From positions 1-60,415 of the forward strand of contig JAVEDP010000037.1 of NCBI GenBank assembly GCA_030841085.1: DNA of 60,415 nucleotides. The letters are read 5' to 3'. A program made the translations under genes and the position numbers. The notes under the pieces are model-generated. The model ran no database searches, was not told the origin of the DNA, and saw only the letters and a program-made list of their open reading frames with translations. The stretch comes from Pyrinomonadaceae bacterium. GTDB taxonomy: Bacteria; Acidobacteriota; Blastocatellia; Pyrinomonadales; Pyrinomonadaceae. Shown here in pieces: positions 1-60,415 of this stretch. Position 1 is the first letter of the stretch. Each line of letters opens with the position of its first letter.

Positions 1-978
1 CTCTTCGAGGATGTCTTCGACGGTCACCAGGCCGCAGACGCCGCCGTATTCGTCGATGACCATTGAAAGTTGCACATGGGCTTTCTGCATTTCTTCAAGC
101 AACTCGGCGACCGGTTTCGTTTCGGGGACAAAATAAACATCACGCCTCAGCGAAGCAATGCTTCCTTCTTCATCGCCGTCGGCCCAGCGTTGCAACAGAT
201 CACGGACATAGATTATGCCTTCCACGTTATCGATTTGATCGCGAAAGATTGGCAGCCGCGAGTACTTCGATTCAAGCATTATGTCGCGCGCTTCGCGCAC
301 TGTGGCGGCGGCCGGCACCGCGACAATGTCGGGTCGTGGCGTCATCACTTCGCTCACGCGCGTGTCACCAAACTCGATGATCGAATGGATCAGTTCGCCT
401 TCTTCTTCTTCAAGGATGCCCTCAGCCTCGCCCACATCTATCAGCGCCTGAATGTCGTCGGCCGCGTCTTCATCTTCATCTTCATTATCGGTGGCGAGTT
501 CCTGTTCCTTCGTGCGCGAACGGTCAAATAGTTTATGGAACGGGTCGGCGGCAAACGCCATCAGCGGCAGAAACGGGCGTATCACCGGTAACAGGAACAA
601 CAACGTACCTTCCGGGTCGCGCGTCGAAATAAACAACGGGATTAGCTGACGGAAGATGCCCGCGAGAATCAGACCGGCAAGTAGTCCCACCAAAACAACG
701 CGCGGGTCGTCAAACAAAGTCAACGAAATCGAGGTGACAACCACGGCAACGATGACGAGTAGAATCTGAATACTTGCGGAGATGGCAAAGCTAAAGCGGG
801 GACGGTTTTCGAGGACTTGTTTGAGAAACGCCGCCGAGCGATCGTTGGCGCGTTCTTCGGCTTCGGTGATTAGCCGGCGCAATCCGACGTCGCTCAACTG
901 GCCAAAGGCCATGTCTACGGTCGCAAGCGTACACAGGAGGAATAACAGAAGGGACGCTAGTATGATCTCAATCTTCAT
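1..978 (-). CDS. CorC/HlyC-like CBS-domain membrane protein (C-terminus cut by window edge)
   Basis: The reading frame is open for 326 codons from an ATG at 978 down to base 1, so the C-terminus is missing. Residues 1-25 form a hydrophobic anchor, followed by two or three more hydrophobic stretches up to about residue 145, as in the DUF21/CNNM region. An acidic run (about 160-170) leads into a segment typical of this family (EEEEGELIHSIIEFGDT, then VSEVMTPRPDIV) and a CBS pair that ends at the MVIDEYGG...LVTVEDILEE signature. The family is linked to magnesium and cobalt export or homeostasis; the substrate is not shown here. It lies downstream of phoH and ybeY on the same strand, a widely conserved gene order. 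The window ends before any CorC/HlyC C-terminal domain would be reached. Confidence 0.88.
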   Translation of the reverse strand, partial: MKIEIILASLLLFLLCTLATVDMAFGQLSDVGLRRLITEAEERANDRSAAFLKQVLENRPRFSFAISASIQILLVIVAVVVTSISLTLFDDPRVVLVGLLAGLILAGIFRQLIPLFISTRDPEGTLLFLLPVIRPFLPLMAFAADPFHKLFDRSRTKEQELATDNEDEDEDAADDIQALIDVGEAEGILEEEEGELIHSIIEFGDTRVSEVMTPRPDIVAVPAAATVREARDIMLESKYSRLPIFRDQIDNVEGIIYVRDLLQRWADGDEEGSIASLRRDVYFVPETKPVAELLEEMQKAHVQLSMVIDEYGGVCGLVTVEDILEE

Positions 979-997
979 TTTCGGTCGGGGTAGATAG

Positions 998-1477
998 TAA
1001 ATCGGAAATGGTGAATAGTTAAGTCGGCTGGTTGGGAATGGAGAAATCACCAGGCACAGCGCCACCGAAGAGATTTACCATCTACCATTTACCATTTCTC
1101 ATTTTTCATTGGTAAAGCAAACGATTAGCTTGCGGGCCGCTCACTTTTGAATGCCCTTGTTTGGTTCACTCAAAGCGGCGCATTTTCTGCAATGGCAAAT
1201 GAGAAATGGTAAATGGAAAATGGAAAATTTACTTTTCTTGTCTAGATTCCCAGCTGGCGACGAAGCTTCAGCTCAAGCAAGTCTGCGGCGGTTATAGAAG
1301 TGGAACAGCTAACTAACGAGCGTCATTTAAGTCGATTTACCATTTGCCATTTGCCATTTAGCATTTGCCATCGCGGAGTTTTTGAACGACCTCCATTGCG
1401 CAGTCAACCGGCGGCCGAAAACCAACAGTTTGCTTTACAAATGGAAAATGAGAAATGGTAAATGGCAAATGGTAAAT
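998..1477. repeat. Five heptad-repeat arms in alternating orientation filling the corC-ybeY gap
   Basis: The 515-base gap holds five arms built from a 7-bp unit close to CAAATGG/TAAATGG or its complement. They lie near 998-1020 (+), 1073-1110 (-), 1190-1231 (+), 1335-1371 (-) and 1438-1477 (+). Neighbouring arms are inverted, so hairpins with 50-110 base loops are possible. Partial copies of another repeat family (GTAAAGCAAAC / GTTTGCTTTAC) sit between arms at 1111-1136 and 1425-1439. No gene is seen apart from the ybeY-like tail at 1242-1289. Confidence 0.85.
1242..1289 (-). pseudogene. Degenerate duplicate of the ybeY 3' end
   Basis: Read on the minus strand, this stretch encodes AADLLELKLRRQLGI and a TAG stop. 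It closely resembles the real YbeY C-terminus (NRLELRLRHKLGI). Both copies lie just upstream, in the minus-strand sense, of a heptad-repeat arm. No start or catalytic histidines remain. This reads as a remnant of a local duplication that carried the gene end with its neighbouring repeat. A chance resemblance of 15 codons is possible. Confidence 0.35.
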
Positions 1478-1492
1478 CTTCTCTTCGTCTTT

Positions 1493-1918
1493 TCAGATGC
1501 CCAGCTTGTGTCTCAAACGAAGCTCAAGCCGATTCATCTCACCTTTGTCAGTCGCGTGATCATAACCGCACAGGTGCAACACGCCATGAAGGATGAGCTG
1601 CGCGATCTCGGTATTCAGGCTCAACCTGTTTTGCTTGGCTTGGCGCGCAGCCTGCTCAACTGAAATAACGACGTCGCCCAAATTGAGACCTTCGAACTTT
1701 TCAAACTTATCCTGTGCAGCCGGAAACGAGAGCACGTCGGTAGTGCCTCGCTGGCCACGCCAGCGGCGATTAAGTTCGGCCATTGCCCGATCCGAAACAA
1801 AGACCACGGTCGCGCTCGCGTTCTTAGCCGGTAAGACTTGCAACGCTTTCACCCCAAATGTTTCCCACCGCGCCGAAGCGATTGGAATTTTGCGCTGGCG
1901 GTTGACGATTTCGATCAT
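1493..1918 (-). CDS. ybeY: YbeY endoribonuclease / rRNA maturation factor
   Basis: The product of 141 residues is a normal length for YbeY, the zinc-dependent single-strand endoribonuclease of 16S rRNA maturation and ribosome quality control. The metal site is visible as HGVLHLCGYDH, with H111, H115 and H121. The TTDVLSFP signature is at about 59-66. ATG 1918 is preferred to the GTG at 1930, because the extra codons run into an inverted repeat and MIEIVNRQ is a typical N-terminus. It lies 122 bases downstream of phoH on the same strand, the usual partnership. Confidence 0.95.
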   Translation of the reverse strand: MIEIVNRQRKIPIASARWETFGVKALQVLPAKNASATVVFVSDRAMAELNRRWRGQRGTTDVLSFPAAQDKFEKFEGLNLGDVVISVEQAARQAKQNRLSLNTEIAQLILHGVLHLCGYDHATDKGEMNRLELRLRHKLGI

Positions 1919-1926
1919 TGGCCTAT

Positions 1927-2041
1927 CCACAGATTTCGCAGATTACACAGATTGCAAAAGCAACCCCTAACGGACTTCATCTTAGCCAAGCAATTATTTT
2001 CTTTAAGCCTTTAATCTGTGAAATCTGCGTAATCTGCGGAT
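1927..2041. repeat. 9-bp-unit inverted repeat between phoH and ybeY
   Basis: Arms at about 1927-1954 and 2011-2041 are near-perfect inverted copies built of 9-bp units (CACAGATTT/CGCAGATTA type). The right arm runs into the phoH stop codon and the left arm starts 9 bases upstream of the ybeY start. A phoH-ybeY transcript would carry a hairpin at the junction. Confidence 0.85.
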
Positions 2042-3003
2042 TACATCTCACGCTTGCGCGAGTGCTCGTCGTAGGCCTTGATAATCATCTGCACCAGTTT
2101 GTGGCGCACGACATCTTTTTCAGTGAAATAAACGAACTCGATCCCGTCAAGATTCGCCAGCACACGTTCGGCTTCGATCAATCCGCTGCGTTTGCCCGCC
2201 GGCAGATCCACTTGCGTCACGTCGCCGGTGATCACGGCTTTCGAGCCAAAGCCGATGCGCGTCAGAAACATTTTCATCTGTTCGCTGGTTGTATTTTGCG
2301 CTTCATCGAGAATGATGAAGGCGTCGGCAAGCGTGCGTCCGCGCATGAAGGCCAGCGGCGCCACTTCGATCACTTGTTTCTCGAGCAGTTTGGTAACGCG
2401 CTCGTAGTCAATCAAATCAAACAGCGCGTCGTAAAGCGGACGAAGGTAGGGATCAACTTTCTCTTGCAGGTCGCCCGGCAGAAAGCCAAGCTTCTCGCCT
2501 GCTTCGACCGCTGGACGCGCGAGCACGATGCGGTTCACCTGCTTTAGCATCAGCGCCTGTACGGCCAACGCAACCGCGAGATAGGTCTTTCCGGTGCCGG
2601 CCACGCCGATGCCGAACACAACGTCTTGCTCCTGAATCGCCTGAATGTATTTGCGCTGCGTCGCCGATTTTGGCGCCACCTGTTTCTTGCCGGCCGGATT
2701 GAAACGCGCCTTGGTAAAGTAGTCACGCAAACTAAACGCGCGGTCTTCGGCAATCTGCGCAAAAGCTTCGCGCAACTCTTTATCGGTGAAAGAGCGGCCT
2801 TCTCGAAAGAGTTCGGAAAAGTCTTCGAGGATGCGTTCGGCTGTTGCTACATCCTGCGGGTCGCCGTCAATGGAAACGTCCTGACCGCGCGCGTCGATGC
2901 GCACCGCGAGCAACGATTCGAGATATTTGATGTTCTGATCGTGAACGCCGAAAAGAGTTTCCAGGCCGCGAGGTGGAAGTTCGATCTGCTTCAAAACAGG
3001 CAA
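2041..3003 (-). CDS. PhoH-like ATPase
   Basis: This is a PhoH/PhoL family P-loop ATPase of about 320 residues, linked to phosphate-responsive or RNA-related functions and usually found beside ybeY. The N-terminal KH-like region contains [12 protein letters not shown] and an [11 protein letters not shown] motif. Walker A is GVAGTGKT (about 133-140) and Walker B is FIILDEAQN (about 230). An upstream ATG at 3111 would add 36 unrelated residues. The TTG at 3003, with a GGAG sequence a few bases upstream, gives the family's usual length and start. Confidence 0.93.
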
Positions 3004-3162
3004 GCGTCTCCTTTGGAAGAACGAAATTGGTTCGATTTGTTTTCGGGAGTGTGAGCTGCGAAAAGAATTACTGGCATATCTTAGTTGAAGCGACGCTACT
3101 ACAGGCCTCAATTGGTGTCAAATGAACCGTGAAAACGCGCCCGTGGAAGTTGTCGCAGTTGC

Positions 3163-3191
3163 TTGACACTCCATATCGCGATCCCTATACT
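3163..3191 (+). promoter_or_regulatory. Near-consensus sigma-70 promoter of rpsT
   Basis: TTGACA (3163-3168) and TATACT (3186-3191) are separated by exactly 17 bases, about 90 bases before the rpsT start. No other gene lies between. Confidence 0.8.
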
Positions 3192-3280
3192 CCGTCACTT
3201 GCGCATTGGCGCTAATCAGGTAGACTGGTTCGAATCGTTTAGAAAAACGCATTATTTGCAGTGGATAGTTGGAGAAGTTG

Positions 3281-3547
3281 ATGCCTAATCACAAGTCAGC
3301 AGAAAAGAGAGTGCGGCAGAGCGAACGACGCCGCAAGCTCAATCGCGGCAATCGCAGCCGCTTAAGAACTTCACTCAAGAACTTGCGCAGCGCGCTCGAG
3401 GGCGACGGCAAGCAAGCGAGTGCGATTTTGCCCGAGACGATTTCAACCATTGACCGCGCAGTGCAAAAAGGTGTGCTGCACCGGAACGCAGCCGCGCGAT
3501 ATAAATCGCGACTGACGGCGCGAGTGAATGCAGCCGCGGCGAAATAA
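3281..3547 (+). CDS. rpsT: 30S ribosomal protein S20
   Basis: This 88-residue basic helical protein begins MPNHKSAEKRVRQSERRR, the classic S20 N-terminus. It binds 16S rRNA early in small-subunit assembly. ATG 3281 follows a GGAGAAG ribosome-binding site. An in-frame TTG at 3269 lies inside that site and is rejected. The gene is a single unit with its own promoter and a Rho-independent terminator, so it is probably monocistronic. Confidence 0.97.
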   Translation: MPNHKSAEKRVRQSERRRKLNRGNRSRLRTSLKNLRSALEGDGKQASAILPETISTIDRAVQKGVLHRNAAARYKSRLTARVNAAAAK

Positions 3548-3570
3548 CCAGCGGTTCAAACTTATCGCGA

Positions 3571-3607
3571 CGAGGCGGATCGAGTTAATCGGTCCGCCTC
3601 GTTTTTT
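3571..3607 (+). terminator. Rho-independent terminator of rpsT
   Basis: CGAGGCGGA (3571-3579) pairs with TCCGCCTCG (3593-3601) around a short loop, followed directly by a run of T. It begins 23 bases after the rpsT stop. Confidence 0.92.
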
Positions 3608-3608
3608 G

Positions 3609-3715
3609 TAGCATAGACTTTAGTCCGTGGTGAGTGGCATAGACTTTAGTCTGTGGCTACGCTGCCAGCACAGACTGAAGTCTATGCCACTCACCACAGA
3701 CTAAAGCCTGTGCTA
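3609..3715. repeat. Double inverted repeat, CATAGACTTTAGTCTGTG family
   Basis: Two tandem copies on the plus strand (3609-3630, 3635-3657) are followed by two inverted copies (3667-3690, 3694-3715), so the block is one large palindrome. It starts right after the rpsT terminator and ends 22 bases before the next start codon. Related copies lie at 9540-9595, 16659-16750 and 58820-58902. Confidence 0.9.
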
Positions 3716-3736
3716 ACTTTCGTCGAGGTTCCTGCC

Positions 3737-4141
3737 ATGGAAAGCCAATACCAAACAGAAGCAGAAATCGAGAGTCTCGTGCAGGGTTTGGAATCATGCA
3801 CCATCGGGAAAGACGACTTTCCACATGCCAAACATTTGGCCGTTGCCGTCTGGTACCTGCACAACGCAACGGTGGAACAGGCTTTTGAGAAGATGCGCAC
3901 TAGCTTGCTGCGGTTTCTCGATCACCATAACGTTGGCCCTGGAAAATATAAGGAAGAACTTACGCGAGCCTGGATCAATCTGGTTCAAAGCGAACTGGAA
4001 CAGCTTGATCCGAATTTTTCCCTGGTGACGACTACGAACTTAGTGATTGATCGGCTCAGCGATGTGCAGGCGGTCTTCGCGCGCTATCCAAATAATCTGG
4101 CACTCCAAAGTGAACAAAAAAATGAGCTAAAAAGTAATTGA
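3737..4141 (+). CDS. Small helical protein of unknown function
   Basis: I do not recognise a named family. The product is 134 residues, soluble and mostly helical by eye. It has a histidine-containing segment (DDFPHAKHLAVAVWYL, about 36-51) and a second one (FLDHHNVGPGKYKEELTRAW, about 72-91). The spacing of H..HL..A..YL, a later F...H and KY recalls an uncharacterised family of small bacterial proteins, but only from memory. ATG 3737 is chosen because GAGG lies upstream; the longer frame from 3653 would translate the palindrome. It stands alone between rpsT and repeats. Confidence 0.6.
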   Translation: MESQYQTEAEIESLVQGLESCTIGKDDFPHAKHLAVAVWYLHNATVEQAFEKMRTSLLRFLDHHNVGPGKYKEELTRAWINLVQSELEQLDPNFSLVTTTNLVIDRLSDVQAVFARYPNNLALQSEQKNELKSN

Positions 4142-4233
4142 GGGGATCCCAGGCATGGATGAATACAATAGCGTGCGCGGCGTTCAAACGAACCAAGATT
4201 CCAGGAATGCAAAATTCAACTGTGCAATGCTCA

Positions 4234-4363
4234 GTTGGGAAGGGTGTCTTCCACCCCAGTGTGGCTGCCGCACTGGGAACCCCCGGAGCTTGCCCCCGCT
4301 CTTGCTCTTGTAATCATTCATCAGTAATCCCAAACTGAGCGGGGGCAAGCCACCCTTTCCAAC
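4234..4363. repeat. GGCTTGCCCCCGC-family inverted repeat
   Basis: The 363-base gap between convergent genes contains a left block (4234-4301, with an internal hairpin at 4256-4277) and a right arm (GAGCGGGGGCAAGCCACC onward, 4337-4363) in inverted orientation. Relatives are at 39661-39815 and 56030-56250. Nothing else is recognised in the gap. Confidence 0.8.
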
Positions 4364-4504
4364 CTGCAAATTTATGCTACTTGATGATCACGTTAACAGC
4401 TCTCCGGCGTAAACTGCACATTTTCCCTGGACGGGGGTGAACTATCCTTCCCCCACCTGCCAATTAATCGGAGAGCATGACTTCGCTATTCTCCGCCAGA
4501 CCCC

Positions 4505-5350
4505 TCAAGTTCTAATGCCGCTAACGATCAAAACCTGCGAAGGAAAATTCATGCTGCCGCTTTGGAAATAAACGGTCGCGGCTTTGAGTACCGCATTTCT
4601 AACAGCCTCGACTTCATCGGGCGCCAGACTGGCGAGTTTAGTTCTAAACGTGTCCGACATTTCTGTGCGCAATTCCCAAAACTCCGAAATATCGACGGGC
4701 GCTTCGGTTTCAAACTTCAGCGCGCGTTCTTTCACTGAGACAGCGCCCGCTTCTCCCAGCAACTTCGCGAGCTTTCCTGGCCGCGCGAAGCGAAAAGCGG
4801 TCGGCGCATCTTCAGCTTCCGGTTCAGCCGCCACAAATTGATTCAGAACTTCAGTGATCACAGTAAAGAATGGATTGAACTCCCGCTCGGCCCACACGAG
4901 AAACGCAACACGGCCAACGGGCTTAACGACTCGCAAGATCTCTCGCAGCGCGCCAGACACGTCCGCAAAAAACATCGGCGAGAGCCGCCCCACAGCAACG
5001 TCAAACGAGTCGTCTGCAAATGGAAGTTTCTCGGCTCCGCTCTGATGAAACTCGATGTTCTTTAGGCCGCGTCGTTCAGATTCTTCGCGAGCGGCTTTAA
5101 CCATACCTGCTGTCGGGTCGGTAAACGTCACGTGTCCGGATGGCCCAACCACGCGAGCGATCGTCAACGAAGGTTCTCCCGCGCCGCCGCCAATGTCGAG
5201 CACCGACTGACCAGCGACGATTTGCGCTGCTTCGATCAGCGCGCGCGTCAACGGCGCATACATTTTTTCGATCAGCGCCTGGTGCTTGTTCCAATACTGC
5301 GAAGACGTTTCCCACGCAGCGAGCACCTGTTCGGCGTTTTCACTGGCCAT
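4505..5350 (-). CDS. SAM-dependent class I methyltransferase
   Basis: This 281-residue protein has a Rossmann-type methyltransferase core of the UbiE/Methyltransf_11 style. Motif I is VLDIGGGAGEP (about 50-60), followed by an acidic loop (TFTDPTAGMV) and FHQSGAEKLPFADDSFDVAVG. The substrate cannot be told. The start is ATG 5350, inside the end of the rhodanese gene with an 11-base overlap, so translational coupling is likely. It is the last gene of a pirin-rhodanese-methyltransferase operon. Confidence 0.88.
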   Translation of the reverse strand: MASENAEQVLAAWETSSQYWNKHQALIEKMYAPLTRALIEAAQIVAGQSVLDIGGGAGEPSLTIARVVGPSGHVTFTDPTAGMVKAAREESERRGLKNIEFHQSGAEKLPFADDSFDVAVGRLSPMFFADVSGALREILRVVKPVGRVAFLVWAEREFNPFFTVITEVLNQFVAAEPEAEDAPTAFRFARPGKLAKLLGEAGAVSVKERALKFETEAPVDISEFWELRTEMSDTFRTKLASLAPDEVEAVRNAVLKAATVYFQSGSMNFPSQVLIVSGIRT

Positions 5351-5696
5351 CTTGTTTTGTGGTTTCTTTCGGTTCCAGTTGAAGGCCGGCCTTTTCCCAG
5401 GCTTCAAGTCCGCCGAAGAGCGGATGGACGTTCTTGTAACCGTGCGCTGACAGTTCCTGGGCTACTTTGCTGCTGGAATGTTCGTGCGGACAAGTACAGT
5501 AGGTGATGGCGGTGCGAGAATGCGGTATGTCGGCAAGGTGCTTTTCAACCTCGTCATCAGGCACGCGCAGGGCGCCCGGCAATTTGGTGTCGCCCTCGGC
5601 CCATGCGGTAGGATTGCGCGCGTCGATGAAAGTAAACTGCTCGCCGCGCTCCATTCGTTCCTTCACCTCGTCAACCGTTACGCGTGTTGCTTCCAT
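5340..5696 (-). CDS. Single-domain rhodanese-like sulfurtransferase
   Basis: This 118-residue protein consists of one rhodanese domain. FTFIDARNPTAWAEGD lies at 21-36. The active loop is YCTCPHEHSS with the expected catalytic Cys at about 67 and a second Cys two residues on. Such proteins carry sulfane sulfur; the acceptor is unknown. The ATG at 5696 has a strong purine-rich AGGAAAGGAAGG upstream, so the in-frame starts further up are rejected. It lies 31 bases after the pirin gene and overlaps the methyltransferase by 11 bases. Confidence 0.92.
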   Translation of the reverse strand: MEATRVTVDEVKERMERGEQFTFIDARNPTAWAEGDTKLPGALRVPDDEVEKHLADIPHSRTAITYCTCPHEHSSSKVAQELSAHGYKNVHPLFGGLEAWEKAGLQLEPKETTKQDGQ

Positions 5697-5727
5697 TTGC
5701 GACCTTCCTTTCCTTGCTTCAACCAAC

Positions 5728-6426
5728 TTAAGCCAAATCAAATAACAAAACTTCTGACGACTCTCCGGCAACGATGCTCAATTCGTCTTCCTGACTAAAC
5801 GCAGCGCCGTCACCGTGTTTGAGCTCAGTGCCGTTCAGTTCTACCGCGCCGGCCGCAACTTGCAACCACGCGTGCCGGCCCGTTGTTAATTGATGATTAA
5901 CTGACTGGCCGGGATCAAGCACGCTTGCGTATATCTTTGCGTCCTGATGAATGCGCACGGCGCCATCGTCCCCGTCCGGTGAAACGATTAGTCGTAATCT
6001 GTTTCGCTTCTCTTCATCCGCAAACTTCTTTTCTTCGTATTCAGGCAGCTGCCCTTCTCGCTCGGGCACAATCCAAATTTGCAACAGATGGACCGGCTCT
6101 TCTCTTGAAGGGTTCGACTCGCTGTGCCTTACACCGGTGCCGGCGCTCATGCGCTGCGCGTCGCCGCGCCGGATTACAGAGCCGCTGCCCATGCTGTCGC
6201 GATGCTCGAGCGCGCCCGAAATGATGTACGTAACGATTTCCATATCGCGGTGACCGTGCGTGGGGAAACCACGCCCCGGCGCAACGATGTCTTCATTGAT
6301 GACTCGCAAAGAGCGAAACGCCATGTGCGACGGATCGTAATAATCGCCAAATGAAAAGGTGTGATAGGTGTTAAGCCAGCCAAAATCGAAGTGGCCGCGA
6401 GCTTCAGCTTTGCGAATTTTGATCAT
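5728..6426 (-). CDS. Pirin family protein (YhhW-type bicupin)
   Basis: The 232-residue bicupin has the pirin N-terminal motif FPTHGHRDMEIVTYI (about 54-68) and a later RHSESNP. The metal ligands expected for the family are H57, H59, H101 and E103, all present. YhhW-type pirins bind iron or other metals, and some oxidise quercetin. It is the first gene of an operon with rhodanese and methyltransferase genes. The start MIKIRKAEARG is typical. Confidence 0.93.
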   Translation of the reverse strand: MIKIRKAEARGHFDFGWLNTYHTFSFGDYYDPSHMAFRSLRVINEDIVAPGRGFPTHGHRDMEIVTYIISGALEHRDSMGSGSVIRRGDAQRMSAGTGVRHSESNPSREEPVHLLQIWIVPEREGQLPEYEEKKFADEEKRNRLRLIVSPDGDDGAVRIHQDAKIYASVLDPGQSVNHQLTTGRHAWLQVAAGAVELNGTELKHGDGAAFSQEDELSIVAGESSEVLLFDLA

Positions 6427-6441
6427 AGGTTTTCTTACCTA

Positions 6442-6670
6442 ACCCGCGGAGCGGGTGAAAGCATAAAGCCTGGGGTGGAGCGAAGTGGAACCCCAGGATC
6501 ACGACGCAAAAGAACCTGAGCGCGCGAAGCGTGCGATAGCGCGAGCGTCACTTTCTATGTTGCGAGCAACTGTCGCCCACTTCGTGGGCTAAGGACTGTC
6601 GATCGTTTCCTTGTTCCTGGGGTTCCGCTTCGCTCCACCCCAGGCTTTATGCTCCCACCCGCTCCGCGGG
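6442..6670. repeat. Long inverted repeat with ~54-bp arms
   Basis: Arm 6442-6498 (starting CCCGCGGAGCGGG) pairs almost perfectly with arm 6617-6670 (ending CCGCTCCGCGGG). The loop is about 118 bases. The element fills the gap between the fRMsr stop (6683) and the pirin start (6426). There is no ORF inside. A small local palindrome (CGCGCGAAGCGTGCGATAGCGCG) occupies part of the loop. Confidence 0.93.
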
Positions 6671-6682
6671 CTCAGACAACTT

Positions 6683-7177
6683 CTAAAACATTCCGGACGT
6701 TTTAGTAAAAATCCCTGCCAGCTCATTCAAACCCTGCGCATCTTCGTCGTCAAAGCGGGCGAGCGATGGACTATCCACATCCAGCACGCCGATTAATCGC
6801 CCGTCATTTATTAACGGAACCACAATCTCGGAATTCGAGGCGCTGTCGCAGGCGATGTGTCCGGGAAACTCGTGAACATTATCAACAACGAGAGTTTGTT
6901 TCAGTTGCGCGGCAGTGCCGCAGACTCCGTTGCCCAATGCGATACGCACGCACGCCGGATTTCCCTGAAACGGGCCCAACACCAATTCGCCTTCTTTATA
7001 CAAATAGAATCCGGCCCAATTTACATCGGGAAGCGAATGATAAAGCAGCGCTGCACAATTAGCGGCGTTGGCGATGAAATCGTGCTCGGTTTCCTGCAAA
7101 CCGCGAAGTTGCGAAAGCAAACTTGCGTACAGTTCAGGCTTTGAAGCGGTTTCTACTTTGGCGATTTGCAACGTCAT
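6683..7177 (-). CDS. msrC: Free methionine-(R)-sulfoxide reductase, GAF domain
   Basis: This 164-residue protein is a single GAF domain that reduces free Met-R-sulfoxide. NWAGFYL, GPFQGNPACVRI, GNGVCGTAA and FPGHIACDSAS are diagnostic. Cysteines at 76, 86 and 110 match the spacing of the catalytic and resolving cysteines in the characterised E. coli enzyme. Its ATG overlaps the stop of the molybdoenzyme gene in an ATGA junction, so the two are translationally coupled and oxidative protection may be their shared theme. Confidence 0.95.
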   Translation of the reverse strand: MTLQIAKVETASKPELYASLLSQLRGLQETEHDFIANAANCAALLYHSLPDVNWAGFYLYKEGELVLGPFQGNPACVRIALGNGVCGTAAQLKQTLVVDNVHEFPGHIACDSASNSEIVVPLINDGRLIGVLDVDSPSLARFDDEDAQGLNELAGIFTKTSGMF

Positions 7178-9495
7178 TTTACTTCATCAGTTACTGGTCG
7201 AATGCTGATCACCACCGACTTGGAAACCGGCGTATTGCTTTTCTCAGCCACGCTGCGGACCGGCACCAGAACATTTGCTTCGGGGAAATAGGTCGCCGCG
7301 CAACGCCGCGGAATGCTGTAGGGCACGACCACAAAATTGCGCGCGATGCGTTCTTCGCCTTCAAAGTGGCTGACTAGATCGACGACCTGTCCCTTGATCA
7401 AATGCAGCAACGCCATGTCGTCCTGATTCAGAAAAACGACGCGCCGGCCGTTGTGAATGCCGCGATAGCGATCGTCCAAACTGTAAATGCTGGTGTTGAA
7501 TTGATCGTGACTGCGAATCGTCATCATCAACAATTGGTCGGGCAACAGATTATGTTCGGGTAAATCATGAACAGTGAACCGCGCCCGCCCGGTTAGAGTT
7601 CTGAATACCCGCTTGCTGACCGGGCTGGGTAGATGAAAACCGCCGGGATGCCGCACGCGATTGTTGTAGTCGTCGAATCCTGGCACGACTCGTTCAATGT
7701 GATCGCGAATGCGATCGTAGTCGGCGACTAGTTCTTGCCAATTGATTGCCGACCGTTGACCTAAAGTGGCGCTTGCCAGGCGCCCAACGATAGCCGGCTC
7801 GCTCAACAACTCTTCGGAAGCCGGCCGAAGAAAACCTCGCGAAGCCTGCACCACCGCCATTGAATTTTCCGTAGTCACAAATTGAGCACCAGCGGCTTGC
7901 AAATCAATCTCAGTACGTCCCAAGCACGGCAGGATCAAAGCCTGTCTCCCGGTAATCAAATGCGCGCGGTTGAGTTTCGTCGAGACGTGCGCAGTCAATC
8001 TACAACGGCGCAACGCGTCGGCGGTGTATTCGGTATCAGGCGTGGCGGCAAGAAAATTTCCGCCCAGCGCAAAGAAAATTTTGGCCTGCCCGGCATGCAT
8101 GGCCTGAATGGCGCGGACGGTATCGTGACCATGACCGCGCGGCGGCTCGAAATTGAACTCGGCGCCCAGCTTGTCGAGAAAAGCATCAGTGGGTCGTTCC
8201 CAAATTCCCATCGTGCGATCGCCTTGCACGTTGCTGTGGCCGCGTACCGGGCACAGACCGGCGCCGGGCTTTCCGACCTGGCCGCGCAATAGCATCAGGT
8301 TGACGATTTCCTGAATGTTGGCCACCGCGTTCTTGTGCTGGGTCAGGCCCATGGCCCAACAGAAAATTGTCCGTTCCGATTCAATAAAGATCTTCGCCGC
8401 GTCTTCGATGTGCGCTTTTGAAACTCCGCTTTGCTCGAGCAGATCGCCCCAGTGCGCGGTCTTAATCGACTCTGCAAACTCCGCAAACCCATCTGTGTAG
8501 TTCGCAATGAACTCATGGTCCAACACCGCGCCGGGGTTACGATCCTCTGCGGCCAGCACTTCCTTCATGATGCCTTTAAGCAGCGCCACGTCGCCGTTGA
8601 TCCGCACCTGCAGAAACAGGTCGGCGAGCGCCGTACCGCCGCCAAACCAATGCAGCACGTCCTGGGGATGCCTGAAATGCGTCATGCCAACTTCCGGAAG
8701 CGGATTGATGTGGACCAACCGGGCGCCATTCTGTTTGGCTTTCTGCAACGCGGTCAGCATGCGCGGATGATTGGTGCCGGGATTTTGGCCGATGACGAAA
8801 ATGGCCTGCGCAAGATTAAAATCTTCCAGTGTTACCGTTCCCTTGCCGACGCCAATTGTTTCGCCCAGCGCTGACCCGCTCGACTCATGACACATGTTCG
8901 AGCAGTCAGGCAGATTGTTGGTGCCAAACTGCCTGACGAAGAGTTGATACAGAAACGCGGCTTCGTTACTGGTGCGCCCTGAAGTGTAGAAAATCGCTTC
9001 ATCAGGATGGTCCAATGCGTTCAGCTCACCGCCAAGCAAAGTGAAAACTTCATCCCAACTTATTTTTTCGTAATGAGTAGCGCCGTTGCGCAGCACCATG
9101 GGGCTCGTGATGCGACCCTGCTTGCCGAGCCAGTGGTCCGGATGCTCAGCCAGGTCAGCAATACTCCAGCGCGCAAAGAACTCGGGCGTTACACGTTTGG
9201 TCGTCGCTTCATCAGCAACGTGTTTGGCGCCGTTTTCGCAAAACTCGGCGTGCGAGCGCTCATCGTCAGGTTCGGGCCAGGCGCAACCGGGACAATCAAA
9301 TCCTGTTTTTTGATTTAGCTTCAGGAGCGTGCGCACGCCGCGCGCCACTCCCATTTCATTCCAGGTGGTTTTTGCAGTCGCGAGAATTGAAGGGATGCCA
9401 CCGGCTACTTTGCTCGGCTTTTCGATTTGCACGAGTGAAGGATCTTCAGGCGATTGCGCGCGAGGATCGGTTGTTGTGGGCTTCCCGTCTGACAT
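7174..9495 (-). CDS. FdhF/YdeP-type molybdopterin oxidoreductase
   Basis: The 773-residue protein belongs to the formate-dehydrogenase-alpha-like YdeP family. N-terminal cysteines FDCPGCAWP (C68, C71) and FCENGAKH (C86) suit the family's Fe-S binding. Then come WDEVFTLLGGEL, SGRTSNEAAFLYQ, NMCHESSG, GKPGAGLCPVRGHSNVQGDRT and a C-terminal molybdopterin dinucleotide-binding region (RTLTGRARFTVHD, IRSHDQFNTSIY). Mo-bis-MGD binding is inferred from the family. The physiological substrate is unknown; E. coli YdeP is linked to acid resistance. A MOSC-domain gene lies just upstream and msrC is coupled downstream. Confidence 0.93.
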   Translation of the reverse strand: MSDGKPTTTDPRAQSPEDPSLVQIEKPSKVAGGIPSILATAKTTWNEMGVARGVRTLLKLNQKTGFDCPGCAWPEPDDERSHAEFCENGAKHVADEATTKRVTPEFFARWSIADLAEHPDHWLGKQGRITSPMVLRNGATHYEKISWDEVFTLLGGELNALDHPDEAIFYTSGRTSNEAAFLYQLFVRQFGTNNLPDCSNMCHESSGSALGETIGVGKGTVTLEDFNLAQAIFVIGQNPGTNHPRMLTALQKAKQNGARLVHINPLPEVGMTHFRHPQDVLHWFGGGTALADLFLQVRINGDVALLKGIMKEVLAAEDRNPGAVLDHEFIANYTDGFAEFAESIKTAHWGDLLEQSGVSKAHIEDAAKIFIESERTIFCWAMGLTQHKNAVANIQEIVNLMLLRGQVGKPGAGLCPVRGHSNVQGDRTMGIWERPTDAFLDKLGAEFNFEPPRGHGHDTVRAIQAMHAGQAKIFFALGGNFLAATPDTEYTADALRRCRLTAHVSTKLNRAHLITGRQALILPCLGRTEIDLQAAGAQFVTTENSMAVVQASRGFLRPASEELLSEPAIVGRLASATLGQRSAINWQELVADYDRIRDHIERVVPGFDDYNNRVRHPGGFHLPSPVSKRVFRTLTGRARFTVHDLPEHNLLPDQLLMMTIRSHDQFNTSIYSLDDRYRGIHNGRRVVFLNQDDMALLHLIKGQVVDLVSHFEGEERIARNFVVVPYSIPRRCAATYFPEANVLVPVRSVAEKSNTPVSKSVVISIRPVTDEVK

Positions 9496-9539
9496 TTGCT
9501 AATTACCAACGACTGATTGGTATCGATTGTATTTCGTGG

Positions 9540-9595
9540 AGTGGCATAGATTTTAGTCTGTGCCGCCAGAGCCACAGACTAAAGTCTATGCCACT
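9540..9595. repeat. CATAGACTTTAGTCTGTG palindrome between MOSC and ydeP-like genes
   Basis: Arms 9540-9562 and 9573-9595 form an almost perfect 23-bp hairpin with a 10-base loop. The right arm ends at the first base of the MOSC stop codon. It is one of four loci of this family in the window. Confidence 0.92.
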
Positions 9596-10098
9596 CAGCG
9601 TAAATCCGCGGCTAATTCGTATTGGCCGGAAGAGGCGTTAGTCAGTTTCACCACTTGCCCAACTTTCAACTTCCCGCCGTGCACCACTCGCGCATAGACG
9701 CGCGACCAGCCCGGATGAAGTTTCTGTTCGATGCGCATAAATTCGCCATCTGCAAAGTAAGCAGGAATCGTGTTGCAAGGCGTCGTGTAGCTGGTGATTT
9801 CCAGCAACACTTCTTCACCGAGGCGCAACTGAACGCCGGGAACCACCTGCCGCCAATCGACTCCCGATACTGTGACGTTCTCGCCCACCGCGCCGGGGAA
9901 AATCGGATGTCCTTCGGCCTGCAGTTGCAGAATCCGTTCCAATGAGAACAAGCACAACGCGCGCTCAGGTCCGCCGTGAATAACGGGAACGCGCTGTACA
10001 TCGCCAACCAGACCCAGTTCGTTGACAGTGCCTTCGCGAACGGCCAGCTTGGGAACACCCCCCGCGGAAACGTTTAGTTGAAATATTCGTCCAGTCAT
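9595..10098 (-). CDS. MOSC domain protein
   Basis: This 167-residue protein is a stand-alone MOSC (MoCo sulfurase C-terminal) domain. GLVGDVQ, HGGPERALCLFS and GENVTVSGVDW are recognisable. The conserved Cys is in PCNTI (about 134). MOSC proteins are thought to bind or carry sulfur for the molybdenum cofactor. Its place just upstream of a YdeP-type molybdoenzyme fits a role in that enzyme's cofactor, which is inference. The gap between the genes is occupied by a palindrome. Confidence 0.9.
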   Translation of the reverse strand: MTGRIFQLNVSAGGVPKLAVREGTVNELGLVGDVQRVPVIHGGPERALCLFSLERILQLQAEGHPIFPGAVGENVTVSGVDWRQVVPGVQLRLGEEVLLEITSYTTPCNTIPAYFADGEFMRIEQKLHPGWSRVYARVVHGGKLKVGQVVKLTNASSGQYELAADLR

Positions 10099-10217
10099 TA
10101 TGAAAACAAAAAGGCGGGCAACTTCGTTAAATAGGATCGCGGTTATTGTAGCCGAAAATGAAACGTTTGACTTGGCGCGGTGTTTGGCTTAAAAGCATTT
10201 GCTCCTTCTTCGCTCAA

Positions 10218-10398
10218 ACTTTGGAGTGCGCTGGCTCGACAGCTCTTTTATGACGCGGCGGCTTGACGCCGCTTTCGTTTACGCTGCGATCTTCTTTACG
10301 GAGATAGACTCGCGTCGTTGAAGCGGGCTCAAGCCGCCGCGCCGCAAAGCGCTGTCAAGCCAGCGCGCTCCAAAAGCGGCGTCCAAGCCGCCGCAGTC
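10218..10398. repeat. Compound inverted repeat upstream of the M14 peptidase
   Basis: This is the main content of the 334-base gap. TTTGGAGTGCGCTGGCTCGA... (10218-10275) is inverted as ...CAAGCCAGCGCGCTCCAAA (10320-10374). An extra GCGGCGTCCAAGCCGCC palindrome (10376-10392) follows. The rest of the gap shows no gene. The peptidase start has its own GAGGAAAA ribosome-binding site at about 10421. Confidence 0.8.
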
Positions 10399-10432
10399 CA
10401 AAGAATTCTTTTAGTCGCATGAGGAAAACTCA

Positions 10433-13400
10433 ATGACTCACTCATTACTTCGCTGGTCCACATTATATTTAATGTCCGGTCTAATGTTCGTTTGCGGCAT
10501 CCTCACGGTGCAGGCGCAGGTAAAGCCGGGCCGCGATCCGAACCAACCAATCGACGAGGAATACACCAAAAAGATTCGCGAGTATACGACCGAGCCGTAC
10601 TTTAATTCGCCCTTGACAGATTATTTGCCCGCGTCCGCCAAAGTGCCGACGCCCAAAATCGTACTCGGCGATGTCGCCGGCGCGCCCGGTAAGCTGCCTT
10701 ACGTGGAAGAAGTGAATCGCTACATGCGCCTGCTCGAAAAGGCGAGCCCGCGTGTCAAAGTTTTTTCTATCGGCAAAAGCGAAGAAGGCCGCGAGATGAT
10801 TGCGGTCGCGGTGGCCTCTGAAACTTTGTTGGCCAAGCTTGACGAAAACCGCGCGCGTCTTAGCAAGCTTGCGGACCCACGCACGATCAATCTTAATGAC
10901 GACGAAGCCGACAAGCTTGTCAGCCAATCGTTTCCCGTCTACTACATCACCGGCGCTATTCACTCGACCGAAACCGGTTCGCCGACGGCGCTGATGGAAC
11001 TAGCCTATCGTCTGGCAGTTGATGACAGTCCCTACATCAAATCCATCCGCGACAATATGGTTACATTGATGACGCCGGTAGTTGAAACCGACGGGCGCGA
11101 TCGCATGGTTGATATTTACAACTGGCACCTGGCCCATCCCAAGGAAAATTATCCCTCGTTGATTTACTGGGGCCATTACGTCGCGCACGATAATAATCGC
11201 GACGCGATCGGCCTCTCCTTAAACCTGACGCGCAACGTGCTCAACACCTACACCGGCTGGAAAGCGCAGGTGCTGCACGATTTGCACGAGTCAGTTCCCT
11301 ACCTTTACGACAACACTATTGGCGATGGTCCATACAATGCCTGGGTCGATCCGATTCTGACTGATGAATGGCAAATGATTGGCTGGAACAACGTTTCCGA
11401 GATGACGAAGTTTGGCATGCCCGGCGTGTTTGCCCATGGCGACTTTGATACCTGGTCGCCGGGTTATTTGATGTTCATCGCCGCGACGCATAACGGTATC
11501 AGCCGTCTCTACGAAACGTTTGGCAACGCCGGTGCTGACACCGTTGAGCGTACGCTTTCACCAAATGAATACTCGCGCACCTGGTATCGTCAGAATCCGC
11601 CGCTGCCCAAAGCCAAATGGTCGCAGCGCAACAATAATAATTATCAGCAAAGTGCGTTGCTGACTTCGCTTTATTATTTCAGCAACAACGGCAAACTCTT
11701 TCTCAAGAATTTTTACCTGAAGAGCAAACGCTCGGTATTGAAACCAAAGAATGAAGGACCCGCCGCTTATGTTTTGCCGGGCGACGATCCGCGGCCGGGA
11801 AATCAGGCTGAGCTGTTGCGAACACTGCAAGCGCAAGGCGTGGAGATTAGTCGCGCGACGGCGCCGTTCACGGTTGCAGTAAAGGCTGGCAAGGCCGCTG
11901 CCGAGAAGAAAACAGAACTGGGAGCGGTAGCGACCGGCTCGCCTGTCACACAGAACAAGGAACCCGTCGCCATCGCAACGCCGTCCGATGCCGTGCCGCG
12001 CGCTTCCGCAAGTCCTTCTCCGGCGCCAAGCCCGCAACCGAGCCCGGCGAAGTTTGTGCAGCGCACCTTCGCCGCCGGCAGTTACATTGTGCGCATGGAC
12101 CAGCCTTACAGCCGCATCGCCGACGCTTTGCTCGACTATCAATACTGGGCGCCGAACGATCCGCAAACGCAAATTTATGACGACACTGCCTGGACCATGG
12201 GTGAACTGGCAAACGTCGAGGCCGTCCGCGTCGTCGACACAAAAGTTCTGAGTGCAGCCATGGAGCGATTGACCGGCGAGGCAGGCGCGCCGGCCGCCGT
12301 CACCGGTACCGGCTCAATCTTTCTCATCAATCACAACGCGGATAATGCGCTGGCGCGAATGCGTTTTCGCATGATGGACGCGACTGTTGACGCGATGGAA
12401 GAGCCCGTCGAAGCCGCAGGACACAAGTTCAATCGCGGTTCGTTTATTGTTCGGAAAGTCTCGCGCGAAGAGATGGAACGCGTTGCCACGGAACTTGGCA
12501 TTCAAGTTTACGCCGTAACCGATACGCCCACGGTCAAAACTCATGCGATCAAGGTTCCACGCGTCGCGCTCATGCATACTTGGATCGAAACGCAAAACGA
12601 AGGCTGGTGGCGATTGGCGTTTGATAAGTTGGGGGTGCCTTACTCCTACATTAGCACCCAGGACGTAGCGAAAGATGCCGAGCTGCGCACGAAGTATGAT
12701 GTGATTCTGTTTGCGCCGGTCGGCATTCCGCAAAATGCGATCGTCGACGGCCTGCCGATGTATGGAAATCCTTTGCCCTGGAAAACAACTTCGCTGACTC
12801 CCAATCTTGGCAAGATCGATTCGACTGATGACACGCGGCCAGGACTCGGCTGGTCAGGAATTGCAAACCTGCAAAAGTTTGTGCAGCAGGGCGGCGTCTT
12901 TTTGGCTGTAGACGACACCGCCAATTTCGCGGTAGACCATGGCTTCGCGCCCGGCGTGTCAATCGCGCGCGCCAATCGATTGAGAGCCGTCGGCGACATC
13001 TTGCGGATGAAGACCGTCGACGCTGCGAGCCCGATTGCTTACGGTTACTCGGACTCACTCGCGATGTATTGTGCGAATGGCCCAATCTTCAACCTCAGCA
13101 ATCTTGCGGGCAGAAGCGGTGGTCAACGCCGTTCGGATCAACGCGTCACAGGCCGAGGCACGCCCGACGATCCCGACACAGTGCAGGGCCGTCCGCCTGC
13201 TGAAATTCCCGAACCGCCCAAAGCGGAAACCTGGGAAGCCTTGCCGCTGACTGACGAACAACGCCGCAATCAGGTTGGAATAATTCCCGTGGACCAACGA
13301 CCGCGCGTCGTGTTGCGCTACGCTGACAACAGCGATCTTTTTATTTCCGGGTTGCTGGATGCAGGCGACGAGATTGCGCAACACGCTGCCGTGATCGATT

Positions 13401-13546
13401 CACCGCTCGGGCGCGGACATGTGATTCTTTTCTCGACGAATCCCATGTGGCGTGGACAAACGAAAGGCAGTTACTTCCTTGTCTTCAACGCGATTTTGAA
13501 TTTCGATAATTTGAATGCGGGCCGGAAGGTGGATGAACATAAGTAA
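10433..13546 (+). CDS. Secreted M14-type zinc carboxypeptidase, multidomain
   Basis: The 1037-residue protein starts with a Sec signal peptide (cleavage near AQA-Q at about 28). An M14 domain (about 85-390) carries the zinc motif AIHSTE (H177, E180) and a later LHDLHES (H282 or H285). A Pro/Ser/Ala-rich linker (about 485-545) leads to a second half with SYIVRMDQPYSRIADALLDYQ and a C-terminal segment resembling a glutamine-amidotransferase-like fold (GGVFLAVDD, GHVILFSTNPMWRGQTKG). This architecture occurs in large exported acidobacterial and Bacteroidetes peptidases. Peptidolysis outside the cytoplasm is inferred; specificity is unknown. Confidence 0.9.
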   Translation: MTHSLLRWSTLYLMSGLMFVCGILTVQAQVKPGRDPNQPIDEEYTKKIREYTTEPYFNSPLTDYLPASAKVPTPKIVLGDVAGAPGKLPYVEEVNRYMRLLEKASPRVKVFSIGKSEEGREMIAVAVASETLLAKLDENRARLSKLADPRTINLNDDEADKLVSQSFPVYYITGAIHSTETGSPTALMELAYRLAVDDSPYIKSIRDNMVTLMTPVVETDGRDRMVDIYNWHLAHPKENYPSLIYWGHYVAHDNNRDAIGLSLNLTRNVLNTYTGWKAQVLHDLHESVPYLYDNTIGDGPYNAWVDPILTDEWQMIGWNNVSEMTKFGMPGVFAHGDFDTWSPGYLMFIAATHNGISRLYETFGNAGADTVERTLSPNEYSRTWYRQNPPLPKAKWSQRNNNNYQQSALLTSLYYFSNNGKLFLKNFYLKSKRSVLKPKNEGPAAYVLPGDDPRPGNQAELLRTLQAQGVEISRATAPFTVAVKAGKAAAEKKTELGAVATGSPVTQNKEPVAIATPSDAVPRASASPSPAPSPQPSPAKFVQRTFAAGSYIVRMDQPYSRIADALLDYQYWAPNDPQTQIYDDTAWTMGELANVEAVRVVDTKVLSAAMERLTGEAGAPAAVTGTGSIFLINHNADNALARMRFRMMDATVDAMEEPVEAAGHKFNRGSFIVRKVSREEMERVATELGIQVYAVTDTPTVKTHAIKVPRVALMHTWIETQNEGWWRLAFDKLGVPYSYISTQDVAKDAELRTKYDVILFAPVGIPQNAIVDGLPMYGNPLPWKTTSLTPNLGKIDSTDDTRPGLGWSGIANLQKFVQQGGVFLAVDDTANFAVDHGFAPGVSIARANRLRAVGDILRMKTVDAASPIAYGYSDSLAMYCANGPIFNLSNLAGRSGGQRRSDQRVTGRGTPDDPDTVQGRPPAEIPEPPKAETWEALPLTDEQRRNQVGIIPVDQRPRVVLRYADNSDLFISGLLDAGDEIAQHAAVIDSPLGRGHVILFSTNPMWRGQTKGSYFLVFNAILNFDNLNAGRKVDEHK

Positions 13547-13554
13547 AACTTCAA

Positions 13555-13758
13555 TCACCGCCGGCGAGTTTCCCCCTTTTCGAACTCGGCGAGTGCTTCG
13601 TCCGCGAGAAGCGCCAACTTTTCTTGAGAGTTAGCGAAAGTTGCATCCCACTTCTCTTCAGCAGCAAAGTCCTCAAGCAATATCCTTGCGAGCCGGTCTT
13701 GTTCTTCCTCAGGAAGACTTGCGGCTTCGGCAAATGCCTTTTCAAGCAGTTTGGTCAT
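13555..13758 (-). CDS. Antitoxin-like small acidic protein, no toxin partner
   Basis: This 67-residue acidic helical protein (MTKLLEKAFAEAASLPEEEQ..., ending LALLADEALAEFEKGETRRR) resembles the antitoxin-like proteins that usually precede a RelE/ParE-type toxin. The usual C-terminal continuation and the following toxin gene are absent: only 8 bases separate its stop from the convergent peptidase stop. It may be an orphan antitoxin or a remnant of a lost pair. Confidence 0.6.
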   Translation of the reverse strand: MTKLLEKAFAEAASLPEEEQDRLARILLEDFAAEEKWDATFANSQEKLALLADEALAEFEKGETRRR

Positions 13759-13986
13759 GATGGTCTAATCTACTCTGGTAAACCCTAACGTTTCAAGTGG
13801 CTTCGGTCCTTGCCTTCTTTGACGGCCCCTCGTACTAATCAGGTCATTCGGCTTTCAGGCCGCCAGACATGCGCCTTAGTACCTTTCTTCATTCGCCAAA
13901 CCTGGCTTTCGTGCGTGCGAAAGCGGCAAAGTCAATGGCGGCGAAGGCTGAAGTTAAGCTTTTGTGTTCGCAGTGTTCGTTAGTTT

Positions 13987-14169
13987 CGCGGCTCTGCCGC
14001 TTTCCTTGCGGTAAGGCTATGCCTTACCGCAGACCTTACTCACGTTCGAGGCTACGCCTCAGCGATATCGTTTTGCTGCCGGAAGATTAAGGCGGAGGCA
14101 CAGCCTCGAGGAAACAATCTGGTTTGCGGTAAGCCATAGGCTTACCGCACAGAACGCGGCAGAGCCGCC
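13987..14169. repeat. Nested palindrome cluster (GGCTCTGCC / GGCTATGCC type)
   Basis: The 598-base gap before the CoA ligase contains an outer pair, CGCGGCTCTGCCGC (13988-14000) with GCGGCAGAGCCGCC (14156-14169). Inside are two self-complementary hairpins of similar sequence (14006-14031 and 14124-14149, TGCGGTAAGGC...) and a GAGGCTACGCCTC pair (14046-14062 with 14090-14112). The architecture matches the elements at 18595 and 41452. Bases 13759-13986 and 14170-14356 show no gene that I can support. Confidence 0.85.
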
Positions 14170-14356
14170 TTTTATTTCCGTCGAGTCTTGCTGCAAGCTT
14201 ATTTACGAAGACGCAGCGAACGCAGGATCTTGCGCGAGGAGACCTTTAACGGAAGCGCGTCGGAAGGAGCAATCTTTCCGGCCGCTTCTTTTTGCGTCTA
14301 TAATCCCGCGTCAAGCACAACCAGCGGATCCAACCAGGTAGAGTTCCTTTTCACGC

Positions 14357-15994
14357 ATGATCCTCTTCGACGCGATCTTCAATCAGCAGTCACTTGATAG
14401 AGTCGCCGTGCTTTTTGAGCAACAGCGAATTAGCTACGCTCAGCTAAGGGAACAAACTATTGGCGTCGTGCGCGCGTTGAGCTTTTTGAAAATCGAGCGA
14501 GGAGAGCGGATCGCGTTGTTGTTGCATGACTCGCCTGAGTTCGTCGCGTCATTCATTGCTATCAGTTCGTACGGCGCCATTGCGGTGCCGGTAAATATGG
14601 GCCTGCGGCCCGATGAACAACGAACGATTCTGAACGACTGTGCGGCATCAGTGGCAATCGCTGAGGCGAACCTCTTCGAGGTATTGCTGGTAGACGAAGA
14701 GTTGCCGTCGCTGCGGACCGTCATCATCGTCAGTCGTGGTGAAGAACGCGAGTCCACCACAGAGGCACAGAGAACACAGAGGACGCACAAAGAAGGCGGT
14801 CAAACTTTTGTCTCAAAGAGTGTCCGGCAATTGGACGAACTGCTGGCTGAGTCTGCGTCGCAAGCTACGGTTGCGTTCATTGATCCTGCTGACGACGAAC
14901 CGGCCTGCATCTTCTACACTTCGGGCAGCACCGGCGAGCCCAAAGGCGCAGTGCATCGCCAGGCAGATCTTTTCCACACGAATGAAACGTATTGTCGCGA
15001 GGTTTTGAAACTTCGCCACGGTGACAGGTTGTTTTCCTCTTCGCGTTTGCCTTTCTCTTATGGCTTCGGCAACGCGTTTAGCTTTCCTTTGCTTAACTGC
15101 TGCACCACGATTCTCTGTCGCGAAAAGCCTAATGCGGAAGTTATCAGCCGCGTGTTTGCGCAGTATAAACCAACGATCTTCTTCGGTGTTCCGGTGATTT
15201 ATCGCTTGTTGTTGGACCATTATCGCAACGTCGCGCCGCTCGACTTTTCCAGCTTGCGTCTTTGCGTTTCAGCGGGTGAAGCTTTGCCGGCGCCACTTGG
15301 CGAAGAAATAGAAAGAACTTTCGGCACAGAAGTCCTGGACGGTATCGGCTCGACCGAGATGTTTCATATGTGGATGTCGAACCACGAAGGCGAAGTGCGT
15401 CACGGCAGTAGCGGAAAATTGATCGACGGATACGAGGCGCGCCTATTGGATCCGGAAGGGAATGCGACGCCTTCGGGCGCGGAAGGAAATCTTTGGGTGA
15501 AAGGCGCGAGCGCCGCGCTGGGTTATTGGAACAAGCCAGACGCAACAGCGCTCACCTTCGTCGATGGTTGGGTGCGTACGGGTGATCTTTATCGGCAGGA
15601 CGCAGACGGTTACTGGTTTCATATGGGCCGCAGCGACGATTGTTTCAAATCCAGCGGCCAGTGGGTGTCGCCGGTTGAAGTCGAAGGGGTCTTGTTGAAA
15701 CACGACGGCGTAAATCGCATCGCAGTGGTCGAAGATTTTGATGGCAATGGCTTGCCATGCGCGTGCGCGTTTGTAATCAAAGCAAGCAGCGACGATGACG
15801 ATGCAAAGTTGGAACAACAACTAAACACACTGGCCCGCGAAAAGTTGCCGCGTTTCAAACAGCCGCGCCGGTATGTGTTCGTTGCTGAGTTACCTTACAC
15901 TGCGACGGGGAAGATCCAGCGATTCAAACTGCGCAAGACCGTCCAAAGTCCAATGTCCAAAGTCCAAAGTCCGTTCACCGCAAGCAACGACTAA
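14357..15994 (+). CDS. Acyl/aryl-CoA ligase (AMP-forming), benzoate-CoA-ligase-like
   Basis: This 545-residue ANL-superfamily enzyme activates a carboxylate as acyl-AMP and then the CoA thioester. The P-loop CIFYTSGSTGEPKGAVH is at about 185-200. LPFSYGFGNAFSFPLLN, GIGSTEMFH, GWVRTGDLY and the C-terminal catalytic lysine motif TATGKIQRFKLRK follow. The pattern is closest to the benzoate-CoA ligase group; the substrate is unproven. Two stretches are repeat-derived: STTEAQRTQRTHKE (about 133-146) and the tail TVQSPMSKVQSP, which comes from a heptad repeat. A thioesterase follows on the same strand. Confidence 0.9.
   Translation: MILFDAIFNQQSLDRVAVLFEQQRISYAQLREQTIGVVRALSFLKIERGERIALLLHDSPEFVASFIAISSYGAIAVPVNMGLRPDEQRTILNDCAASVAIAEANLFEVLLVDEELPSLRTVIIVSRGEERESTTEAQRTQRTHKEGGQTFVSKSVRQLDELLAESASQATVAFIDPADDEPACIFYTSGSTGEPKGAVHRQADLFHTNETYCREVLKLRHGDRLFSSSRLPFSYGFGNAFSFPLLNCCTTILCREKPNAEVISRVFAQYKPTIFFGVPVIYRLLLDHYRNVAPLDFSSLRLCVSAGEALPAPLGEEIERTFGTEVLDGIGSTEMFHMWMSNHEGEVRHGSSGKLIDGYEARLLDPEGNATPSGAEGNLWVKGASAALGYWNKPDATALTFVDGWVRTGDLYRQDADGYWFHMGRSDDCFKSSGQWVSPVEVEGVLLKHDGVNRIAVVEDFDGNGLPCACAFVIKASSDDDDAKLEQQLNTLAREKLPRFKQPRRYVFVAELPYTATGKIQRFKLRKTVQSPMSKVQSPFTASND
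14748..14800 (+). repeat. Dispersed 9-bp-unit repeat inserted in frame in the CoA ligase
   Basis: The segment with CCACAGAGGCACAGAGAAC and onward is a 9-bp-periodic repeat. It is inverted with respect to 18500-18540. It adds about 14 residues to a loop between the N-terminal region and the P-loop without breaking the frame. Confidence 0.75.
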
Positions 15995-16088
15995 TCATGA
16001 GAACCTGGCCTTGTGCTTCAATTTTCGACTGGGCCTTATAATATTGGCGGCCCGGACATTGGACTTTGGACATTGGACTTTGGACTCT
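15939..16088. repeat. GTCCAAA heptad inverted repeat at the ligase-thioesterase junction
   Basis: Arm 15939-15973 consists of GTCCAAA/GTCCAAT units and is translated as the ligase C-terminus. Arm 16053-16088 is its inverted copy (TTTGGAC/ATTGGAC) and ends 4 bases before the thioesterase ATG, where a ribosome-binding site would be expected. Confidence 0.9.
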
Positions 16089-16092
16089 TAAC

Positions 16093-16551
16093 ATGAAAAG
16101 CATCCAGGAAACATACGCGCCCAACAACGCATGTTTTGGTTGCGGTCCGGCAAACGAAAAGGGGCTGCACATTCGCAGCTTTCCGCAGGGCGACGAAGTC
16201 GTCGCTGAATTTCAGCCCGAGACTTATCAGGAAGCATTTCCCGGAATGCTCAGCGGCGGCATCATTGGCACGCTGCTCGACTGTCATTGCAACTGGACCG
16301 CTGCCTATCATTTGATGAAAAGCACTGGCGCCGATCATCCGCCCTGCACCGTCACCGCTGATTACAAAATTACCTTGCGACGGCCGACGCCCACGGATCA
16401 ACCGGTGCGGCTGGTCGCGCGAGTGGTTGAATCGAGCGAGGATCGTGCGGTCGTTGAAGGCGAGTTGATCGCGCACGATAAGGTCACGGCAACCTGTCGC
16501 GGAACGTTCGTCGCGGTGAAGCCCGGCCATCCCGCCTATCATCGCTGGTAA
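16093..16551 (+). CDS. PaaI-like hotdog-fold thioesterase
   Basis: This 152-residue protein opens with a Cys pair (NACFGCGPANEKGLHI). The hotdog helix GMLSGGIIGTLLDCHCNWTA (about 50-69) and the strand TADYKITLRRPTPTDQPV are typical of 4HBT/PaaI acyl-CoA thioesterases. ATG 16093 gives the expected N-terminus; the upstream frame only translates the repeat. There is no clear Shine-Dalgarno. The final codons YHRW and the stop lie in a 14-bp sequence repeated 103 bases downstream. It is probably paired functionally with the CoA ligase, which is inference. Confidence 0.88.
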   Translation: MKSIQETYAPNNACFGCGPANEKGLHIRSFPQGDEVVAEFQPETYQEAFPGMLSGGIIGTLLDCHCNWTAAYHLMKSTGADHPPCTVTADYKITLRRPTPTDQPVRLVARVVESSEDRAVVEGELIAHDKVTATCRGTFVAVKPGHPAYHRW

Positions 16552-16653
16552 GTAGGACGGGCATTCCTGCCTGTCCTCTTTTCTTTGACGAGCGGGGTCG
16601 AATGGAAAGGAATGGACAGACAAGAATGTCTATCCTACTTATCATCGCTGGTA
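16537..16653. mobile_element. 89-bp palindromic element with 14-bp flanking direct repeats
   Basis: TATCATCGCTGGTA occurs at 16537-16550 and again at 16640-16653. Between them lie exactly 89 bases that begin AGTAGGA and end TCCTACT. The 26-bp arms match at 20 positions, and the six differences are all transitions. The first direct repeat is the 3' end of the thioesterase gene. This is the structure left by insertion of a miniature palindromic element with target duplication at the stop codon. No transposase is encoded. Confidence 0.8.
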
Positions 16654-16658
16654 GTTTC

Positions 16659-16750
16659 GTAGCATAGACTTTAGTCTGTGCTTTGATAGGTAAAAAAACA
16701 TATACAAAGTTACTTGTTTCCAGACGAACGCAGACTGAAGTCTATGCTAC
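16659..16750. repeat. CATAGACTTTAGTCTGTG inverted repeat before hemB
   Basis: Arm 16659-16681 and inverted arm 16730-16750 flank a 48-base AT-rich loop. The right arm ends 9 bases before the hemB ATG and there is no evident Shine-Dalgarno in between. Confidence 0.9.
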
Positions 16751-16759
16751 TTTAATCGC

Positions 16760-17731
16760 ATGCCGGATCTAACTCATCGACCTCGTCGGCTCAGAAGGAC
16801 CGAAGCCCTCCGTTCGCTGGTCCGCGAAACGCGCCTGGCGCGTGAAGATTTCATACTTCCCTTGTTCGCCTGCACCGGCACAAAAGTTCGGCGCGAAATT
16901 AAATCAATGCCCGGCGTCTGCAACCTGTCTGTTGATGAGATTGCCAACGAGGCAGCAGCGGCATTCGACGCCGGAGTAAAAGGAATAATGCTGTTTGGTC
17001 TGCCGGAAACAAAAGATGAGACGGCCAGCGGCGCCTATAACGAAGATGGCATCGTGCAACAGGCCATTCGCGCAATAAAGAAATCGGCGCCGGATTTAAT
17101 CGTCATGGCCGACACTTGTCTTTGCGAATACACTTCGCACGGTCACTGCGGCGTGGTGCGTGACGGCGAAGTCATCAACGACGAGTCGCTCGAGTTGCTC
17201 GCGCAAACAGCGGTCAGCCAAGCCGCAGCCGGCGCTGACTTAGTCGCGCCCTCAGCGATGATGGATGGCCAAGTTGGCGCGATTCGCGAAGCGCTGGATG
17301 AAGCGGGCTTTGATCAAATTCCGATCATGGCTTACGCCGTCAAGTATGCTTCGGCTTTGTATGGTCCATTTCGGGAGGCCGCCGACAGCGCGCCTGCGTT
17401 TGGCGATCGTCGCGCTTATCAGATGGATGCGCCTAACGCTCGCGAGGCGATGCATGAGGCGGAGCTGGATTACCTCGAAGGCGCCGACATTTTGATGGTC
17501 AAGCCGGCGACGATTTATCTCGACGTGCTGAAAACGATGCGCGAAGAATTCGATGTGCCGCTGGCTGCATACCATGTCTCCGGCGAGTACGCGATGATAA
17601 AAGCGGCGGCGCAAAACGGTTGGATTGATGAGCAGCGCGTCATGATGGAAACGTTGACGAGCATCAAACGCGCGGGCGCCGACATTATTCTCACCTACTA
17701 CGCTCGCGAAGCGATCAAGGCCCTGGGATAG
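16760..17731 (+). CDS. hemB: Porphobilinogen synthase (delta-aminolevulinate dehydratase)
   Basis: The 323-residue enzyme condenses two 5-aminolevulinate molecules to porphobilinogen in tetrapyrrole synthesis. The zinc-type cysteine motif [14 protein letters not shown] (about 115-128) is complete, so a Zn-dependent enzyme is expected. The two active-site lysines lie in [17 protein letters not shown] and [10 protein letters not shown], and [13 protein letters not shown] is conserved. It seems to stand alone; its upstream region is a palindrome rather than a normal leader. Confidence 0.97.
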
Positions 17732-17832
17732 ATTCTGCTCGCAGGTTTTCTTAATCTAGCGCGCAACCTGTCCGCCGGGGCGGCCTCAAAGGTTCGTCCT
17801 TCAGAAATCAAAACTGCGGTGCGGGAGGCATT

Positions 17833-18477
17833 TTGCTTATTACCCACCAAAGAATTCGCAAAGCGGCCGCCGTGCTGCTTGTGATGTTCGTGTTTTGCGC
17901 TTCGCTCTGCGCGCAATCCGGACGGCACGGCGAGAAGTTGACTGCAGTTCCAGCCCCCGTCGACACGCCAGCGGCAAACTCGGTGACGCCAAGTTCAGCC
18001 GCGCGCCTCCCAGAAAAAACCCAACTGCTCGTTGCCAGGCAAACTACCCATAAACATTTGCGGACCGAAGACGTCGTGTTTGCGAGTTTCGTCAAACGGC
18101 TGAATGAATACACGAACGTTGAATGCCTGCCACTTGGCGACATGAAACAATCGCAGGCAGCCGCGCGCGCGAAAACCGAAACTGTCAGGCCGGTCGTGAT
18201 CGTTACTTTTGATATCGACAGCTATGCCGGCGGGACGATTATTTTGAATTCGCAGGATTTGGAGATTGAATATTTTTTGTTCGCGCCGCGTTCAGGAAAA
18301 AAGCAGACGCAGGGCAAGGTTTACTTTCAATCCGTCGGCAGCGGTCGCTTGCGTAAAAGCAACTGGCCCAACGGCACGCCAGTGAAGATGACGCCGGAAG
18401 ATGCCGGGATCGAGGCAGCGGAGAGTTTGTATCAATGGCTGGTGTTCGCAGCCGCAACAAGGAAAACATCTCCATAG
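17833..18477 (+). CDS. Exported protein of unknown function
   Basis: The product of 214 residues has a signal peptide (hydrophobic AAAVLLVMFVFCASLCAQ, cleavage near residue 27). I recognise no family. The middle (about 75-185) looks like a single alpha/beta domain with VVIVTFDIDSYAGGTIILNS. It ends in a helix (AGIEAAESLYQWLVFAA). The TTG start at 17833 is supported by GGGAGG at about 17822, six bases upstream. It follows hemB by 100 bases with no clear functional link. Confidence 0.65.
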   Translation: MLITHQRIRKAAAVLLVMFVFCASLCAQSGRHGEKLTAVPAPVDTPAANSVTPSSAARLPEKTQLLVARQTTHKHLRTEDVVFASFVKRLNEYTNVECLPLGDMKQSQAAARAKTETVRPVVIVTFDIDSYAGGTIILNSQDLEIEYFLFAPRSGKKQTQGKVYFQSVGSGRLRKSNWPNGTPVKMTPEDAGIEAAESLYQWLVFAAATRKTSP

Positions 18478-18499
18478 TGCGGTCGTGGGCCTAGTTTGA

Positions 18500-18540
18500 A
18501 CTCTGTGCGTCCTTTGTGTTCTCTGTGCCTTTGGGTGGCC
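18500..18540 (-). repeat. 9-bp-unit repeat related to the one inside the CoA ligase
   Basis: CTCTGTGCGTCCTTTGTG and onward is the reverse complement of the 14748-14800 repeat, with few differences. It lies just after the exported-protein gene. Confidence 0.75.
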
Positions 18541-18594
18541 AACCGTTAATAAAGATTGGCCAGAAAAAGCCACGGCTCCCACTCGCTGGTGCCG

Positions 18595-18784
18595 CTTCGG
18601 CTTTGCCGTCCGATGTGCGGCGGCGGCTATGCCCCGCCGTACGCTTGTCTCTTGATTATGGGCTACGCCCTTGATGCGGCCTCTAGCTAAATAAATCCGG
18701 AAGCAGAGGGCATAGCCCGGTCGTAAACTGACTCTTGACGGCGGGGCAGAGCCGCCGCCGCACATCAGTCGGCATAGCCGAACC
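18595..18784. repeat. ~190-bp nested palindromic element, copy A
   Basis: Outer arms 18595-18641 and 18738-18784 (TTCGGCTTTGCCG... / ...GGCATAGCCGAA) enclose an inner pair, TGGGCTACGCCCTT (18659-18672) with GAGGGCATAGCCC (18706-18718). A second copy with the same architecture lies at 41452-41652. The rest of the 390-base gap shows nothing beyond the 18500-18540 repeat. Confidence 0.92.
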
Positions 18785-18867
18785 TGACTGGGCTGATGAC
18801 ATTTTGATGGAGGTCATAACGAGGGAACTTGACCACGGAAAAACCTTCCCTAAGTAGAAGTCGATTT

Positions 18868-19959
18868 TCAGGTGCGCAGTTCGTCAAGCGCTTTGCCCAA
18901 ACGCTCCAGTCCTTCACTCAGAACCTCCGTCGCGCCACCCAGGCCAACACGAAAATGCGCGGGCGATTCGAAGTAGCTTCCGGGCACAACTGATGTTTCG
19001 TATTTTTCTCTTAACAGCCGGCAAAGACTTTCTGAACTTCCCTGTCGCAAACGTGGAAACATCGTCGTGCCCGAATCGGTTCGCACTGTTTCGAGATCGT
19101 CCCGCGTATCGAGAAACGCATTGAGCAACTCACGGTTGGTTTCAATTCGGCTCCGGGCTTTCGTGGAAATTTTGTCGAGTTGAGCGAATGCGCAAACGCT
19201 CAAGCGTTCAGCCGGGTGCGCTGCGTTTACTCCAAACAAGTCGTTCAGCAACCAGATCTGCCGCGCCAGCGTTGGTTCGGCGACAATCCAACCGCATCTC
19301 AGTCCGCTCAATCCAAAAGCTTTAGTTAAGCTACTGGTTGCCATGAACTGTGGGCCAAGATGCAGCGCCGTCGGCGGGCGCTGGTCAAACATCGACTCCA
19401 AATAAACTTCATCAACCAACACGCGCGCATGCACGCGTTGCGCCAGCTTGCCAACTTCTCGCAAAGAGTTCTCGTCGGTCAACACGCCACTCGGGTTGTG
19501 GTGGTTTGTGATCACAATCAAGCGGGTGCGCGCTGAAATGTTCTTCTCAATCTCGGCGGGCATAACTGCAAAACCATCGTCAAAGCGGCGCGGAAACCGG
19601 CGGATGTTTGCGCCAAGGTAATGCAGCAATGCCAGCAACGGTTCGTAGGTCGGTTGTTCGATCAGCACTTCGTCACCAGGATTAACGACGGCGGCCATCG
19701 CCAGATGATTCGCGAGTGAAGTGCCGGTCGCGGTGACTATCGAATCGGCGCCCACGTCCATTCTTTTAGCGATCGCGTTGAGCAAAGGTGGGTAGCCATA
19801 ACTATCCGCTCCCGTTAAGGCAAGATCGCCCAGCTCTACATCGAGTGCGCTTAGCTCAAGATTATCTAACCCGCTGGTCGCCAGATTAAAGCGCGCGCGC
19901 GATTGCGTCTTGGCCCAGTTCATATAGTTCGAAGCGTGCGCTTCGCGTTGAGCGGTCAT
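18868..19959 (-). CDS. PLP-dependent aminotransferase, fold type I
   Basis: The 363-residue class I/II aminotransferase has NHHNPSG (N155), LVDEVYLE (D183, Y186), the Schiff-base lysine in SSLTKAFGLSGLRCGW (K213) and a C-terminal FRVGLGG arginine. The amino-acid substrate is not evident. The ATG at 19959 overlaps the permease stop in an ATGA junction, so the longer frame is rejected. Coupling to an amino-acid permease suggests that it processes the imported amino acid. Confidence 0.92.
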   Translation of the reverse strand: MTAQREAHASNYMNWAKTQSRARFNLATSGLDNLELSALDVELGDLALTGADSYGYPPLLNAIAKRMDVGADSIVTATGTSLANHLAMAAVVNPGDEVLIEQPTYEPLLALLHYLGANIRRFPRRFDDGFAVMPAEIEKNISARTRLIVITNHHNPSGVLTDENSLREVGKLAQRVHARVLVDEVYLESMFDQRPPTALHLGPQFMATSSLTKAFGLSGLRCGWIVAEPTLARQIWLLNDLFGVNAAHPAERLSVCAFAQLDKISTKARSRIETNRELLNAFLDTRDDLETVRTDSGTTMFPRLRQGSSESLCRLLREKYETSVVPGSYFESPAHFRVGLGGATEVLSEGLERLGKALDELRT

Positions 19960-21314
19960 GTTCGATTCTTTCTTTGCCACAAAAAATATGCAGGAATGCC
20001 GGCCAGCAAGATCCCTAACCCAATCAAAGTGTTTGCCGGATATTGGTAGACAGTATTGATCACCACCAGCCAGCAAACAGTAATAAAGATGACAGTGGTT
20101 ACCGGATGTCCAGGCACGCGCGCCAACGATCCGGTGGCGCGTTCGGCCTTGAAGCGGCGGCGAAAGATAAAGACACACATCGCAGTCAAGCCGAAGAAGA
20201 TGAAGTCAACCGAGACCACGTAGTTGAGAATCTGCTCGTACTTTCCCGAAAGCGCAATGACGGTTGCGAGGGTGCCTTGCATCACGATCGCAATTACCGG
20301 CACGCGGCTACGCCGGCTCAGTTTTGCTACGGCGTCAAAAAATAATCCGTCCTCGGCCATCGCAAAGTAGACGCGCGGGGCGGTCAGCATGCTTTGGCTG
20401 AGAAAGCCCAGCGTTGAAATAGCAATGCCGGCGGCAATCAGTCGTGCGCCGGTTGGACCAAGGGCGATACGCATGACGTCTGACGCGGGCGTCCTCGTGT
20501 TCGCCAGGCCTGAAACTCCAAGGACCTGCAGACAAACAAAATTCACCGCCAGATAAAGAATGATGACGCCGGTTACACCAATCACCAGTGCGCGCGGAAT
20601 ATTCTTTGCCGGTTCGCGTATTTCGCCGGCTACAAAGGTTGCAGTTTGCCAGCCGCCATAAGCGAACAGCACCGGCACCATTGCCGCGCCGATCATGGTT
20701 AACAAATTCATTGAAGGCGGACTGCCTAACAAAACTGCCAATGCTGGTCCGTCCGGTACGCCCTCTCCCGACGGAGCGGCGAACAGAAAGCCACAAACCA
20801 CCAACCCGACGATCGCCAGTATTTTCAGCACCATCAAAAACGTTTGAGCCGTGCCACCGGCGCGCACGCCCAGGCAGTTGATGATCGTCAACACTGCCAA
20901 CGCCAGTCCCGCCAACACACCATCAGCCATCTGAAGATTGGTCAACTCGCGAAAGTAGCGAGCAAAGGTTACGGCAACGGCTGCCATGCCGCCGGTCTGA
21001 ATAACCAACAGCAGGCCCCAGCCGTACAAGAAAGCTACGAGCGGATGAAAGGCTTCGCGAAGGTATGCATACTGGCCGCCAACTTCAGGCCGCACCGTCG
21101 CCAGCTCGGCCCAGATGAAGCCGGCAGCAAGTGCGACAAGTCCGCCCAGTGCCCAAACAGCCATAATCAAAAATGGCGTGTGAACATGGCGAGCGGCTAC
21201 CGACGGATTCATAAAAATTCCTGAGCCGATAATGCCGCCCATTACCAGCATCGTGGCGTCAAACAATCCTAGGCGACGCGCCAGACCAATATTGTTATGT
21301 GCAGGATGGACCAA
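19956..21314 (-). CDS. APC-family amino acid permease
   Basis: The 452-residue membrane protein has about 12 hydrophobic segments. The APC signature MLVMGGIIGSGIFMNPS in the first segment and the EVGGQYAYLREAF motif in the third are clear. It probably imports or exchanges an amino acid across the inner membrane. The start is TTG 21314, the only reasonable start upstream of the first helix; no strong ribosome-binding site is seen. It heads a two-gene operon with the aminotransferase. Confidence 0.92.
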   Translation of the reverse strand: MVHPAHNNIGLARRLGLFDATMLVMGGIIGSGIFMNPSVAARHVHTPFLIMAVWALGGLVALAAGFIWAELATVRPEVGGQYAYLREAFHPLVAFLYGWGLLLVIQTGGMAAVAVTFARYFRELTNLQMADGVLAGLALAVLTIINCLGVRAGGTAQTFLMVLKILAIVGLVVCGFLFAAPSGEGVPDGPALAVLLGSPPSMNLLTMIGAAMVPVLFAYGGWQTATFVAGEIREPAKNIPRALVIGVTGVIILYLAVNFVCLQVLGVSGLANTRTPASDVMRIALGPTGARLIAAGIAISTLGFLSQSMLTAPRVYFAMAEDGLFFDAVAKLSRRSRVPVIAIVMQGTLATVIALSGKYEQILNYVVSVDFIFFGLTAMCVFIFRRRFKAERATGSLARVPGHPVTTVIFITVCWLVVINTVYQYPANTLIGLGILLAGIPAYFLWQRKNRT

Positions 21315-21337
21315 GGTGCCGGAATTCTACTTTCTCT

Positions 21338-21473
21338 TGGGTCGACGAATACAGAACCGGGAGCAGTAGCGACCGGGTCGACCTTGCGATAAACAACGTC
21401 TTCATTTCATGGATCGAGCTCCACCCTCGCAGACCCGGTCGCTACCGCTCCCGGTTCTGTATTCATCGACCCA
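21338..21473. repeat. Inverted repeat with 42-bp arms between divergent genes
   Basis: Arms 21338-21379 and 21432-21473 (TGGGTCGACGAATACAG... / ...CTGTATTCATCGACCCA) are nearly perfect, with a 52-base loop. The element sits between the permease start and the divergent HXXEE gene, in what should be their promoter region. Confidence 0.93.
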
Positions 21474-21547
21474 CAATGCAGACAGACTCATCCGCGATAC
21501 CACTTCTTAATCAAAGCTTCTCTTAATAATGAAACTTTCTGGTATAA

Positions 21548-22102
21548 ATGTCGCGACTCGAACAAATAGTTTTATTCCACACGCGACGCCAAGAATACCA
21601 GCGCTTAATTATGGACCTTCAGAATCACCATAGACCTTTAGGGATCGTCGATCTTTTCTCATGGCTTTTTCCGCTGACTTATTTAGTTCATATCGCAGAA
21701 GAGTACTGGTGCGGCGAGGGTTATCCCGCTTATATTCTCCGGGTCCGCGGCGTGCATCTCTCGACGACAAGATTTCTGTTGGCCCAAACCCTGGGAACTG
21801 TTTTGATGGCTGCCGGCATTATGTTGGCGCGACGCTTTAACTTCCCTCATATGATGGTCATTATTATGTCGTCAATCGTGCTGGTCAACGGATTGACTCA
21901 TACCATGACGAGCTTGAGCAATCGCACTTATGGCCCGGGGGTCGTGTCGTCGGCTTTGATCTGGATACCGCTCAGTATTTTTTGCCTCGTTCACTTTAGA
22001 AAGGACTTGCCCAGAAAGAGATACATGATTGGAGTAGCAATCGGTCTCGCCGTTAACGTGTTGGTTTTCCTGATCACAATGCGGGGCGCGCGCCTGGTAT
22101 AG
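21548..22102 (+). CDS. HXXEE-domain membrane protein
   Basis: The product has up to 184 residues with four or five membrane segments. The family motif LVHIAEEYW (H-x-x-E-E) lies near the end of the first segment, and further His occur at NGLTHTMT. The function is unknown; conserved His and Glu in the membrane suggest metal binding or enzymatic activity, which is inference. The alternative ATG at 21611 would give 163 residues; neither start has a clear ribosome-binding site. A TATAAA just before 21548 hints that 21611 may be the true start. Confidence 0.82.
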   Translation: MSRLEQIVLFHTRRQEYQRLIMDLQNHHRPLGIVDLFSWLFPLTYLVHIAEEYWCGEGYPAYILRVRGVHLSTTRFLLAQTLGTVLMAAGIMLARRFNFPHMMVIIMSSIVLVNGLTHTMTSLSNRTYGPGVVSSALIWIPLSIFCLVHFRKDLPRKRYMIGVAIGLAVNVLVFLITMRGARLV

Positions 22103-22107
22103 TTCTT

Positions 22108-22207
22108 GTAAGGCAAACTGTTAGTTTGCGGTGGTCTCCAGGTTTCAATTTGAGTTGCACCATGTGTTTGAGCAAGCGGACCACCGCAAACTAACAGTTT
22201 GCTTTAC
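22108..22207. repeat. GTAAAGCAAACTGTTAG-family inverted repeat
   Basis: Arm 22108-22140 and inverted arm 22178-22207 are near perfect. The element starts 5 bases after the HXXEE stop and ends next to the terminator of the convergent gene. Relatives are at 1111, 1425, 35533, 40617 and 41717. Confidence 0.92.
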
Positions 22208-22208
22208 A

Positions 22209-22250
22209 CAAAAAAAACCGGAGCCACAAGGTTGTGACTCCGGTTTTAAT
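22209..22250 (-). terminator. Rho-independent terminator of the radical SAM gene
   Basis: A 16-bp stem (22214-22229 with 22232-22247, AAAACCGGAGCCACAA) is followed on the minus strand by a run of T. One G-T type mismatch is present. The poly-A and poly-T flanks may allow it to work in both directions between these convergent genes. Confidence 0.9.
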
Positions 22251-22269
22251 TTAACAAAAGCTTCGCGAA

Positions 22270-23556
22270 TTAAAAGCTGCCGCTTACACCTTTGAATCCG
22301 TGTCGCGCCTGTTTCGCCGCCCAGGTCAACACCCGGGTGGTGTCGTAGCAGTAACCCAGGATGTAGTTGCAGGTCGACAGGCAATGCTTGGTGCAATCCA
22401 CCTTCATGTCGTCAAGCTGCTTGACGTCAAACTTGTGATTGCCGACCACGCCCCAATCGTGCGTCGCCGAATACATTGGAAAACACGGCGCCAAGGTACC
22501 ATCGGTGCGAATGATCAGCGAGTTTTGACCGGCGCGACACTGCCAGGGTGGAACTTTCCCGCGCATCAATAATTTCATGTCTTCCATGTGCTGAATGGGA
22601 TTGACCATCTTGTAGCCATGATTGACTCGCTTGTCGTTTAGATAGTCGAGCAACGCATCGACTTTGGGCCAGTCTTCCGGCGTCAGGTAGGTCTGGTTCT
22701 CAGTTAAGTGTTTGAAGTGGTCCTGCTCGGTCATCGGCGTCTCGTTGATGTGGTAATCCGTCGCGATGCCGCTGTCGTGAGCAATCTCAGTCAACTCCTT
22801 AACATCGTCCATGTTGTTATGGCAGATGTTGATATTGAACATCACGGTGTAGCCATAGTAACGCTGCCGCTTGACGAGATAATCGAAGTAGGGCTTGATC
22901 GGCTCAAACGCTTTCGGTAACGATTTTCGATCCTTCACCGAATCCACCGCCAGGTTGACAGTAGCAATGCCTGCGTCACCGAGACGATCGATTACGTCCG
23001 GCTTCATCAGCCTTCCGTTCGTCGGCAGGTAAACAAAGATGTCTTTCTTCGCGCTGTAGTCGACGATCTTGTGGATGAACTTTGGCCGCAGCAACGGTTC
23101 GCCACCCATCAGCGCCAGGACGCGCGAGCCGATTGAATGCAGCCAATCAATCGAGCGCTTGGCCACGTCTTCGGTCATGCCCTTAACGGCATTATTGTAG
23201 GACCAGCAATAGTGGCAATCGAGATTGCATTTCCATTCCGTAAACAGATAGGGAATGATCGGTCGCAACTCGCCACTGTGCCAGCGCGATTTGAAGTAAG
23301 GTGAACCCCACGTCTTCCAGGTGCGAATCGCATTCAACTTCTGATACTGCCGCTCGGTCATCTCCACCGGATTTGGTTTTTGCGGATAGACCGGCTCGGG
23401 CAAAACGTTTTCGGGAACTGGCTCGAGCTTTGGCCGGCTCTCTTCCTTGTAAAGTATCTGATGGAGTTTTTGATCGATGCGAAAAGCCGGCGCATCGGTT
23501 CCTGCATCCGTGGGCACAGGCGGGGGAGTCTGAATATTCTCCTGAATTTCTGCCAT
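22270..23556 (-). CDS. Radical SAM protein with SPASM-like C-terminus
   Basis: The 428-residue protein carries the [4Fe-4S]/SAM motif CNLDCHYC (C110, C114, C117), ALMGGEPLLR and a C-terminal cysteine set (CRAGQNSL...APCFPMY...CTKHCLSTCNYILGYCYD) that could hold auxiliary clusters. Residues 1-95 form an unusual Pro/Glu-rich extension. SPASM proteins often modify peptides, but no precursor peptide is seen nearby, and the related HpnH/PqqE-like groups are only loosely similar. The function is unassigned. It is monocistronic, with a strong terminator. Confidence 0.87.
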   Translation of the reverse strand: MAEIQENIQTPPPVPTDAGTDAPAFRIDQKLHQILYKEESRPKLEPVPENVLPEPVYPQKPNPVEMTERQYQKLNAIRTWKTWGSPYFKSRWHSGELRPIIPYLFTEWKCNLDCHYCWSYNNAVKGMTEDVAKRSIDWLHSIGSRVLALMGGEPLLRPKFIHKIVDYSAKKDIFVYLPTNGRLMKPDVIDRLGDAGIATVNLAVDSVKDRKSLPKAFEPIKPYFDYLVKRQRYYGYTVMFNINICHNNMDDVKELTEIAHDSGIATDYHINETPMTEQDHFKHLTENQTYLTPEDWPKVDALLDYLNDKRVNHGYKMVNPIQHMEDMKLLMRGKVPPWQCRAGQNSLIIRTDGTLAPCFPMYSATHDWGVVGNHKFDVKQLDDMKVDCTKHCLSTCNYILGYCYDTTRVLTWAAKQARHGFKGVSGSF

Positions 23557-23811
23557 GATATTTCCTCTCTGAAGCTAAAACGAGCAGGCGGCGAGTTTGG
23601 CCGGCTGACAGTTGGGACGAAGTCCTGAGAAACGGTTACGAATGATTACCAGCGGTCAGTACAGTTTCTGCGATGTTAGTAAGACTGCAGGCCGCGGCGT
23701 TTGCCTTATAAACGTCGCGAATATTGGCTGATTTCCGGCGAAATTGCAAGCTTGGATGATAGGTATGAAATGCCTAGTGAAGGTACTGGCTCAGTTTGAA
23801 TTTAAGGATGC

Positions 23812-24003
23812 TTTAGGTCCGAAGGACCGGCAATCAGTAGCCGGTCCGGCGCTTCGCGGAGGGCGGGGGAAGTGCCGCCTATAGTTTCCAAGGCCCGAAG
23901 GGCCGGCAGAAATCGTGGCGCACCTTCGGCGCTCAGGCCCTAACTGTCGCACCAACCCCGCCCTTACGGACGGGGCTATTAATTGCCGGTCCTTCGGACC
24001 TTA
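23812..24003. repeat. GGTCCGAAGGACCGGC palindrome cluster
   Basis: In the gap upstream of the glycosyltransferase, TTTAGGTCCGAAGGACCGG (from 23812) is inverted as CCGGTCCTTCGGACCTTA (to 24003). Smaller palindromes lie inside (GGCCCGAAGGGCC near 23892; GGGCGGGG near 23860 with CCCCGCCC near 23956). Bases 23557-23811 hold the start region of the radical SAM gene and nothing else I can support. Confidence 0.85.
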
Positions 24004-24143
24004 GCGTTTAAAATGAACGATACCCGGCCCAACTTGCGTTTGCTTAGGACTTTGAATCGCGCTACCCTTGCGGCTTTTGTTGGCGCCAGTATTGTTGACT
24101 ACCTGCTGACGCACGCTTGTTTAGTACGCATAAGGACAGCAAA

Positions 24144-25907
24144 TTGGCAGCTAAAGCCGAAGCAATTGTTACCGCGGGATTACGACCGGAGTTATTTGCG
24201 GCACGAGGACTGGTTTCCTTAAACAGTCGCGTGCTGGTCATCGCGCTTGCGCTGCTCGTCGTGGTCGGGTTCGCTTTTCGCCTCACGCATCTCAGCTCTG
24301 AAGGATTAAGTGAAGACGAGCTGAACAAGCTGGAAGCAGTTAACGATTATCGCCAGCACGGTCTGACGTCGGCAAACGGCGAACATCCGTTTTTGATGAA
24401 GGCGTTGCAAACGGTCACGGTTGTTTTCGCCGACAAATGGAACAGCATTTCGCTGGGCAATAGCCACCCCATCGCAAGCGAAAGCGCGCTTCGCTTTCCC
24501 AGCGTACTCTTCGGCGCGTTGACTACAATTGTTATTTACTTGCTTACGGCTGAATTATTTGGGGCCGAAGCGGGTTTGATCGCGGCCGCGCTGTGGGCCT
24601 TTGATCCGAGCGCAATTGGATTTAATCGCATCGCGAAAGAAGACACGTTCCTGACTTTCTTTTTTCTGCTGGCGAATGTTTTCTGGCTGCGCGGTCAGCG
24701 CTTAGCGGAAAGCAACCCGGATGTGAAACCAACGAAATATTATTGGGCCACGGCCGCATCCTTTGGCGCGATGATGGCTTCGAAATATTTGCCGCAACTG
24801 ATCACGATTACGATTGCTTATTACGGGATCTTTCAGCCCATCCCCGAAACGCGTTGGCGGCTTGGGAAGAAACGCATGCTGACTTTCTTTGCAGTCATGG
24901 CGATCACTTTCCTGTTGCTCAACCCGACCATTCTGTTGCCGGGGACCTGGAAACAGATGGGACTGTTCGCAGGCCAAAAACTGATCGGTCATGATGGTTA
25001 CGAGTTCATGGGACAGGTTTACAGCCACCGGCTGACGGATTGGTTCAATGGGATACCCTGGTACTTCTATCATCTTTTTGCCGCCGTCAAATTACCGCTG
25101 CTGACCGTGGTGGGATTCGTGATCGGGTTACCGCTGCTTTTTCGGCGCAAGCTTGGCGACGGCCGTTATTTCATAATGTTGTGGCTGTTCCTATGGATGA
25201 TGACGTTTAGTTTCGTCGGTGGAAAATTCACGCGTTACTTCACAGTCGCTCTTCCCGCTGTACTGATAACTGCGGCAATCGGAATTCAATTCTTCAGCGT
25301 TTGGATTTCAAGGAAACTCGGGAGCTTGTTGGCGGCGAGCTGGCCGACAAGCTACTTGCGACTGGCGCTAATCCTGGTATTCATCGTCGGCTCAGTTCAG
25401 GCGTCGGCTTCGGTAGCGCCGCACTTCAGGCTTTTTACCAATGCGCTTGGTGGAGGCGTCGCGCACGAGGGATATTACTTTCCACACGATGAATTTTACG
25501 ATGGCAGTGTTCGCGACGTGATGTTTGAGATAGCCAAACGCGCTAAACCGAATGCGCAGGTCGCCAGCGAGGTTCCCAATCTGGCGGCGTTCTACGCGCA
25601 AAAGGCCAATCGTGCGGATCTGGTATGCGTCTCTGTTTCGGATCCGAATGCGTTGAAGCAACTAAAGGAAGGTGACTTCGTGGTCGATGCGCGGGGCCGT
25701 CGCTACTTCAGCAATGAGACGCTGCTGAACGCTCTTTCAAACTCGGCCTCGCCGACATTTCAGACGATGCTGGGACCAGCGGTCTCGGCTTCGGTGTACG
25801 AACTGGACAAACACACGCGGGAACTCATTTTGGAAACGGCGCGACGCTTGCCGCCGTTGGCCAGTAATATTCAACTGTCGAACGGTTCGCACATTATTAG
25901 CAACTAA
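24144..25907 (+). CDS. GT39/PMT-like membrane glycosyltransferase
   Basis: The multi-pass protein (587 residues from the chosen start) has the C-type glycosyltransferase layout: a first transmembrane helix, then a periplasmic loop with acidic residues (GLSEDELNKLEAV), ten or so hydrophobic segments, and a C-terminal soluble domain. ALWAFDPSAIGFNRIAKEDTF resembles the second acidic motif of protein O-mannosyltransferases. The sugar donor is expected to be polyprenyl-linked; the acceptor is unknown. TTG 24144 follows AAGGA by seven bases and is preferred to TTG 24117. Its stop overlaps the convergent DUF2442 gene by 4 bases. Confidence 0.85.
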   Translation: MAAKAEAIVTAGLRPELFAARGLVSLNSRVLVIALALLVVVGFAFRLTHLSSEGLSEDELNKLEAVNDYRQHGLTSANGEHPFLMKALQTVTVVFADKWNSISLGNSHPIASESALRFPSVLFGALTTIVIYLLTAELFGAEAGLIAAALWAFDPSAIGFNRIAKEDTFLTFFFLLANVFWLRGQRLAESNPDVKPTKYYWATAASFGAMMASKYLPQLITITIAYYGIFQPIPETRWRLGKKRMLTFFAVMAITFLLLNPTILLPGTWKQMGLFAGQKLIGHDGYEFMGQVYSHRLTDWFNGIPWYFYHLFAAVKLPLLTVVGFVIGLPLLFRRKLGDGRYFIMLWLFLWMMTFSFVGGKFTRYFTVALPAVLITAAIGIQFFSVWISRKLGSLLAASWPTSYLRLALILVFIVGSVQASASVAPHFRLFTNALGGGVAHEGYYFPHDEFYDGSVRDVMFEIAKRAKPNAQVASEVPNLAAFYAQKANRADLVCVSVSDPNALKQLKEGDFVVDARGRRYFSNETLLNALSNSASPTFQTMLGPAVSASVYELDKHTRELILETARRLPPLASNIQLSNGSHIISN

Positions 25908-26233
25908 TTATTTCGGCCTTCCTCTTGATTAGACACTCGATCAATCGACCTTCGTTTTTCCAGCCAACGCTCAAATGAGCTTCGACTTTCAGCCGACCGT
26001 CTTCCAAGCAACAGATCATGGATGTTTATGTCTTCATCGAGGTCAGGCCAATGGAGTCCGTCGCCTTGTCCGATTAACCGCCAATTCTCTCGCTCAGCGG
26101 CGCTAGCATGAACAAGCCGCGGGAACCACTCAAGCGGTACCGTAATAGTTCGCCCATCCGCCAAGCTGACAGTAAAGTTATTTTCAGTAATTGCGATATT
26201 CGTGACCGGGATGTCAGCTGTTGAAGTACTCAT
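25904..26233 (-). CDS. DUF2442 protein
   Basis: The 109-residue protein matches the DUF2442 pattern: short strands then LADGRTITVPLEWFPRLVHAS and GDGLHWPDLDEDINIHDLLLGR. DUF2442 and DUF4160 genes are typically adjacent and have been suggested as a toxin-antitoxin-like pair; the activity is unproven. It overlaps the DUF4160 gene by 20 bases. A charged C-terminal tail (SSFERWLEKRRSID) extends beyond the usual domain. Confidence 0.88.
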   Translation of the reverse strand: MSTSTADIPVTNIAITENNFTVSLADGRTITVPLEWFPRLVHASAAERENWRLIGQGDGLHWPDLDEDINIHDLLLGRRSAESRSSFERWLEKRRSIDRVSNQEEGRNN

Positions 26234-26450
26234 TCCAACTCCTCAACAAAAATTCTGAGTCGTCTTCTATAAGTTTTCTTATCCGGTTAATTTCTGTTAC
26301 CGGAAATCCACCGTTATCCTGCAATCTTACACGTTCAAGCCAGAACTTTGCCACTTTATCATCGCGCTCAATGTGAACATGTGGGGGTTCTTGGCGATCA
26401 CCGGAATAAAAGAAAACTCTGTAAGGTCCCCTCCGCAAGATCGTTGGCAT
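26214..26450 (-). CDS. DUF4160 protein
   Basis: The 78-residue protein begins MPTILRRGPYRVFFYSGD and contains EPPHVHIERDDKVAKFWL, the DUF4160 hallmark. ATG 26450 is the family start; a GTG at 26528 would add 26 unrelated residues. It forms an overlapping pair with DUF2442 downstream and follows the GH5-like gene. The pair may be a two-gene stress or addiction module, which is inference. Confidence 0.88.
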   Translation of the reverse strand: MPTILRRGPYRVFFYSGDRQEPPHVHIERDDKVAKFWLERVRLQDNGGFPVTEINRIRKLIEDDSEFLLRSWNEYFNS

Positions 26451-26539
26451 CGAGGCACAATATCGGGCCGCCACAAAATAATCCAGACGATCAATAGCAT
26501 CGCTATCGTTCAGAAAATGAAAGAACACTTGCTATGACT

Positions 26540-28336
26540 TCAGTGCCTGACTTCAACTTCAACCGGCTTCGCGTCGTGCGACTGGTAACCTTCCGGCCAG
26601 TTTGAAATATTCACGCCGTAAGGCCAATCAGCCTCAGCACTGACAGCAAAGCGAATAGTAATCGGCAGCCCGCGCATTGCACGCAAACGGACCAGCAATT
26701 TGTCGATGCGCCATTCCTGAATCAAAGGCGCGCTGCGTGGCTCAACCGGGATTAGTCGCGAACCGCAGTCCGTGCCGTTCACAAAAAGCGTTACGCGCGT
26801 TTTGATCTGTTCGGGCTTAGCATCAATCGGCAGCACTGGCTGAATATGAGCGCGCACAATCAATTGGCTGACACGACGACGATCGGCTCGCTCCGGCACT
26901 GTGTAATCAAGATGGCCCACACCAAATCCCCAAATGTAACCGGGCCCGCTGCCAATCTTTTCAAACTGCTCGGCTGAAGCCATCTGCGGTTTGAACTGAT
27001 ACAACAGCGATCGATCGTCTCGCACAATTATTTGCGGAACCGTTGCGGGATCAGCAACGGTTCGCGACCAGGCAAACTGTCTTGGTACTAAGTGACGAGA
27101 TGCGTCGGTTAATCGTTCCGGCGGATCGGCGGAACTGAGCGCGGCAAACATTTGTGCAGCGCGTTTAACTTCGCCGAGGACGGCTCCATCGCGCGAAGTT
27201 GAATACGTTATTCCATATCCGCGGCCGGGATCCGGCGTGAAAATCCAGAACATCGCGCCAGTCGAACCAGCGCGAACGTTACTTTCAAAAAATGCTCGAT
27301 ACCATTCCGTTTGCGCAACGCCGCGATACCCCTCGGCGCCGATGCCAAATTCTCCAAAGACGAGCGGCTTGTTCAGAGAAAAAGCTGCCGCCGCGCGATT
27401 CTCGACAAATTCGCGCAGCGTCGCAGGCGAATCAACAAAGCTGTCGCTGTCGTCTTTCGGATAATTGTGAACGTCGCAGTAATCGATATTCGGCAGGCGA
27501 TGATCGGCGAGCCACTCTCTTCTTTCTGCGGCGGTGCGATAGCCCCAATCGCCCGGCGTGATCGCATGATTCGGATCGAGCGACTTGAGATACGCGCTCA
27601 TCTCGGCAATCCAGGCACGCCTTTCCGCCCAACGACCGGTTGCGGCCTGCGCTTCATTCATTAACTCCCAACCCAAAATTGTCGGATCGTCGCGATAGAG
27701 AATGCCGGTTACGCTGTTGCGTCGAGTAACAATTTTTTCCAGGTGCTCTCGATAAAGCTCTCGCGTTTTCTCGTTTGAATAAAACGCCATCGCGCGCTCG
27801 GGATTAATTCCAAACTTGTATTTGGTGTCGGCCGCATCATCGATGCCTGCCCAGCGTAAATATTGGGCCACGCCGCCGGTGTCGCGCCACCAGTTGGCCA
27901 GACACAATTGCACATGAAGATTATTTTGCGCGGCTTGCGCGATTGTGTTGTCGAGATGAACAAACGCCTCTTCGTTCCAGTTGCCCGGCGACCAGCGAAA
28001 AGGATGCGTGCGCGGCCAGTCCGCCTGGTCGGCAACGGGTCCCACATCGTTTGGACCACCTTCGCCGGACGCCCAAATACGTACCACGCGAATGCCTGCC
28101 TGGGCCGCCTGTCGCAGCGTCTCGGGCATGCGCTGGCGATCGTCATCGCGATACATTACCGACACGTTTGCGCCGACAAAGCGAAACGATTGACCGGCAA
28201 TTAGAAAACGGCTACCACGCGTTTGCACAAAGTTAGTGGACGGGTCGCGGCGAGCGGCGGGCGAGCCGGAACGAATGAAGAAAAAGGCCGCACCCACAGC
28301 AACTGCGAGCGCGGCGTATGGTAAGAACTTTTTCAC
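26540..28336 (-). CDS. GH5-like glycoside hydrolase (mannanase/cellulase type), exported
   Basis: The 598-residue protein has an N-terminal membrane anchor or signal (about 5-22) and a TIM barrel. GH5-type catalytic residues are visible: acid/base in LGWELMNEAQ (N227, E228) and nucleophile in LVFGEFGIG (E329), with YCDVHNYP (H290, Y292) between them. Similarity is closest to beta-mannanase-like GH5 enzymes. The C-terminal part (about 430-598) looks like a beta-rich accessory domain. Substrate not established. Confidence 0.85.
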   Translation of the reverse strand: MKKFLPYAALAVAVGAAFFFIRSGSPAARRDPSTNFVQTRGSRFLIAGQSFRFVGANVSVMYRDDDRQRMPETLRQAAQAGIRVVRIWASGEGGPNDVGPVADQADWPRTHPFRWSPGNWNEEAFVHLDNTIAQAAQNNLHVQLCLANWWRDTGGVAQYLRWAGIDDAADTKYKFGINPERAMAFYSNEKTRELYREHLEKIVTRRNSVTGILYRDDPTILGWELMNEAQAATGRWAERRAWIAEMSAYLKSLDPNHAITPGDWGYRTAAERREWLADHRLPNIDYCDVHNYPKDDSDSFVDSPATLREFVENRAAAAFSLNKPLVFGEFGIGAEGYRGVAQTEWYRAFFESNVRAGSTGAMFWIFTPDPGRGYGITYSTSRDGAVLGEVKRAAQMFAALSSADPPERLTDASRHLVPRQFAWSRTVADPATVPQIIVRDDRSLLYQFKPQMASAEQFEKIGSGPGYIWGFGVGHLDYTVPERADRRRVSQLIVRAHIQPVLPIDAKPEQIKTRVTLFVNGTDCGSRLIPVEPRSAPLIQEWRIDKLLVRLRAMRGLPITIRFAVSAEADWPYGVNISNWPEGYQSHDAKPVEVEVRH

Positions 28337-28361
28337 AGCAGCCGAATCGGATGGGGCCTTC

Positions 28362-28712
28362 TCACCGCGGAGTCGTTAATCGGATAAAGCCAATGATTGC
28401 GCAAATCGCCCCCAGTATCACAAAGAAGTTGAAGAAGGTCAGCACGGTGAATACAAAGCTGGAGTCGTTAGTTAGCACTCCAAAGCCAACCGCCAGAAAC
28501 TGAATATGGAATAACAGCATGCAGACGGCCGTGAATGTAAACCAGCGCGTCGATGGACCAAACGCCCGCGCGCGCGCAAAGCCAAGCACCGCCGCTACCA
28601 ACCAGGCAATTGCGCCCAGCAGAAACATGGTGGCGATAACCGGGCCGAAATAACTCGGCTGGCGGAAAGTGGTTGAGACTTGCGCGAGCAGCGTTACCAA
28701 AAAGATGAACAT
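28362..28712 (-). CDS. Small four-helix membrane protein
   Basis: This 116-residue protein has four hydrophobic segments (MFIFLVTLLAQV; IATMFLLGAIAWLVAAVLGF; FTFTAVCMLLFHIQFLAVGFG; VLTFFNFFVILGAICAIIGF). No family is recognised. ATG 28712 has a very strong AGGAGGAGAAGG upstream, so the longer frame is rejected. It precedes the GH5-like gene on the same strand with a 25-base gap and is probably cotranscribed. Confidence 0.72.
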   Translation of the reverse strand: MFIFLVTLLAQVSTTFRQPSYFGPVIATMFLLGAIAWLVAAVLGFARARAFGPSTRWFTFTAVCMLLFHIQFLAVGFGVLTNDSSFVFTVLTFFNFFVILGAICAIIGFIRLTTPR

Positions 28713-28884
28713 TCGCCTTCTCCTCCTGAGTATGTACGGGCTGACAAACCAAGCGCCGTTTGCGCACGTCCGAAGCCGGTAACTGTGCACAAACGGCGGT
28801 CAAAGTTTTATTTTTGAAAACGACTAATAGCGACAGCGTTGTCGGGCAAGCAGACGCCGTGAAGTGAACGGGACGAATCACCGA

Positions 28885-29094
28885 CTACTGCGTGATGTGA
28901 ATCTCTTCTTCCTTGTTTACATGGCCCAGGAAGTAGAGCAACCCGCAGATGAAAGCAACGGCCGCAAGGCCCAGGGCGCGCCAACCTAACGAGTGTCCGC
29001 CCTCGGCGTCCGTAAAGGTCACGAACCTGTAGAAGTAGTAAATCGCACCTCCAGCAGCGAGCAGACCCACAATCGCAAGTAACATCTCTTTCAT
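28885..29094 (-). CDS. Small two-helix membrane protein
   Basis: This 69-residue protein has two hydrophobic segments (LLAIVGLLAAGGAIYYFY; ALGLAAVAFICGLLYFLG) and a charged tail. A GGAGG ribosome-binding site lies 9 bases upstream of the ATG. The family is unknown. The 172-base space after it, up to the next membrane-protein gene, holds no recognisable feature. Confidence 0.65.
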   Translation of the reverse strand: MKEMLLAIVGLLAAGGAIYYFYRFVTFTDAEGGHSLGWRALGLAAVAFICGLLYFLGHVNKEEEIHITQ

Positions 29095-29317
29095 ATCATT
29101 TTACCTCCGGCAATGAGTTGCTATGAAGGTTAGGAAAAAGCCGCTTAGCGCTATGTGGCCAGCATGTTAACGCCAGCCATCGGGGAACGCAAGTTTTTCG
29201 AGGCCGCGGTAGTGCCCTAATTTCAATCTCTTTTGTTGGCCTCCCCGTTTTAACAGGTTTTACCGTAATACGACTATTCCTTGACGGTTTTAGAGGCCGG
29301 ATCGTAGGCTGTCTGGC

Positions 29318-30580
29318 ATGGACTCGCAAGACCTGCCAGTCGCGAAGGACCTTGTCAGCCTCGCCTTCACTGAACGCCATCCAATCCTCAGCCAAGCTTG
29401 GGATGATGCGATTCACCTTAGTTGGCAACAAATGGGTGTTCCCGTGTTAGGCGTTCTGTCGAGTCTCCTAGTGACGCTTGCCCGTGAATACAAGGCAGGT
29501 CATCTGCATGGTTGGCCTGACGCTCAGACGTTTGTCTACCAGTTGCTCTGGTCAGCACTGATCGGCATCGCTCTCTACGCGGTCGTCGCAGTTATTCGTG
29601 CACCCTTCATTGTTCTTGGTCGGCAGAATCGACGGCTGATAGAACTAGGTCAAAACATCTCAGACTTGGAATCGCGTCCCGTTGTCGTACCACCGTCTCT
29701 ATTGACGGACGGCAGTGCCCTTCACCAGCCCGATTCTGCCGAGCCGAATATTGTCATGCGGTTAGATGGCGGGATGCTTTCTGCTTGGGGCGTTCAAGAG
29801 ATCATCTACGAAGGCGACTATTCAACCTCTTACAAAGTGATTGTTATTCGGTGCAAGAATGAGCGTGATAGTTCCCCACCTCGCAAGGTTGGCGGTGTCG
29901 GTAATGTCTCGGCTGAAATTAGCTTCACGGGATACGGTGAAAAACACGTTCACATACCTGGGGACTTGGGAGCCTGGCTACGCGAGTATGGTGAGCGAGT
30001 GAACTTTCCTGTAGGGGTTACCCACAGATTGGTGGTCGCGAAACTTGAAGATGAAAAACTTTGCGCTGTTCAGAGGCGCAGCAACCAGAATAAAACGACT
30101 GTTTGGGTTGGCGATTTAGACGATACTAACGATTACTTTCGCGTGAAGGTTGCTCTCTATGCCGATTCGGAACGTAAACCATTAGCTCGTGGTGACTACA
30201 TACTTGAAAGAGATGGTCGCTTGTTTGGGCGAGACGAAACTTTTGCTGGCCCACAACTCGTTTCCACAAGTCTTTGGAGAAGTTCACGGGCGCTTAAATT
30301 TCAGATTCGATTGCATGAATTCTTGAAACTGGACAGCGACGGAGTTTCGCGCGACGGGTTTGATCAAGACTACAAGGCGTGTGAAACGGAAGCTGCGAAA
30401 TTTATTGAGCAGCACTACGGGAACGTTGAGAAAAGACATTTTCTGTTTGAGAGAGACGACGACAAAAACCAACCACCCAACCCGTTTCGCCGTCTAAGGC
30501 GGGAACCGTCAAGCTTTAGGGAGCGTGTGGACGCGCAGCTTAAACAGCTTGACCGTTTAGAGAAGATAAGCGGACTTTAG
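29318..30580 (+). CDS. Unknown membrane-anchored protein of the island
   Basis: The 420-residue protein is not recognised. Two hydrophobic segments (about 37-53 and 72-96) are followed by a long soluble region. Parts of that region are beta-rich (MRLDGGMLSAWGVQEIIYEGDY, ISFTGYGEKHVHIPGDLGAWLREYG, THRLVVAKLEDEKLCAV) and the end is basic and helical. The arrangement suggests a cytoplasmic sensor or effector tethered to the membrane. A TTGACG at 29281 may be part of its promoter. A 12-bp inverted repeat flanks the gene. It resembles single-copy accessory proteins often seen in defence or mobile islands, but no function can be assigned. Confidence 0.6.
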   Translation: MDSQDLPVAKDLVSLAFTERHPILSQAWDDAIHLSWQQMGVPVLGVLSSLLVTLAREYKAGHLHGWPDAQTFVYQLLWSALIGIALYAVVAVIRAPFIVLGRQNRRLIELGQNISDLESRPVVVPPSLLTDGSALHQPDSAEPNIVMRLDGGMLSAWGVQEIIYEGDYSTSYKVIVIRCKNERDSSPPRKVGGVGNVSAEISFTGYGEKHVHIPGDLGAWLREYGERVNFPVGVTHRLVVAKLEDEKLCAVQRRSNQNKTTVWVGDLDDTNDYFRVKVALYADSERKPLARGDYILERDGRLFGRDETFAGPQLVSTSLWRSSRALKFQIRLHEFLKLDSDGVSRDGFDQDYKACETEAAKFIEQHYGNVEKRHFLFERDDDKNQPPNPFRRLRREPSSFRERVDAQLKQLDRLEKISGL

Positions 30581-30694
30581 AAAATATTAGTCGTATTACG
30601 AAAACGACTTAACTAGAATTGGTATTCAATGCGTAGTCTCGCCAGAGTTGGCCGTGAGAGCATCTATCATTCAGGACTATCGGGGGAGCAAGCA

Positions 30695-30880
30695 ATGAGT
30701 AATAAGAAACCACCTAAACGCGGACGCCCTTCACTTCCGAAGGGGCAGGTTAAAGCGAAGATCGTTCCGATGCGATTGCACGATGCGGACGTAAAGCTGT
30801 TTGAGAAGGCAGCGAAGGCCACCAAGCAAACATTGTCAGAGTGGATGCGTTCAACCCTGCGCGAAGCTGCGATCCGATAA
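30695..30880 (+). CDS. Small ribbon-helix-helix-like protein
   Basis: The 61-residue basic protein has an RGRPSLPKGQ N-terminal tail. It then shows a pattern of strand (AKIVPMRL) and two helices (DADVKLFEKAAKATK, LSEWMRSTLREAA), as in Arc/MetJ-type DNA-binding proteins. ATG 30695 follows GGGGGAG by eight bases. It is probably a regulator of the island or a DNA-binding antitoxin. No toxin gene is obvious beside it. Confidence 0.7.
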   Translation: MSNKKPPKRGRPSLPKGQVKAKIVPMRLHDADVKLFEKAAKATKQTLSEWMRSTLREAAIR

Positions 30881-30889
30881 ATCCTTATC

Positions 30890-31123
30890 ATGCGACCGAT
30901 CATGCACTTTTCAGACGGCGGTCTTCGTTTCACTTGGGTGCTTGCCATTTTGAGCACAGCCGCCACCGTCCAGCAGTACGCTAACGGTAATCGTTCAGCT
31001 ACCGTAGCTGGCGTTGCACTACTGGCCTTGGTTTGCTACGTCCTGCTGATTAGTTATTACAGATGGACAAGATGGTTACGTGGGAATGTGGAGCGACGGA
31101 AAAGTGCGGCCAAGAACAAATAA
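30890..31123 (+). CDS. Small two-helix membrane protein of the island
   Basis: The 77-residue protein has two hydrophobic segments (FTWVLAILSTAATVQQY; TVAGVALLALVCYVLLISYY) and a basic tail (RWLRGNVERRKSAAKNK). It begins 9 bases after the RHH-like gene and is probably translated from the same mRNA. A second in-frame ATG at 30902 is possible. No family recognised. Confidence 0.6.
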   Translation: MRPIMHFSDGGLRFTWVLAILSTAATVQQYANGNRSATVAGVALLALVCYVLLISYYRWTRWLRGNVERRKSAAKNK

Positions 31124-31249
31124 CATGCCAAACGAGTCGCTCGCCAATTTCAAATTAGGGCACGATCGATGCCGGAGCTACCAATGTGCCGGTGTCTTTC
31201 GCTATCCAATTTGCTGTTTTTGTCCGCCGGCTCAATTAGCTCAAGTCCT

Positions 31250-33163
31250 CTAGAGAATGATCCGCTTGTCGCCGGCGCGACGCGTTATTCGTTCGCTGTC
31301 GAGATATTCGAGCAGCGGAATCGCATATTTGCGCGAGACTCCGGCCAACGCCTTAAATTGCGGCACGTCGATCAGCCGCTCGGGCTCGTGCTGGGAAGCG
31401 AAGTCCTGGAGCAATGCGCGCAATCGATCAATGGCGCTAACGTGCAAAAACATATCCGCCTGAGCGCGCACCAGAGTCCCGTTATCAAGCAACATTTGCA
31501 GAATTTTTCGCGCGTGTGGGCGTTGTGCCGGCGTAACCCCCGCGCTCTCGAGCGCCTGGTCTAGAGTTGGTGGCTCTAACTGAGCAGCTTGATAGAGGGC
31601 CGTGATCTTGTCGCGGAGCGCAGTGTCGGCGGATGAAAGGTCAACCGTATGTTCGCTGAGGCGCACCAAATCTTTCTCTGTGACCAGTGTGCCCTTTTCA
31701 AGCTGGTGCATAACGGCGCGAAATACTTCCGGCGCCGAATGACTAAAGAACCGTTCGCGTAAAACTTCACGCGCAAGTCCGCGCGATAAGGGGTCGCGTT
31801 GGTGATGAGACCTCACTTCCGCAACCACGGCTTTGGCAAGTTCTTCAAAATTCGCAGTACTGATGAATACCCCGTTCGCATTTGTGATTGCCCCGTTCCG
31901 CTCTACCTCGGTCGCGGCCGCCGACAAAACCGTATCTTTCAAACCCGTCCGGGCTATCAGTTGTTCGAGTGTCATCCCCTGATCGCCCGCCGCCAAAACA
32001 AATGCCGCCAACTTCCTTGATCGTTCGGGCCGTATCAATTCATGCAGGCGCTCGTCAGTCTTTGCGAGTTCCCTGCCTCGATGTTTTGCGGCGAACGGAT
32101 CGAGCACCACGCCGCCGGCGATCGTTACCGCCGGAGAATACGAACGAATGATGAAACGCTGTCCGTGCACTGCTACGACCGCAGCCTCCAATCTTAATTG
32201 CGCGAAACCGTATTCACCCGGCGCAATTTCGCCAGGCAGATTAAGGATTCGCACTCGGCCCAGCACTTCAGCCGAACCGATATGCACACGGACGCGCGCG
32301 CGTGTTCGCAAAGCTCGCGGTGCGCTCGGAAGAACTGTTAGCTGAACGTCGAGAATTTGCGTGGTCGCCAAACGACCGACTTCGGCCAGCACCATGCCTC
32401 GTTCGATCGCGCTCAGTTCAACACCCGCGAGGTTCACGGCGGTCCGTTGCCCGGCCGCTGCAGTGCGCACTGCCGCGCCATGAACCTGGACGCCACGCAC
32501 GCGCACACGCGCGCCGGCCGGAAGCAGTTCAAGCTCATCGCCCTCCGAAATCTCACCTGACACGAGCGTGCCGGTAACTACGGCGCCGAAGCCTTTCATC
32601 GTGAACGCGCGATCGATGGGTAGGCGTGTGACGAAATCGGCAGAGCGCTTCGGAATTTCCGCTGCAATCTGGTGCAGGGTCGCGCGGAATTCTTCAAGGC
32701 CGGCGCCAGTCTTCGCACTTACTGCAATCATCGGCGCGACTTCCAGAAATGAACCGGCAACCAATTCGGCGGCTTCGGCTCTAACGAGCGAAAGCATTTC
32801 TTCTTCAACCAAATCAGTCTTGGTAATGACGATCACCCCATGAACTACGCCGAGGAGCCGGCAGATATCAAAATGCTCGCGTGTCTGCGGCATCACGCCT
32901 TCGTCTGCAGCGATAACGAGCGCGACGGCGTCAATGCCGTGCGCGCCCGCCAGCATGTTCTTTACAAAGCGTTCATGTCCGGGAACATCGACGAAGCCTA
33001 CGCGCAGGTCGCCAAGCTCGAGGTCGGCAAAACCCAGATCGATGGTGATGCCGCGACGCTTTTCTTCAGGGAGGCGATCAGGATTCTTGCCGGTTAGGGC
33101 CTGGACGAGTGAACTCTTTCCGTGATCGATGTGGCCGGCAGTGCCGATGACGATGGATGACAT
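31250..33163 (-). CDS. selB: Selenocysteine-specific elongation factor SelB
   Basis: The 637-residue translational GTPase delivers Sec-tRNA(Sec) to UGA codons by binding the SECIS element. The GTPase motifs are [12 protein letters not shown] (7-18), the [10 protein letters not shown]3 (58-66) and TKTD G4 (114-117). Two beta-barrel domains follow, then C-terminal winged helices ([36 protein letters not shown]) that bind SECIS RNA. The ATG at 33163 is preferred; the upstream frame only translates a repeat. No Shine-Dalgarno is seen because a heptad repeat begins 14 bases upstream. Its partner tRNA-Sec lies at the right end of the window. Confidence 0.95.
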
Positions 33164-33176
33164 TCTGTTTTGGAAA

Positions 33177-33282
33177 TTTGGTCTTTGGACTTTGGTCTTT
33201 GGTCTTCGTTTTTGACTTTGAAAGTTCAGCTGCCGTTGCCGGAGACGTTGACGAAGACCCAAGACCAAAGACCAAAGACCAA
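33177..33282. repeat. TTTGGTC heptad inverted repeat between the VWA gene and selB
   Basis: Arm 33177-33209 consists of TTTGGTC/TTTGGAC units, and arm 33252-33282 is its inverted copy. The right arm ends 2 bases before the VWA gene stop (33285). The left arm lies in the selB leader. Confidence 0.9.
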
Positions 33283-33284
33283 TA

Positions 33285-35477
33285 CTATTTAATTTCAAAA
33301 TCGATCCACTGCGTGGCAAGGCGACGCTTCTCTTTTGCCAGTAGGTCAGTAGCGATTACCTGCAAGACATATTCGCCGGGCAACATTTCAGCTCCGAGTT
33401 CCAGGCCGCTCATCACTGTTAGTTGCTTGAAGTCTGTCAACTTGGAAGTGTCCATAGGAACTTGTGCGCCGCTGAACACCAGTTGGCCATCTCGGAAAAC
33501 CCTAATCTGTGTTTGCAAGTTAGGTTTTCCCGTCTGCTTATCTAACTGCGCGTTGTAAATGGCCACCCCATACAACATCACCATTCCGCCGCTGAAGCGA
33601 CGCAGCGCCGCGCTGGTTTCCGGGTCGGATTGATCGACACTGTCATCAGCACTCGCTTGCGGATCAGGCCCTGCACGATCTCGCAAATATGTTTGCAGCG
33701 GCAGGCCTCGCACCAGCACACCTGAAAGGGTCAAGCGATTCTTTTTGATATCGGGAACTTCAATGAATTGCGACGCCGAACCAACGTGTTCCGAAGCCGT
33801 ATCGCGCAGCGCGGTGCGCAATTGATAAGCGCCGGCTTTCTTGACCGGCACCATTAGGTTGTAAATGAAACCTTCCCTCAGAATGCGTTCGTAGGCTTTT
33901 CCCTTGAGCCGCATGGTATGAGTGCGACTGATCTGATCGACGACAATGCCGTTATCGCCAAAGGTGACGGCCAGAATATCGAACACGGATTGATGCCAGC
34001 CATCGGGTTCTTCGGTAAACGTTAAGTCCCGGGCATTGACGTGCAGCATCGAACGCATAATCGAACCTGTCTTCGGATCGTGAAAAAAGAGCGAGGTCAG
34101 GCGCAGATGAACCCCGGCCGAACCAAACGGCGAGGTGAGCGCATCGGTAAGTTGGCGCACGCGCGTCTTAACCTGGGGCACCGCCTCTTCATCAGTGATG
34201 CCAAAAAATCCGTTACGAACGCGGACATTAAACTTGCCGGGTCGCAGCACGCGTAAAGAAAGTTTGTGAAATTTTCTGCGGCCGGACACCTTGTCAAACG
34301 TGGATTCGTCCGGGCGGTATCCAATCAGGTAGTAGCCTTTCTGATCGTCGATGACACGTTTGATCCCGCCGGCCAAATCATTGTTGTTGACAATGGCAAA
34401 GCCGCCAGTCTGTTGAGCGAGATAAAACAAGCCGTTTTGCGATTCGAAAAAACTGGCTCGGCGATCAGCCAGGTTTTTTTCGATCTCATTGGCGTTCATT
34501 TGCCCGCCAGAGTCCTCGGCAGTAAAGCCGAGCGTTTGCAATCCACGCGCATCCATCGTGTAAATGACGACTGAAGCGCGATTGGCCTGGTCAGTCAGAT
34601 TTCGCAGCGCATCGAGAACCCGCTGACCGCTGGCGGCGTCCGCTCCATTAAAGATCTTGATGCCGTCCGACATCACAATTACCGACTTGCGTCCAGGCAG
34701 AGTCCGCAAACCGCGAACAACATAATTAATAGCGCCCAATGTGCCGACGGAGAAAATGTCTTCGCGAAAACGTTCGAGGTCCTGATCCGCGTCTGAGGTA
34801 AGCGTCGCATTGTCACTGCCTGGCATCTCGGGCGAACCGCTGGTAATTGGAGCGAAAGCTCCTACCCCGCCTCTTCCAGACATACTCCATTTCACCTTCT
34901 CCAGCGCCGCGTACAACTGCCGTTTATCGGAAGTGAACTGCTGCAGCGCGCCGACGCCACCGGCGGTACGAATTATCGCCACCAGATCGTTTGGCTGCAT
35001 TTGTTCATCAAGAAATTTCTTAAGCGCGGCCCGCACGAAATGGGTGCTTTCAAATGACAAACCAAGATCGTCAACCACTAGCGCAATGGTCCGTCGCACC
35101 TGGTCGGGCCTGAGTTTTACTGGCGGCAAAGGCGGCGCATTCTTATCAACGGATTTTGCGGCTGCTGCTGCGCTGGATCTCGCAGCGGAATCGAGTGAAA
35201 CATAAGAAAAGTTGTCGATCTTTTGCGGCTTTCCGTCTTCCAGAATTTGCAGCTCGTCTGGTCGCAGATCAGTAACCTGTTTGCCATTCTTTTCAGTGAT
35301 CACTGCATCCACCTGGACCAGATTAGTAGTGATGCGGACGACGTCTTCGCTGGCGCGTTGAGGTGTTTGCGTTTCAGGTTGCGGCGGCGCGGCTTGTTTC
35401 GGAGGTGTAGGCTGTTGAGCGAAACCAGGCCACGTGAGGCTGAGCAATAAACAGAATGCGATCAGCGTTCTCTTCAT
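33285..35477 (-). CDS. Exported VWFA-related acidobacterial protein
   Basis: The 730-residue protein has a signal peptide (cleavage near FAQ at about 21) and a Pro/Gln-rich linker. Then comes the segment VVRITTNLVQVDAVITEKNGK...DLRPDELQILEDGKPQKI, which identifies the acidobacterial VWFA-related family. The VWA MIDAS appears as ALVVDDLGLSFES (about 132-144). The C-terminal part (about 440-730) is beta-rich. These proteins are numerous in Acidobacteriota and their role is unknown; metal-dependent protein binding is presumed. Confidence 0.93.
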   Translation of the reverse strand: MKRTLIAFCLLLSLTWPGFAQQPTPPKQAAPPQPETQTPQRASEDVVRITTNLVQVDAVITEKNGKQVTDLRPDELQILEDGKPQKIDNFSYVSLDSAARSSAAAAAKSVDKNAPPLPPVKLRPDQVRRTIALVVDDLGLSFESTHFVRAALKKFLDEQMQPNDLVAIIRTAGGVGALQQFTSDKRQLYAALEKVKWSMSGRGGVGAFAPITSGSPEMPGSDNATLTSDADQDLERFREDIFSVGTLGAINYVVRGLRTLPGRKSVIVMSDGIKIFNGADAASGQRVLDALRNLTDQANRASVVIYTMDARGLQTLGFTAEDSGGQMNANEIEKNLADRRASFFESQNGLFYLAQQTGGFAIVNNNDLAGGIKRVIDDQKGYYLIGYRPDESTFDKVSGRRKFHKLSLRVLRPGKFNVRVRNGFFGITDEEAVPQVKTRVRQLTDALTSPFGSAGVHLRLTSLFFHDPKTGSIMRSMLHVNARDLTFTEEPDGWHQSVFDILAVTFGDNGIVVDQISRTHTMRLKGKAYERILREGFIYNLMVPVKKAGAYQLRTALRDTASEHVGSASQFIEVPDIKKNRLTLSGVLVRGLPLQTYLRDRAGPDPQASADDSVDQSDPETSAALRRFSGGMVMLYGVAIYNAQLDKQTGKPNLQTQIRVFRDGQLVFSGAQVPMDTSKLTDFKQLTVMSGLELGAEMLPGEYVLQVIATDLLAKEKRRLATQWIDFEIK

Positions 35478-35532
35478 CAGTTACACCTTGTCGTGTGGCT
35501 ATCTCGCTGCACTCAACGATGAATCTATCTCG

Positions 35533-35559
35533 CCACCGCAAACTAACAGTTTGCTTTAC
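35533..35559. repeat. GTAAAGCAAACTGTTAG-family repeat overlapping the bshA stop
   Basis: A single copy (CCACCGCAAACTAACAG...GTTTGCTTTAC) is placed so that its end contributes the TAA stop of bshA. No inverted partner is seen in the short gap to the VWA gene. Confidence 0.88.
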
Positions 35560-36680
35560 TTCGCGAGCACTCGTTCGTAAAACTCGATGTAACGCGGGAT
35601 CACGATCTCGGTGCGGTAACGCGAGACTGCTGATTCGCGCGCGCGCCGGCCCATCGCGCGACGCAACTCAGGGTCGGCTAATAATTTTCCCGCATCATTC
35701 GCCATCTTTTCCACGTCGCCCACTTCGCTGAGAAATCCCGTTTCGCCATCGTCGACCACTTCCGGAATGCCGCCCACACGTGATGCGATGACCGGCACTT
35801 CGCAGGCCATCGCTTCCAGCGCGGCCAGACCAAACGACTCCTGTTCCGACGGCAACAGCAGAACATCGGCGGCTGACAGGTAATCAACAATCTTCGGTTG
35901 CTTGCCGACAAAAACACATTGGTCGTAAACCTTGAGGCAGCGCGCACGGTGCTCGACGTTCGTCCGTTCGCTGCCATCTCCGACCATCACCAGTCGCGCC
36001 GCAATTCCTTTCGCCAGCACGCGCGCCAGTATCTCGACACAATCGACGGGACGCTTTACGGGACGAAAATTTGAGACGTGAACCAACAACGGCTCGCCGG
36101 CCGGGCTAAGCGCCGCGCGCAAGTCAGTCACCGCGTGCCGCGCGTATTCCGATTGGCAAATGAAATTCGGGATGACCTCGATATCGTCAAACTGAAAAAT
36201 TTCTTTTGTTGCCTGCTTCAGGTAATGCGAGATCGCGGTCACTCCATCCGATTGCACAATGCCGTAACGCGTGATGGGCAGATAAGACCGATCGGCGCCG
36301 ACCAGGGTGATGTCGGTCCCATGCAGCGTAGTGATAACCGGCAGCCGCCGTTTTGGTTTCAGCGACTCGCGCGCGAGGATGGCGCTGATCGAATGTGGAA
36401 TGGCGTAGTGAACGTGCAGCAGATCCAGATTCTCGGTCTCGGCGACGGTGGCCATCTTGGTTGCGAGCGCAAGCGTGTATGGCTGATGCTCAAACAACGG
36501 GTAGGACATCATCTCCACTTCATGGAAACGCACGCGCTCGTTCAGTTCAGTTAATCGCGTCGGTAATGAGGAGGAGATGAAATGGACCGTGTGCCCGCGT
36601 TCTGCCAGTTCCTTGCCCAGCTCAGAGCCGACTATGCCGCTGCCACCGTACGTGGGATAAACCGTGATGCCGATATTCAT
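35556..36680 (-). CDS. bshA: N-acetyl-alpha-D-glucosaminyl L-malate synthase
   Basis: The 374-residue GT4 glycosyltransferase carries out the first step of bacillithiol synthesis, transferring GlcNAc from UDP-GlcNAc to L-malate. TVYPTYGGSGIVGSELGKEL, HVHYAIPHS, TLHGTDITLVG and NFRPVKR match BshA. The EX7E motif is in EQESFGLAALEAM. bshB1 lies about 3 kb away, which strengthens the call over a generic GT4 enzyme. bshC is not in the window. Confidence 0.94.
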   Translation of the reverse strand: MNIGITVYPTYGGSGIVGSELGKELAERGHTVHFISSSLPTRLTELNERVRFHEVEMMSYPLFEHQPYTLALATKMATVAETENLDLLHVHYAIPHSISAILARESLKPKRRLPVITTLHGTDITLVGADRSYLPITRYGIVQSDGVTAISHYLKQATKEIFQFDDIEVIPNFICQSEYARHAVTDLRAALSPAGEPLLVHVSNFRPVKRPVDCVEILARVLAKGIAARLVMVGDGSERTNVEHRARCLKVYDQCVFVGKQPKIVDYLSAADVLLLPSEQESFGLAALEAMACEVPVIASRVGGIPEVVDDGETGFLSEVGDVEKMANDAGKLLADPELRRAMGRRARESAVSRYRTEIVIPRYIEFYERVLAK

Positions 36681-36682
36681 TG

Positions 36683-36813
36683 TTGGTCAGTAGTCAGTGG
36701 TCCGTTGCCAGTTGCCCGCCCGTAGTTTGTTCTTAGTCTTTTCAGCTGGGTTAAAAAAGGTAGCAAGGAGAAGAACCGAATACAACTGACAACGGACTAC
36801 TGACTACTGACCA
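36683..36813. repeat. GTCAGTA heptad inverted repeat upstream of bshA
   Basis: Arm 36683-36712 (GTCAGTA, GTCAGTG, GTCCGTT units) and inverted arm 36781-36813 flank a 68-base loop. The left arm begins 2 bases from the bshA ATG. The rest of the 428-base gap up to the nfu gene holds a GGCGGGGGCAAG fragment (36893) and a TATAAT box at 37038-37043 that may serve nfu; its -35 box is weak. Confidence 0.88.
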
Positions 36814-37108
36814 AGACAAAAAAAAGCGGAGGCAGAACGACCCTCGCAATCGCGCTGCCTCCATCTCAACTTGGCTCACCTTAGTTGTAAGGCGGGGGCA
36901 AGTGAGGGCGGGAGTATATGCTCGCCTGCCTGCTTTGGCAACTTTTTTGGGCCATAATACAACGCTAATTTTATGAGGTTTTTGTCCGCCAAATGTCGCC
37001 CTGCCACCCGTGACCTGCGCTTGTCGCGCAAACCCGTTATAATGCTTACACATCCAAAGTTGCAGCCATTTAATTGGACATCAGTCATGAGCAAGCGGAG
37101 ATTTAGCA

Positions 37109-37666
37109 ATGCCAAAAATTAGCGATATCGAAGAGACTCCTAATCCGAATGCCGTCAAATTCATTTTGCGCGAGCCGGTCTCGAACGGCACTGCCCGCTC
37201 ATACAGTTCGGCGGACCAGGGCCAGGACGACAGCCTGGCGAAATCGCTATTCGCAATCGAGCACGTCGTTTCCGTCTTCTACATGGACCGGATGATTACG
37301 ATTGAAAAAGACGATGAGGGCGATTGGGATGATCTGCTGCCAATCCTGGCTGTTCCCATCCGCGCCGCTGAAGCTGTGAATTCACCCGCGGCCGCAGCCG
37401 CCGCTGTTGGCGGTGCGATCGCCGCAGTCACCAGCGACGATCCGCGGCTGCTAAAGATAAATGAAATTTTGGATGAGAAAGTCAGGCCGGCCCTGATGGG
37501 AGATGGTGGCTATCTCGAAGTGCTTGGTCTTAAGGAACACACACTCAGCATTCGCTATCAGGGCGCATGCGGCAGTTGCCCCAGCTCGCTCACTGGTACG
37601 CTGATGGCGATCGAGGGAATGCTCAAGCAGGAGATCGATCCCGAACTCGAAGTTATTGCTGTCTAA
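37109..37666 (+). CDS. NifU/Nfu-type iron-sulfur scaffold or carrier protein
   Basis: The 185-residue protein has an Nfu N-terminal domain (TPNPNAVKFIL, SLAKSLFAIEHVVSVFYMDRMITIEK), an Ala-rich linker (about 95-108) and a C-terminal NifU domain with MGDGGYLEVLG and GACGSCPSS (C154, C157). It is expected to receive a [4Fe-4S] cluster and pass it to client proteins. It sits between bshA and bshB1; bacillithiol has been tied to Fe-S handling in Firmicutes, so the neighbourhood may be functional. Confidence 0.93.
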   Translation: MPKISDIEETPNPNAVKFILREPVSNGTARSYSSADQGQDDSLAKSLFAIEHVVSVFYMDRMITIEKDDEGDWDDLLPILAVPIRAAEAVNSPAAAAAAVGGAIAAVTSDDPRLLKINEILDEKVRPALMGDGGYLEVLGLKEHTLSIRYQGACGSCPSSLTGTLMAIEGMLKQEIDPELEVIAV

Positions 37667-37745
37667 GTTTTTGGAACTCAAGCCCACCGCTCACGTTTAA
37701 TCCTTCGACTTAGACCATCTCTGCCGACCCGTTTCAGGAGTCCAC

Positions 37746-39653
37746 ATGACCAATCGCTTTCCCCTGCAAGCTGTTCTGCTTGTCCTGCTAGTGCTGCCGG
37801 CAATCAATGCGCAGGAAACATCGCAAAAAATAATCGATGGACCACCTGCCACGGCAACTGCGGCGGCGCCGGCGAAGAAATCCAAACCAACCTCAGCAGC
37901 TGCAAAAGCAAAGATCGAACAGCAGAAGGCGTTGGGTCTAACGCTGTTAGTTTCGTTGGCAAACGAGGCTCGCAATTTTTCCGATCAGACGTTGCGTGCG
38001 CGCACGCTGTCGCGAATCGCTGACGCTCTTTGGGAGCCCGATCCCGACCAGGGCCGCGCGCTCTTCCGCAAAGCGTGGGACGCCGCTGAAGTTGCCGATC
38101 AGGATGCAGCGCGTCGCACTGAGGAAGAACGGCAGCGCCAACAGGCAGGTGACACGACCAGGCCCTTCGCGTTAGTTCAGCCTTTCGATTTGCGCGCAGA
38201 GGTACTACGCCTGGCAGCCAAAAGGGATCGCGCGCTAGGCGAAGAGCTTTTGGACAAACTCAAAGAGGCCCGCAAGCAGGAAGCGACGGATGCCGGTGGT
38301 CCACCGCGTTTGGATCCCTTTGCTACTCCGGCAACAGTCAGACAGCGTTTGCGACTTGCTAACCAATTGCTCGAGACGGACGTTGAGCGGGCGCTGCAGT
38401 TTGCCGAACCGGTGCTGGGAACTGTGACCATGGATGGGCTCAACTTTCTTTCGTCCCTGCGAGACAAAAATGCGGCAGCGGCCGACCAACGTTACCTGCG
38501 AATGCTCGCAATTGCCGAGACGGATTTGAAATCCGACGCCAACACAGTCTCGCTGCTCTCCTCATTCCCGTTCACGCCACATCTCTTTGTCACCTTCGAT
38601 TCCGGGGGCGGCCAGTCATCTTCGTCGATGACCAGACCAACTCCTCCACCGGAAGTCGCGCCTGAGTTGCGCAGCGCCTACCTTCGCGTAGCGGCGCAGA
38701 TTCTTCTCCGCCCAATGCCCAATCGCGAGCAGGATCGCAGTTCCTCAGGAGTGCAGGGAAAGTATCAGGTCATCAAGCGTCTGCTGCCGGTCTTTGAACA
38801 GTACGCATCAAAAGAAATAACTGACCAACTGCGGGTCGAAATGGCTGTACTCAAGCAAGGTATTCCCGGAAACGTAAGCGAATCAGACGACGAGAACCCA
38901 ATCCAGCGCGGAATTACTCCCGAGCGGAAACCGGAAGATGTTGAAAAGTCACTGCTCGATCGAATTGAACGTGCAAAAACTTCCGAAGAACGTGACGCAC
39001 TTTACCTGCAACTGGCGTCCAGGACCGCCCAAAGAGGCGACATGCGCGCCCGCGACTTTGCTGAAAAAATCGAAGACAGCGAGCTGCGCAAACAGGCCAG
39101 GCCCTTTGTGGACATGTACCTGGCGAGAAATGCAGTAGAGAAAAGAGATACGGAGAAGGCTCTTACCCTGGCTGCTAAAGGCGATCTTACGCACTTGCAA
39201 AGAGCGTGGCTATTGACGCAAGTCGCTAAGGCGTTGCCGCCCGCTGAGCGCGAGAAAGCCATGGAGTCCATCGCCGAAGCCGCGGCCGAAGCGCGACGCA
39301 TTGATGTTTCAGATGCCGATCGGCCCCGAGCCCTGGTCGCGGTTGCCAACGCTTTGTGGCTGATGGACCATGCGCGTGCCTGGGAGACGATCCTGGAGGT
39401 CATTAAAGCGGCAAACTCCGCTGAGGGTTTCAACGGTGAAGATGGCGGGCTCATGTGGCGGCTGCAATCAAAGAATATGACTTCGTTGCACAGCAGCTCG
39501 GTCGATGACTTTAACCTGCTCGGCATCTTTCGTTCGTTGTCTCAGGAAAACGCGAGCCAGGCGATCGAACTGGCGCGCAGCTTCGAAGGTGAGGCCCCAC
39601 GCGCCACTGCTCTCATCGCAGTTTCGCGAACATTACTTGGTGACAAGAAGTAA
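37746..39653 (+). CDS. Exported helical protein of unknown function
   Basis: The 635-residue protein has a signal peptide (VLLVLLVLPAINAQE, cleavage near residue 23). It is almost entirely alpha-helical and rich in Ala, Arg, Glu and Leu. Recurrent helix pairs (for example LADALWEPDPDQGRALFRKAW, VAVANALWLMDHARAWETILEVI) suggest a TPR- or HEAT-like solenoid. No catalytic motif is seen. ATG 37746 is preceded by AGGAG at 37736. It is 79 bases downstream of nfu and possibly cotranscribed. Confidence 0.7.
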   Translation: MTNRFPLQAVLLVLLVLPAINAQETSQKIIDGPPATATAAAPAKKSKPTSAAAKAKIEQQKALGLTLLVSLANEARNFSDQTLRARTLSRIADALWEPDPDQGRALFRKAWDAAEVADQDAARRTEEERQRQQAGDTTRPFALVQPFDLRAEVLRLAAKRDRALGEELLDKLKEARKQEATDAGGPPRLDPFATPATVRQRLRLANQLLETDVERALQFAEPVLGTVTMDGLNFLSSLRDKNAAAADQRYLRMLAIAETDLKSDANTVSLLSSFPFTPHLFVTFDSGGGQSSSSMTRPTPPPEVAPELRSAYLRVAAQILLRPMPNREQDRSSSGVQGKYQVIKRLLPVFEQYASKEITDQLRVEMAVLKQGIPGNVSESDDENPIQRGITPERKPEDVEKSLLDRIERAKTSEERDALYLQLASRTAQRGDMRARDFAEKIEDSELRKQARPFVDMYLARNAVEKRDTEKALTLAAKGDLTHLQRAWLLTQVAKALPPAEREKAMESIAEAAAEARRIDVSDADRPRALVAVANALWLMDHARAWETILEVIKAANSAEGFNGEDGGLMWRLQSKNMTSLHSSSVDDFNLLGIFRSLSQENASQAIELARSFEGEAPRATALIAVSRTLLGDKK

Positions 39654-39660
39654 GGTGTGC

Positions 39661-39815
39661 GATCGGAAGAGCGTGGGCCTGCCCACCTTCCCGACCTCGA
39701 TACAATTAGACTTGAAGATTTTGATCTGCTCTCGAAGGGAGTTCAACCTGAACGCAGGGATAACGGCTGAAAGTCTCTCAGGTCGGGAAGGCGGGCTTGC
39801 CCCCGCTCTTCGAAC
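39661..39815. repeat. GGCTTGCCCCCGC-family inverted repeat
   Basis: Arm 39661-39696 and inverted arm 39781-39815 (GGTCGGGAAGGCGGGCTTG...) are 6-14 bases from the stops of the two convergent genes. They belong to the same family as 4234-4363 and 56030-56250. Confidence 0.88.
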
Positions 39816-39828
39816 CTAACAGAGGCTA

Positions 39829-40575
39829 TTAAGAATAAATATTCATTGGTCTTGTCAGTAACTCAACCGGGTCATCCACATTCAAAGCCTCGCGCACATA
39901 AAAAGGCTCGCCTGCCGCAACGCCGATCAACGATCCAAAATAGCGCATGCGCAATTCAATCTGATCGAGAAACGCCGGGTCACTAATGCGCGTCGCCGGT
40001 TCGTTTGATTCCGCCTGGTAAAACTGCGAAGCGTGTGCGCGGATCGCGGCCATCTTTTCCTCAACAAATTCCGAGACATCCACAATAAACGACGGCACTA
40101 CGCGCCGCGAAAAAAGTGAATGCATCAGCGCCGGCATGCGCACGGCATTTTGTTTTCCCTCTTCGTCGTAGCGCGCCATGGTTCCCAGCCGCGCGGCCTC
40201 GCGCACAATGTGACAGGTGTTGGCATGATCCGGATGCGGATCGTCCCAGTGCGTAGTGAGCAAGACTTTCGGCGCGTGTGAACGCAGCACCCGCACCACC
40301 GCCGTGCGCGCCGCTTCAGTGGGCCACACATGTCCATCGGGTTGGCCCAGGTTAAGGCGTACATCCAACTTCAAGATGCGTGCCGCCTCTGCCGCCTCTT
40401 GCTCACGCGTTTCCGCAGTGCCACGCGTGCCCATCTCGCCACGCGTCATGTCCAGCACGCCAGTGCGATAGCCTTGCGACTTTAGTTTGAGAAGAGTTCC
40501 CGCCACAGAAAGCTCTGCATCATCCGGGTGCGAGAAAACGGCCAGCACGTCCAACTCGGTTTGCGCATCGCTCAT
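39829..40575 (-). CDS. bshB1: Bacillithiol biosynthesis deacetylase
   Basis: The 248-residue LmbE/PIG-L family deacetylase removes acetyl from GlcNAc-malate. The zinc and catalytic motif HPDDAEL is at 16-22, and later DDPHPDHANT (about 121-130) supplies the third ligand. RGEMGTRGTAETREQEA and LNLGQPDGHV are typical of the BshB1 subgroup. It is the partner of bshA. Confidence 0.94.
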   Translation of the reverse strand: MSDAQTELDVLAVFSHPDDAELSVAGTLLKLKSQGYRTGVLDMTRGEMGTRGTAETREQEAAEAARILKLDVRLNLGQPDGHVWPTEAARTAVVRVLRSHAPKVLLTTHWDDPHPDHANTCHIVREAARLGTMARYDEEGKQNAVRMPALMHSLFSRRVVPSFIVDVSEFVEEKMAAIRAHASQFYQAESNEPATRISDPAFLDQIELRMRYFGSLIGVAAGEPFYVREALNVDDPVELLTRPMNIYS

Positions 40576-40616
40576 AGCCGTTGAGGTTTAACTAAAGCCG
40601 CGCTTGCGGTCAAGTC

Positions 40617-40698
40617 GTAAAGCAAACTGTTAGTTTGCGGTCGTTCATCTCCACTCAGTAACAGTTCGCCACCACCGCAAACTAACAGTTTGCTTTAC
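40617..40698. repeat. GTAAAGCAAACTGTTAG-family inverted repeat
   Basis: Arm 40617-40643 and inverted arm 40669-40698 enclose a 25-base loop. The element lies between the divergent bshB1 and zinc-ribbon genes. Confidence 0.93.
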
Positions 40699-40780
40699 TC
40701 AGTATGCTAGAATCCGGCCCACGAATTTCTTCTGCGGCCGATCAGACCGGAACCCAAAAAATCGTAGCGAGGGTGAAGCC

Positions 40781-40933
40781 ATGAGATGTCCTGTTTGCAG
40801 CAGATACACCGGCTGGATGAGGACCCGCTGTCCGGCCTGTCGGACCAAGCTCATTCAGTGGTACATCATCGCCGGGATTCTCGTACTGATGGCCTGCTAC
40901 GGTGGGTTTGTTATTCTCGAAAACGGGGGTTAG
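40781..40933 (+). CDS. 50-residue zinc-ribbon membrane protein
   Basis: ATG AGA TGT opens a 50-codon frame with a treble-clef/zinc-ribbon pattern, MRCPVCSRYTG...RCPACRTK (CxxC at 3-6, CxxC at 17-20). One transmembrane helix follows (WYIIAGILVLMACYGGFVIL). GAGGGTGA lies just upstream as a ribosome-binding site. The stop is 10 bases from the convergent DinB-like stop. The function is unknown. Its four-cysteine pattern and good signals make it a credible gene despite its size. Confidence 0.7.
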   Translation: MRCPVCSRYTGWMRTRCPACRTKLIQWYIIAGILVLMACYGGFVILENGG

Positions 40934-40943
40934 AGAACCGTAC

Positions 40944-41411
40944 TCACCGGACTCCCCATTCCCAAATTCCAAATTGAGTCTTCTTATCCAGCGGCGTGCC
41001 CGCTTGCTTTAACGACAGCGCTATTTGTCCGCGATGATGCGATTCGTGAGAAATCAGATAACCCAGAAACGCGGTGACATGAGGTTTGAAGCCTTTAACT
41101 TTACCGTCCTGGCCCAAGCTCTGCTCCAGCAAAGTTCTAATCGCCGCGCTCGAAGCTGACAGCGACTTTCGCAACAGCTTCTTATCAACTGCATTCTCCT
41201 TTTCAAGTTTCACTAAACCTTTTAGCAACTCGGGCGCGGCTGCTTTCAGCCACATCAATCGCACGTTGTGAATGTGCGCGAACTGCTCGCCGACGTTTCG
41301 TCCTTTCGAAGCCGAGAAGCTTGGCAATGAAGCAGGCGCGATCGCGTCAAGCAGATAAAGATTTATGCGGTTGTGAATGTCCCAGGTTTCTAAGAATGAC
41401 TGATCATCCAT
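40944..41411 (-). CDS. DinB-like protein
   Basis: This 155-residue four-helix protein has the DinB/YfiT metal-site histidines: FAHIHNVRLMW (H46 or H48) and SHESHHRGQIALSLK near the C-terminus. Members of the superfamily include bacillithiol S-transferases (BstA) and thiol-dependent enzymes. Its location close to bshB1 makes a bacillithiol-dependent role attractive, but it is not shown by the sequence. Confidence 0.88.
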   Translation of the reverse strand: MDDQSFLETWDIHNRINLYLLDAIAPASLPSFSASKGRNVGEQFAHIHNVRLMWLKAAAPELLKGLVKLEKENAVDKKLLRKSLSASSAAIRTLLEQSLGQDGKVKGFKPHVTAFLGYLISHESHHRGQIALSLKQAGTPLDKKTQFGIWEWGVR

Positions 41412-41451
41412 GCCCTGCTCCTCGTTGTTGCGGTAAAGAGACCACGTTTGA

Positions 41452-41652
41452 TTCGGCTTTGCCGCCTGATGTGCGGCGGTGGCTATGCCCCGCCGTAGAG
41501 ATTCCCTTGAGACTCTGGGCTACGCCCTCACTCCAGCCTTGGCCCAATACATCCGCAGGACCAGGCCCGAATTAAGGGCATAGCCCGGGAATAACTCGGC
41601 TGGTCTCGGCGGGGCATAGCCACCGCCGCACATCAGACGGCAAAGCCGAACC
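41452..41652. repeat. ~200-bp nested palindromic element, copy B
   Basis: Outer arms (from 41452, TTCGGCTTTGCCGCCTGATG; to 41652, ending GCCGAACC) and an inner pair (TGGGCTACGCCCT at 41516-41528 with AGGGCATAGCCC at 41575-41586) repeat the architecture of copy A at 18595. The arm change GGCGGC to GGCGGT, relative to copy A, is matched by a complementary change in the opposite arm. It fills most of the 411-base gap between DinB-like and TolC-like genes. Confidence 0.92.
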
Positions 41653-41716
41653 TAACATGGTCCATGAGCTCCGCGTCATGCGAAAGCAACGCTAATTTCC
41701 TAAGCTTGGTGACGGA

Positions 41717-41740
41717 ACGCAAACTAACAGTTTGCTTTAC
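41717..41740. repeat. GTAAAGCAAACTGTTAG-family repeat, single copy
   Basis: CGCAAACTAACAGTTTGCTT and onward lies 83 bases before the TolC-like stop. No inverted partner is seen beside it. Confidence 0.85.
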
Positions 41741-41822
41741 AAAGTTGAAGGCGGTGAGTTTCGCCCCACGTACTCACCGCCCTCTCGCGTGCGGTGCTGC
41801 CGGTTTTCGGGAGACTCCTAAA

Positions 41823-43628
41823 TCAGCGCACACGCACCACGATGCTATTGGTTGTCAGCGCATTACCAGTTGCGCGTTCCAAGTCGGCAATTGCTTTGTT
41901 GAGATCAGTCTGCGCGCGCAACTCGTTTCCACGCGCGGTGGTCAATGCGGTTTGGCGTTCCAACACCAGAAACACAGTCGACTGGCCGGCATCGAGTTTT
42001 CTTTGTTCACTTTGATACTGCTGTTCGCTGGCCTGGCGTTGAATCACCGCCGCATGCAGACGCGCTTCCGCGGTGCTAACCAATTGCAAAGCGTTTCTTA
42101 CTTCAACCTGAATGAATTGCTGTAGTTGTTCGCGTTGCGTCGCCAGTCGTTCGCCCTCGACCAGAGAACGTCCGAGTTGCGCCTCGGCCGTTCGATTTCT
42201 CAGCGGCAAACTGATCTGCACGCCAACGCGATAGTTGTTGAACCGATTGCTGAGCAGGTTTTGCACCGACTGGTTATAGCCGCCCAGCAAGTCCGGCGAG
42301 ATCGTTTGCGCCGGCGGATCAGGAAGACGATCAAAACCCGAATTCAAAAGCAGTTTGTTCACCGCATCGCGCAATTGAGTGGAAGACGACGTTAACGGAT
42401 TTGCAGTGCCACTTGTTGTACCCGCCAGACCGACAACGCCATAAGTTCCGATCAGATCGACTTGCGGCTTGGTTTGTTCGCGAAAATATTTCTGATCGAT
42501 CTGATTGATTTCGCGCGCGACCGTCGACTGTTGCAGCTCAGGACGATTAGCCATCGCCGCCTTCATCGCGTCAGCCAGCGAAATCTGAGGCGTAACCAAA
42601 TCGACCGAATCACTCGGCACAATTGAAAGGTTCCAAAGGTCCGACTGATGATTCTCGGCAATAAGATTTTTTAGATTGTTCTCGGTGCGCGAAACTTCTT
42701 CCAGGGAAGAAAATAGCGTTTGTTCAAAGCCGGCCACTTGCGCTTCGGCCGCAACCACATCAATGGGCGCGAGCGCACCTTCAGTCACCAGCCGCTGGTT
42801 GTGCTCGAGCTGCGTGCGCGCGTCACGCACCGCTTCCCTTTGCACCTGTAGGTTGCGCAAGGCGAAGACCAAATCCCAGTAGGCCCGCTGCACGCTGGTG
42901 ATCGTTTCGATTGCTCTTTGGCGAAACTGCGCGTCCGTCAACGAAAGATTTTTCTTCGCTATCTCGATTGACCGCCGGCTGTTGTCAAAACGCAAACCAC
43001 GCAACAACGGCTGGGTATAAGTGAACGTCAACGCCGTCGGATACTGCGGATTCAACGCCGTAAACACATTGTTGCTGGTCAACCTGACGGAAGAAAAATC
43101 CAGATGATAGTTGCCGCCAAATGCCGGCGTCTGACCTTCCAACCGCGCCGTGCCGGTGTAATCGCTTTGCGTAACCGCGCCGTCAGATCCGCCACTAAGA
43201 AAACTGGAAATGGGACTCTTGCTGCGTTCATAGTAAGCCGCCGAATTCAGACGCGGGTCATAAATGCCCTGCGCCGACTTTAGATCAAACTCTGAAATCC
43301 TTACGTTTTGGCGCGCCACTTCGATGTCCTTGTTGTTTGCCAAAGCCAGCGCCAGCGCCTCACGAATTGAAAGTGGCCGCTGCCGATCCATGTCGACGCC
43401 GACGCGAGTCAACTCTGGCAAGGGCTTGGGCGCCAGATGAAAATCAGTAGCGACTGCGGGTACTTGTATTTCCTGGGGCGACGGCGCGAGTTCTGGCAAC
43501 GGGGATGGTAATGGAGTTTGAGCGATAGCTGTCAGAAAGCAGAACAACATCGTGACTGCCAACACTGCGGCTCGGCCGCCGCACCGTGCGGAAAACCGTA
43601 AATCAGAAATTTTTTCAACTTCAACCAT
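41823..43628 (-). CDS. TolC-family outer membrane efflux protein
   Basis: The product of about 601 residues has a signal peptide (AVLAVTMLFCFLTAIAQ, cleavage near 37) and a Pro-rich stretch. Two outer-membrane efflux repeats follow (LSIREALALALANNKDIEVARQN; a second block from about 345), with the long helices typical of TolC channels. It is the outer-membrane exit duct of the RND pump encoded just upstream. ATG 43628 is preferred to GTG 43637. Confidence 0.93.
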   Translation of the reverse strand: MVEVEKISDLRFSARCGGRAAVLAVTMLFCFLTAIAQTPLPSPLPELAPSPQEIQVPAVATDFHLAPKPLPELTRVGVDMDRQRPLSIREALALALANNKDIEVARQNVRISEFDLKSAQGIYDPRLNSAAYYERSKSPISSFLSGGSDGAVTQSDYTGTARLEGQTPAFGGNYHLDFSSVRLTSNNVFTALNPQYPTALTFTYTQPLLRGLRFDNSRRSIEIAKKNLSLTDAQFRQRAIETITSVQRAYWDLVFALRNLQVQREAVRDARTQLEHNQRLVTEGALAPIDVVAAEAQVAGFEQTLFSSLEEVSRTENNLKNLIAENHQSDLWNLSIVPSDSVDLVTPQISLADAMKAAMANRPELQQSTVAREINQIDQKYFREQTKPQVDLIGTYGVVGLAGTTSGTANPLTSSSTQLRDAVNKLLLNSGFDRLPDPPAQTISPDLLGGYNQSVQNLLSNRFNNYRVGVQISLPLRNRTAEAQLGRSLVEGERLATQREQLQQFIQVEVRNALQLVSTAEARLHAAVIQRQASEQQYQSEQRKLDAGQSTVFLVLERQTALTTARGNELRAQTDLNKAIADLERATGNALTTNSIVVRVR

Positions 43629-43650
43629 TATTCTCACTCAACCTAAAAAC

Positions 43651-46600
43651 TCAATGCCTCGCCACCAAACCCAATAACGACGCGGTCGCACTCGCCGCTC
43701 TACGCCGCACTCTGCCAAACATTCTGGTAAAGCCTGCGCCGATCATTCCCCACACTCTGCTTCTGCCGAGATCGTCAAACAGCGAATAGAAAACTGGCAC
43801 GGCCAGCAATGTCAGCAACAAACAAAGCGACTGTCCGCCGACAACCAGCACGCCTATCGAACGGTTCGTGCCCGACCCCGGGCCGCTCGAAATCGTCAGC
43901 GGCAACATGCCGGCGACCAGCGCGATCGTAGTCATCAGGATCGGCCGCAAACGATCGCGGTTCGCGCGAATGATCGCTTCCAGCCGTTCCATGCCGCGCG
44001 CGCGCAACTGGTTCGTGTGATCGATTTGCAGAATCGCGTTTTTCTTCACGACACCAAAAAGCAGCAACAGGCCCAGGCCGGAAAAGATGTTTACTGTTTG
44101 CCCGGTCATCAATAACGAAAGGATGCCAAACGGGATCGCGAGCGGCAGCGTCAACAGAATCGTGATCGGATGAATGAACGACTCAAACTGCGCCGCCAGC
44201 ACCATGTACATGAAAACAAACGACAGCACGAACGCCAGCATAAAGTAGTAACCAGCGCGTCCAAGTTCTTTCGAACGTCCCGCCAATCCGGTCGAATAGG
44301 CAGGATCGATATTTATTTCCTTTGCGAACTGGTTCATCTTCGTAATTACGGCCGCCTGCGAGCCGCCGGGTTTCACGTTTGCCATCAACGTCACCTGGCG
44401 CTGCCGGTTCAGACGATCGATTGCGGACGGCCCGGTTCCTTCTTCGACTTTCACCAGATTGTCGACGCTGACCCAACCAATTTTCGCTGAAGAAACAATC
44501 ATGCGATTGAGGCCCTCAACGCTAGATCGATATTGGCCCACGGCCCGCACGCGAACGTTGTACTGGTCGGTCCCGGCGTTGAAGGTCGAAACTTTTGTTC
44601 CGGCAACCAACGTGTTCAATGCCTGCGCAATATCTGCGACGCGAACGCCAAGGTCCGCCGCGCGCGCGCGATCGATAACGACGCGCAGCTCCGGCTTCCC
44701 CGTGATCAGCGTCGAGTCGACGTCAACCACATCAGGAATCGTTTTCATCTTTGCCTGCATCGCTTCGGAATACTTTGTTAGCTTGTCAAGGTCGGGCCCG
44801 CCGATGACATATTGAACGTCAGCGTTGCGAAAGCCGCCGCCGGAAATCGCCGCAACCTGCTGCACGCTGGTGCGCAATTGTCCTGGGTATTCCTTCAGAT
44901 ACTTTGCGAGAACTTCAGAACGCGCGCGCAACATCAGGTCCGCCTGAGACACGTCGCGGTTTTCAATCGGCTGCATTTTCACGTAGATCGAGGCGACGTT
45001 GACTTGTTCCTGCTGGCCGCCCCCGATCGTCGTCAGCGTGTCTGTTACGCCGGGCAACTTGCGAATGTCCGCGGAAATTCGTTCCGCCAGTGCCGAGGTA
45101 GCCGCAAGCGTGTAGCCTTCGGGCGCGCGCACGTTCAGTTCAAACTGCGACTGGTCATCGACCGGCAGAAAGTTTTTGCCGACAAGCATAAATAGCGGCA
45201 CGATGCTGACGATCACGACTACACACGCCAGCACAATGACCCAGCGATGGGCCATGGACCAGGTCAACATGCGTTTGTATGTTTGATCGATGGGCCGGTA
45301 GAAACGCGATTCTTTCGAGCCATGATCGGCCGGTTCGGTGCGCCGTTCAAAAGCACCTTCTTCCTTATCACTGCTGCGCTTGATCAAGCGCGCAGCAAGC
45401 ATCGGCGTCAGCGTGAACGAAACGAGCAGCGAAACTGCAATCGCAAATGAAGACGTCAAACCGAAAGACGACATGAAGCGTCCGACGATGCCGCCCATAA
45501 ACCCGACCGGCAGAAATACCGCCAACAACGAAAGCGTGGTGGCGGTAACCGCCATGCCGATTTCTTTCGTGCCGTCAATTGCTGCTTGAAAGGGAGGAAT
45601 GCCCTTCTCTTCGATGAAGCGGAAAATATTTTCCAGCACAACGATGGCGTCGTCGATTACGATACCGACCATCAACGTCAGCGCCAACATAGTGATCTGA
45701 TTGAGCGTGAAGCCCATTGCCGCCATCAGGCCAAACGTTGCAATCAACGAAGTGGGAATTGCCAGCGCGGCAATAATCGTCGAGCGAAAACTCCAAAGAA
45801 ACAGAAATACGACAATGGCCGCCAGGATGCTGCCTTCAATCAAGTGCGTCTGAATGGCTTCGATCGAGGCCTTGATGAAGATAGATTGATCGCCGACTAT
45901 TTTTGTCTGGAAGCCCGGCGGCAAAGTCTTTTGCAATTCCTGCAAACGAGCCTTCACCGCGTCTGCGACTGCAACCGTATTCTGCCCCGACTGTTTGGCG
46001 ACGACCAATGTCACCGCCGGCAGTCCGTTTAGCCGCGCTTCTGTGCGCGCTTCTTCGGCGCTGTCTTCCGCATAACCAACGTCGCTCAGCTTTACGGAAT
46101 AATCTCCGCGGCTGCCGACGACAAGATTATTGAAATCAGCCGGATTAACGATGCGGCCCATCGTGCGGACCGTCAGTTCGCGCGTGCCTTCGTCAATTCG
46201 TCCGCCGGGCACTTCCAGGTTTTGCGCGCGCACGGCGTCCGCAACCTGCGCGACCGTGACGTTGAACGCGCGCAACTTGTCAGGATCGACCCAAATCTCA
46301 ATCTCGCGCGTTCGTCCGCCGATTATCTGGACGTCGCCGACACCATTGATGGATTCAATTTGTTGCTTGATTCGCTTGTCCGCGATGTCGGTAACTTCGC
46401 GCGGCGAGCGCGGCGCCGACACGGCAATACGTACCACCGGCGCGGCGTCGGTATCGAGTTTCTGAACGATGGGCTGTTCGGCGGTTACCGGCAGGTCACC
46501 GATGATCAGATCAATTTTGTTGCGCACCTCCTGCGCAGCGATATCCGGATTCTTTTCCAACAGAAAGGTGATGAAGACTTGCGATACACCTTCAACCGAG

Positions 46601-46851
46601 GTTGAGCGCAACTCGTCAATGCCGCTGACGGTGTTGACCGCGCCCTCAATCTTGTCGGTGATCTCGGTCTCAATTTCCTGCGGCGAGGCACCGGGATTGA
46701 CCACCGTTACGGTGATCGTCGGCAGGTCGATCTTGGGAAACAAATCGACACCCAACGACTTATAGGAAAAGAGTCCAACGACGGTCAGACTCAGGATGAG
46801 CATCGTCGCGAACACCGGACGTCGAACACAAATTTCAGCTAACTTTTGCAT
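43651..46851 (-). CDS. RND efflux permease, AcrB/HAE1 type
   Basis: The 1066-residue inner-membrane pump has 12 transmembrane segments and two large periplasmic loops. The N-terminus is LAEICVRRPVFATMLILSLTVVGL; the TM4 proton-relay acidic pair is in LMVGIVIDDAIVVLENIFR, and LLLLFGVVKKNAILQIDHTNQLR marks TM10. As a proton-driven drug/solute exporter it works with the adaptor and the TolC-like protein in the same operon. Substrates are unknown. Confidence 0.96.
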   Translation of the reverse strand: MQKLAEICVRRPVFATMLILSLTVVGLFSYKSLGVDLFPKIDLPTITVTVVNPGASPQEIETEITDKIEGAVNTVSGIDELRSTSVEGVSQVFITFLLEKNPDIAAQEVRNKIDLIIGDLPVTAEQPIVQKLDTDAAPVVRIAVSAPRSPREVTDIADKRIKQQIESINGVGDVQIIGGRTREIEIWVDPDKLRAFNVTVAQVADAVRAQNLEVPGGRIDEGTRELTVRTMGRIVNPADFNNLVVGSRGDYSVKLSDVGYAEDSAEEARTEARLNGLPAVTLVVAKQSGQNTVAVADAVKARLQELQKTLPPGFQTKIVGDQSIFIKASIEAIQTHLIEGSILAAIVVFLFLWSFRSTIIAALAIPTSLIATFGLMAAMGFTLNQITMLALTLMVGIVIDDAIVVLENIFRFIEEKGIPPFQAAIDGTKEIGMAVTATTLSLLAVFLPVGFMGGIVGRFMSSFGLTSSFAIAVSLLVSFTLTPMLAARLIKRSSDKEEGAFERRTEPADHGSKESRFYRPIDQTYKRMLTWSMAHRWVIVLACVVVIVSIVPLFMLVGKNFLPVDDQSQFELNVRAPEGYTLAATSALAERISADIRKLPGVTDTLTTIGGGQQEQVNVASIYVKMQPIENRDVSQADLMLRARSEVLAKYLKEYPGQLRTSVQQVAAISGGGFRNADVQYVIGGPDLDKLTKYSEAMQAKMKTIPDVVDVDSTLITGKPELRVVIDRARAADLGVRVADIAQALNTLVAGTKVSTFNAGTDQYNVRVRAVGQYRSSVEGLNRMIVSSAKIGWVSVDNLVKVEEGTGPSAIDRLNRQRQVTLMANVKPGGSQAAVITKMNQFAKEINIDPAYSTGLAGRSKELGRAGYYFMLAFVLSFVFMYMVLAAQFESFIHPITILLTLPLAIPFGILSLLMTGQTVNIFSGLGLLLLFGVVKKNAILQIDHTNQLRARGMERLEAIIRANRDRLRPILMTTIALVAGMLPLTISSGPGSGTNRSIGVLVVGGQSLCLLLTLLAVPVFYSLFDDLGRSRVWGMIGAGFTRMFGRVRRRAASATASLLGLVARH

Positions 46852-46863
46852 CTTCCAAAAAAG

Positions 46864-46936
46864 TCTCAGGTTTCAGGTTTCAAGTTTCAAGCAGAAATGC
46901 AGTCTTTTGAAACTTGAAACTTGAAACTTGAAACTG
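46864..46936. repeat. TTTCAAG heptad inverted repeat between adaptor and RND genes
   Basis: Arm 46864-46890 (TTTCAGG/TTTCAAG units) and inverted arm 46907-46936 (TTGAAAC units) flank a 16-base loop. The right arm ends at the base next to the adaptor stop codon and the left arm begins 12 bases from the RND start. An operon mRNA would form a strong hairpin here. Confidence 0.93.
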
Positions 46937-48238
46937 TTATTGCCTGACCGCCATTCCATCCGCCAGTTGCTCAACGTTGCTGGTGGCGACCAGTTCGTCG
47001 CCGGCAATGCCGTTCTTGATTTGCACCAGATCGCCTTCGGTTTGGCCAAGTTGGACCACGCGCTGCTGAGCATGGCCGTCCTTAATCACGAATACCCGGC
47101 TAACGCCTGATTCGGTGCGAACTGCGCGTGCCGGCACCAACACCGCCGGCTGCGCCCGCGACTGAAGTATCCGGACGGTCGCAAACTGTCCTGGCTTTAA
47201 CGCACCGCTGCCATTTTCAACTTCTGCTTCCACCGTCAAGGTGCGGGAAGCCGGCGTAACGTTAGGTGAGACCCGGGCAATGCGACCGCTGAAATTCTTG
47301 TCGGGCCAGGCACTCGTCGTAACCGAAACCGACTGGCCCACGCTGATCGCCGGAATCGCCTGCTCAGGAATATCGATGCGCACTCGCAAAGGGTTGATTT
47401 TTACGATCGTGGCCACCTTTGTCGTAAGTGAAACGTACTCGCCCAAGTCCGCGTTGCGCTCGGACACAAAGCCATCGATCGGTGAATAAACGAGCGCATA
47501 AGAAAGACTGCGGCGCGCCAGGTTTAGTTGACTCTCAGCGCTTGCAACATTGGCGCGCGCCGTCATTACGGCCGCGTAGTTTTGCCGGGCCAGCGACAGC
47601 GCCGCTTCGTAAACCTGGAGCAACTGGTCGCGCTGCGCTTTCTGTTGATCGTACTGGGACCGCGAGACATCGCCCGATTCAATTAACTTTTCCGAACGGC
47701 GTAAATTCTTTTCGGCCAGATCAAGCGCAACTTTGGCGTTGTTAACTTCCGGGATTTTGTTCAGATCAAACGACTGGCCGGGACGGACCCCAACCTTCTC
47801 TTCCGCCTGCCGCAAGGAGGCCTTCATTTGATCGACCTGCGCCTGTTGCTGTTGCACGCGAAGCTTCGAATCCACGTCGTCAAGCCGCACAATCATCTGC
47901 CCACGCTTCACGTAGCTACCCATGTCCACGCCGATGCTCACCACTTTGCCCGCAATCGACGGCATAACATCTGTTTGCTCATCGCCGGTTAAACTTCCGG
48001 TTGCCTCGAAGTATTGCGGCAATTCGCGGACGATCGCAGTCGCCGTCGTCACATCAACCGCCGCCGGCTGTGCGGCATTCGCCTGCTCTTGCCTGACGTT
48101 CGCTTTGGAGCCGCCGCATGCTGCAGCAAACAACAAAGCCAACGTCAAAAGCGCTGACAACGACAACAGAGAAATGGTTTTGGGAGATAACACTGATCTA
48201 ATTCTTTCTTGAAAATTACGAGCTGGAGAATTCGTCAT
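46937..48238 (-). CDS. RND efflux periplasmic adaptor, likely lipoprotein
   Basis: This 433-residue HlyD/AcrA-type adaptor has a hydrophobic leader ending LLFAAACGGS, a probable lipobox with Cys 41. A barrel-sandwich hybrid domain (QTDVMPSIAGKVVSIGVDMGSYVKRGQMIVRLDD) is interrupted by a long coiled-coil hairpin (QQQQAQVDQMKASLRQAEE... to LARRSL), followed by beta-barrel and membrane-proximal domains (AVRTESGVSRVFVIKDG). It links pump and outer-membrane channel. Confidence 0.94.
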   Translation of the reverse strand: MTNSPARNFQERIRSVLSPKTISLLSLSALLTLALLFAAACGGSKANVRQEQANAAQPAAVDVTTATAIVRELPQYFEATGSLTGDEQTDVMPSIAGKVVSIGVDMGSYVKRGQMIVRLDDVDSKLRVQQQQAQVDQMKASLRQAEEKVGVRPGQSFDLNKIPEVNNAKVALDLAEKNLRRSEKLIESGDVSRSQYDQQKAQRDQLLQVYEAALSLARQNYAAVMTARANVASAESQLNLARRSLSYALVYSPIDGFVSERNADLGEYVSLTTKVATIVKINPLRVRIDIPEQAIPAISVGQSVSVTTSAWPDKNFSGRIARVSPNVTPASRTLTVEAEVENGSGALKPGQFATVRILQSRAQPAVLVPARAVRTESGVSRVFVIKDGHAQQRVVQLGQTEGDLVQIKNGIAGDELVATSNVEQLADGMAVRQ

Positions 48239-48245
48239 CTTTTCG

Positions 48246-48911
48246 CTAGGCAGCCTTACTGCTGATGCCGTTTAGCAGAATGTCGGAAAACTGTTTTGCC
48301 GCTTCCTGATTAGAAATTCTCAGCAAACGACGCTTCGGGTCCCAAAGATTGTTGTTCAAGGAATGATGAATGATCATGCCGATGAAGGCTCGAACCACGA
48401 TCGCCGGATCCATTGCGGTCATTGCACCGTCGCGCTGGCGTTCAGCGACGTAGTCGCCAAGCAGCTCGTAAACTCGCCGCACAAACTTTTCAAAAAACAT
48501 TTGAGCCAGCTCGTGGCCCTCGAGTGCCGCATGCAACAGCAAACGTTGAAATTCGGGATCGCACTCGTGATGCTCGAGCGCGCCTAATGCCAAACGTTCA
48601 AAAACCGCGCGGTCGTCTTTTTCCTTGAGCGCCTCTGCAACCAGCGCCTCGGGATTCATTGCGTCGCCCGAACAGGCTTTGTGATCGAGAATGGCCGAGT
48701 AGAGTTCCTGCTTGTTGGCGAAGTGACGAAAAACCATGGCTTCCGAAACCCCGGCCGCTTGCGCAATCTCTTTGGTGGTGGTGCCCCCAAACCCTCGCTG
48801 GGAAAAGAGGCTGACTGCTACGCGAAGGATTTGCGACCGCCGGTCTTCGGCAGCCATTCGTGAGCCGCTCGGCGTCGGAACGCCCGTTTTTATGGTTATT
48901 TGTTTGCTCAA
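48246..48911 (-). CDS. TetR-family transcriptional repressor of the efflux operon
   Basis: The 221-residue protein has an N-terminal TetR helix-turn-helix: RRSQILRVAVSLFSQRGFGG, then TTTKEIAQAAGVSEAMVFRHFANKQELY (about 44-71). The C-terminal ligand domain is variable. It is the first gene of the operon, 7 bases ahead of the adaptor gene, so it probably represses its own operon and responds to a pump substrate. The TTG at 48911 is the working start. Confidence 0.93.
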   Translation of the reverse strand: MSKQITIKTGVPTPSGSRMAAEDRRSQILRVAVSLFSQRGFGGTTTKEIAQAAGVSEAMVFRHFANKQELYSAILDHKACSGDAMNPEALVAEALKEKDDRAVFERLALGALEHHECDPEFQRLLLHAALEGHELAQMFFEKFVRRVYELLGDYVAERQRDGAMTAMDPAIVVRAFIGMIIHHSLNNNLWDPKRRLLRISNQEAAKQFSDILLNGISSKAA

Positions 48912-48939
48912 ACGTGATTCTTTTGTCGACCGAGCCGCA

Positions 48940-48955
48940 AAGTAAGTACTTACTT
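48940..48955. promoter_or_regulatory. Perfect 16-bp palindrome, candidate TetR operator
   Basis: AAGTAAGTACTTACTT is a perfect palindrome 28 bases upstream of the TetR-gene start, where a promoter would be. Its size and symmetry suit a TetR dimer site. It could also serve the divergent plus-strand operon starting at 49257. The other ~290 bases of this gap contain no recognised feature. Confidence 0.65.
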
Positions 48956-49256
48956 ACCATCACTCAACCCGGCTGTCAAGGCTGCTGAGCGACGAAAGAC
49001 AAATACCGATTCGTCCTAAGCGCTTGTATCGTTCCCGGCCCGCGCCCATTGCGGACTTGTACTTTTTCACAACAAGAGTTTTCACGCACGTCGTGGGTCG
49101 TTTTAGCGAAACGGCGGCATTCGTTCGGAGTTTGTAAGGTCGAAGCACCCGGCACGTTGTTTGCTCCATTTTCGTTGATCACTCATGATCTTTCCGAAGA
49201 GGATGCAATAAATAGACGGTCCCATTTTCAGCAAATCAAGAAGGAGAATTGACAAC

Positions 49257-49604
49257 ATGTCACAGAACACATCAAGCACAAATTTCCCTGGAACAACTGG
49301 AACCACGGGCTCGGGTACGGGTTCAACTGGAAGCACAGGCACTGGCGCCGGAACGGCTACCGGTTTGGCTCAAACCGCTCAGGAGTATGGTGAGAAGATT
49401 TCCGATGCCGCCAGCCAGGCAAAGGATTACGTCAGCGACAAAGTGTCGCTCGTTGGTGACAAACTAAAAGATCTTCAGAACGCTGACCTTGGCGAGATTG
49501 CCGAGAACGCAAAAGACTACGCGCGTAAGAATCCGGGTCAGGCAATTCTGATCTCGGCAGCGGCTGGCCTGTTGGTCGGTTTGATCATTCGCGGCCGGCG
49601 CTGA
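49257..49604 (+). CDS. YqjD/ElaB-like (DUF883-type) membrane-anchored protein
   Basis: The 115-residue protein has a Thr/Gly/Ser-rich low-complexity start (about 10-35) and an amphipathic helix (TAQEYGEKISDAASQAKDYV). The C-terminal ending KNPGQAILISAAAGLLVGLIIRGRR is the glycine-zipper anchor of the YqjD/ElaB family, which associates with ribosomes at the membrane in E. coli. It is the first gene of a three-gene operon. AGGAG lies about 11 bases before the ATG. Confidence 0.85.
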   Translation: MSQNTSSTNFPGTTGTTGSGTGSTGSTGTGAGTATGLAQTAQEYGEKISDAASQAKDYVSDKVSLVGDKLKDLQNADLGEIAENAKDYARKNPGQAILISAAAGLLVGLIIRGRR

Positions 49605-49646
49605 GCTGTCTTGCGAAACAGCTCACGTTAGAAAGGAGACACACCA

Positions 49647-50099
49647 ATGGCAGCTTCAGCTACAGGTGCGACGTCGACGGCGATGTCGCCACGAACGGAT
49701 AACGAGAATTTGCCGTCGTTATTTAGCCGCTTAGGCGATGACGTAATGCAGCTTTTCGATACTAAGATTAGTTTGCTCAAGGTCGAATTGAAAGAAGAAG
49801 CAAATGCCTATGCTCGCGGCGGGGCGATGATAGCGGTCGGTGGCGTTATCGCAGCGATTGGCTTTGCGCTGCTCAACGTCGCGGTTGCGTTTGGCATAGC
49901 GGTGCTGCTTACCAGCGTCGACATTAGCCAACCGGCCAGGTACGCCATTGGTTTTCTGGCGGCCGGTGTGCTCTATCTGATCGTGGGCGGAATAATCGTC
50001 AGCACCATGAAAAACCGTCTTGCCAAGCAGAGCCTGGTGCCGAACCGGACAGTTGAAGAACTGAGAAAGGACAAGCAATGGCTGAAGAACGAAATTTAG
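49647..50099 (+). CDS. YqjE-like phage-holin-family (Holin-X) membrane protein
   Basis: The 150-residue protein has an amphipathic N-terminal helix (SLFSRLGDDVMQLFDTKISLLKVELKEEA) and two transmembrane segments (GGAMIAVGGVIAAIGFALLN...; YAIGFLAAGVLYLIVGGIIV). This matches the YqjE/Holin-X family, which is chromosomal and not evidence of prophage. AGGAG is 8 bases from the ATG. Its end overlaps the next gene by 22 bases. Confidence 0.88.
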   Translation: MAASATGATSTAMSPRTDNENLPSLFSRLGDDVMQLFDTKISLLKVELKEEANAYARGGAMIAVGGVIAAIGFALLNVAVAFGIAVLLTSVDISQPARYAIGFLAAGVLYLIVGGIIVSTMKNRLAKQSLVPNRTVEELRKDKQWLKNEI

Positions 50100-50749
50100 G
50101 ACTGGCGCGCGCGCGCGAAGTGGGCGCCGACGACCCATCGAAAGCAGCGCTGCAACGCCGCATGGAAGAGGCACGCGATTCGATCACCAATACAGTGACG
50201 GAGATAAAAGACAACGTGGCGCAGCAATACGAAAACGTAAAGGACGCGCTCGACTGGCGCGAACACTTCAAGAAACAACCTGTAGCCTGGAGCCTCGGTG
50301 CTGCCGGCGTGGGATTTTTCGTCGGTTATGGCTTGGCTGCCGCGCTTAGCAGCGATGATGATGGCGCCGAGATTCCTTACGCTTCGCAGACGATGCGTTC
50401 TTATGAACCACAACGTATGATCGGTGAACCGCTCGCAAGGGCCACCGCCGCTGCGAGCGCCCCAGCTACAAAAACAAATGGCCACGACGATGGCCCGGGG
50501 CTGCTTGACCGGTTCAAGGAAACGTCAGCCTACGATCGCCTGAGCAAAGAAGCGGGATCGCTTGGGGATAGGTTGGTCGAAGAGCTTTCGACTACGGCAC
50601 AACAGGTTGTTTTGCCGGCGTTGCTGAAAAAGATCAAAGGCTGGATTGGCATTGATCTTTCCGATAAGACCAAGACTACCTCAATGGCAAGTGAGCAACG
50701 GCCGCGTGAAAATTATGAGCCTTCGCTGGCGCAGTCGAGAGAGTTTTAG
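50078..50749 (+). CDS. DUF3618-like membrane-associated protein
   Basis: The 223-residue protein has a helix rich in charged residues (ALQRRMEEARDSITNTVTEIKD) and one glycine-rich hydrophobic segment (PVAWSLGAAGVGFFVGYGLAAAL, about 68-90). A long hydrophilic tail contains LLDRFKETSAYDRLSKEAGSLGDRLVEEL. The pattern resembles DUF3618 proteins that accompany YqjE homologues. AAAGGA precedes the ATG. A Rho-independent terminator closes the operon. Confidence 0.78.
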   Translation: MAEERNLGLARAREVGADDPSKAALQRRMEEARDSITNTVTEIKDNVAQQYENVKDALDWREHFKKQPVAWSLGAAGVGFFVGYGLAAALSSDDDGAEIPYASQTMRSYEPQRMIGEPLARATAAASAPATKTNGHDDGPGLLDRFKETSAYDRLSKEAGSLGDRLVEELSTTAQQVVLPALLKKIKGWIGIDLSDKTKTTSMASEQRPRENYEPSLAQSREF

Positions 50750-50768
50750 AAACCTAACAATCTAAGAC

Positions 50769-50798
50769 AAAAGGCGAGTAGCAGTGCTCGCCTTTTTT
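50769..50798 (+). terminator. Rho-independent terminator of the YqjD/YqjE-like operon
   Basis: AAAAGGCGAG (50769-50778) pairs with CTCGCCTTTT (50787-50796) around an 8-base loop and is followed by more T. It starts 19 bases after the last stop codon. Confidence 0.94.
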
Positions 50799-50981
50799 AA
50801 TGTTCGTTTTTTCCAAAAGCGGCGGAGCGAGTGACAGCATGAGGTTAGCGTCAGGTAAGAATCCGGCGCCGAAGCTCGCTATAGCGCAAGGCTGGGATTG
50901 TTTCGTATCGCCTACTTCGCGGGCTCTACAGTTCGCCTTTTTTCCTGCGACTTTCTCGCAAAATCTATGCAAAAATTCTTG

Positions 50982-51010
50982 TTGACTTTTCTTCAAGTCG
51001 GAATTATTCT
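50982..51010 (+). promoter_or_regulatory. Sigma-70-like promoter for the di-heme protein gene
   Basis: TTGACT (50982-50987) and TATTCT (51005-51010) are separated by 17 bases. Transcription from here would give a leader of more than 300 bases. Bases 50800-50981 show no gene that I can support. Confidence 0.6.
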
Positions 51011-51340
51011 GCGCTCGATCCCATTATAGTTCGATGTCTAGATTACTTCTGGCCCCTCCGTCCAACTGATGGATCCCAGTGAGTGAAATCACCGGTTCTC
51101 AGTTTCCTCTTTTCCCTCTGGTCGTTTCCGCTTTCTCTCGGTACCCGACACCGGGATGGGACTCTGGTTCCAGTTAAAGAAACATGAATACCCGACGGTG
51201 TTGTGCTTGTTCACTCAAACCTTAACCTGCCGTTAAGTCTGAGTAGGTCAAACCAATAACGCTGAGGTCGGTTTCTCACTCTACGACCGCTATGCTCCCG
51301 GTTCTCCGGGTGTGATAGCCCACCAATCTGGAGGTCAGAA
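51011..51340 (+). other. Long 5' leader of the di-heme protein gene, no known motif recognised
   Basis: About 320 bases separate the predicted promoter from the start codon. The leader contains short possible hairpins (for example TACCCGACACCGGGATGGG near 51142, and CCCGGTTCTCCGGG near 51297) and an AATCTGGAGGTC ribosome-binding region. I cannot match it to a described riboswitch. Confidence 0.35.
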
Positions 51341-53038
51341 ATGAAGCATCTGAAAATACTGGCTCTGCTGCTTTTTGTAGCGGCAGTAGCAACACCAACG
51401 ATCTACGTCTACAGTCAGGGAGAGGATCCTAATGCCCAAACAAATCAGGCCGACAAAGTTTCGGGGACCGGCTTTCCGGTAACCGCAAACCAGGGCTCGG
51501 GCAAATTCCCAGTCCCAAGCTGTGGCGACGGCATCGATTGCGAAACCGTTAATCCTTTCGACGAAACAACTTTTATCTTCACAGCCGGTGACGGCGACCG
51601 GCCGCCCGCGGCTGATCAATGTGTGGCGCCATGTCCGAGTTGCCCGGTACCGCAAGAATGCGGAGACGACGGGCACGCGCTCGAAGCACCCGCCGAATTC
51701 GATACCGACAGCAACGGGCACGCTAGCCCCGACGACCACAAAGACGACTTGATCGAGTTCGATAAAGTTGACCTAATAGACCCCGATGGACTGGGACCGG
51801 TCTATAACGCTCAGGCGTGCCGGGAATGCCACCAGAATCCTGTTAGCGGGGCTATCAGCCAAATCACGGAATTAAGAGCCGGACACAACGTCGCCAACGA
51901 TGCCAGCGTCACGTTCTTTGATGCTCCGGGCGGCTCGCTAATCAACGATCGCGCGATTAACGCCAAGGCCCAGGAGCGCGTGCCGCCACTCTTCAGCGCG
52001 CTCGTTTATCCACCTCAATCGAGGCCGTTTCCGTCTCCGATACCAAACGAAGAATCAGTTCGCACGTTCCGCACCTCGCTCAATTTGATGGGCGATGGTT
52101 TTGTCGAATCCATAGCCAACGGCACGCTGCTGGCAATCTCCAATGCGCAGTCGAACCTGAGCGGCGGCATGATCCACGGCGTTGCCCTCGCTGTTCCGGT
52201 ACTCGAAGCGAATGTTGAAAAAAACCGAGATTGTGCCTTTCGCGACCGAACTTGTAATCGTCGCCTCGGTCGCTTTGGCTGGAAGGATCAAATCGCCAGC
52301 CTGCTCTCGTTTTCCGGCGATGCTTACCTTAATGAGATGGGCATCACGAATTTCCTGGTAATCGACGAGAACACGTCGCTGGGCCGCCCGGTCTCGGCAT
52401 TCGACCCGTTTCCCAACGACCGTACCCTTCCATGTGAAAGGCCGGTAGAAAACTGTCCCAGTTGCCCTTGCGGTGAGGACGATCAGCAGGACATCGTCCG
52501 CTTCGCGCGGTTCATGAGGGCCACCAAGGCGCCGCCGCAGGACAAGGAGGTTCAGGCAGCGTTCGAGGAAGACGTGAAGGTGGGTAGAGGAATCTTCGAA
52601 CAGATGCCCGGCCTTCATTATAGTTGCAGCGCCTGCCATGTTCCGGCAATCCTGACCGTGAGGCCAGGCACGCTTATTAACAAGGATCAGTTCAAAGTGG
52701 ACAAGGCCCTGGGCTTCAAAGTCTTTCGGCCCTTCAGTGACTTTCTGTTACATGACATTGGCACTGGCGATGGCATAGTTCAGAATGATCGCACCCAGGT
52801 GACGCGTCTCAAAGTGCGCACGCCGCCGCTTTGGGGAGTTCGTACGCGGACGCGGCTCATGCATGACGGATCGTCAGTCAGCCCGACGGGCTCACAGACT
52901 CCGCCGGCTGGCGCATCGTTTACTTTCATGGAAGCGATTCTGCGTCATCAGGGCGAGGCAGCGGCAGTGACCGCGCAGTTTCAACTGCTGAGTCCTAACC
53001 AAAAAAGGCAACTGATCGTCTTTCTTGAGTCGCTGTAG
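51341..53038 (+). CDS. Di-heme thiol-oxidoreductase-like protein (DUF1111 type)
   Basis: The exported 565-residue protein has a signal peptide (LALLLFVAAVATPTIYVYSQ). Two c-type heme motifs, CRECH (about 163) and CSACH (about 428), and the segment LGPVYNAQACRECHQNP identify the DHTOR/DUF1111 family. The distal half contains PFSDFLLHDIGTG and RTPPLWGVRTRTRLMHDG, as in MauG-related proteins. Two extra cysteine-rich loops (CVAPCPSCPVPQEC; CERPVENCPSCPC) are unusual insertions. Redox function outside the cytoplasm is inferred. Confidence 0.9.
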   Translation: MKHLKILALLLFVAAVATPTIYVYSQGEDPNAQTNQADKVSGTGFPVTANQGSGKFPVPSCGDGIDCETVNPFDETTFIFTAGDGDRPPAADQCVAPCPSCPVPQECGDDGHALEAPAEFDTDSNGHASPDDHKDDLIEFDKVDLIDPDGLGPVYNAQACRECHQNPVSGAISQITELRAGHNVANDASVTFFDAPGGSLINDRAINAKAQERVPPLFSALVYPPQSRPFPSPIPNEESVRTFRTSLNLMGDGFVESIANGTLLAISNAQSNLSGGMIHGVALAVPVLEANVEKNRDCAFRDRTCNRRLGRFGWKDQIASLLSFSGDAYLNEMGITNFLVIDENTSLGRPVSAFDPFPNDRTLPCERPVENCPSCPCGEDDQQDIVRFARFMRATKAPPQDKEVQAAFEEDVKVGRGIFEQMPGLHYSCSACHVPAILTVRPGTLINKDQFKVDKALGFKVFRPFSDFLLHDIGTGDGIVQNDRTQVTRLKVRTPPLWGVRTRTRLMHDGSSVSPTGSQTPPAGASFTFMEAILRHQGEAAAVTAQFQLLSPNQKRQLIVFLESL

Positions 53039-53083
53039 CGAAGCTGCTCGAGCGTTTGGAATAGTCCGGAATGAGGAATAGCC

Positions 53084-53234
53084 CAGCACCTAAGTGCCGG
53101 GAATTTGCATAACCCAAAACATAGTCCGTGAAGCGGGCGGCTCAAATCATTCTAGCGAAAATAAAGACAGCCGCCCATTACACGGACTGCGAACACGATT
53201 TCATCTCCCCAGCCCCGAGTTGTCGGGGCTGGGG
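53084..53234. repeat. Group of hairpins after the di-heme protein gene
   Basis: Three structures lie in the 256-base gap: CCCAGCACCTAAGTGCCGGG (53084-53103), an inverted pair AGTCCGTGAAGCGGGCGGCT (53123-53142) with its partner at 53170-53189, and a strong CCCCAGCCCCGA...TCGGGGCTGGGG stem (53207-53234). The last could stop transcription but lacks a T-tract. Confidence 0.75.
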
Positions 53235-53294
53235 CTACTATCAGTCGTCCACCGGTCGGATTACGTAAGAGGTAATGAACGGAGAACCGCGTTA

Positions 53295-54026
53295 ATGCCG
53301 GCACTTCAAAAACTGCCAGGACGAACATCGCGGTGTCACCTTGTTCTCTTAATGATCGCCACGGCTTTGTCGTTTGCTTGTTCCGCAGCGCAACAGCAAC
53401 CCGGACCAAACTCTCCCGGCGCCGCGGCCGTCCCCCAGGCAACAGCGCAATTGACTGCGACTCCACAACCAAATAATCCGAGCAACTCAACACTGGCGTC
53501 GCTCAACGACGTTCAGGACGCTGTCACGCGCGTCTGCGTTGACGCGGTAGCGATCGACATTAACCAGAGCACGCCCTTCATCGTTGGCGATTTCAATGGC
53601 GACGGCTCCGAGGACCTCGCCGTAATTGTCAGACCAACAAAAGGAGCGCTGCCCAAGCTCAATAGCGAATATGCGAACTGGATAGTCGAAGACCCGCAAA
53701 AAGTGGTGCTGCCTGATCCAAACAAAGCCGTGCAGCGATTGCCTAAACCGCCGCCACGCGTCCTTGTTCGAGCGAACGACTTATTGCTATTAATCCTGCA
53801 TGGATATCAACAATCAGGTTGGCATCATCAATACGCTCGCCAGACTTATCTACTCAGAAATGCGATCGGTGAAAATATTCGCGCGCAATCGTTTGCGGAA
53901 GCAGCGAAAATTGACGGCAATAAGAATGTTTTCCAAAACCGCGCGGGAGATGTCATTGGCGAGAAACTTACAGGCCATGACGGGTTTCTCTACTGGACCA
54001 ACGGGAGATACGCCTGGTGGGAATAG
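53295..54026 (+). CDS. Exported (probable lipoprotein) protein with one FG-GAP-like motif
   Basis: The 243-residue protein begins with a hydrophobic leader ending IATALSFACSAAQ, possibly a lipobox with Cys about 28. A Pro/Ala/Thr-rich linker follows. DFNGDGSEDLAVIV (about 100-113) resembles a calcium-binding repeat of FG-GAP/VCBS proteins, but only one is present. The rest is not recognised. ATG 53295 with an upstream GGAG is preferred, because the longer frame crosses the hairpins. Confidence 0.65.
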   Translation: MPALQKLPGRTSRCHLVLLMIATALSFACSAAQQQPGPNSPGAAAVPQATAQLTATPQPNNPSNSTLASLNDVQDAVTRVCVDAVAIDINQSTPFIVGDFNGDGSEDLAVIVRPTKGALPKLNSEYANWIVEDPQKVVLPDPNKAVQRLPKPPPRVLVRANDLLLLILHGYQQSGWHHQYARQTYLLRNAIGENIRAQSFAEAAKIDGNKNVFQNRAGDVIGEKLTGHDGFLYWTNGRYAWWE

Positions 54027-54068
54027 GCGCGATCGAGCACCGCAGTCAGTAGATTGAAGGGTGCCTTG

Positions 54069-54115
54069 CGCGGCTTTGCCGCATTCCGACCGCATGGAAA
54101 GCGGCAGAGCCGCCT
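54069..54115. repeat. GGCTTTGCC / GGCAGAGCC palindrome
   Basis: CGCGGCTTTGCCGC and GCGGCAGAGCCGCC are inverted copies around an 18-base spacer, between convergent genes. It is a short relative of the nested elements at 13987, 18595 and 41452. Confidence 0.8.
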
Positions 54116-54173
54116 CTGCCGATCAGTGACTTTTTGTCCCCGCCGAAGAAACGAAACAGCCGCACTCCCGCTG

Positions 54174-55892
54174 TTATTTGGCTATGGGTTTGCGCGGCAC
54201 CTTTTCATCGCGCATCGCAGCGTTGTAGATAAACGCGGCCATGATTGTCGCAGCCTGTTTCATATCGTCTCCCTGCACGCGATCGAAGACATCCTGATTT
54301 GAATGGTGCGTGCGCGTGTCGTATTCAATTTCATCCTGAATAAACTGAAAACCCGGAAGACCAATCGCGTCGAAAGACAGATGGTCGGTGCCGCCGGTGT
54401 TCGCGATTGAAAGCGTGGCCGCGCCCATATCGCGAAACGGCATCAACCATTGGCGAAACAACGGCCGCACCAGCTCGTTGTTCTGCAAATAGACGCCGCG
54501 GATTTTTCCCGTTCCATTATCGAGATTGAAATAGACGTCGAGTTTGTCGTAATCGGGCTTCTGAATAAGTTGGGCCACGGGCGCCGCAATCGCAGAGCCG
54601 CTGGCCGCAACTGGATCCGGTGATGGGCTTGGCGATGGAGCCGGCACTTCTCCAAAGTGTTCCGTCACGTACGCCTTCGATCCAAGCAAGCCTTGCTCTT
54701 CCCCGGTCCACAACGCAACACGAATTGTGCGCCGCGGTTTGAGTCCCAAAGCTTGAATGATGCGCGCGGCTTCCATTGCGACCGCAACCCCTGCGCCGTT
54801 ATCCGTCGCGCCCGTGCCGGCGTGCCAGGAATCCATGTGGCCGCCCACCATCACGATTTCATCTTTCAAGTCTGTGCCCGGAATTTCCGCGATCGTGTTG
54901 TAGCCCATCGGGTCGACGTCTTGCCATTCAACATTCAAGTCGACGCTCATCTTTGGTCTCTCGCCGGCCTGGATCATGCGCACGATGCGATTGTACTGTT
55001 CGACGGCGAGCACTATCTGCGGCGTCACCTGCGTGGCACGTTTGTCGTATGACTGAATCAAGCGCGGCGCGCCTGGTCCAAATGAATCGACAGTAACCGG
55101 CTGTGCAACCGTAGCCTGTTGGACAAAGATCGTTCCACCGTCTCCCGCGCGGCTGGGTTCGACCAAAACCGCAGCGCCTTCGTCGCGAAAGAACAAATAC
55201 TTTTGCATGCTGAAAACTTGTGCGGCGCGCAGTGCCGGACTAAAGCGTCGTCCCCCGCCGCGTGTCGGTTCAGGCGCATCAGCAAGCTCCAATAGATTCT
55301 TCTCGTCGAGGCGGGTGCCCAACGGTTCGAAATGCGCTTTCACTTCCCGCAATGCCGACGTCAAGACAACCGCGCCCTTCAGTTTTCCTTTGAACTGCTG
55401 CAACTCGGTTTCGTCTTTGGCATCGACGTAAACGATGGGAGCGTTCAGTGTTCCTGAAATCGAAGGCGACCACGCTTTCGGATAAGCGATTAATGGAATG
55501 TTCAGCGGCTCGCTTACTTGCGCCGAGAATCGTTTCAGCGTCCAACCACGACCGAAAGGCCCCCACGCTTCGAGGTGTGCGTTCTGAAGTCCAAACTTTG
55601 TGAGTTGATCGCGCGTCCATTCATTTGCGCGCTTCATGCCGGGCGACGCGGTCAGGCGTGGTCCAATCACGTCACTGAGATAACTCAACGTCTGCATGAC
55701 CTGTGAACGATTGAGCCCTTCGTCTTTGATTCGTACGATCGGATCGTTTGGATCAGCTGTCGCCACTCGCGTCCCGGACTGTGGCGTTACCGGAACTACG
55801 ACTGGCGTCGGCGTTGGTTGTTGCGCCACGGTGATGGCAGGCAAAAGCACAAGAATAGAAAGCAGCAAAAGTGCTACATGGCGTCGAAGCAT
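54174..55892 (-). CDS. Exported M28 family aminopeptidase/peptidase
   Basis: The 572-residue protein has a signal peptide (LLLLSILVLLPAITVAQ) and a PA-like insert. The M28 domain shows MVGGHMDSWHAGTGATDNGAG (zinc His and Asp), LWTGEEQGLLGS (catalytic Glu), YFNLDNGTGKIRG and the final His in EYDTRTHHSNQDV. All zinc ligands are present. It degrades peptides outside the cytoplasm, probably to amino acids; specificity is unknown. Confidence 0.94.
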   Translation of the reverse strand: MLRRHVALLLLSILVLLPAITVAQQPTPTPVVVPVTPQSGTRVATADPNDPIVRIKDEGLNRSQVMQTLSYLSDVIGPRLTASPGMKRANEWTRDQLTKFGLQNAHLEAWGPFGRGWTLKRFSAQVSEPLNIPLIAYPKAWSPSISGTLNAPIVYVDAKDETELQQFKGKLKGAVVLTSALREVKAHFEPLGTRLDEKNLLELADAPEPTRGGGRRFSPALRAAQVFSMQKYLFFRDEGAAVLVEPSRAGDGGTIFVQQATVAQPVTVDSFGPGAPRLIQSYDKRATQVTPQIVLAVEQYNRIVRMIQAGERPKMSVDLNVEWQDVDPMGYNTIAEIPGTDLKDEIVMVGGHMDSWHAGTGATDNGAGVAVAMEAARIIQALGLKPRRTIRVALWTGEEQGLLGSKAYVTEHFGEVPAPSPSPSPDPVAASGSAIAAPVAQLIQKPDYDKLDVYFNLDNGTGKIRGVYLQNNELVRPLFRQWLMPFRDMGAATLSIANTGGTDHLSFDAIGLPGFQFIQDEIEYDTRTHHSNQDVFDRVQGDDMKQAATIMAAFIYNAAMRDEKVPRKPIAK

Positions 55893-56029
55893 GATGATTT
55901 ATTTCTCCAGGATTTAATGATGGCCAGCAACTCGGCTGGCTTTGGCTTGAACCAAGCCGGATAGATTAGTGGAACTATTGAAAATCGGGAAGCGAGCAAT
56001 TGCACGAGCAGCGTTCTAATTTCAGTTGT

Positions 56030-56250
56030 CTCGATATCAAAAGCCGGCCCGGTTAGTTTGCAGGTCGGGAAGGGTGGCTTGCCCCCGCCCTGAGCGCCGA
56101 CGGCGCGACAACTGGTCCAGAACAACATAAGTTGGGATCTCAAAAGCCGACTCCGTTAATTCCTCTGTAAGTCGCGCCGTCGGCGCTCAGGGCGGGGGCA
56201 AGCCACCCTTCCCGACTTGCAAATTAACCGAGCGGGCTTTTGAGGTCCCA
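56030..56250. repeat. Inverted repeat with ~80-bp arms, GGCTTGCCCCCGC family
   Basis: Arm 56030-56109 and inverted arm 56171-56250 share GGTCGGGAAGGGTGGCTTGC and TGAGCGCCGACGGCGCGAC, and extend outward through TCAAAAGCCGG. The 61-base loop contains a third, partial TCAAAAGCCGACTCCG copy. The element fills the 385-base gap between topA and the M28 gene. Confidence 0.93.
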
Positions 56251-56277
56251 ACTTGAACGCGGATTCAAAGCGAAACC

Positions 56278-58815
56278 CTACCCAACCGGCGCAGTCTTTT
56301 TCGGTTTGGATTTTGTTTTTGCTTTAGGCGCTTCGCTTACTTCGGACTCATTCGAGCGATAACCGCAATCGGCGTTGCCGCAGTAGCGAAACGTGCCTTG
56401 CTTCTTGGTGGTCTTCTCGAGCAGAAACGGCTCATTGCACTTCGGACACGCCTCCAGCACCGGCTTGTCCCAATAAACTCGATCGCAATCCGGATAAGCC
56501 GAGCAACCGTAGAACACTTTGCCGCGCTTTGATTTTTTTACTACAAGATCGCCCTTGCAACCCGGCCGCGAACACTTAACACCGGTCAGTTCCTGCTTGA
56601 TGTATTTGCACTTCGGATAATTTGAGCAGGAAACGAACTCGCCGAAACGTCCGAAGCGCCGCACCAGTTGCGCGTCATCAAGCGGACACTTCTCATCAAG
56701 CGGTACCGGCGCCGGCGCGGCCACTCCGCTCTTGGCAATCTTTCGAATGTTGCGGCACTCGGGATAACCGGTGCAGCCGAGGAATGGACCAAAGCGGCCA
56801 CGCTTCATCTGCATCGGTTTGTCGCAGAGTTCGCAAACTTCCGGCTCCGCGGTTTCGGCACCGCCGGTGGTTGAATCTTTTTCACCGCCGTTGGTGGCAG
56901 CCTTGGGTTCCGCGTCGCGGGTCGCCCCGCAATTCAAACACTTGAGATACTTACCAAAGCGGCCGCGCTTCCGCACCATGCCCTTCGTCTCACATTTGAG
57001 ACAGACCTCGTCGGTCGGTATCTCCTCGTTCTTAATGCGCCCGGTGTATTCGGTGAAGAGGACCAGGTCTTTCGAGAACTTGTCGTAGAACTCATGCAGC
57101 GCATCCGTCCATTTGAGTTTGCCTTCCTCAACGTTGTCCAGTTCTTCTTCCATTCGCGCGGTGTAGGTCTCATTAAAGAGATCCGCGAAACCGCCTTCGA
57201 TCAGCAGGTCGTTGACTGTCTTGCCTAACTCTGTCGGATGAAAACGCCCTTCGAGTTTCTCAACGTACTCACGCGCCAGAATCGTCGTCATGATCGCCGC
57301 ATAAGTTGACGGCCGGCCGATACCCTTTTCTTCCAGGGCTTTTACGAGGGTAGCTTCCGTAAAGCGCGGCGGCGGATCCGTAAAATGTTGCTCCGGCGTG
57401 AGCTTGTTGAGCGCGAGCGTCTCGCCCTTTTCGACCGGCGGCAGCGTGCGCTCGGCCTCCTCATCTTCTTCGGTCTTCTCGTCGCGGCCCTCCTGATAAA
57501 GTTTCAGGAAGCCGTCAAACTTCTGCACCGAACCCGTCGCGCGGAATATGAAACGCCCGGCGGCAATATCGATCGTGGTCTGATCAAACAGCGCGGGTGT
57601 CATTTGCGAAGCAACCGAACGCTGCCAGATCAAGCGATAGAGCCGCAGCTCGTCATTATTCAAATAACTTGCGAGCGAATCAGGCGTACGCGTCACATCG
57701 GTAGGACGAATCGCTTCGTGGGCATCCTGCGCGTCCTTTTTCGAGCGATAGTGAATCGCCTTTTCCGGCAAGTACGGGGCGCCATACTGTTTGCTGATGA
57801 AATCGCGCACTTCACTGAGCGCCGCATCAGACACACGAGTCGAGTCGGTTCGCATATAGGTAATCAACCCGACGGAACCTTCCGCGCCAATCTCGATACC
57901 TTCGTAAAGTTTCTGCGCAATCATCATCGTGCGCTTGACGGCCCAGCCGAGTTTGCGCGCGGCCTCTTGCTGTAACTTTGAAGTAATGAATGGTGGTACC
58001 GGGTTGCGCTTGCGCTCTTTCCGGGTTACTTCGCTAACAACGAACGTTTGCTGGTTTGCTTCAGCTACGAGGTCGGATGCGAGGGCTTCGTCGTTGATAA
58101 GAATTTCGCTGCGCTTGATGTCCTGATCGAACCCGCCAGTCTTGACTGTCTGTTCGCCAACCTTGAACAACCGGGCGTCAAACGCTGGGGGAAGTTTGGC
58201 GCCGAGATTTGCGAGTATGGTCCAATACTCCGTCTTGACGAACTTTTCGATTTCGCGTTCGCGCTCGACCACCATTCTCAACGCAACTGACTGCACGCGG
58301 CCGGCACTTAGCTTTCCTCCGACAGTGCGACAAAGAAGCGGCGACACCTTGTAACCAACCAAACGATCGAGCACGCGACGCGCTTGTTGCGAGTCGACCA
58401 GGTTTTGGTCAATTTGTTTCGGGTGCTCGAAAGCTTCATTGACCGCGCGCTTGGTGATCTCATTAAACATCACGCGAAACGTGGCTTTCGCGGGTCGCTT
58501 GGGAACAATCTCTTCTGCCAGGTGCTGGCAAATTGCTTCGCCTTCCCTGTCCGGGTCAGCGGCAAAATAAATCGTGTCCGCGATTTTTGCGGCGGCTTTC
58601 AGCTCCGCAACGATCCTTTTGTTGTTACGCTTTTTGGTATCGGGAATTACTTCGTAAGTGGGTTTGAAGTCGTCATCAACATCAACGCCCAAACCTTTGG
58701 AAGGCAGATCTTTTATGTGGCCTATCGAGGCCTTAACCAGATAGTCCTTTCCCAAATATTTGTTTATGGTTTTCGCCTTGGCCGGCGATTCAACTATGAC
58801 TAAATTTTTTGCCAT
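56278..58815 (-). CDS. topA: DNA topoisomerase I
   Basis: This type IA topoisomerase (845 residues) relaxes negative supercoils. The TOPRIM domain starts KNLVIVESPAKAKTI and contains AADPDREGEAI. The active-site tyrosine is in GLITYMRTDSTR. Five C-terminal four-cysteine zinc ribbons follow (first CLKCETKG...CLNC, last CPKCNEPF...CGNADC), then a lysine-rich tail. ATG 58815 starts the canonical MAKNLVIVES; the longer frame only reads the palindrome. No Shine-Dalgarno is visible because the palindrome begins 4 bases upstream. It follows dprA, a common arrangement. Confidence 0.97.
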   Translation of the reverse strand: MAKNLVIVESPAKAKTINKYLGKDYLVKASIGHIKDLPSKGLGVDVDDDFKPTYEVIPDTKKRNNKRIVAELKAAAKIADTIYFAADPDREGEAICQHLAEEIVPKRPAKATFRVMFNEITKRAVNEAFEHPKQIDQNLVDSQQARRVLDRLVGYKVSPLLCRTVGGKLSAGRVQSVALRMVVEREREIEKFVKTEYWTILANLGAKLPPAFDARLFKVGEQTVKTGGFDQDIKRSEILINDEALASDLVAEANQQTFVVSEVTRKERKRNPVPPFITSKLQQEAARKLGWAVKRTMMIAQKLYEGIEIGAEGSVGLITYMRTDSTRVSDAALSEVRDFISKQYGAPYLPEKAIHYRSKKDAQDAHEAIRPTDVTRTPDSLASYLNNDELRLYRLIWQRSVASQMTPALFDQTTIDIAAGRFIFRATGSVQKFDGFLKLYQEGRDEKTEEDEEAERTLPPVEKGETLALNKLTPEQHFTDPPPRFTEATLVKALEEKGIGRPSTYAAIMTTILAREYVEKLEGRFHPTELGKTVNDLLIEGGFADLFNETYTARMEEELDNVEEGKLKWTDALHEFYDKFSKDLVLFTEYTGRIKNEEIPTDEVCLKCETKGMVRKRGRFGKYLKCLNCGATRDAEPKAATNGGEKDSTTGGAETAEPEVCELCDKPMQMKRGRFGPFLGCTGYPECRNIRKIAKSGVAAPAPVPLDEKCPLDDAQLVRRFGRFGEFVSCSNYPKCKYIKQELTGVKCSRPGCKGDLVVKKSKRGKVFYGCSAYPDCDRVYWDKPVLEACPKCNEPFLLEKTTKKQGTFRYCGNADCGYRSNESEVSEAPKAKTKSKPKKTAPVG

Positions 58816-58819
58816 TATT

Positions 58820-58902
58820 AGTGGAACAGACTTTAGTCTGTGGCTTTTCTTTCTTCCAACATATCCCAATCGCGACTGCACACCGACTAAAGTCTGTGCT
58901 AC
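58820..58902. repeat. CATAGACTTTAGTCTGTG-family inverted repeat between dprA and topA
   Basis: Arm 58820-58844 and inverted arm 58880-58902 enclose a 35-base loop. One end abuts the dprA stop codon and the other lies 4 bases from the topA ATG. Confidence 0.93.
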
Positions 58903-60036
58903 TTACATCTTCCGCACAAAACATTTGCCTGGCAGCGCCCGCACCAGGTCGCGCATTTCCAAGGTCAACAACGCCGAGTTCAGGTCCGAAATCGATAACT
59001 TGCTGCGATCAACTAAAGCATCGATGTGCGCCGGGTCATCCGCGGACAATAGTTTGAAAACAGAGTTCTCAAATCCGGTTAAGCCCTGCGGCACCATCGC
59101 CAGTTGATCCGCCAACGACTTCTCTTTCTTCTTTGCACCAAGCGGCGGCGGCAACAGCCTCGCCGCGATCTGCGGCGGCAGTTCGGCCGCGATGTCCTGC
59201 CACTGCTGCACCAGTTTTGCGCCCGCCCCCTTTATTAAGTAGTTCGTGCCGAACGAGGTGCGCGAAGTAATGTTTCCGGGCACTGCAAATACTTCCCGAT
59301 TCTGCTCAATGGCCAACCGCGCAGTTATCAATGAGCCCGAATTCTCCGCTGCTTCTACAACTAACACGCCGAGGCTCAGTCCGCTAATGATGCGGTTTCG
59401 GTAAGGAAAGTTTTCCGGCACGGGTGGAGTCGCTAAAGGAAATTGCGAAACCAGCGCGCCGCCACGCTCCAGAATTTCATCCGCCAACTTTCTATGGTCG
59501 CGGGGATAAACCTCATCGATGCCGGTGCCCAGCACGCCGACTGTGCGGCCTCCGCCTTCAATCGCGCCGCGGTGCGCGGCCGCATCAATGCCGCGTGCGA
59601 AGCCGGAAACGACTGTTACGCCGCGCTGCGCCAGATCCCGCGCAAGCATCAGCGCTGCATTCTGACCATACGTCGAACATTTGCGCGAACCAACAATTGC
59701 GATGCACGGCTGGTCCAGGCATTGCGACCAGGCGCCTTTAACATAGAGCGCGATCGGCGGATCGTAAATTTCCCGCAGCAGCGACGGATAAACTCCATCA
59801 TCCAAAACCAGAATATCGCCGCCGAGCTTTCTGACGTTCAGAAGTTCGACTTCCGCTTTCTCGTGCAGGTCGCGAGCAATGATGCTGTCCACCGCTTCCG
59901 GCAACAGCCTCAGCTTTTCGAGCTCAGCGCGCTGCGCCTGGTAGACCGCTTCAGCGGATCCAAAGCGCTCAAGCAACTTCGCTGCTGCCCGCGGGCCGAC
60001 GCCCGGTGTCATATTAAGTGCGATCCATTCTTTCAT
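58903..60036 (-). CDS. dprA: DNA processing protein DprA/Smf
   Basis: The 377-residue protein protects incoming single-stranded DNA and loads RecA during natural transformation. It has an N-terminal helix-hairpin-helix region (MTPGVGPRAAAKLLERFG) and the Rossmann core (AIVGSRKCSTYGQ, VVSGFARGIDAAAHRGA, GVLGTGIDEVYPRDHRKL, NFPYRNRIISGLS, GSLITARLAIEQNREVFAVPGN, GTNYLIKGAGA). A C-terminal winged-helix domain (about 305-377) completes it. It is upstream of topA on the same strand. Confidence 0.96.
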   Translation of the reverse strand: MKEWIALNMTPGVGPRAAAKLLERFGSAEAVYQAQRAELEKLRLLPEAVDSIIARDLHEKAEVELLNVRKLGGDILVLDDGVYPSLLREIYDPPIALYVKGAWSQCLDQPCIAIVGSRKCSTYGQNAALMLARDLAQRGVTVVSGFARGIDAAAHRGAIEGGGRTVGVLGTGIDEVYPRDHRKLADEILERGGALVSQFPLATPPVPENFPYRNRIISGLSLGVLVVEAAENSGSLITARLAIEQNREVFAVPGNITSRTSFGTNYLIKGAGAKLVQQWQDIAAELPPQIAARLLPPPLGAKKKEKSLADQLAMVPQGLTGFENSVFKLLSADDPAHIDALVDRSKLSISDLNSALLTLEMRDLVRALPGKCFVRKM

Positions 60037-60061
60037 TGCCGATTTCCAATTTCTTACGTTG

Positions 60062-60160
60062 TCCGTGGTCAGTCGTCCGTTGTCAGTTGCAACCCGGCTT
60101 TGTTTTCTGCCTTCTGCCTACTGCCGTCTGCCGCCTGCCGTCTGCCGCCTGCCGCCTGCT
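60062..60160. repeat. Heptad arrays upstream of dprA and after tRNA-Sec
   Basis: Four GTCCGTG/GTCAGTC-type units (60062-60090) are followed by eight 7-bp units of the form nnCTGCC (60105-60160). The second array ends 3 bases from the encoded CCA of the tRNA. The first shares its unit with the repeat at 36683. Confidence 0.88.
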
Positions 60161-60163
60161 TTT

Positions 60164-60263
60164 TGGCGGAGGCGTGTAGGAATCGAACCTACCTGAGCAT
60201 GCTCTCACAGGCTCACAGACGGTTTTGAAGACCGCGCCGTTCACCAGAACAGATGCGCCTCCT
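60164..60263 (-). tRNA. selC: tRNA-Sec (anticodon UCA)
   Basis: The minus strand folds as a selenocysteine tRNA of about 97 nt plus an encoded CCA. The acceptor begins GGAGGCG and ends CGCCTCC with discriminator G. The D-arm is a 6-bp stem (CTGTTC/GAACGG) with a 4-base loop. The anticodon loop is CTTCAAA. A long variable arm (TGAGC...GCTCA) precedes the T-arm GTAGGTTCGATTCCTAC. The D-stem length and the long extra arm are specific to tRNA-Sec. It fits with selB in the same window. Confidence 0.95.
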
Positions 60264-60415
60264 CGGATAAGTAATTGAAACGAACATGACCCTACGCGGG
60301 AGCGCGTGTGCCTGTCAAGCAATGAAAGTTTGGGTGGAAAGTTCTATTATGGAAGCGCGTGAGAACGGGTCAAACCGTCAACCGTGAGCAAGCTATTCGA
60401 GCGAGCCGAATAACT
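60264..60415. other. Right edge, no feature recognised
   Basis: No ORF with supporting signals is seen. It contains the presumed upstream region of tRNA-Sec and possibly the promoter of a gene beyond the window. Confidence 0.4.

Follow-up and report, generated by a model that had tools for sequence, protein, structure and literature searches.

The locus at the thioesterase stop codon

The window, by which is meant the whole stretch of 60,415 nucleotides that was analysed, is the whole of contig C10 in the assembly of a Pyrinomonadaceae bacterium (Acidobacteriota, Blastocatellia; genome G000; 4.69 Mb, 43 contigs). It includes a gene for a 4HBT/hotdog thioesterase, whose ATG start probably lies at 16093 and whose TAA stop codon occupies 16549-16551, followed downstream by hemB (Table 1). 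The last codons of the thioesterase gene and the TA of its TAA form a 14-mer, TATCATCGCTGGTA, that recurs 103 bp on, start to start, and the final A of the stop codon is the first of the 89 bases that separate the two copies, which begin AGTAGGA and end TCCTACT. The original prediction had described just this arrangement, an imperfect palindrome between direct repeats made of the last residues of the enzyme and most of its stop codon, and its description holds. The right copy is followed by G, which gives the TAG context found in the sister species G011. The insertion was probably harmless, the reading frame keeping its last residues and gaining a TAA stop from the leading A of the element.

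Table 1. Features at the thioesterase-hemB junction and the tandem array on contig C9
Feature	Coordinates	Strand	Basis or remark
4HBT/hotdog thioesterase gene	16066..16551	+	open reading frame; PF03061 27.2 bits (cut-off 20.6); orthologues
Left copy of 14-bp direct repeat, TATCATCGCTGGTA	16537..16550	+	
89-bp REPIN: A + GTAGGA unit, spacer, inverted unit + T	16551..16639		
REP unit 1, GTAGGACGGGCATTCCTGCCTGTCC	16552..16576	+	one change from the main consensus
REP unit 2, minus-strand reading GTAGGATAGACATTCTTGTCTGTCC	16614..16638	-	another subfamily of the GTAGGA unit
Right copy of 14-bp direct repeat, TATCATCGCTGGTA	16640..16653	+	
Second palindrome, another GTAG-headed family (GTAGCATAGACTTTAGTCTG...)	16659..16750		directly downstream
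hemB (porphobilinogen synthase), next gene	16760..17731	+	NF006762 507.7 bits
Seven tandem units (one with GTAGCA), spacing 30-33 bp	L068:2123-2329 = C9:95176-95382		beside the RAYT gene

In the 4.69-Mb genome the 14-mer has two exact matches, both at this locus, and two further places match it with one mismatch; the idea that it is a piece of a repeated module was rejected on these counts. Among 139 pairs of direct repeats in the window (at least 9 bp long, within 420 bp), only the pair at this locus encloses a palindrome with at least 16 of 22 arm positions matched, and ten mononucleotide shuffles of the window gave no palindrome between direct repeats. The arrangement of repeat, palindrome and repeat thus exceeds chance. 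A wider scan for palindromes between direct repeats, covering the window, contig C80 of G011 and 614,150 (redundant) bases of loci, found, apart from this locus, a REP array (L018) and a palindrome of another family with 9-bp repeats (L022).

Folded as single-stranded DNA the element gives a z-score of -4.3. Its 26-nt arms differ at five places (element positions 8, 9, 11, 17 and 20), all of them transitions, as the original prediction had said, although it had counted six. The five mismatches are accounted for by each arm being a small palindrome by itself in the DNA fold, the first arm alone forming 10 pairs: positions 11 and 20 pair together, as G-C in one arm and A-T in the other, positions 8 and 9 switch between Watson-Crick and wobble pairing, and position 17 lies in the loop. 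The transitions are subfamily differences of the repeated unit, two of them making up a compensated pair in its stem. The 14-mer is itself self-complementary at 10 of 14 positions, so that the inverted repeat extends to 41 nt through it.

A dispersed family of GTAGGA units

The 89-bp palindrome is a head-out pair of GTAG-tagged REP units, in other words a REPIN. The unit has the consensus GTAGGACAGGCATTCCTGCCTGTCC, or GTAGGA(C/T)AG(G/A)CATTC(C/T)TG(C/T)CTGTCC with its variable positions, and occurs 152 times in the genome at no more than two mismatches (75 forward, 77 reverse), against no occurrence of the reversed pattern at the same threshold. A search of the same genome with the 89 bases themselves returned 48 matches, most of them to one arm only. 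The features by which REP elements are recognised are present: the consensus unit and its hairpin show a short palindrome with GTAG (GT[AG]G) at its foot, the copy number exceeds 100 per genome, and 38 head-out pairs able to form a hairpin lie in the loci retrieved from this genome, where units also stand singly or in tandem arrays. The units are mostly extragenic and avoid open frames. By a test based on open frames alone, without gene calls, 33 of 125 units fell inside frames of at least 600 nt, compared with 404 of 600 positions drawn at random from these loci, the figures for frames of 300-600 nt being 25 of 125 and 88 of 600. At one place (L103:1501-1577; C12, about 236494) a GTAGGA pair appears by eye to lie within a coding frame, and G011 has 57 different bases there. 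The base at position -1 of the unit is A in 50% of 109 flanks compared with 23% in the background, in agreement with the A and T that form the outer bases of the 89-bp element, and 19 of the 109 flanks end in a stop triplet where about 5 would be expected (3/64).

Within the genus the GTAGGA unit was found in four of the 15 other genomes (132, 102, 24 and 3 copies) and was absent from 11 of the 16 genomes overall. This is a known kind of element, an ordinary REPIN, with a unit sequence of its own and from a lineage that has been little studied. It shares with the REPINs and BIMEs that accompany a RAYT (REP-associated tyrosine transposase, or TnpA-REP) in the REPtron arrangement palindromic units of about 25 nt that bear a GTAG tag, inverted pairing, a copy number above 100, a position mostly outside long open frames and an HUH transposase gene flanked by units on both sides, and differs from them in unit sequence and in the 14-bp duplication flanking the present copy. 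The accessible portion of PMC3733652 describes a GTAG superfamily of REPs that often provide the TAG stop of flanking open reading frames. The likeness of the present family to it consists in the GTAG head, in TAG stops supplied by REP ends (here in G014) and in REP-flanked transposase genes.

The candidate transposase

The genome contains 15 matches to the Y1_Tnp domain, and the gene on contig C9 (G000:C9:94491-95030, minus strand) is one that lies among GTAGGA units. Its 180-residue product scores 80 bits against NF047646 (REP-associated tyrosine transposase), a borderline value equal to the cut-off of 80, and 35.5 bits against PF01797, and it carries the motifs NHVH, WQ and YIERNP. These resemble, although not letter for letter, the motifs that the available part of PMC6006769 gives for class 2 subclass 2.7 ([ND]HVH, WQ, YI[LR][NQ]NP). 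One GTAGGA unit lies 16 nt past the stop codon, and directly upstream of the start come a degenerate unit, an intact unit and then the run of seven in tandem. Units of the GTAGCATAGACTTTAGTCTG type, the family of the second palindrome in Table 1, also occur near other Y1 transposase genes (L066, L072, L073, L074).

From this gene context, the C9 RAYT probably moves the GTAGGA REPINs. A relative 73% identical to it is found in G014, a genome of the same genus (C5:503987-504520), likewise between units (503892, 503952, 504521 and 504630). In G005, which has 102 units, the best match is a unit-flanked fragment (66% over 38 residues; C81:9505-9618), and the best match in G011, which has 24 units, is 42% identical; as neither genome has an intact close relative, only two genomes support the pairing of unit and enzyme. 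G012 has a relative at 53% yet no GTAGGA units. A second Y1 gene of the own genome, on C41 (L064), has a pair of GTAGGA units within 1.1 kb, so the assignment to C9 is the better supported but not the sole possibility. By analogy with the E. coli, Stenotrophomonas and Marinomonas enzymes, for which the accessible text of PMC8266576 reports binding and cleavage of the single-stranded unit, the C9 protein is a putative binder and cleaver of the single-stranded GTAGGA unit. The domain is related to that of the IS200/IS605 elements (HUH Y1; PF01797), which also have hairpin ends; the present family differs in being no autonomous insertion sequence but a set of short hairpins dispersed away from the gene.

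Orthologous junctions

Twenty-nine orthologues of the thioesterase were examined, the present one included, a match in L059 (30% identity) and a second weak match in G007 having been left out. In the 28 others no second 14-mer (at most one mismatch) lies within 600 nt of the stop codon, the sequences of G006 and G013 spanning less than 70 nt downstream. In the sister species G011, whose thioesterase is 96% identical, TATCATCGCTGGTAG occurs once with a TAG stop, and no GTAGGA element is present at that stop; the order there is CCCGCTTATCATCGCTGGTAG, a pair of another family (GTAAAGCAAACTG...) and hemB. This is the empty site with a single 14-mer whose existence the original prediction had put forward as a check, and it joins the 152 dispersed units in bearing out the view that the palindrome is a mobile or formerly mobile unit. 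In G004 the distance from TATCATCGCTGGTAG to hemB is less than 20 bases. Of the 12 other members of the genus that were tabulated, 7 have TAG as the thioesterase stop, which is therefore probably ancestral; the right copy of the repeat retains this context and the left copy has TAA. On sequence comparison, the orthologues thus support an insertion here with a gain of about 103 bases, which comprise the element plus a single 14-mer, and as many as 16 bases could have been copied if the ancestral preceding base was T, as it is in G011.

The history of the junction may, however, exceed one insertion. In G014 a GTAGGA unit starts within the same stop codon (CTG-GTAGGACAGG), with its inverted partner some 250 bases farther along. 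In G005 the TGA is directly followed by a degenerate unit (GTAGGAAAGCATTGCTGCC) that was recognised by eye and fell short of the script threshold. Either insertion at this stop codon has been recurrent or G011 has lost an older element, and recurrence at a stop codon is not very surprising given the stop triplets that close 19 of the 109 unit flanks.

Occupied and empty sites were compared with G011 at 22 further places, 15 of which could be aligned; the others had hits on both sides with about 810 bp between them (L115), sides on different contigs (L075, L079), one side only (L027, L114, L122) or no hit (L113). Judged by eye, one aligned site (L016/L259) is a perfectly clean empty site (TTTGTAG/AAATGG, the slash marking the join): it shows two extra bases, TA, and no duplication, unlike the present locus with its 14-bp repeat. 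By the same inspection, G011 retains sequence resembling this REP family at about five of the 15 (L003, L005, L017, L082, L117), and the remainder have other, partly palindromic DNA there and give no clean junction.

Flanking duplications across the family

The flanks of the units were tested in 90 loci of the own genome, covering about 121 of the 152 units, and in 25 loci from sister species, of which four were sampled and three yielded pairs. When exact repeats were counted, the present copy stood out among the 38 own head-out pairs, some of which share ends in arrays, with 14 bp; the others had 0-4 bp, and re-paired flanks mostly gave 0-4 with a maximum of 7. None of the 11 pairs in the sister species had a flanking duplication, no value there exceeding 3. 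A test that tolerated mismatches, applied to 43 isolated pairs from four species (33 own, 6 from G014, 2 from G011 and 2 from G005), again had this copy as its one outlier, with a score of 14 followed by 3.5. The mean over the other 42 was 0.65 compared with 0.73 for re-paired flanks, whose maximum over 300 rounds was 7.5.

The 14-bp duplication is real, local and unusual, and not a property of the GTAGGA family in this sample. Old duplications could have decayed past recognition, so that their absence speaks mainly for the younger copies. The original prediction was right that the duplication belongs to this locus; as a mode of insertion of the family it found no support in the sample, and the search for flanking repeats around related palindromes that it proposed came out against it (absent in 37 of 38 own, 11 of 11 sister-species and 42 of 43 isolated pairs). 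Its comparison of the 14 bp with the duplications made by insertion sequence families was misplaced, given this result and the HUH/Y1 enzyme of the RAYT kind.

Origin of the direct repeat

The account that probably applies is that a REPIN, a non-autonomous hairpin element spread round the genome by a RAYT, would have entered at the thioesterase stop codon (ancestrally ...CTGGTAG), with 14 target bases, or 14-16 depending on one ancestral base, being copied once more at insertion. The family, its copy number, the RAYT with units on both sides and the absence of the element from the sister-species stop can be read from sequence, and the RAYT would move the REPIN as single-stranded DNA, normally without target duplication. 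According to the accessible part of PMC8266576, RAYTs act on single-stranded REPs and GTAG serves in recognition and, for one enzyme, in the choice of the cut, and IS200/IS605 elements as a rule make no larger target duplications (PMC2817692, as far as its accessible text goes); the duplication is for these reasons taken as an accident of insertion or later repair. The simplest cause would be repair of the insertion intermediate over some 14 nt, with a 14-nt staggered break being filled in or the template switching back to where the 14-mer begins. The target is quasi-palindromic (10 of 14 positions), a degree of symmetry estimated for about 1 in 80 random 14-mers, which might help a stagger, but a single case proves nothing, and as no other sampled pair is duplicated, duplication at insertion rests on one copy. 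In the accessible portion of the open-access literature we found no statement that REPINs make target duplications.

A single event is simpler than two, and the possible but rather doubtful alternative that the REPIN arrived at the stop codon first, and that a template switch or unequal recombination with an empty-site chromosome (TATCATCGCTGGTAG...) later rejoined its right end to where the 14-mer begins, requires two separate events at the same place. It would explain why the right copy bears the ancestral-like TAG context and the left copy the gene, and it gains from the CT that precedes the right copy as it precedes the 14-mer in G011 (GCTTATC), a microhomology of two bases; yet the base before the present left copy is C, so that the microhomology depends on an ancestral T, and no intermediate was found among the 28 other orthologues. 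REP units with short flanks are often tandem, as are 21 same-orientation neighbours less than 60 bp apart in the own loci, and for P. fluorescens SBW25 the accessible part of PMC3116915 describes REPIN clusters in tandem that take in flanking sequence. Short tandem duplications commonly arise by slippage, and a 14-bp duplication might have come before the REPIN, but the repeats would then adjoin the element on both sides only if it had hit the exact junction, and with a second 14-mer in none of the 28 other orthologues this order of events is decidedly improbable. Assembly is disturbed by palindromes and repeats; nevertheless the two copies stand in different, sensible contexts (TAA with the element, TAG with TTTC), the window is collinear with contig C80 of G011 on both sides and exact copies of the 14-mer occur nowhere else in the genome, all of which makes an artefact scarcely credible.

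Two further readings would make the duplication part of the transposition mechanism. This copy, and no other, has the textbook anatomy of a classical MITE moved by a DDE transposase, with AGTAGGA... as its terminal inverted repeats and a target duplication of 14 bp as its hallmark; like bacterial MITEs it is short and has inverted repeats and a direct repeat, at a partly two-fold symmetric target (10 of 14). A duplication of constant length at most copies was, however, not found (1 of 38, 0 of 11 and 1 of 43 pairs); even with mismatches allowed, 42 of 43 isolated pairs do not exceed the level of re-paired flanks. The units also occur singly and in tandem, unlike a two-ended MITE, the gene among them encodes an HUH/Y1 transposase and the clean site L016/L259 has no duplication, so that this origin is very unlikely. 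It is somewhat easier to imagine, though still unlikely, that RAYT-driven insertion itself makes long exact duplications at a foldable target, with strand breaks 14 nt apart on opposite strands of the quasi-palindromic stop-codon target. Both joins read 5'-GRTA/AGTAGGA, the target TATCA-TCGC-TGGTA could form a 5-bp stem with a 4-nt loop, and this two-strand reading leans as well on the GTAGGA unit that G014, and probably G005 too, has at this stop codon. If it were true, REPIN insertion would be a two-strand process at hairpin-forming stop codons and not a purely single-stranded, IS200-like one.

Cleavage between C and T, reported for E. coli TnpA-REP in the accessible part of PMC8266576, was considered and not pressed. 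An ancestral T, the base found in G011, would make the right join CCTAC/TTATC fit it. At the clean site L016, however, no such C/T stands at the join, and the same portion of that source has the E. coli enzyme recognising the REP strand and not the inverted REP, which counts against such cleavage at the right join.

Other palindromes in the genome

The window contains 47 inverted-repeat pairs with arms of at least 18 nt, and several gaps between gene blocks aligned with G011 (for example 15941-16085, 16551-16750, 9532-9603 and 58815-58899) hold an unrelated palindrome in that species, such as GTCCAAAGTCCAATG repeats here and AAGTTTCAAGTTTC repeats there. Palindrome turnover at these junctions seems fast.

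A low-copy family, GTAGTGATGC...GCATCACTACC, has 6 units in the own genome at up to three mismatches. One copy (L022:2463-2556; C41:131812-131905) is flanked by a 9-bp direct repeat, AAATTAACA, and the stretch of G011 between the corresponding flanks is other DNA without AAATTAACA. By eye, a second copy with a degenerate left end (L300; C11, about 40368-40492) has an 8-bp repeat, AATTTTCA, and a third pair (L294) has no flanking repeat. This family is a possible target-duplicating MITE and looks more like a true duplication-maker than the GTAGGA family does.

Implications

A single flanking repeat is a poor guide to the transposition signature of a family. Four species of the genus, the present one among them, have 152, 132, 102 and 24 GTAGGA units, and occupancy differs at the sites compared with G011, so that comparisons of occupied and empty sites can yield the footprints of its insertion.
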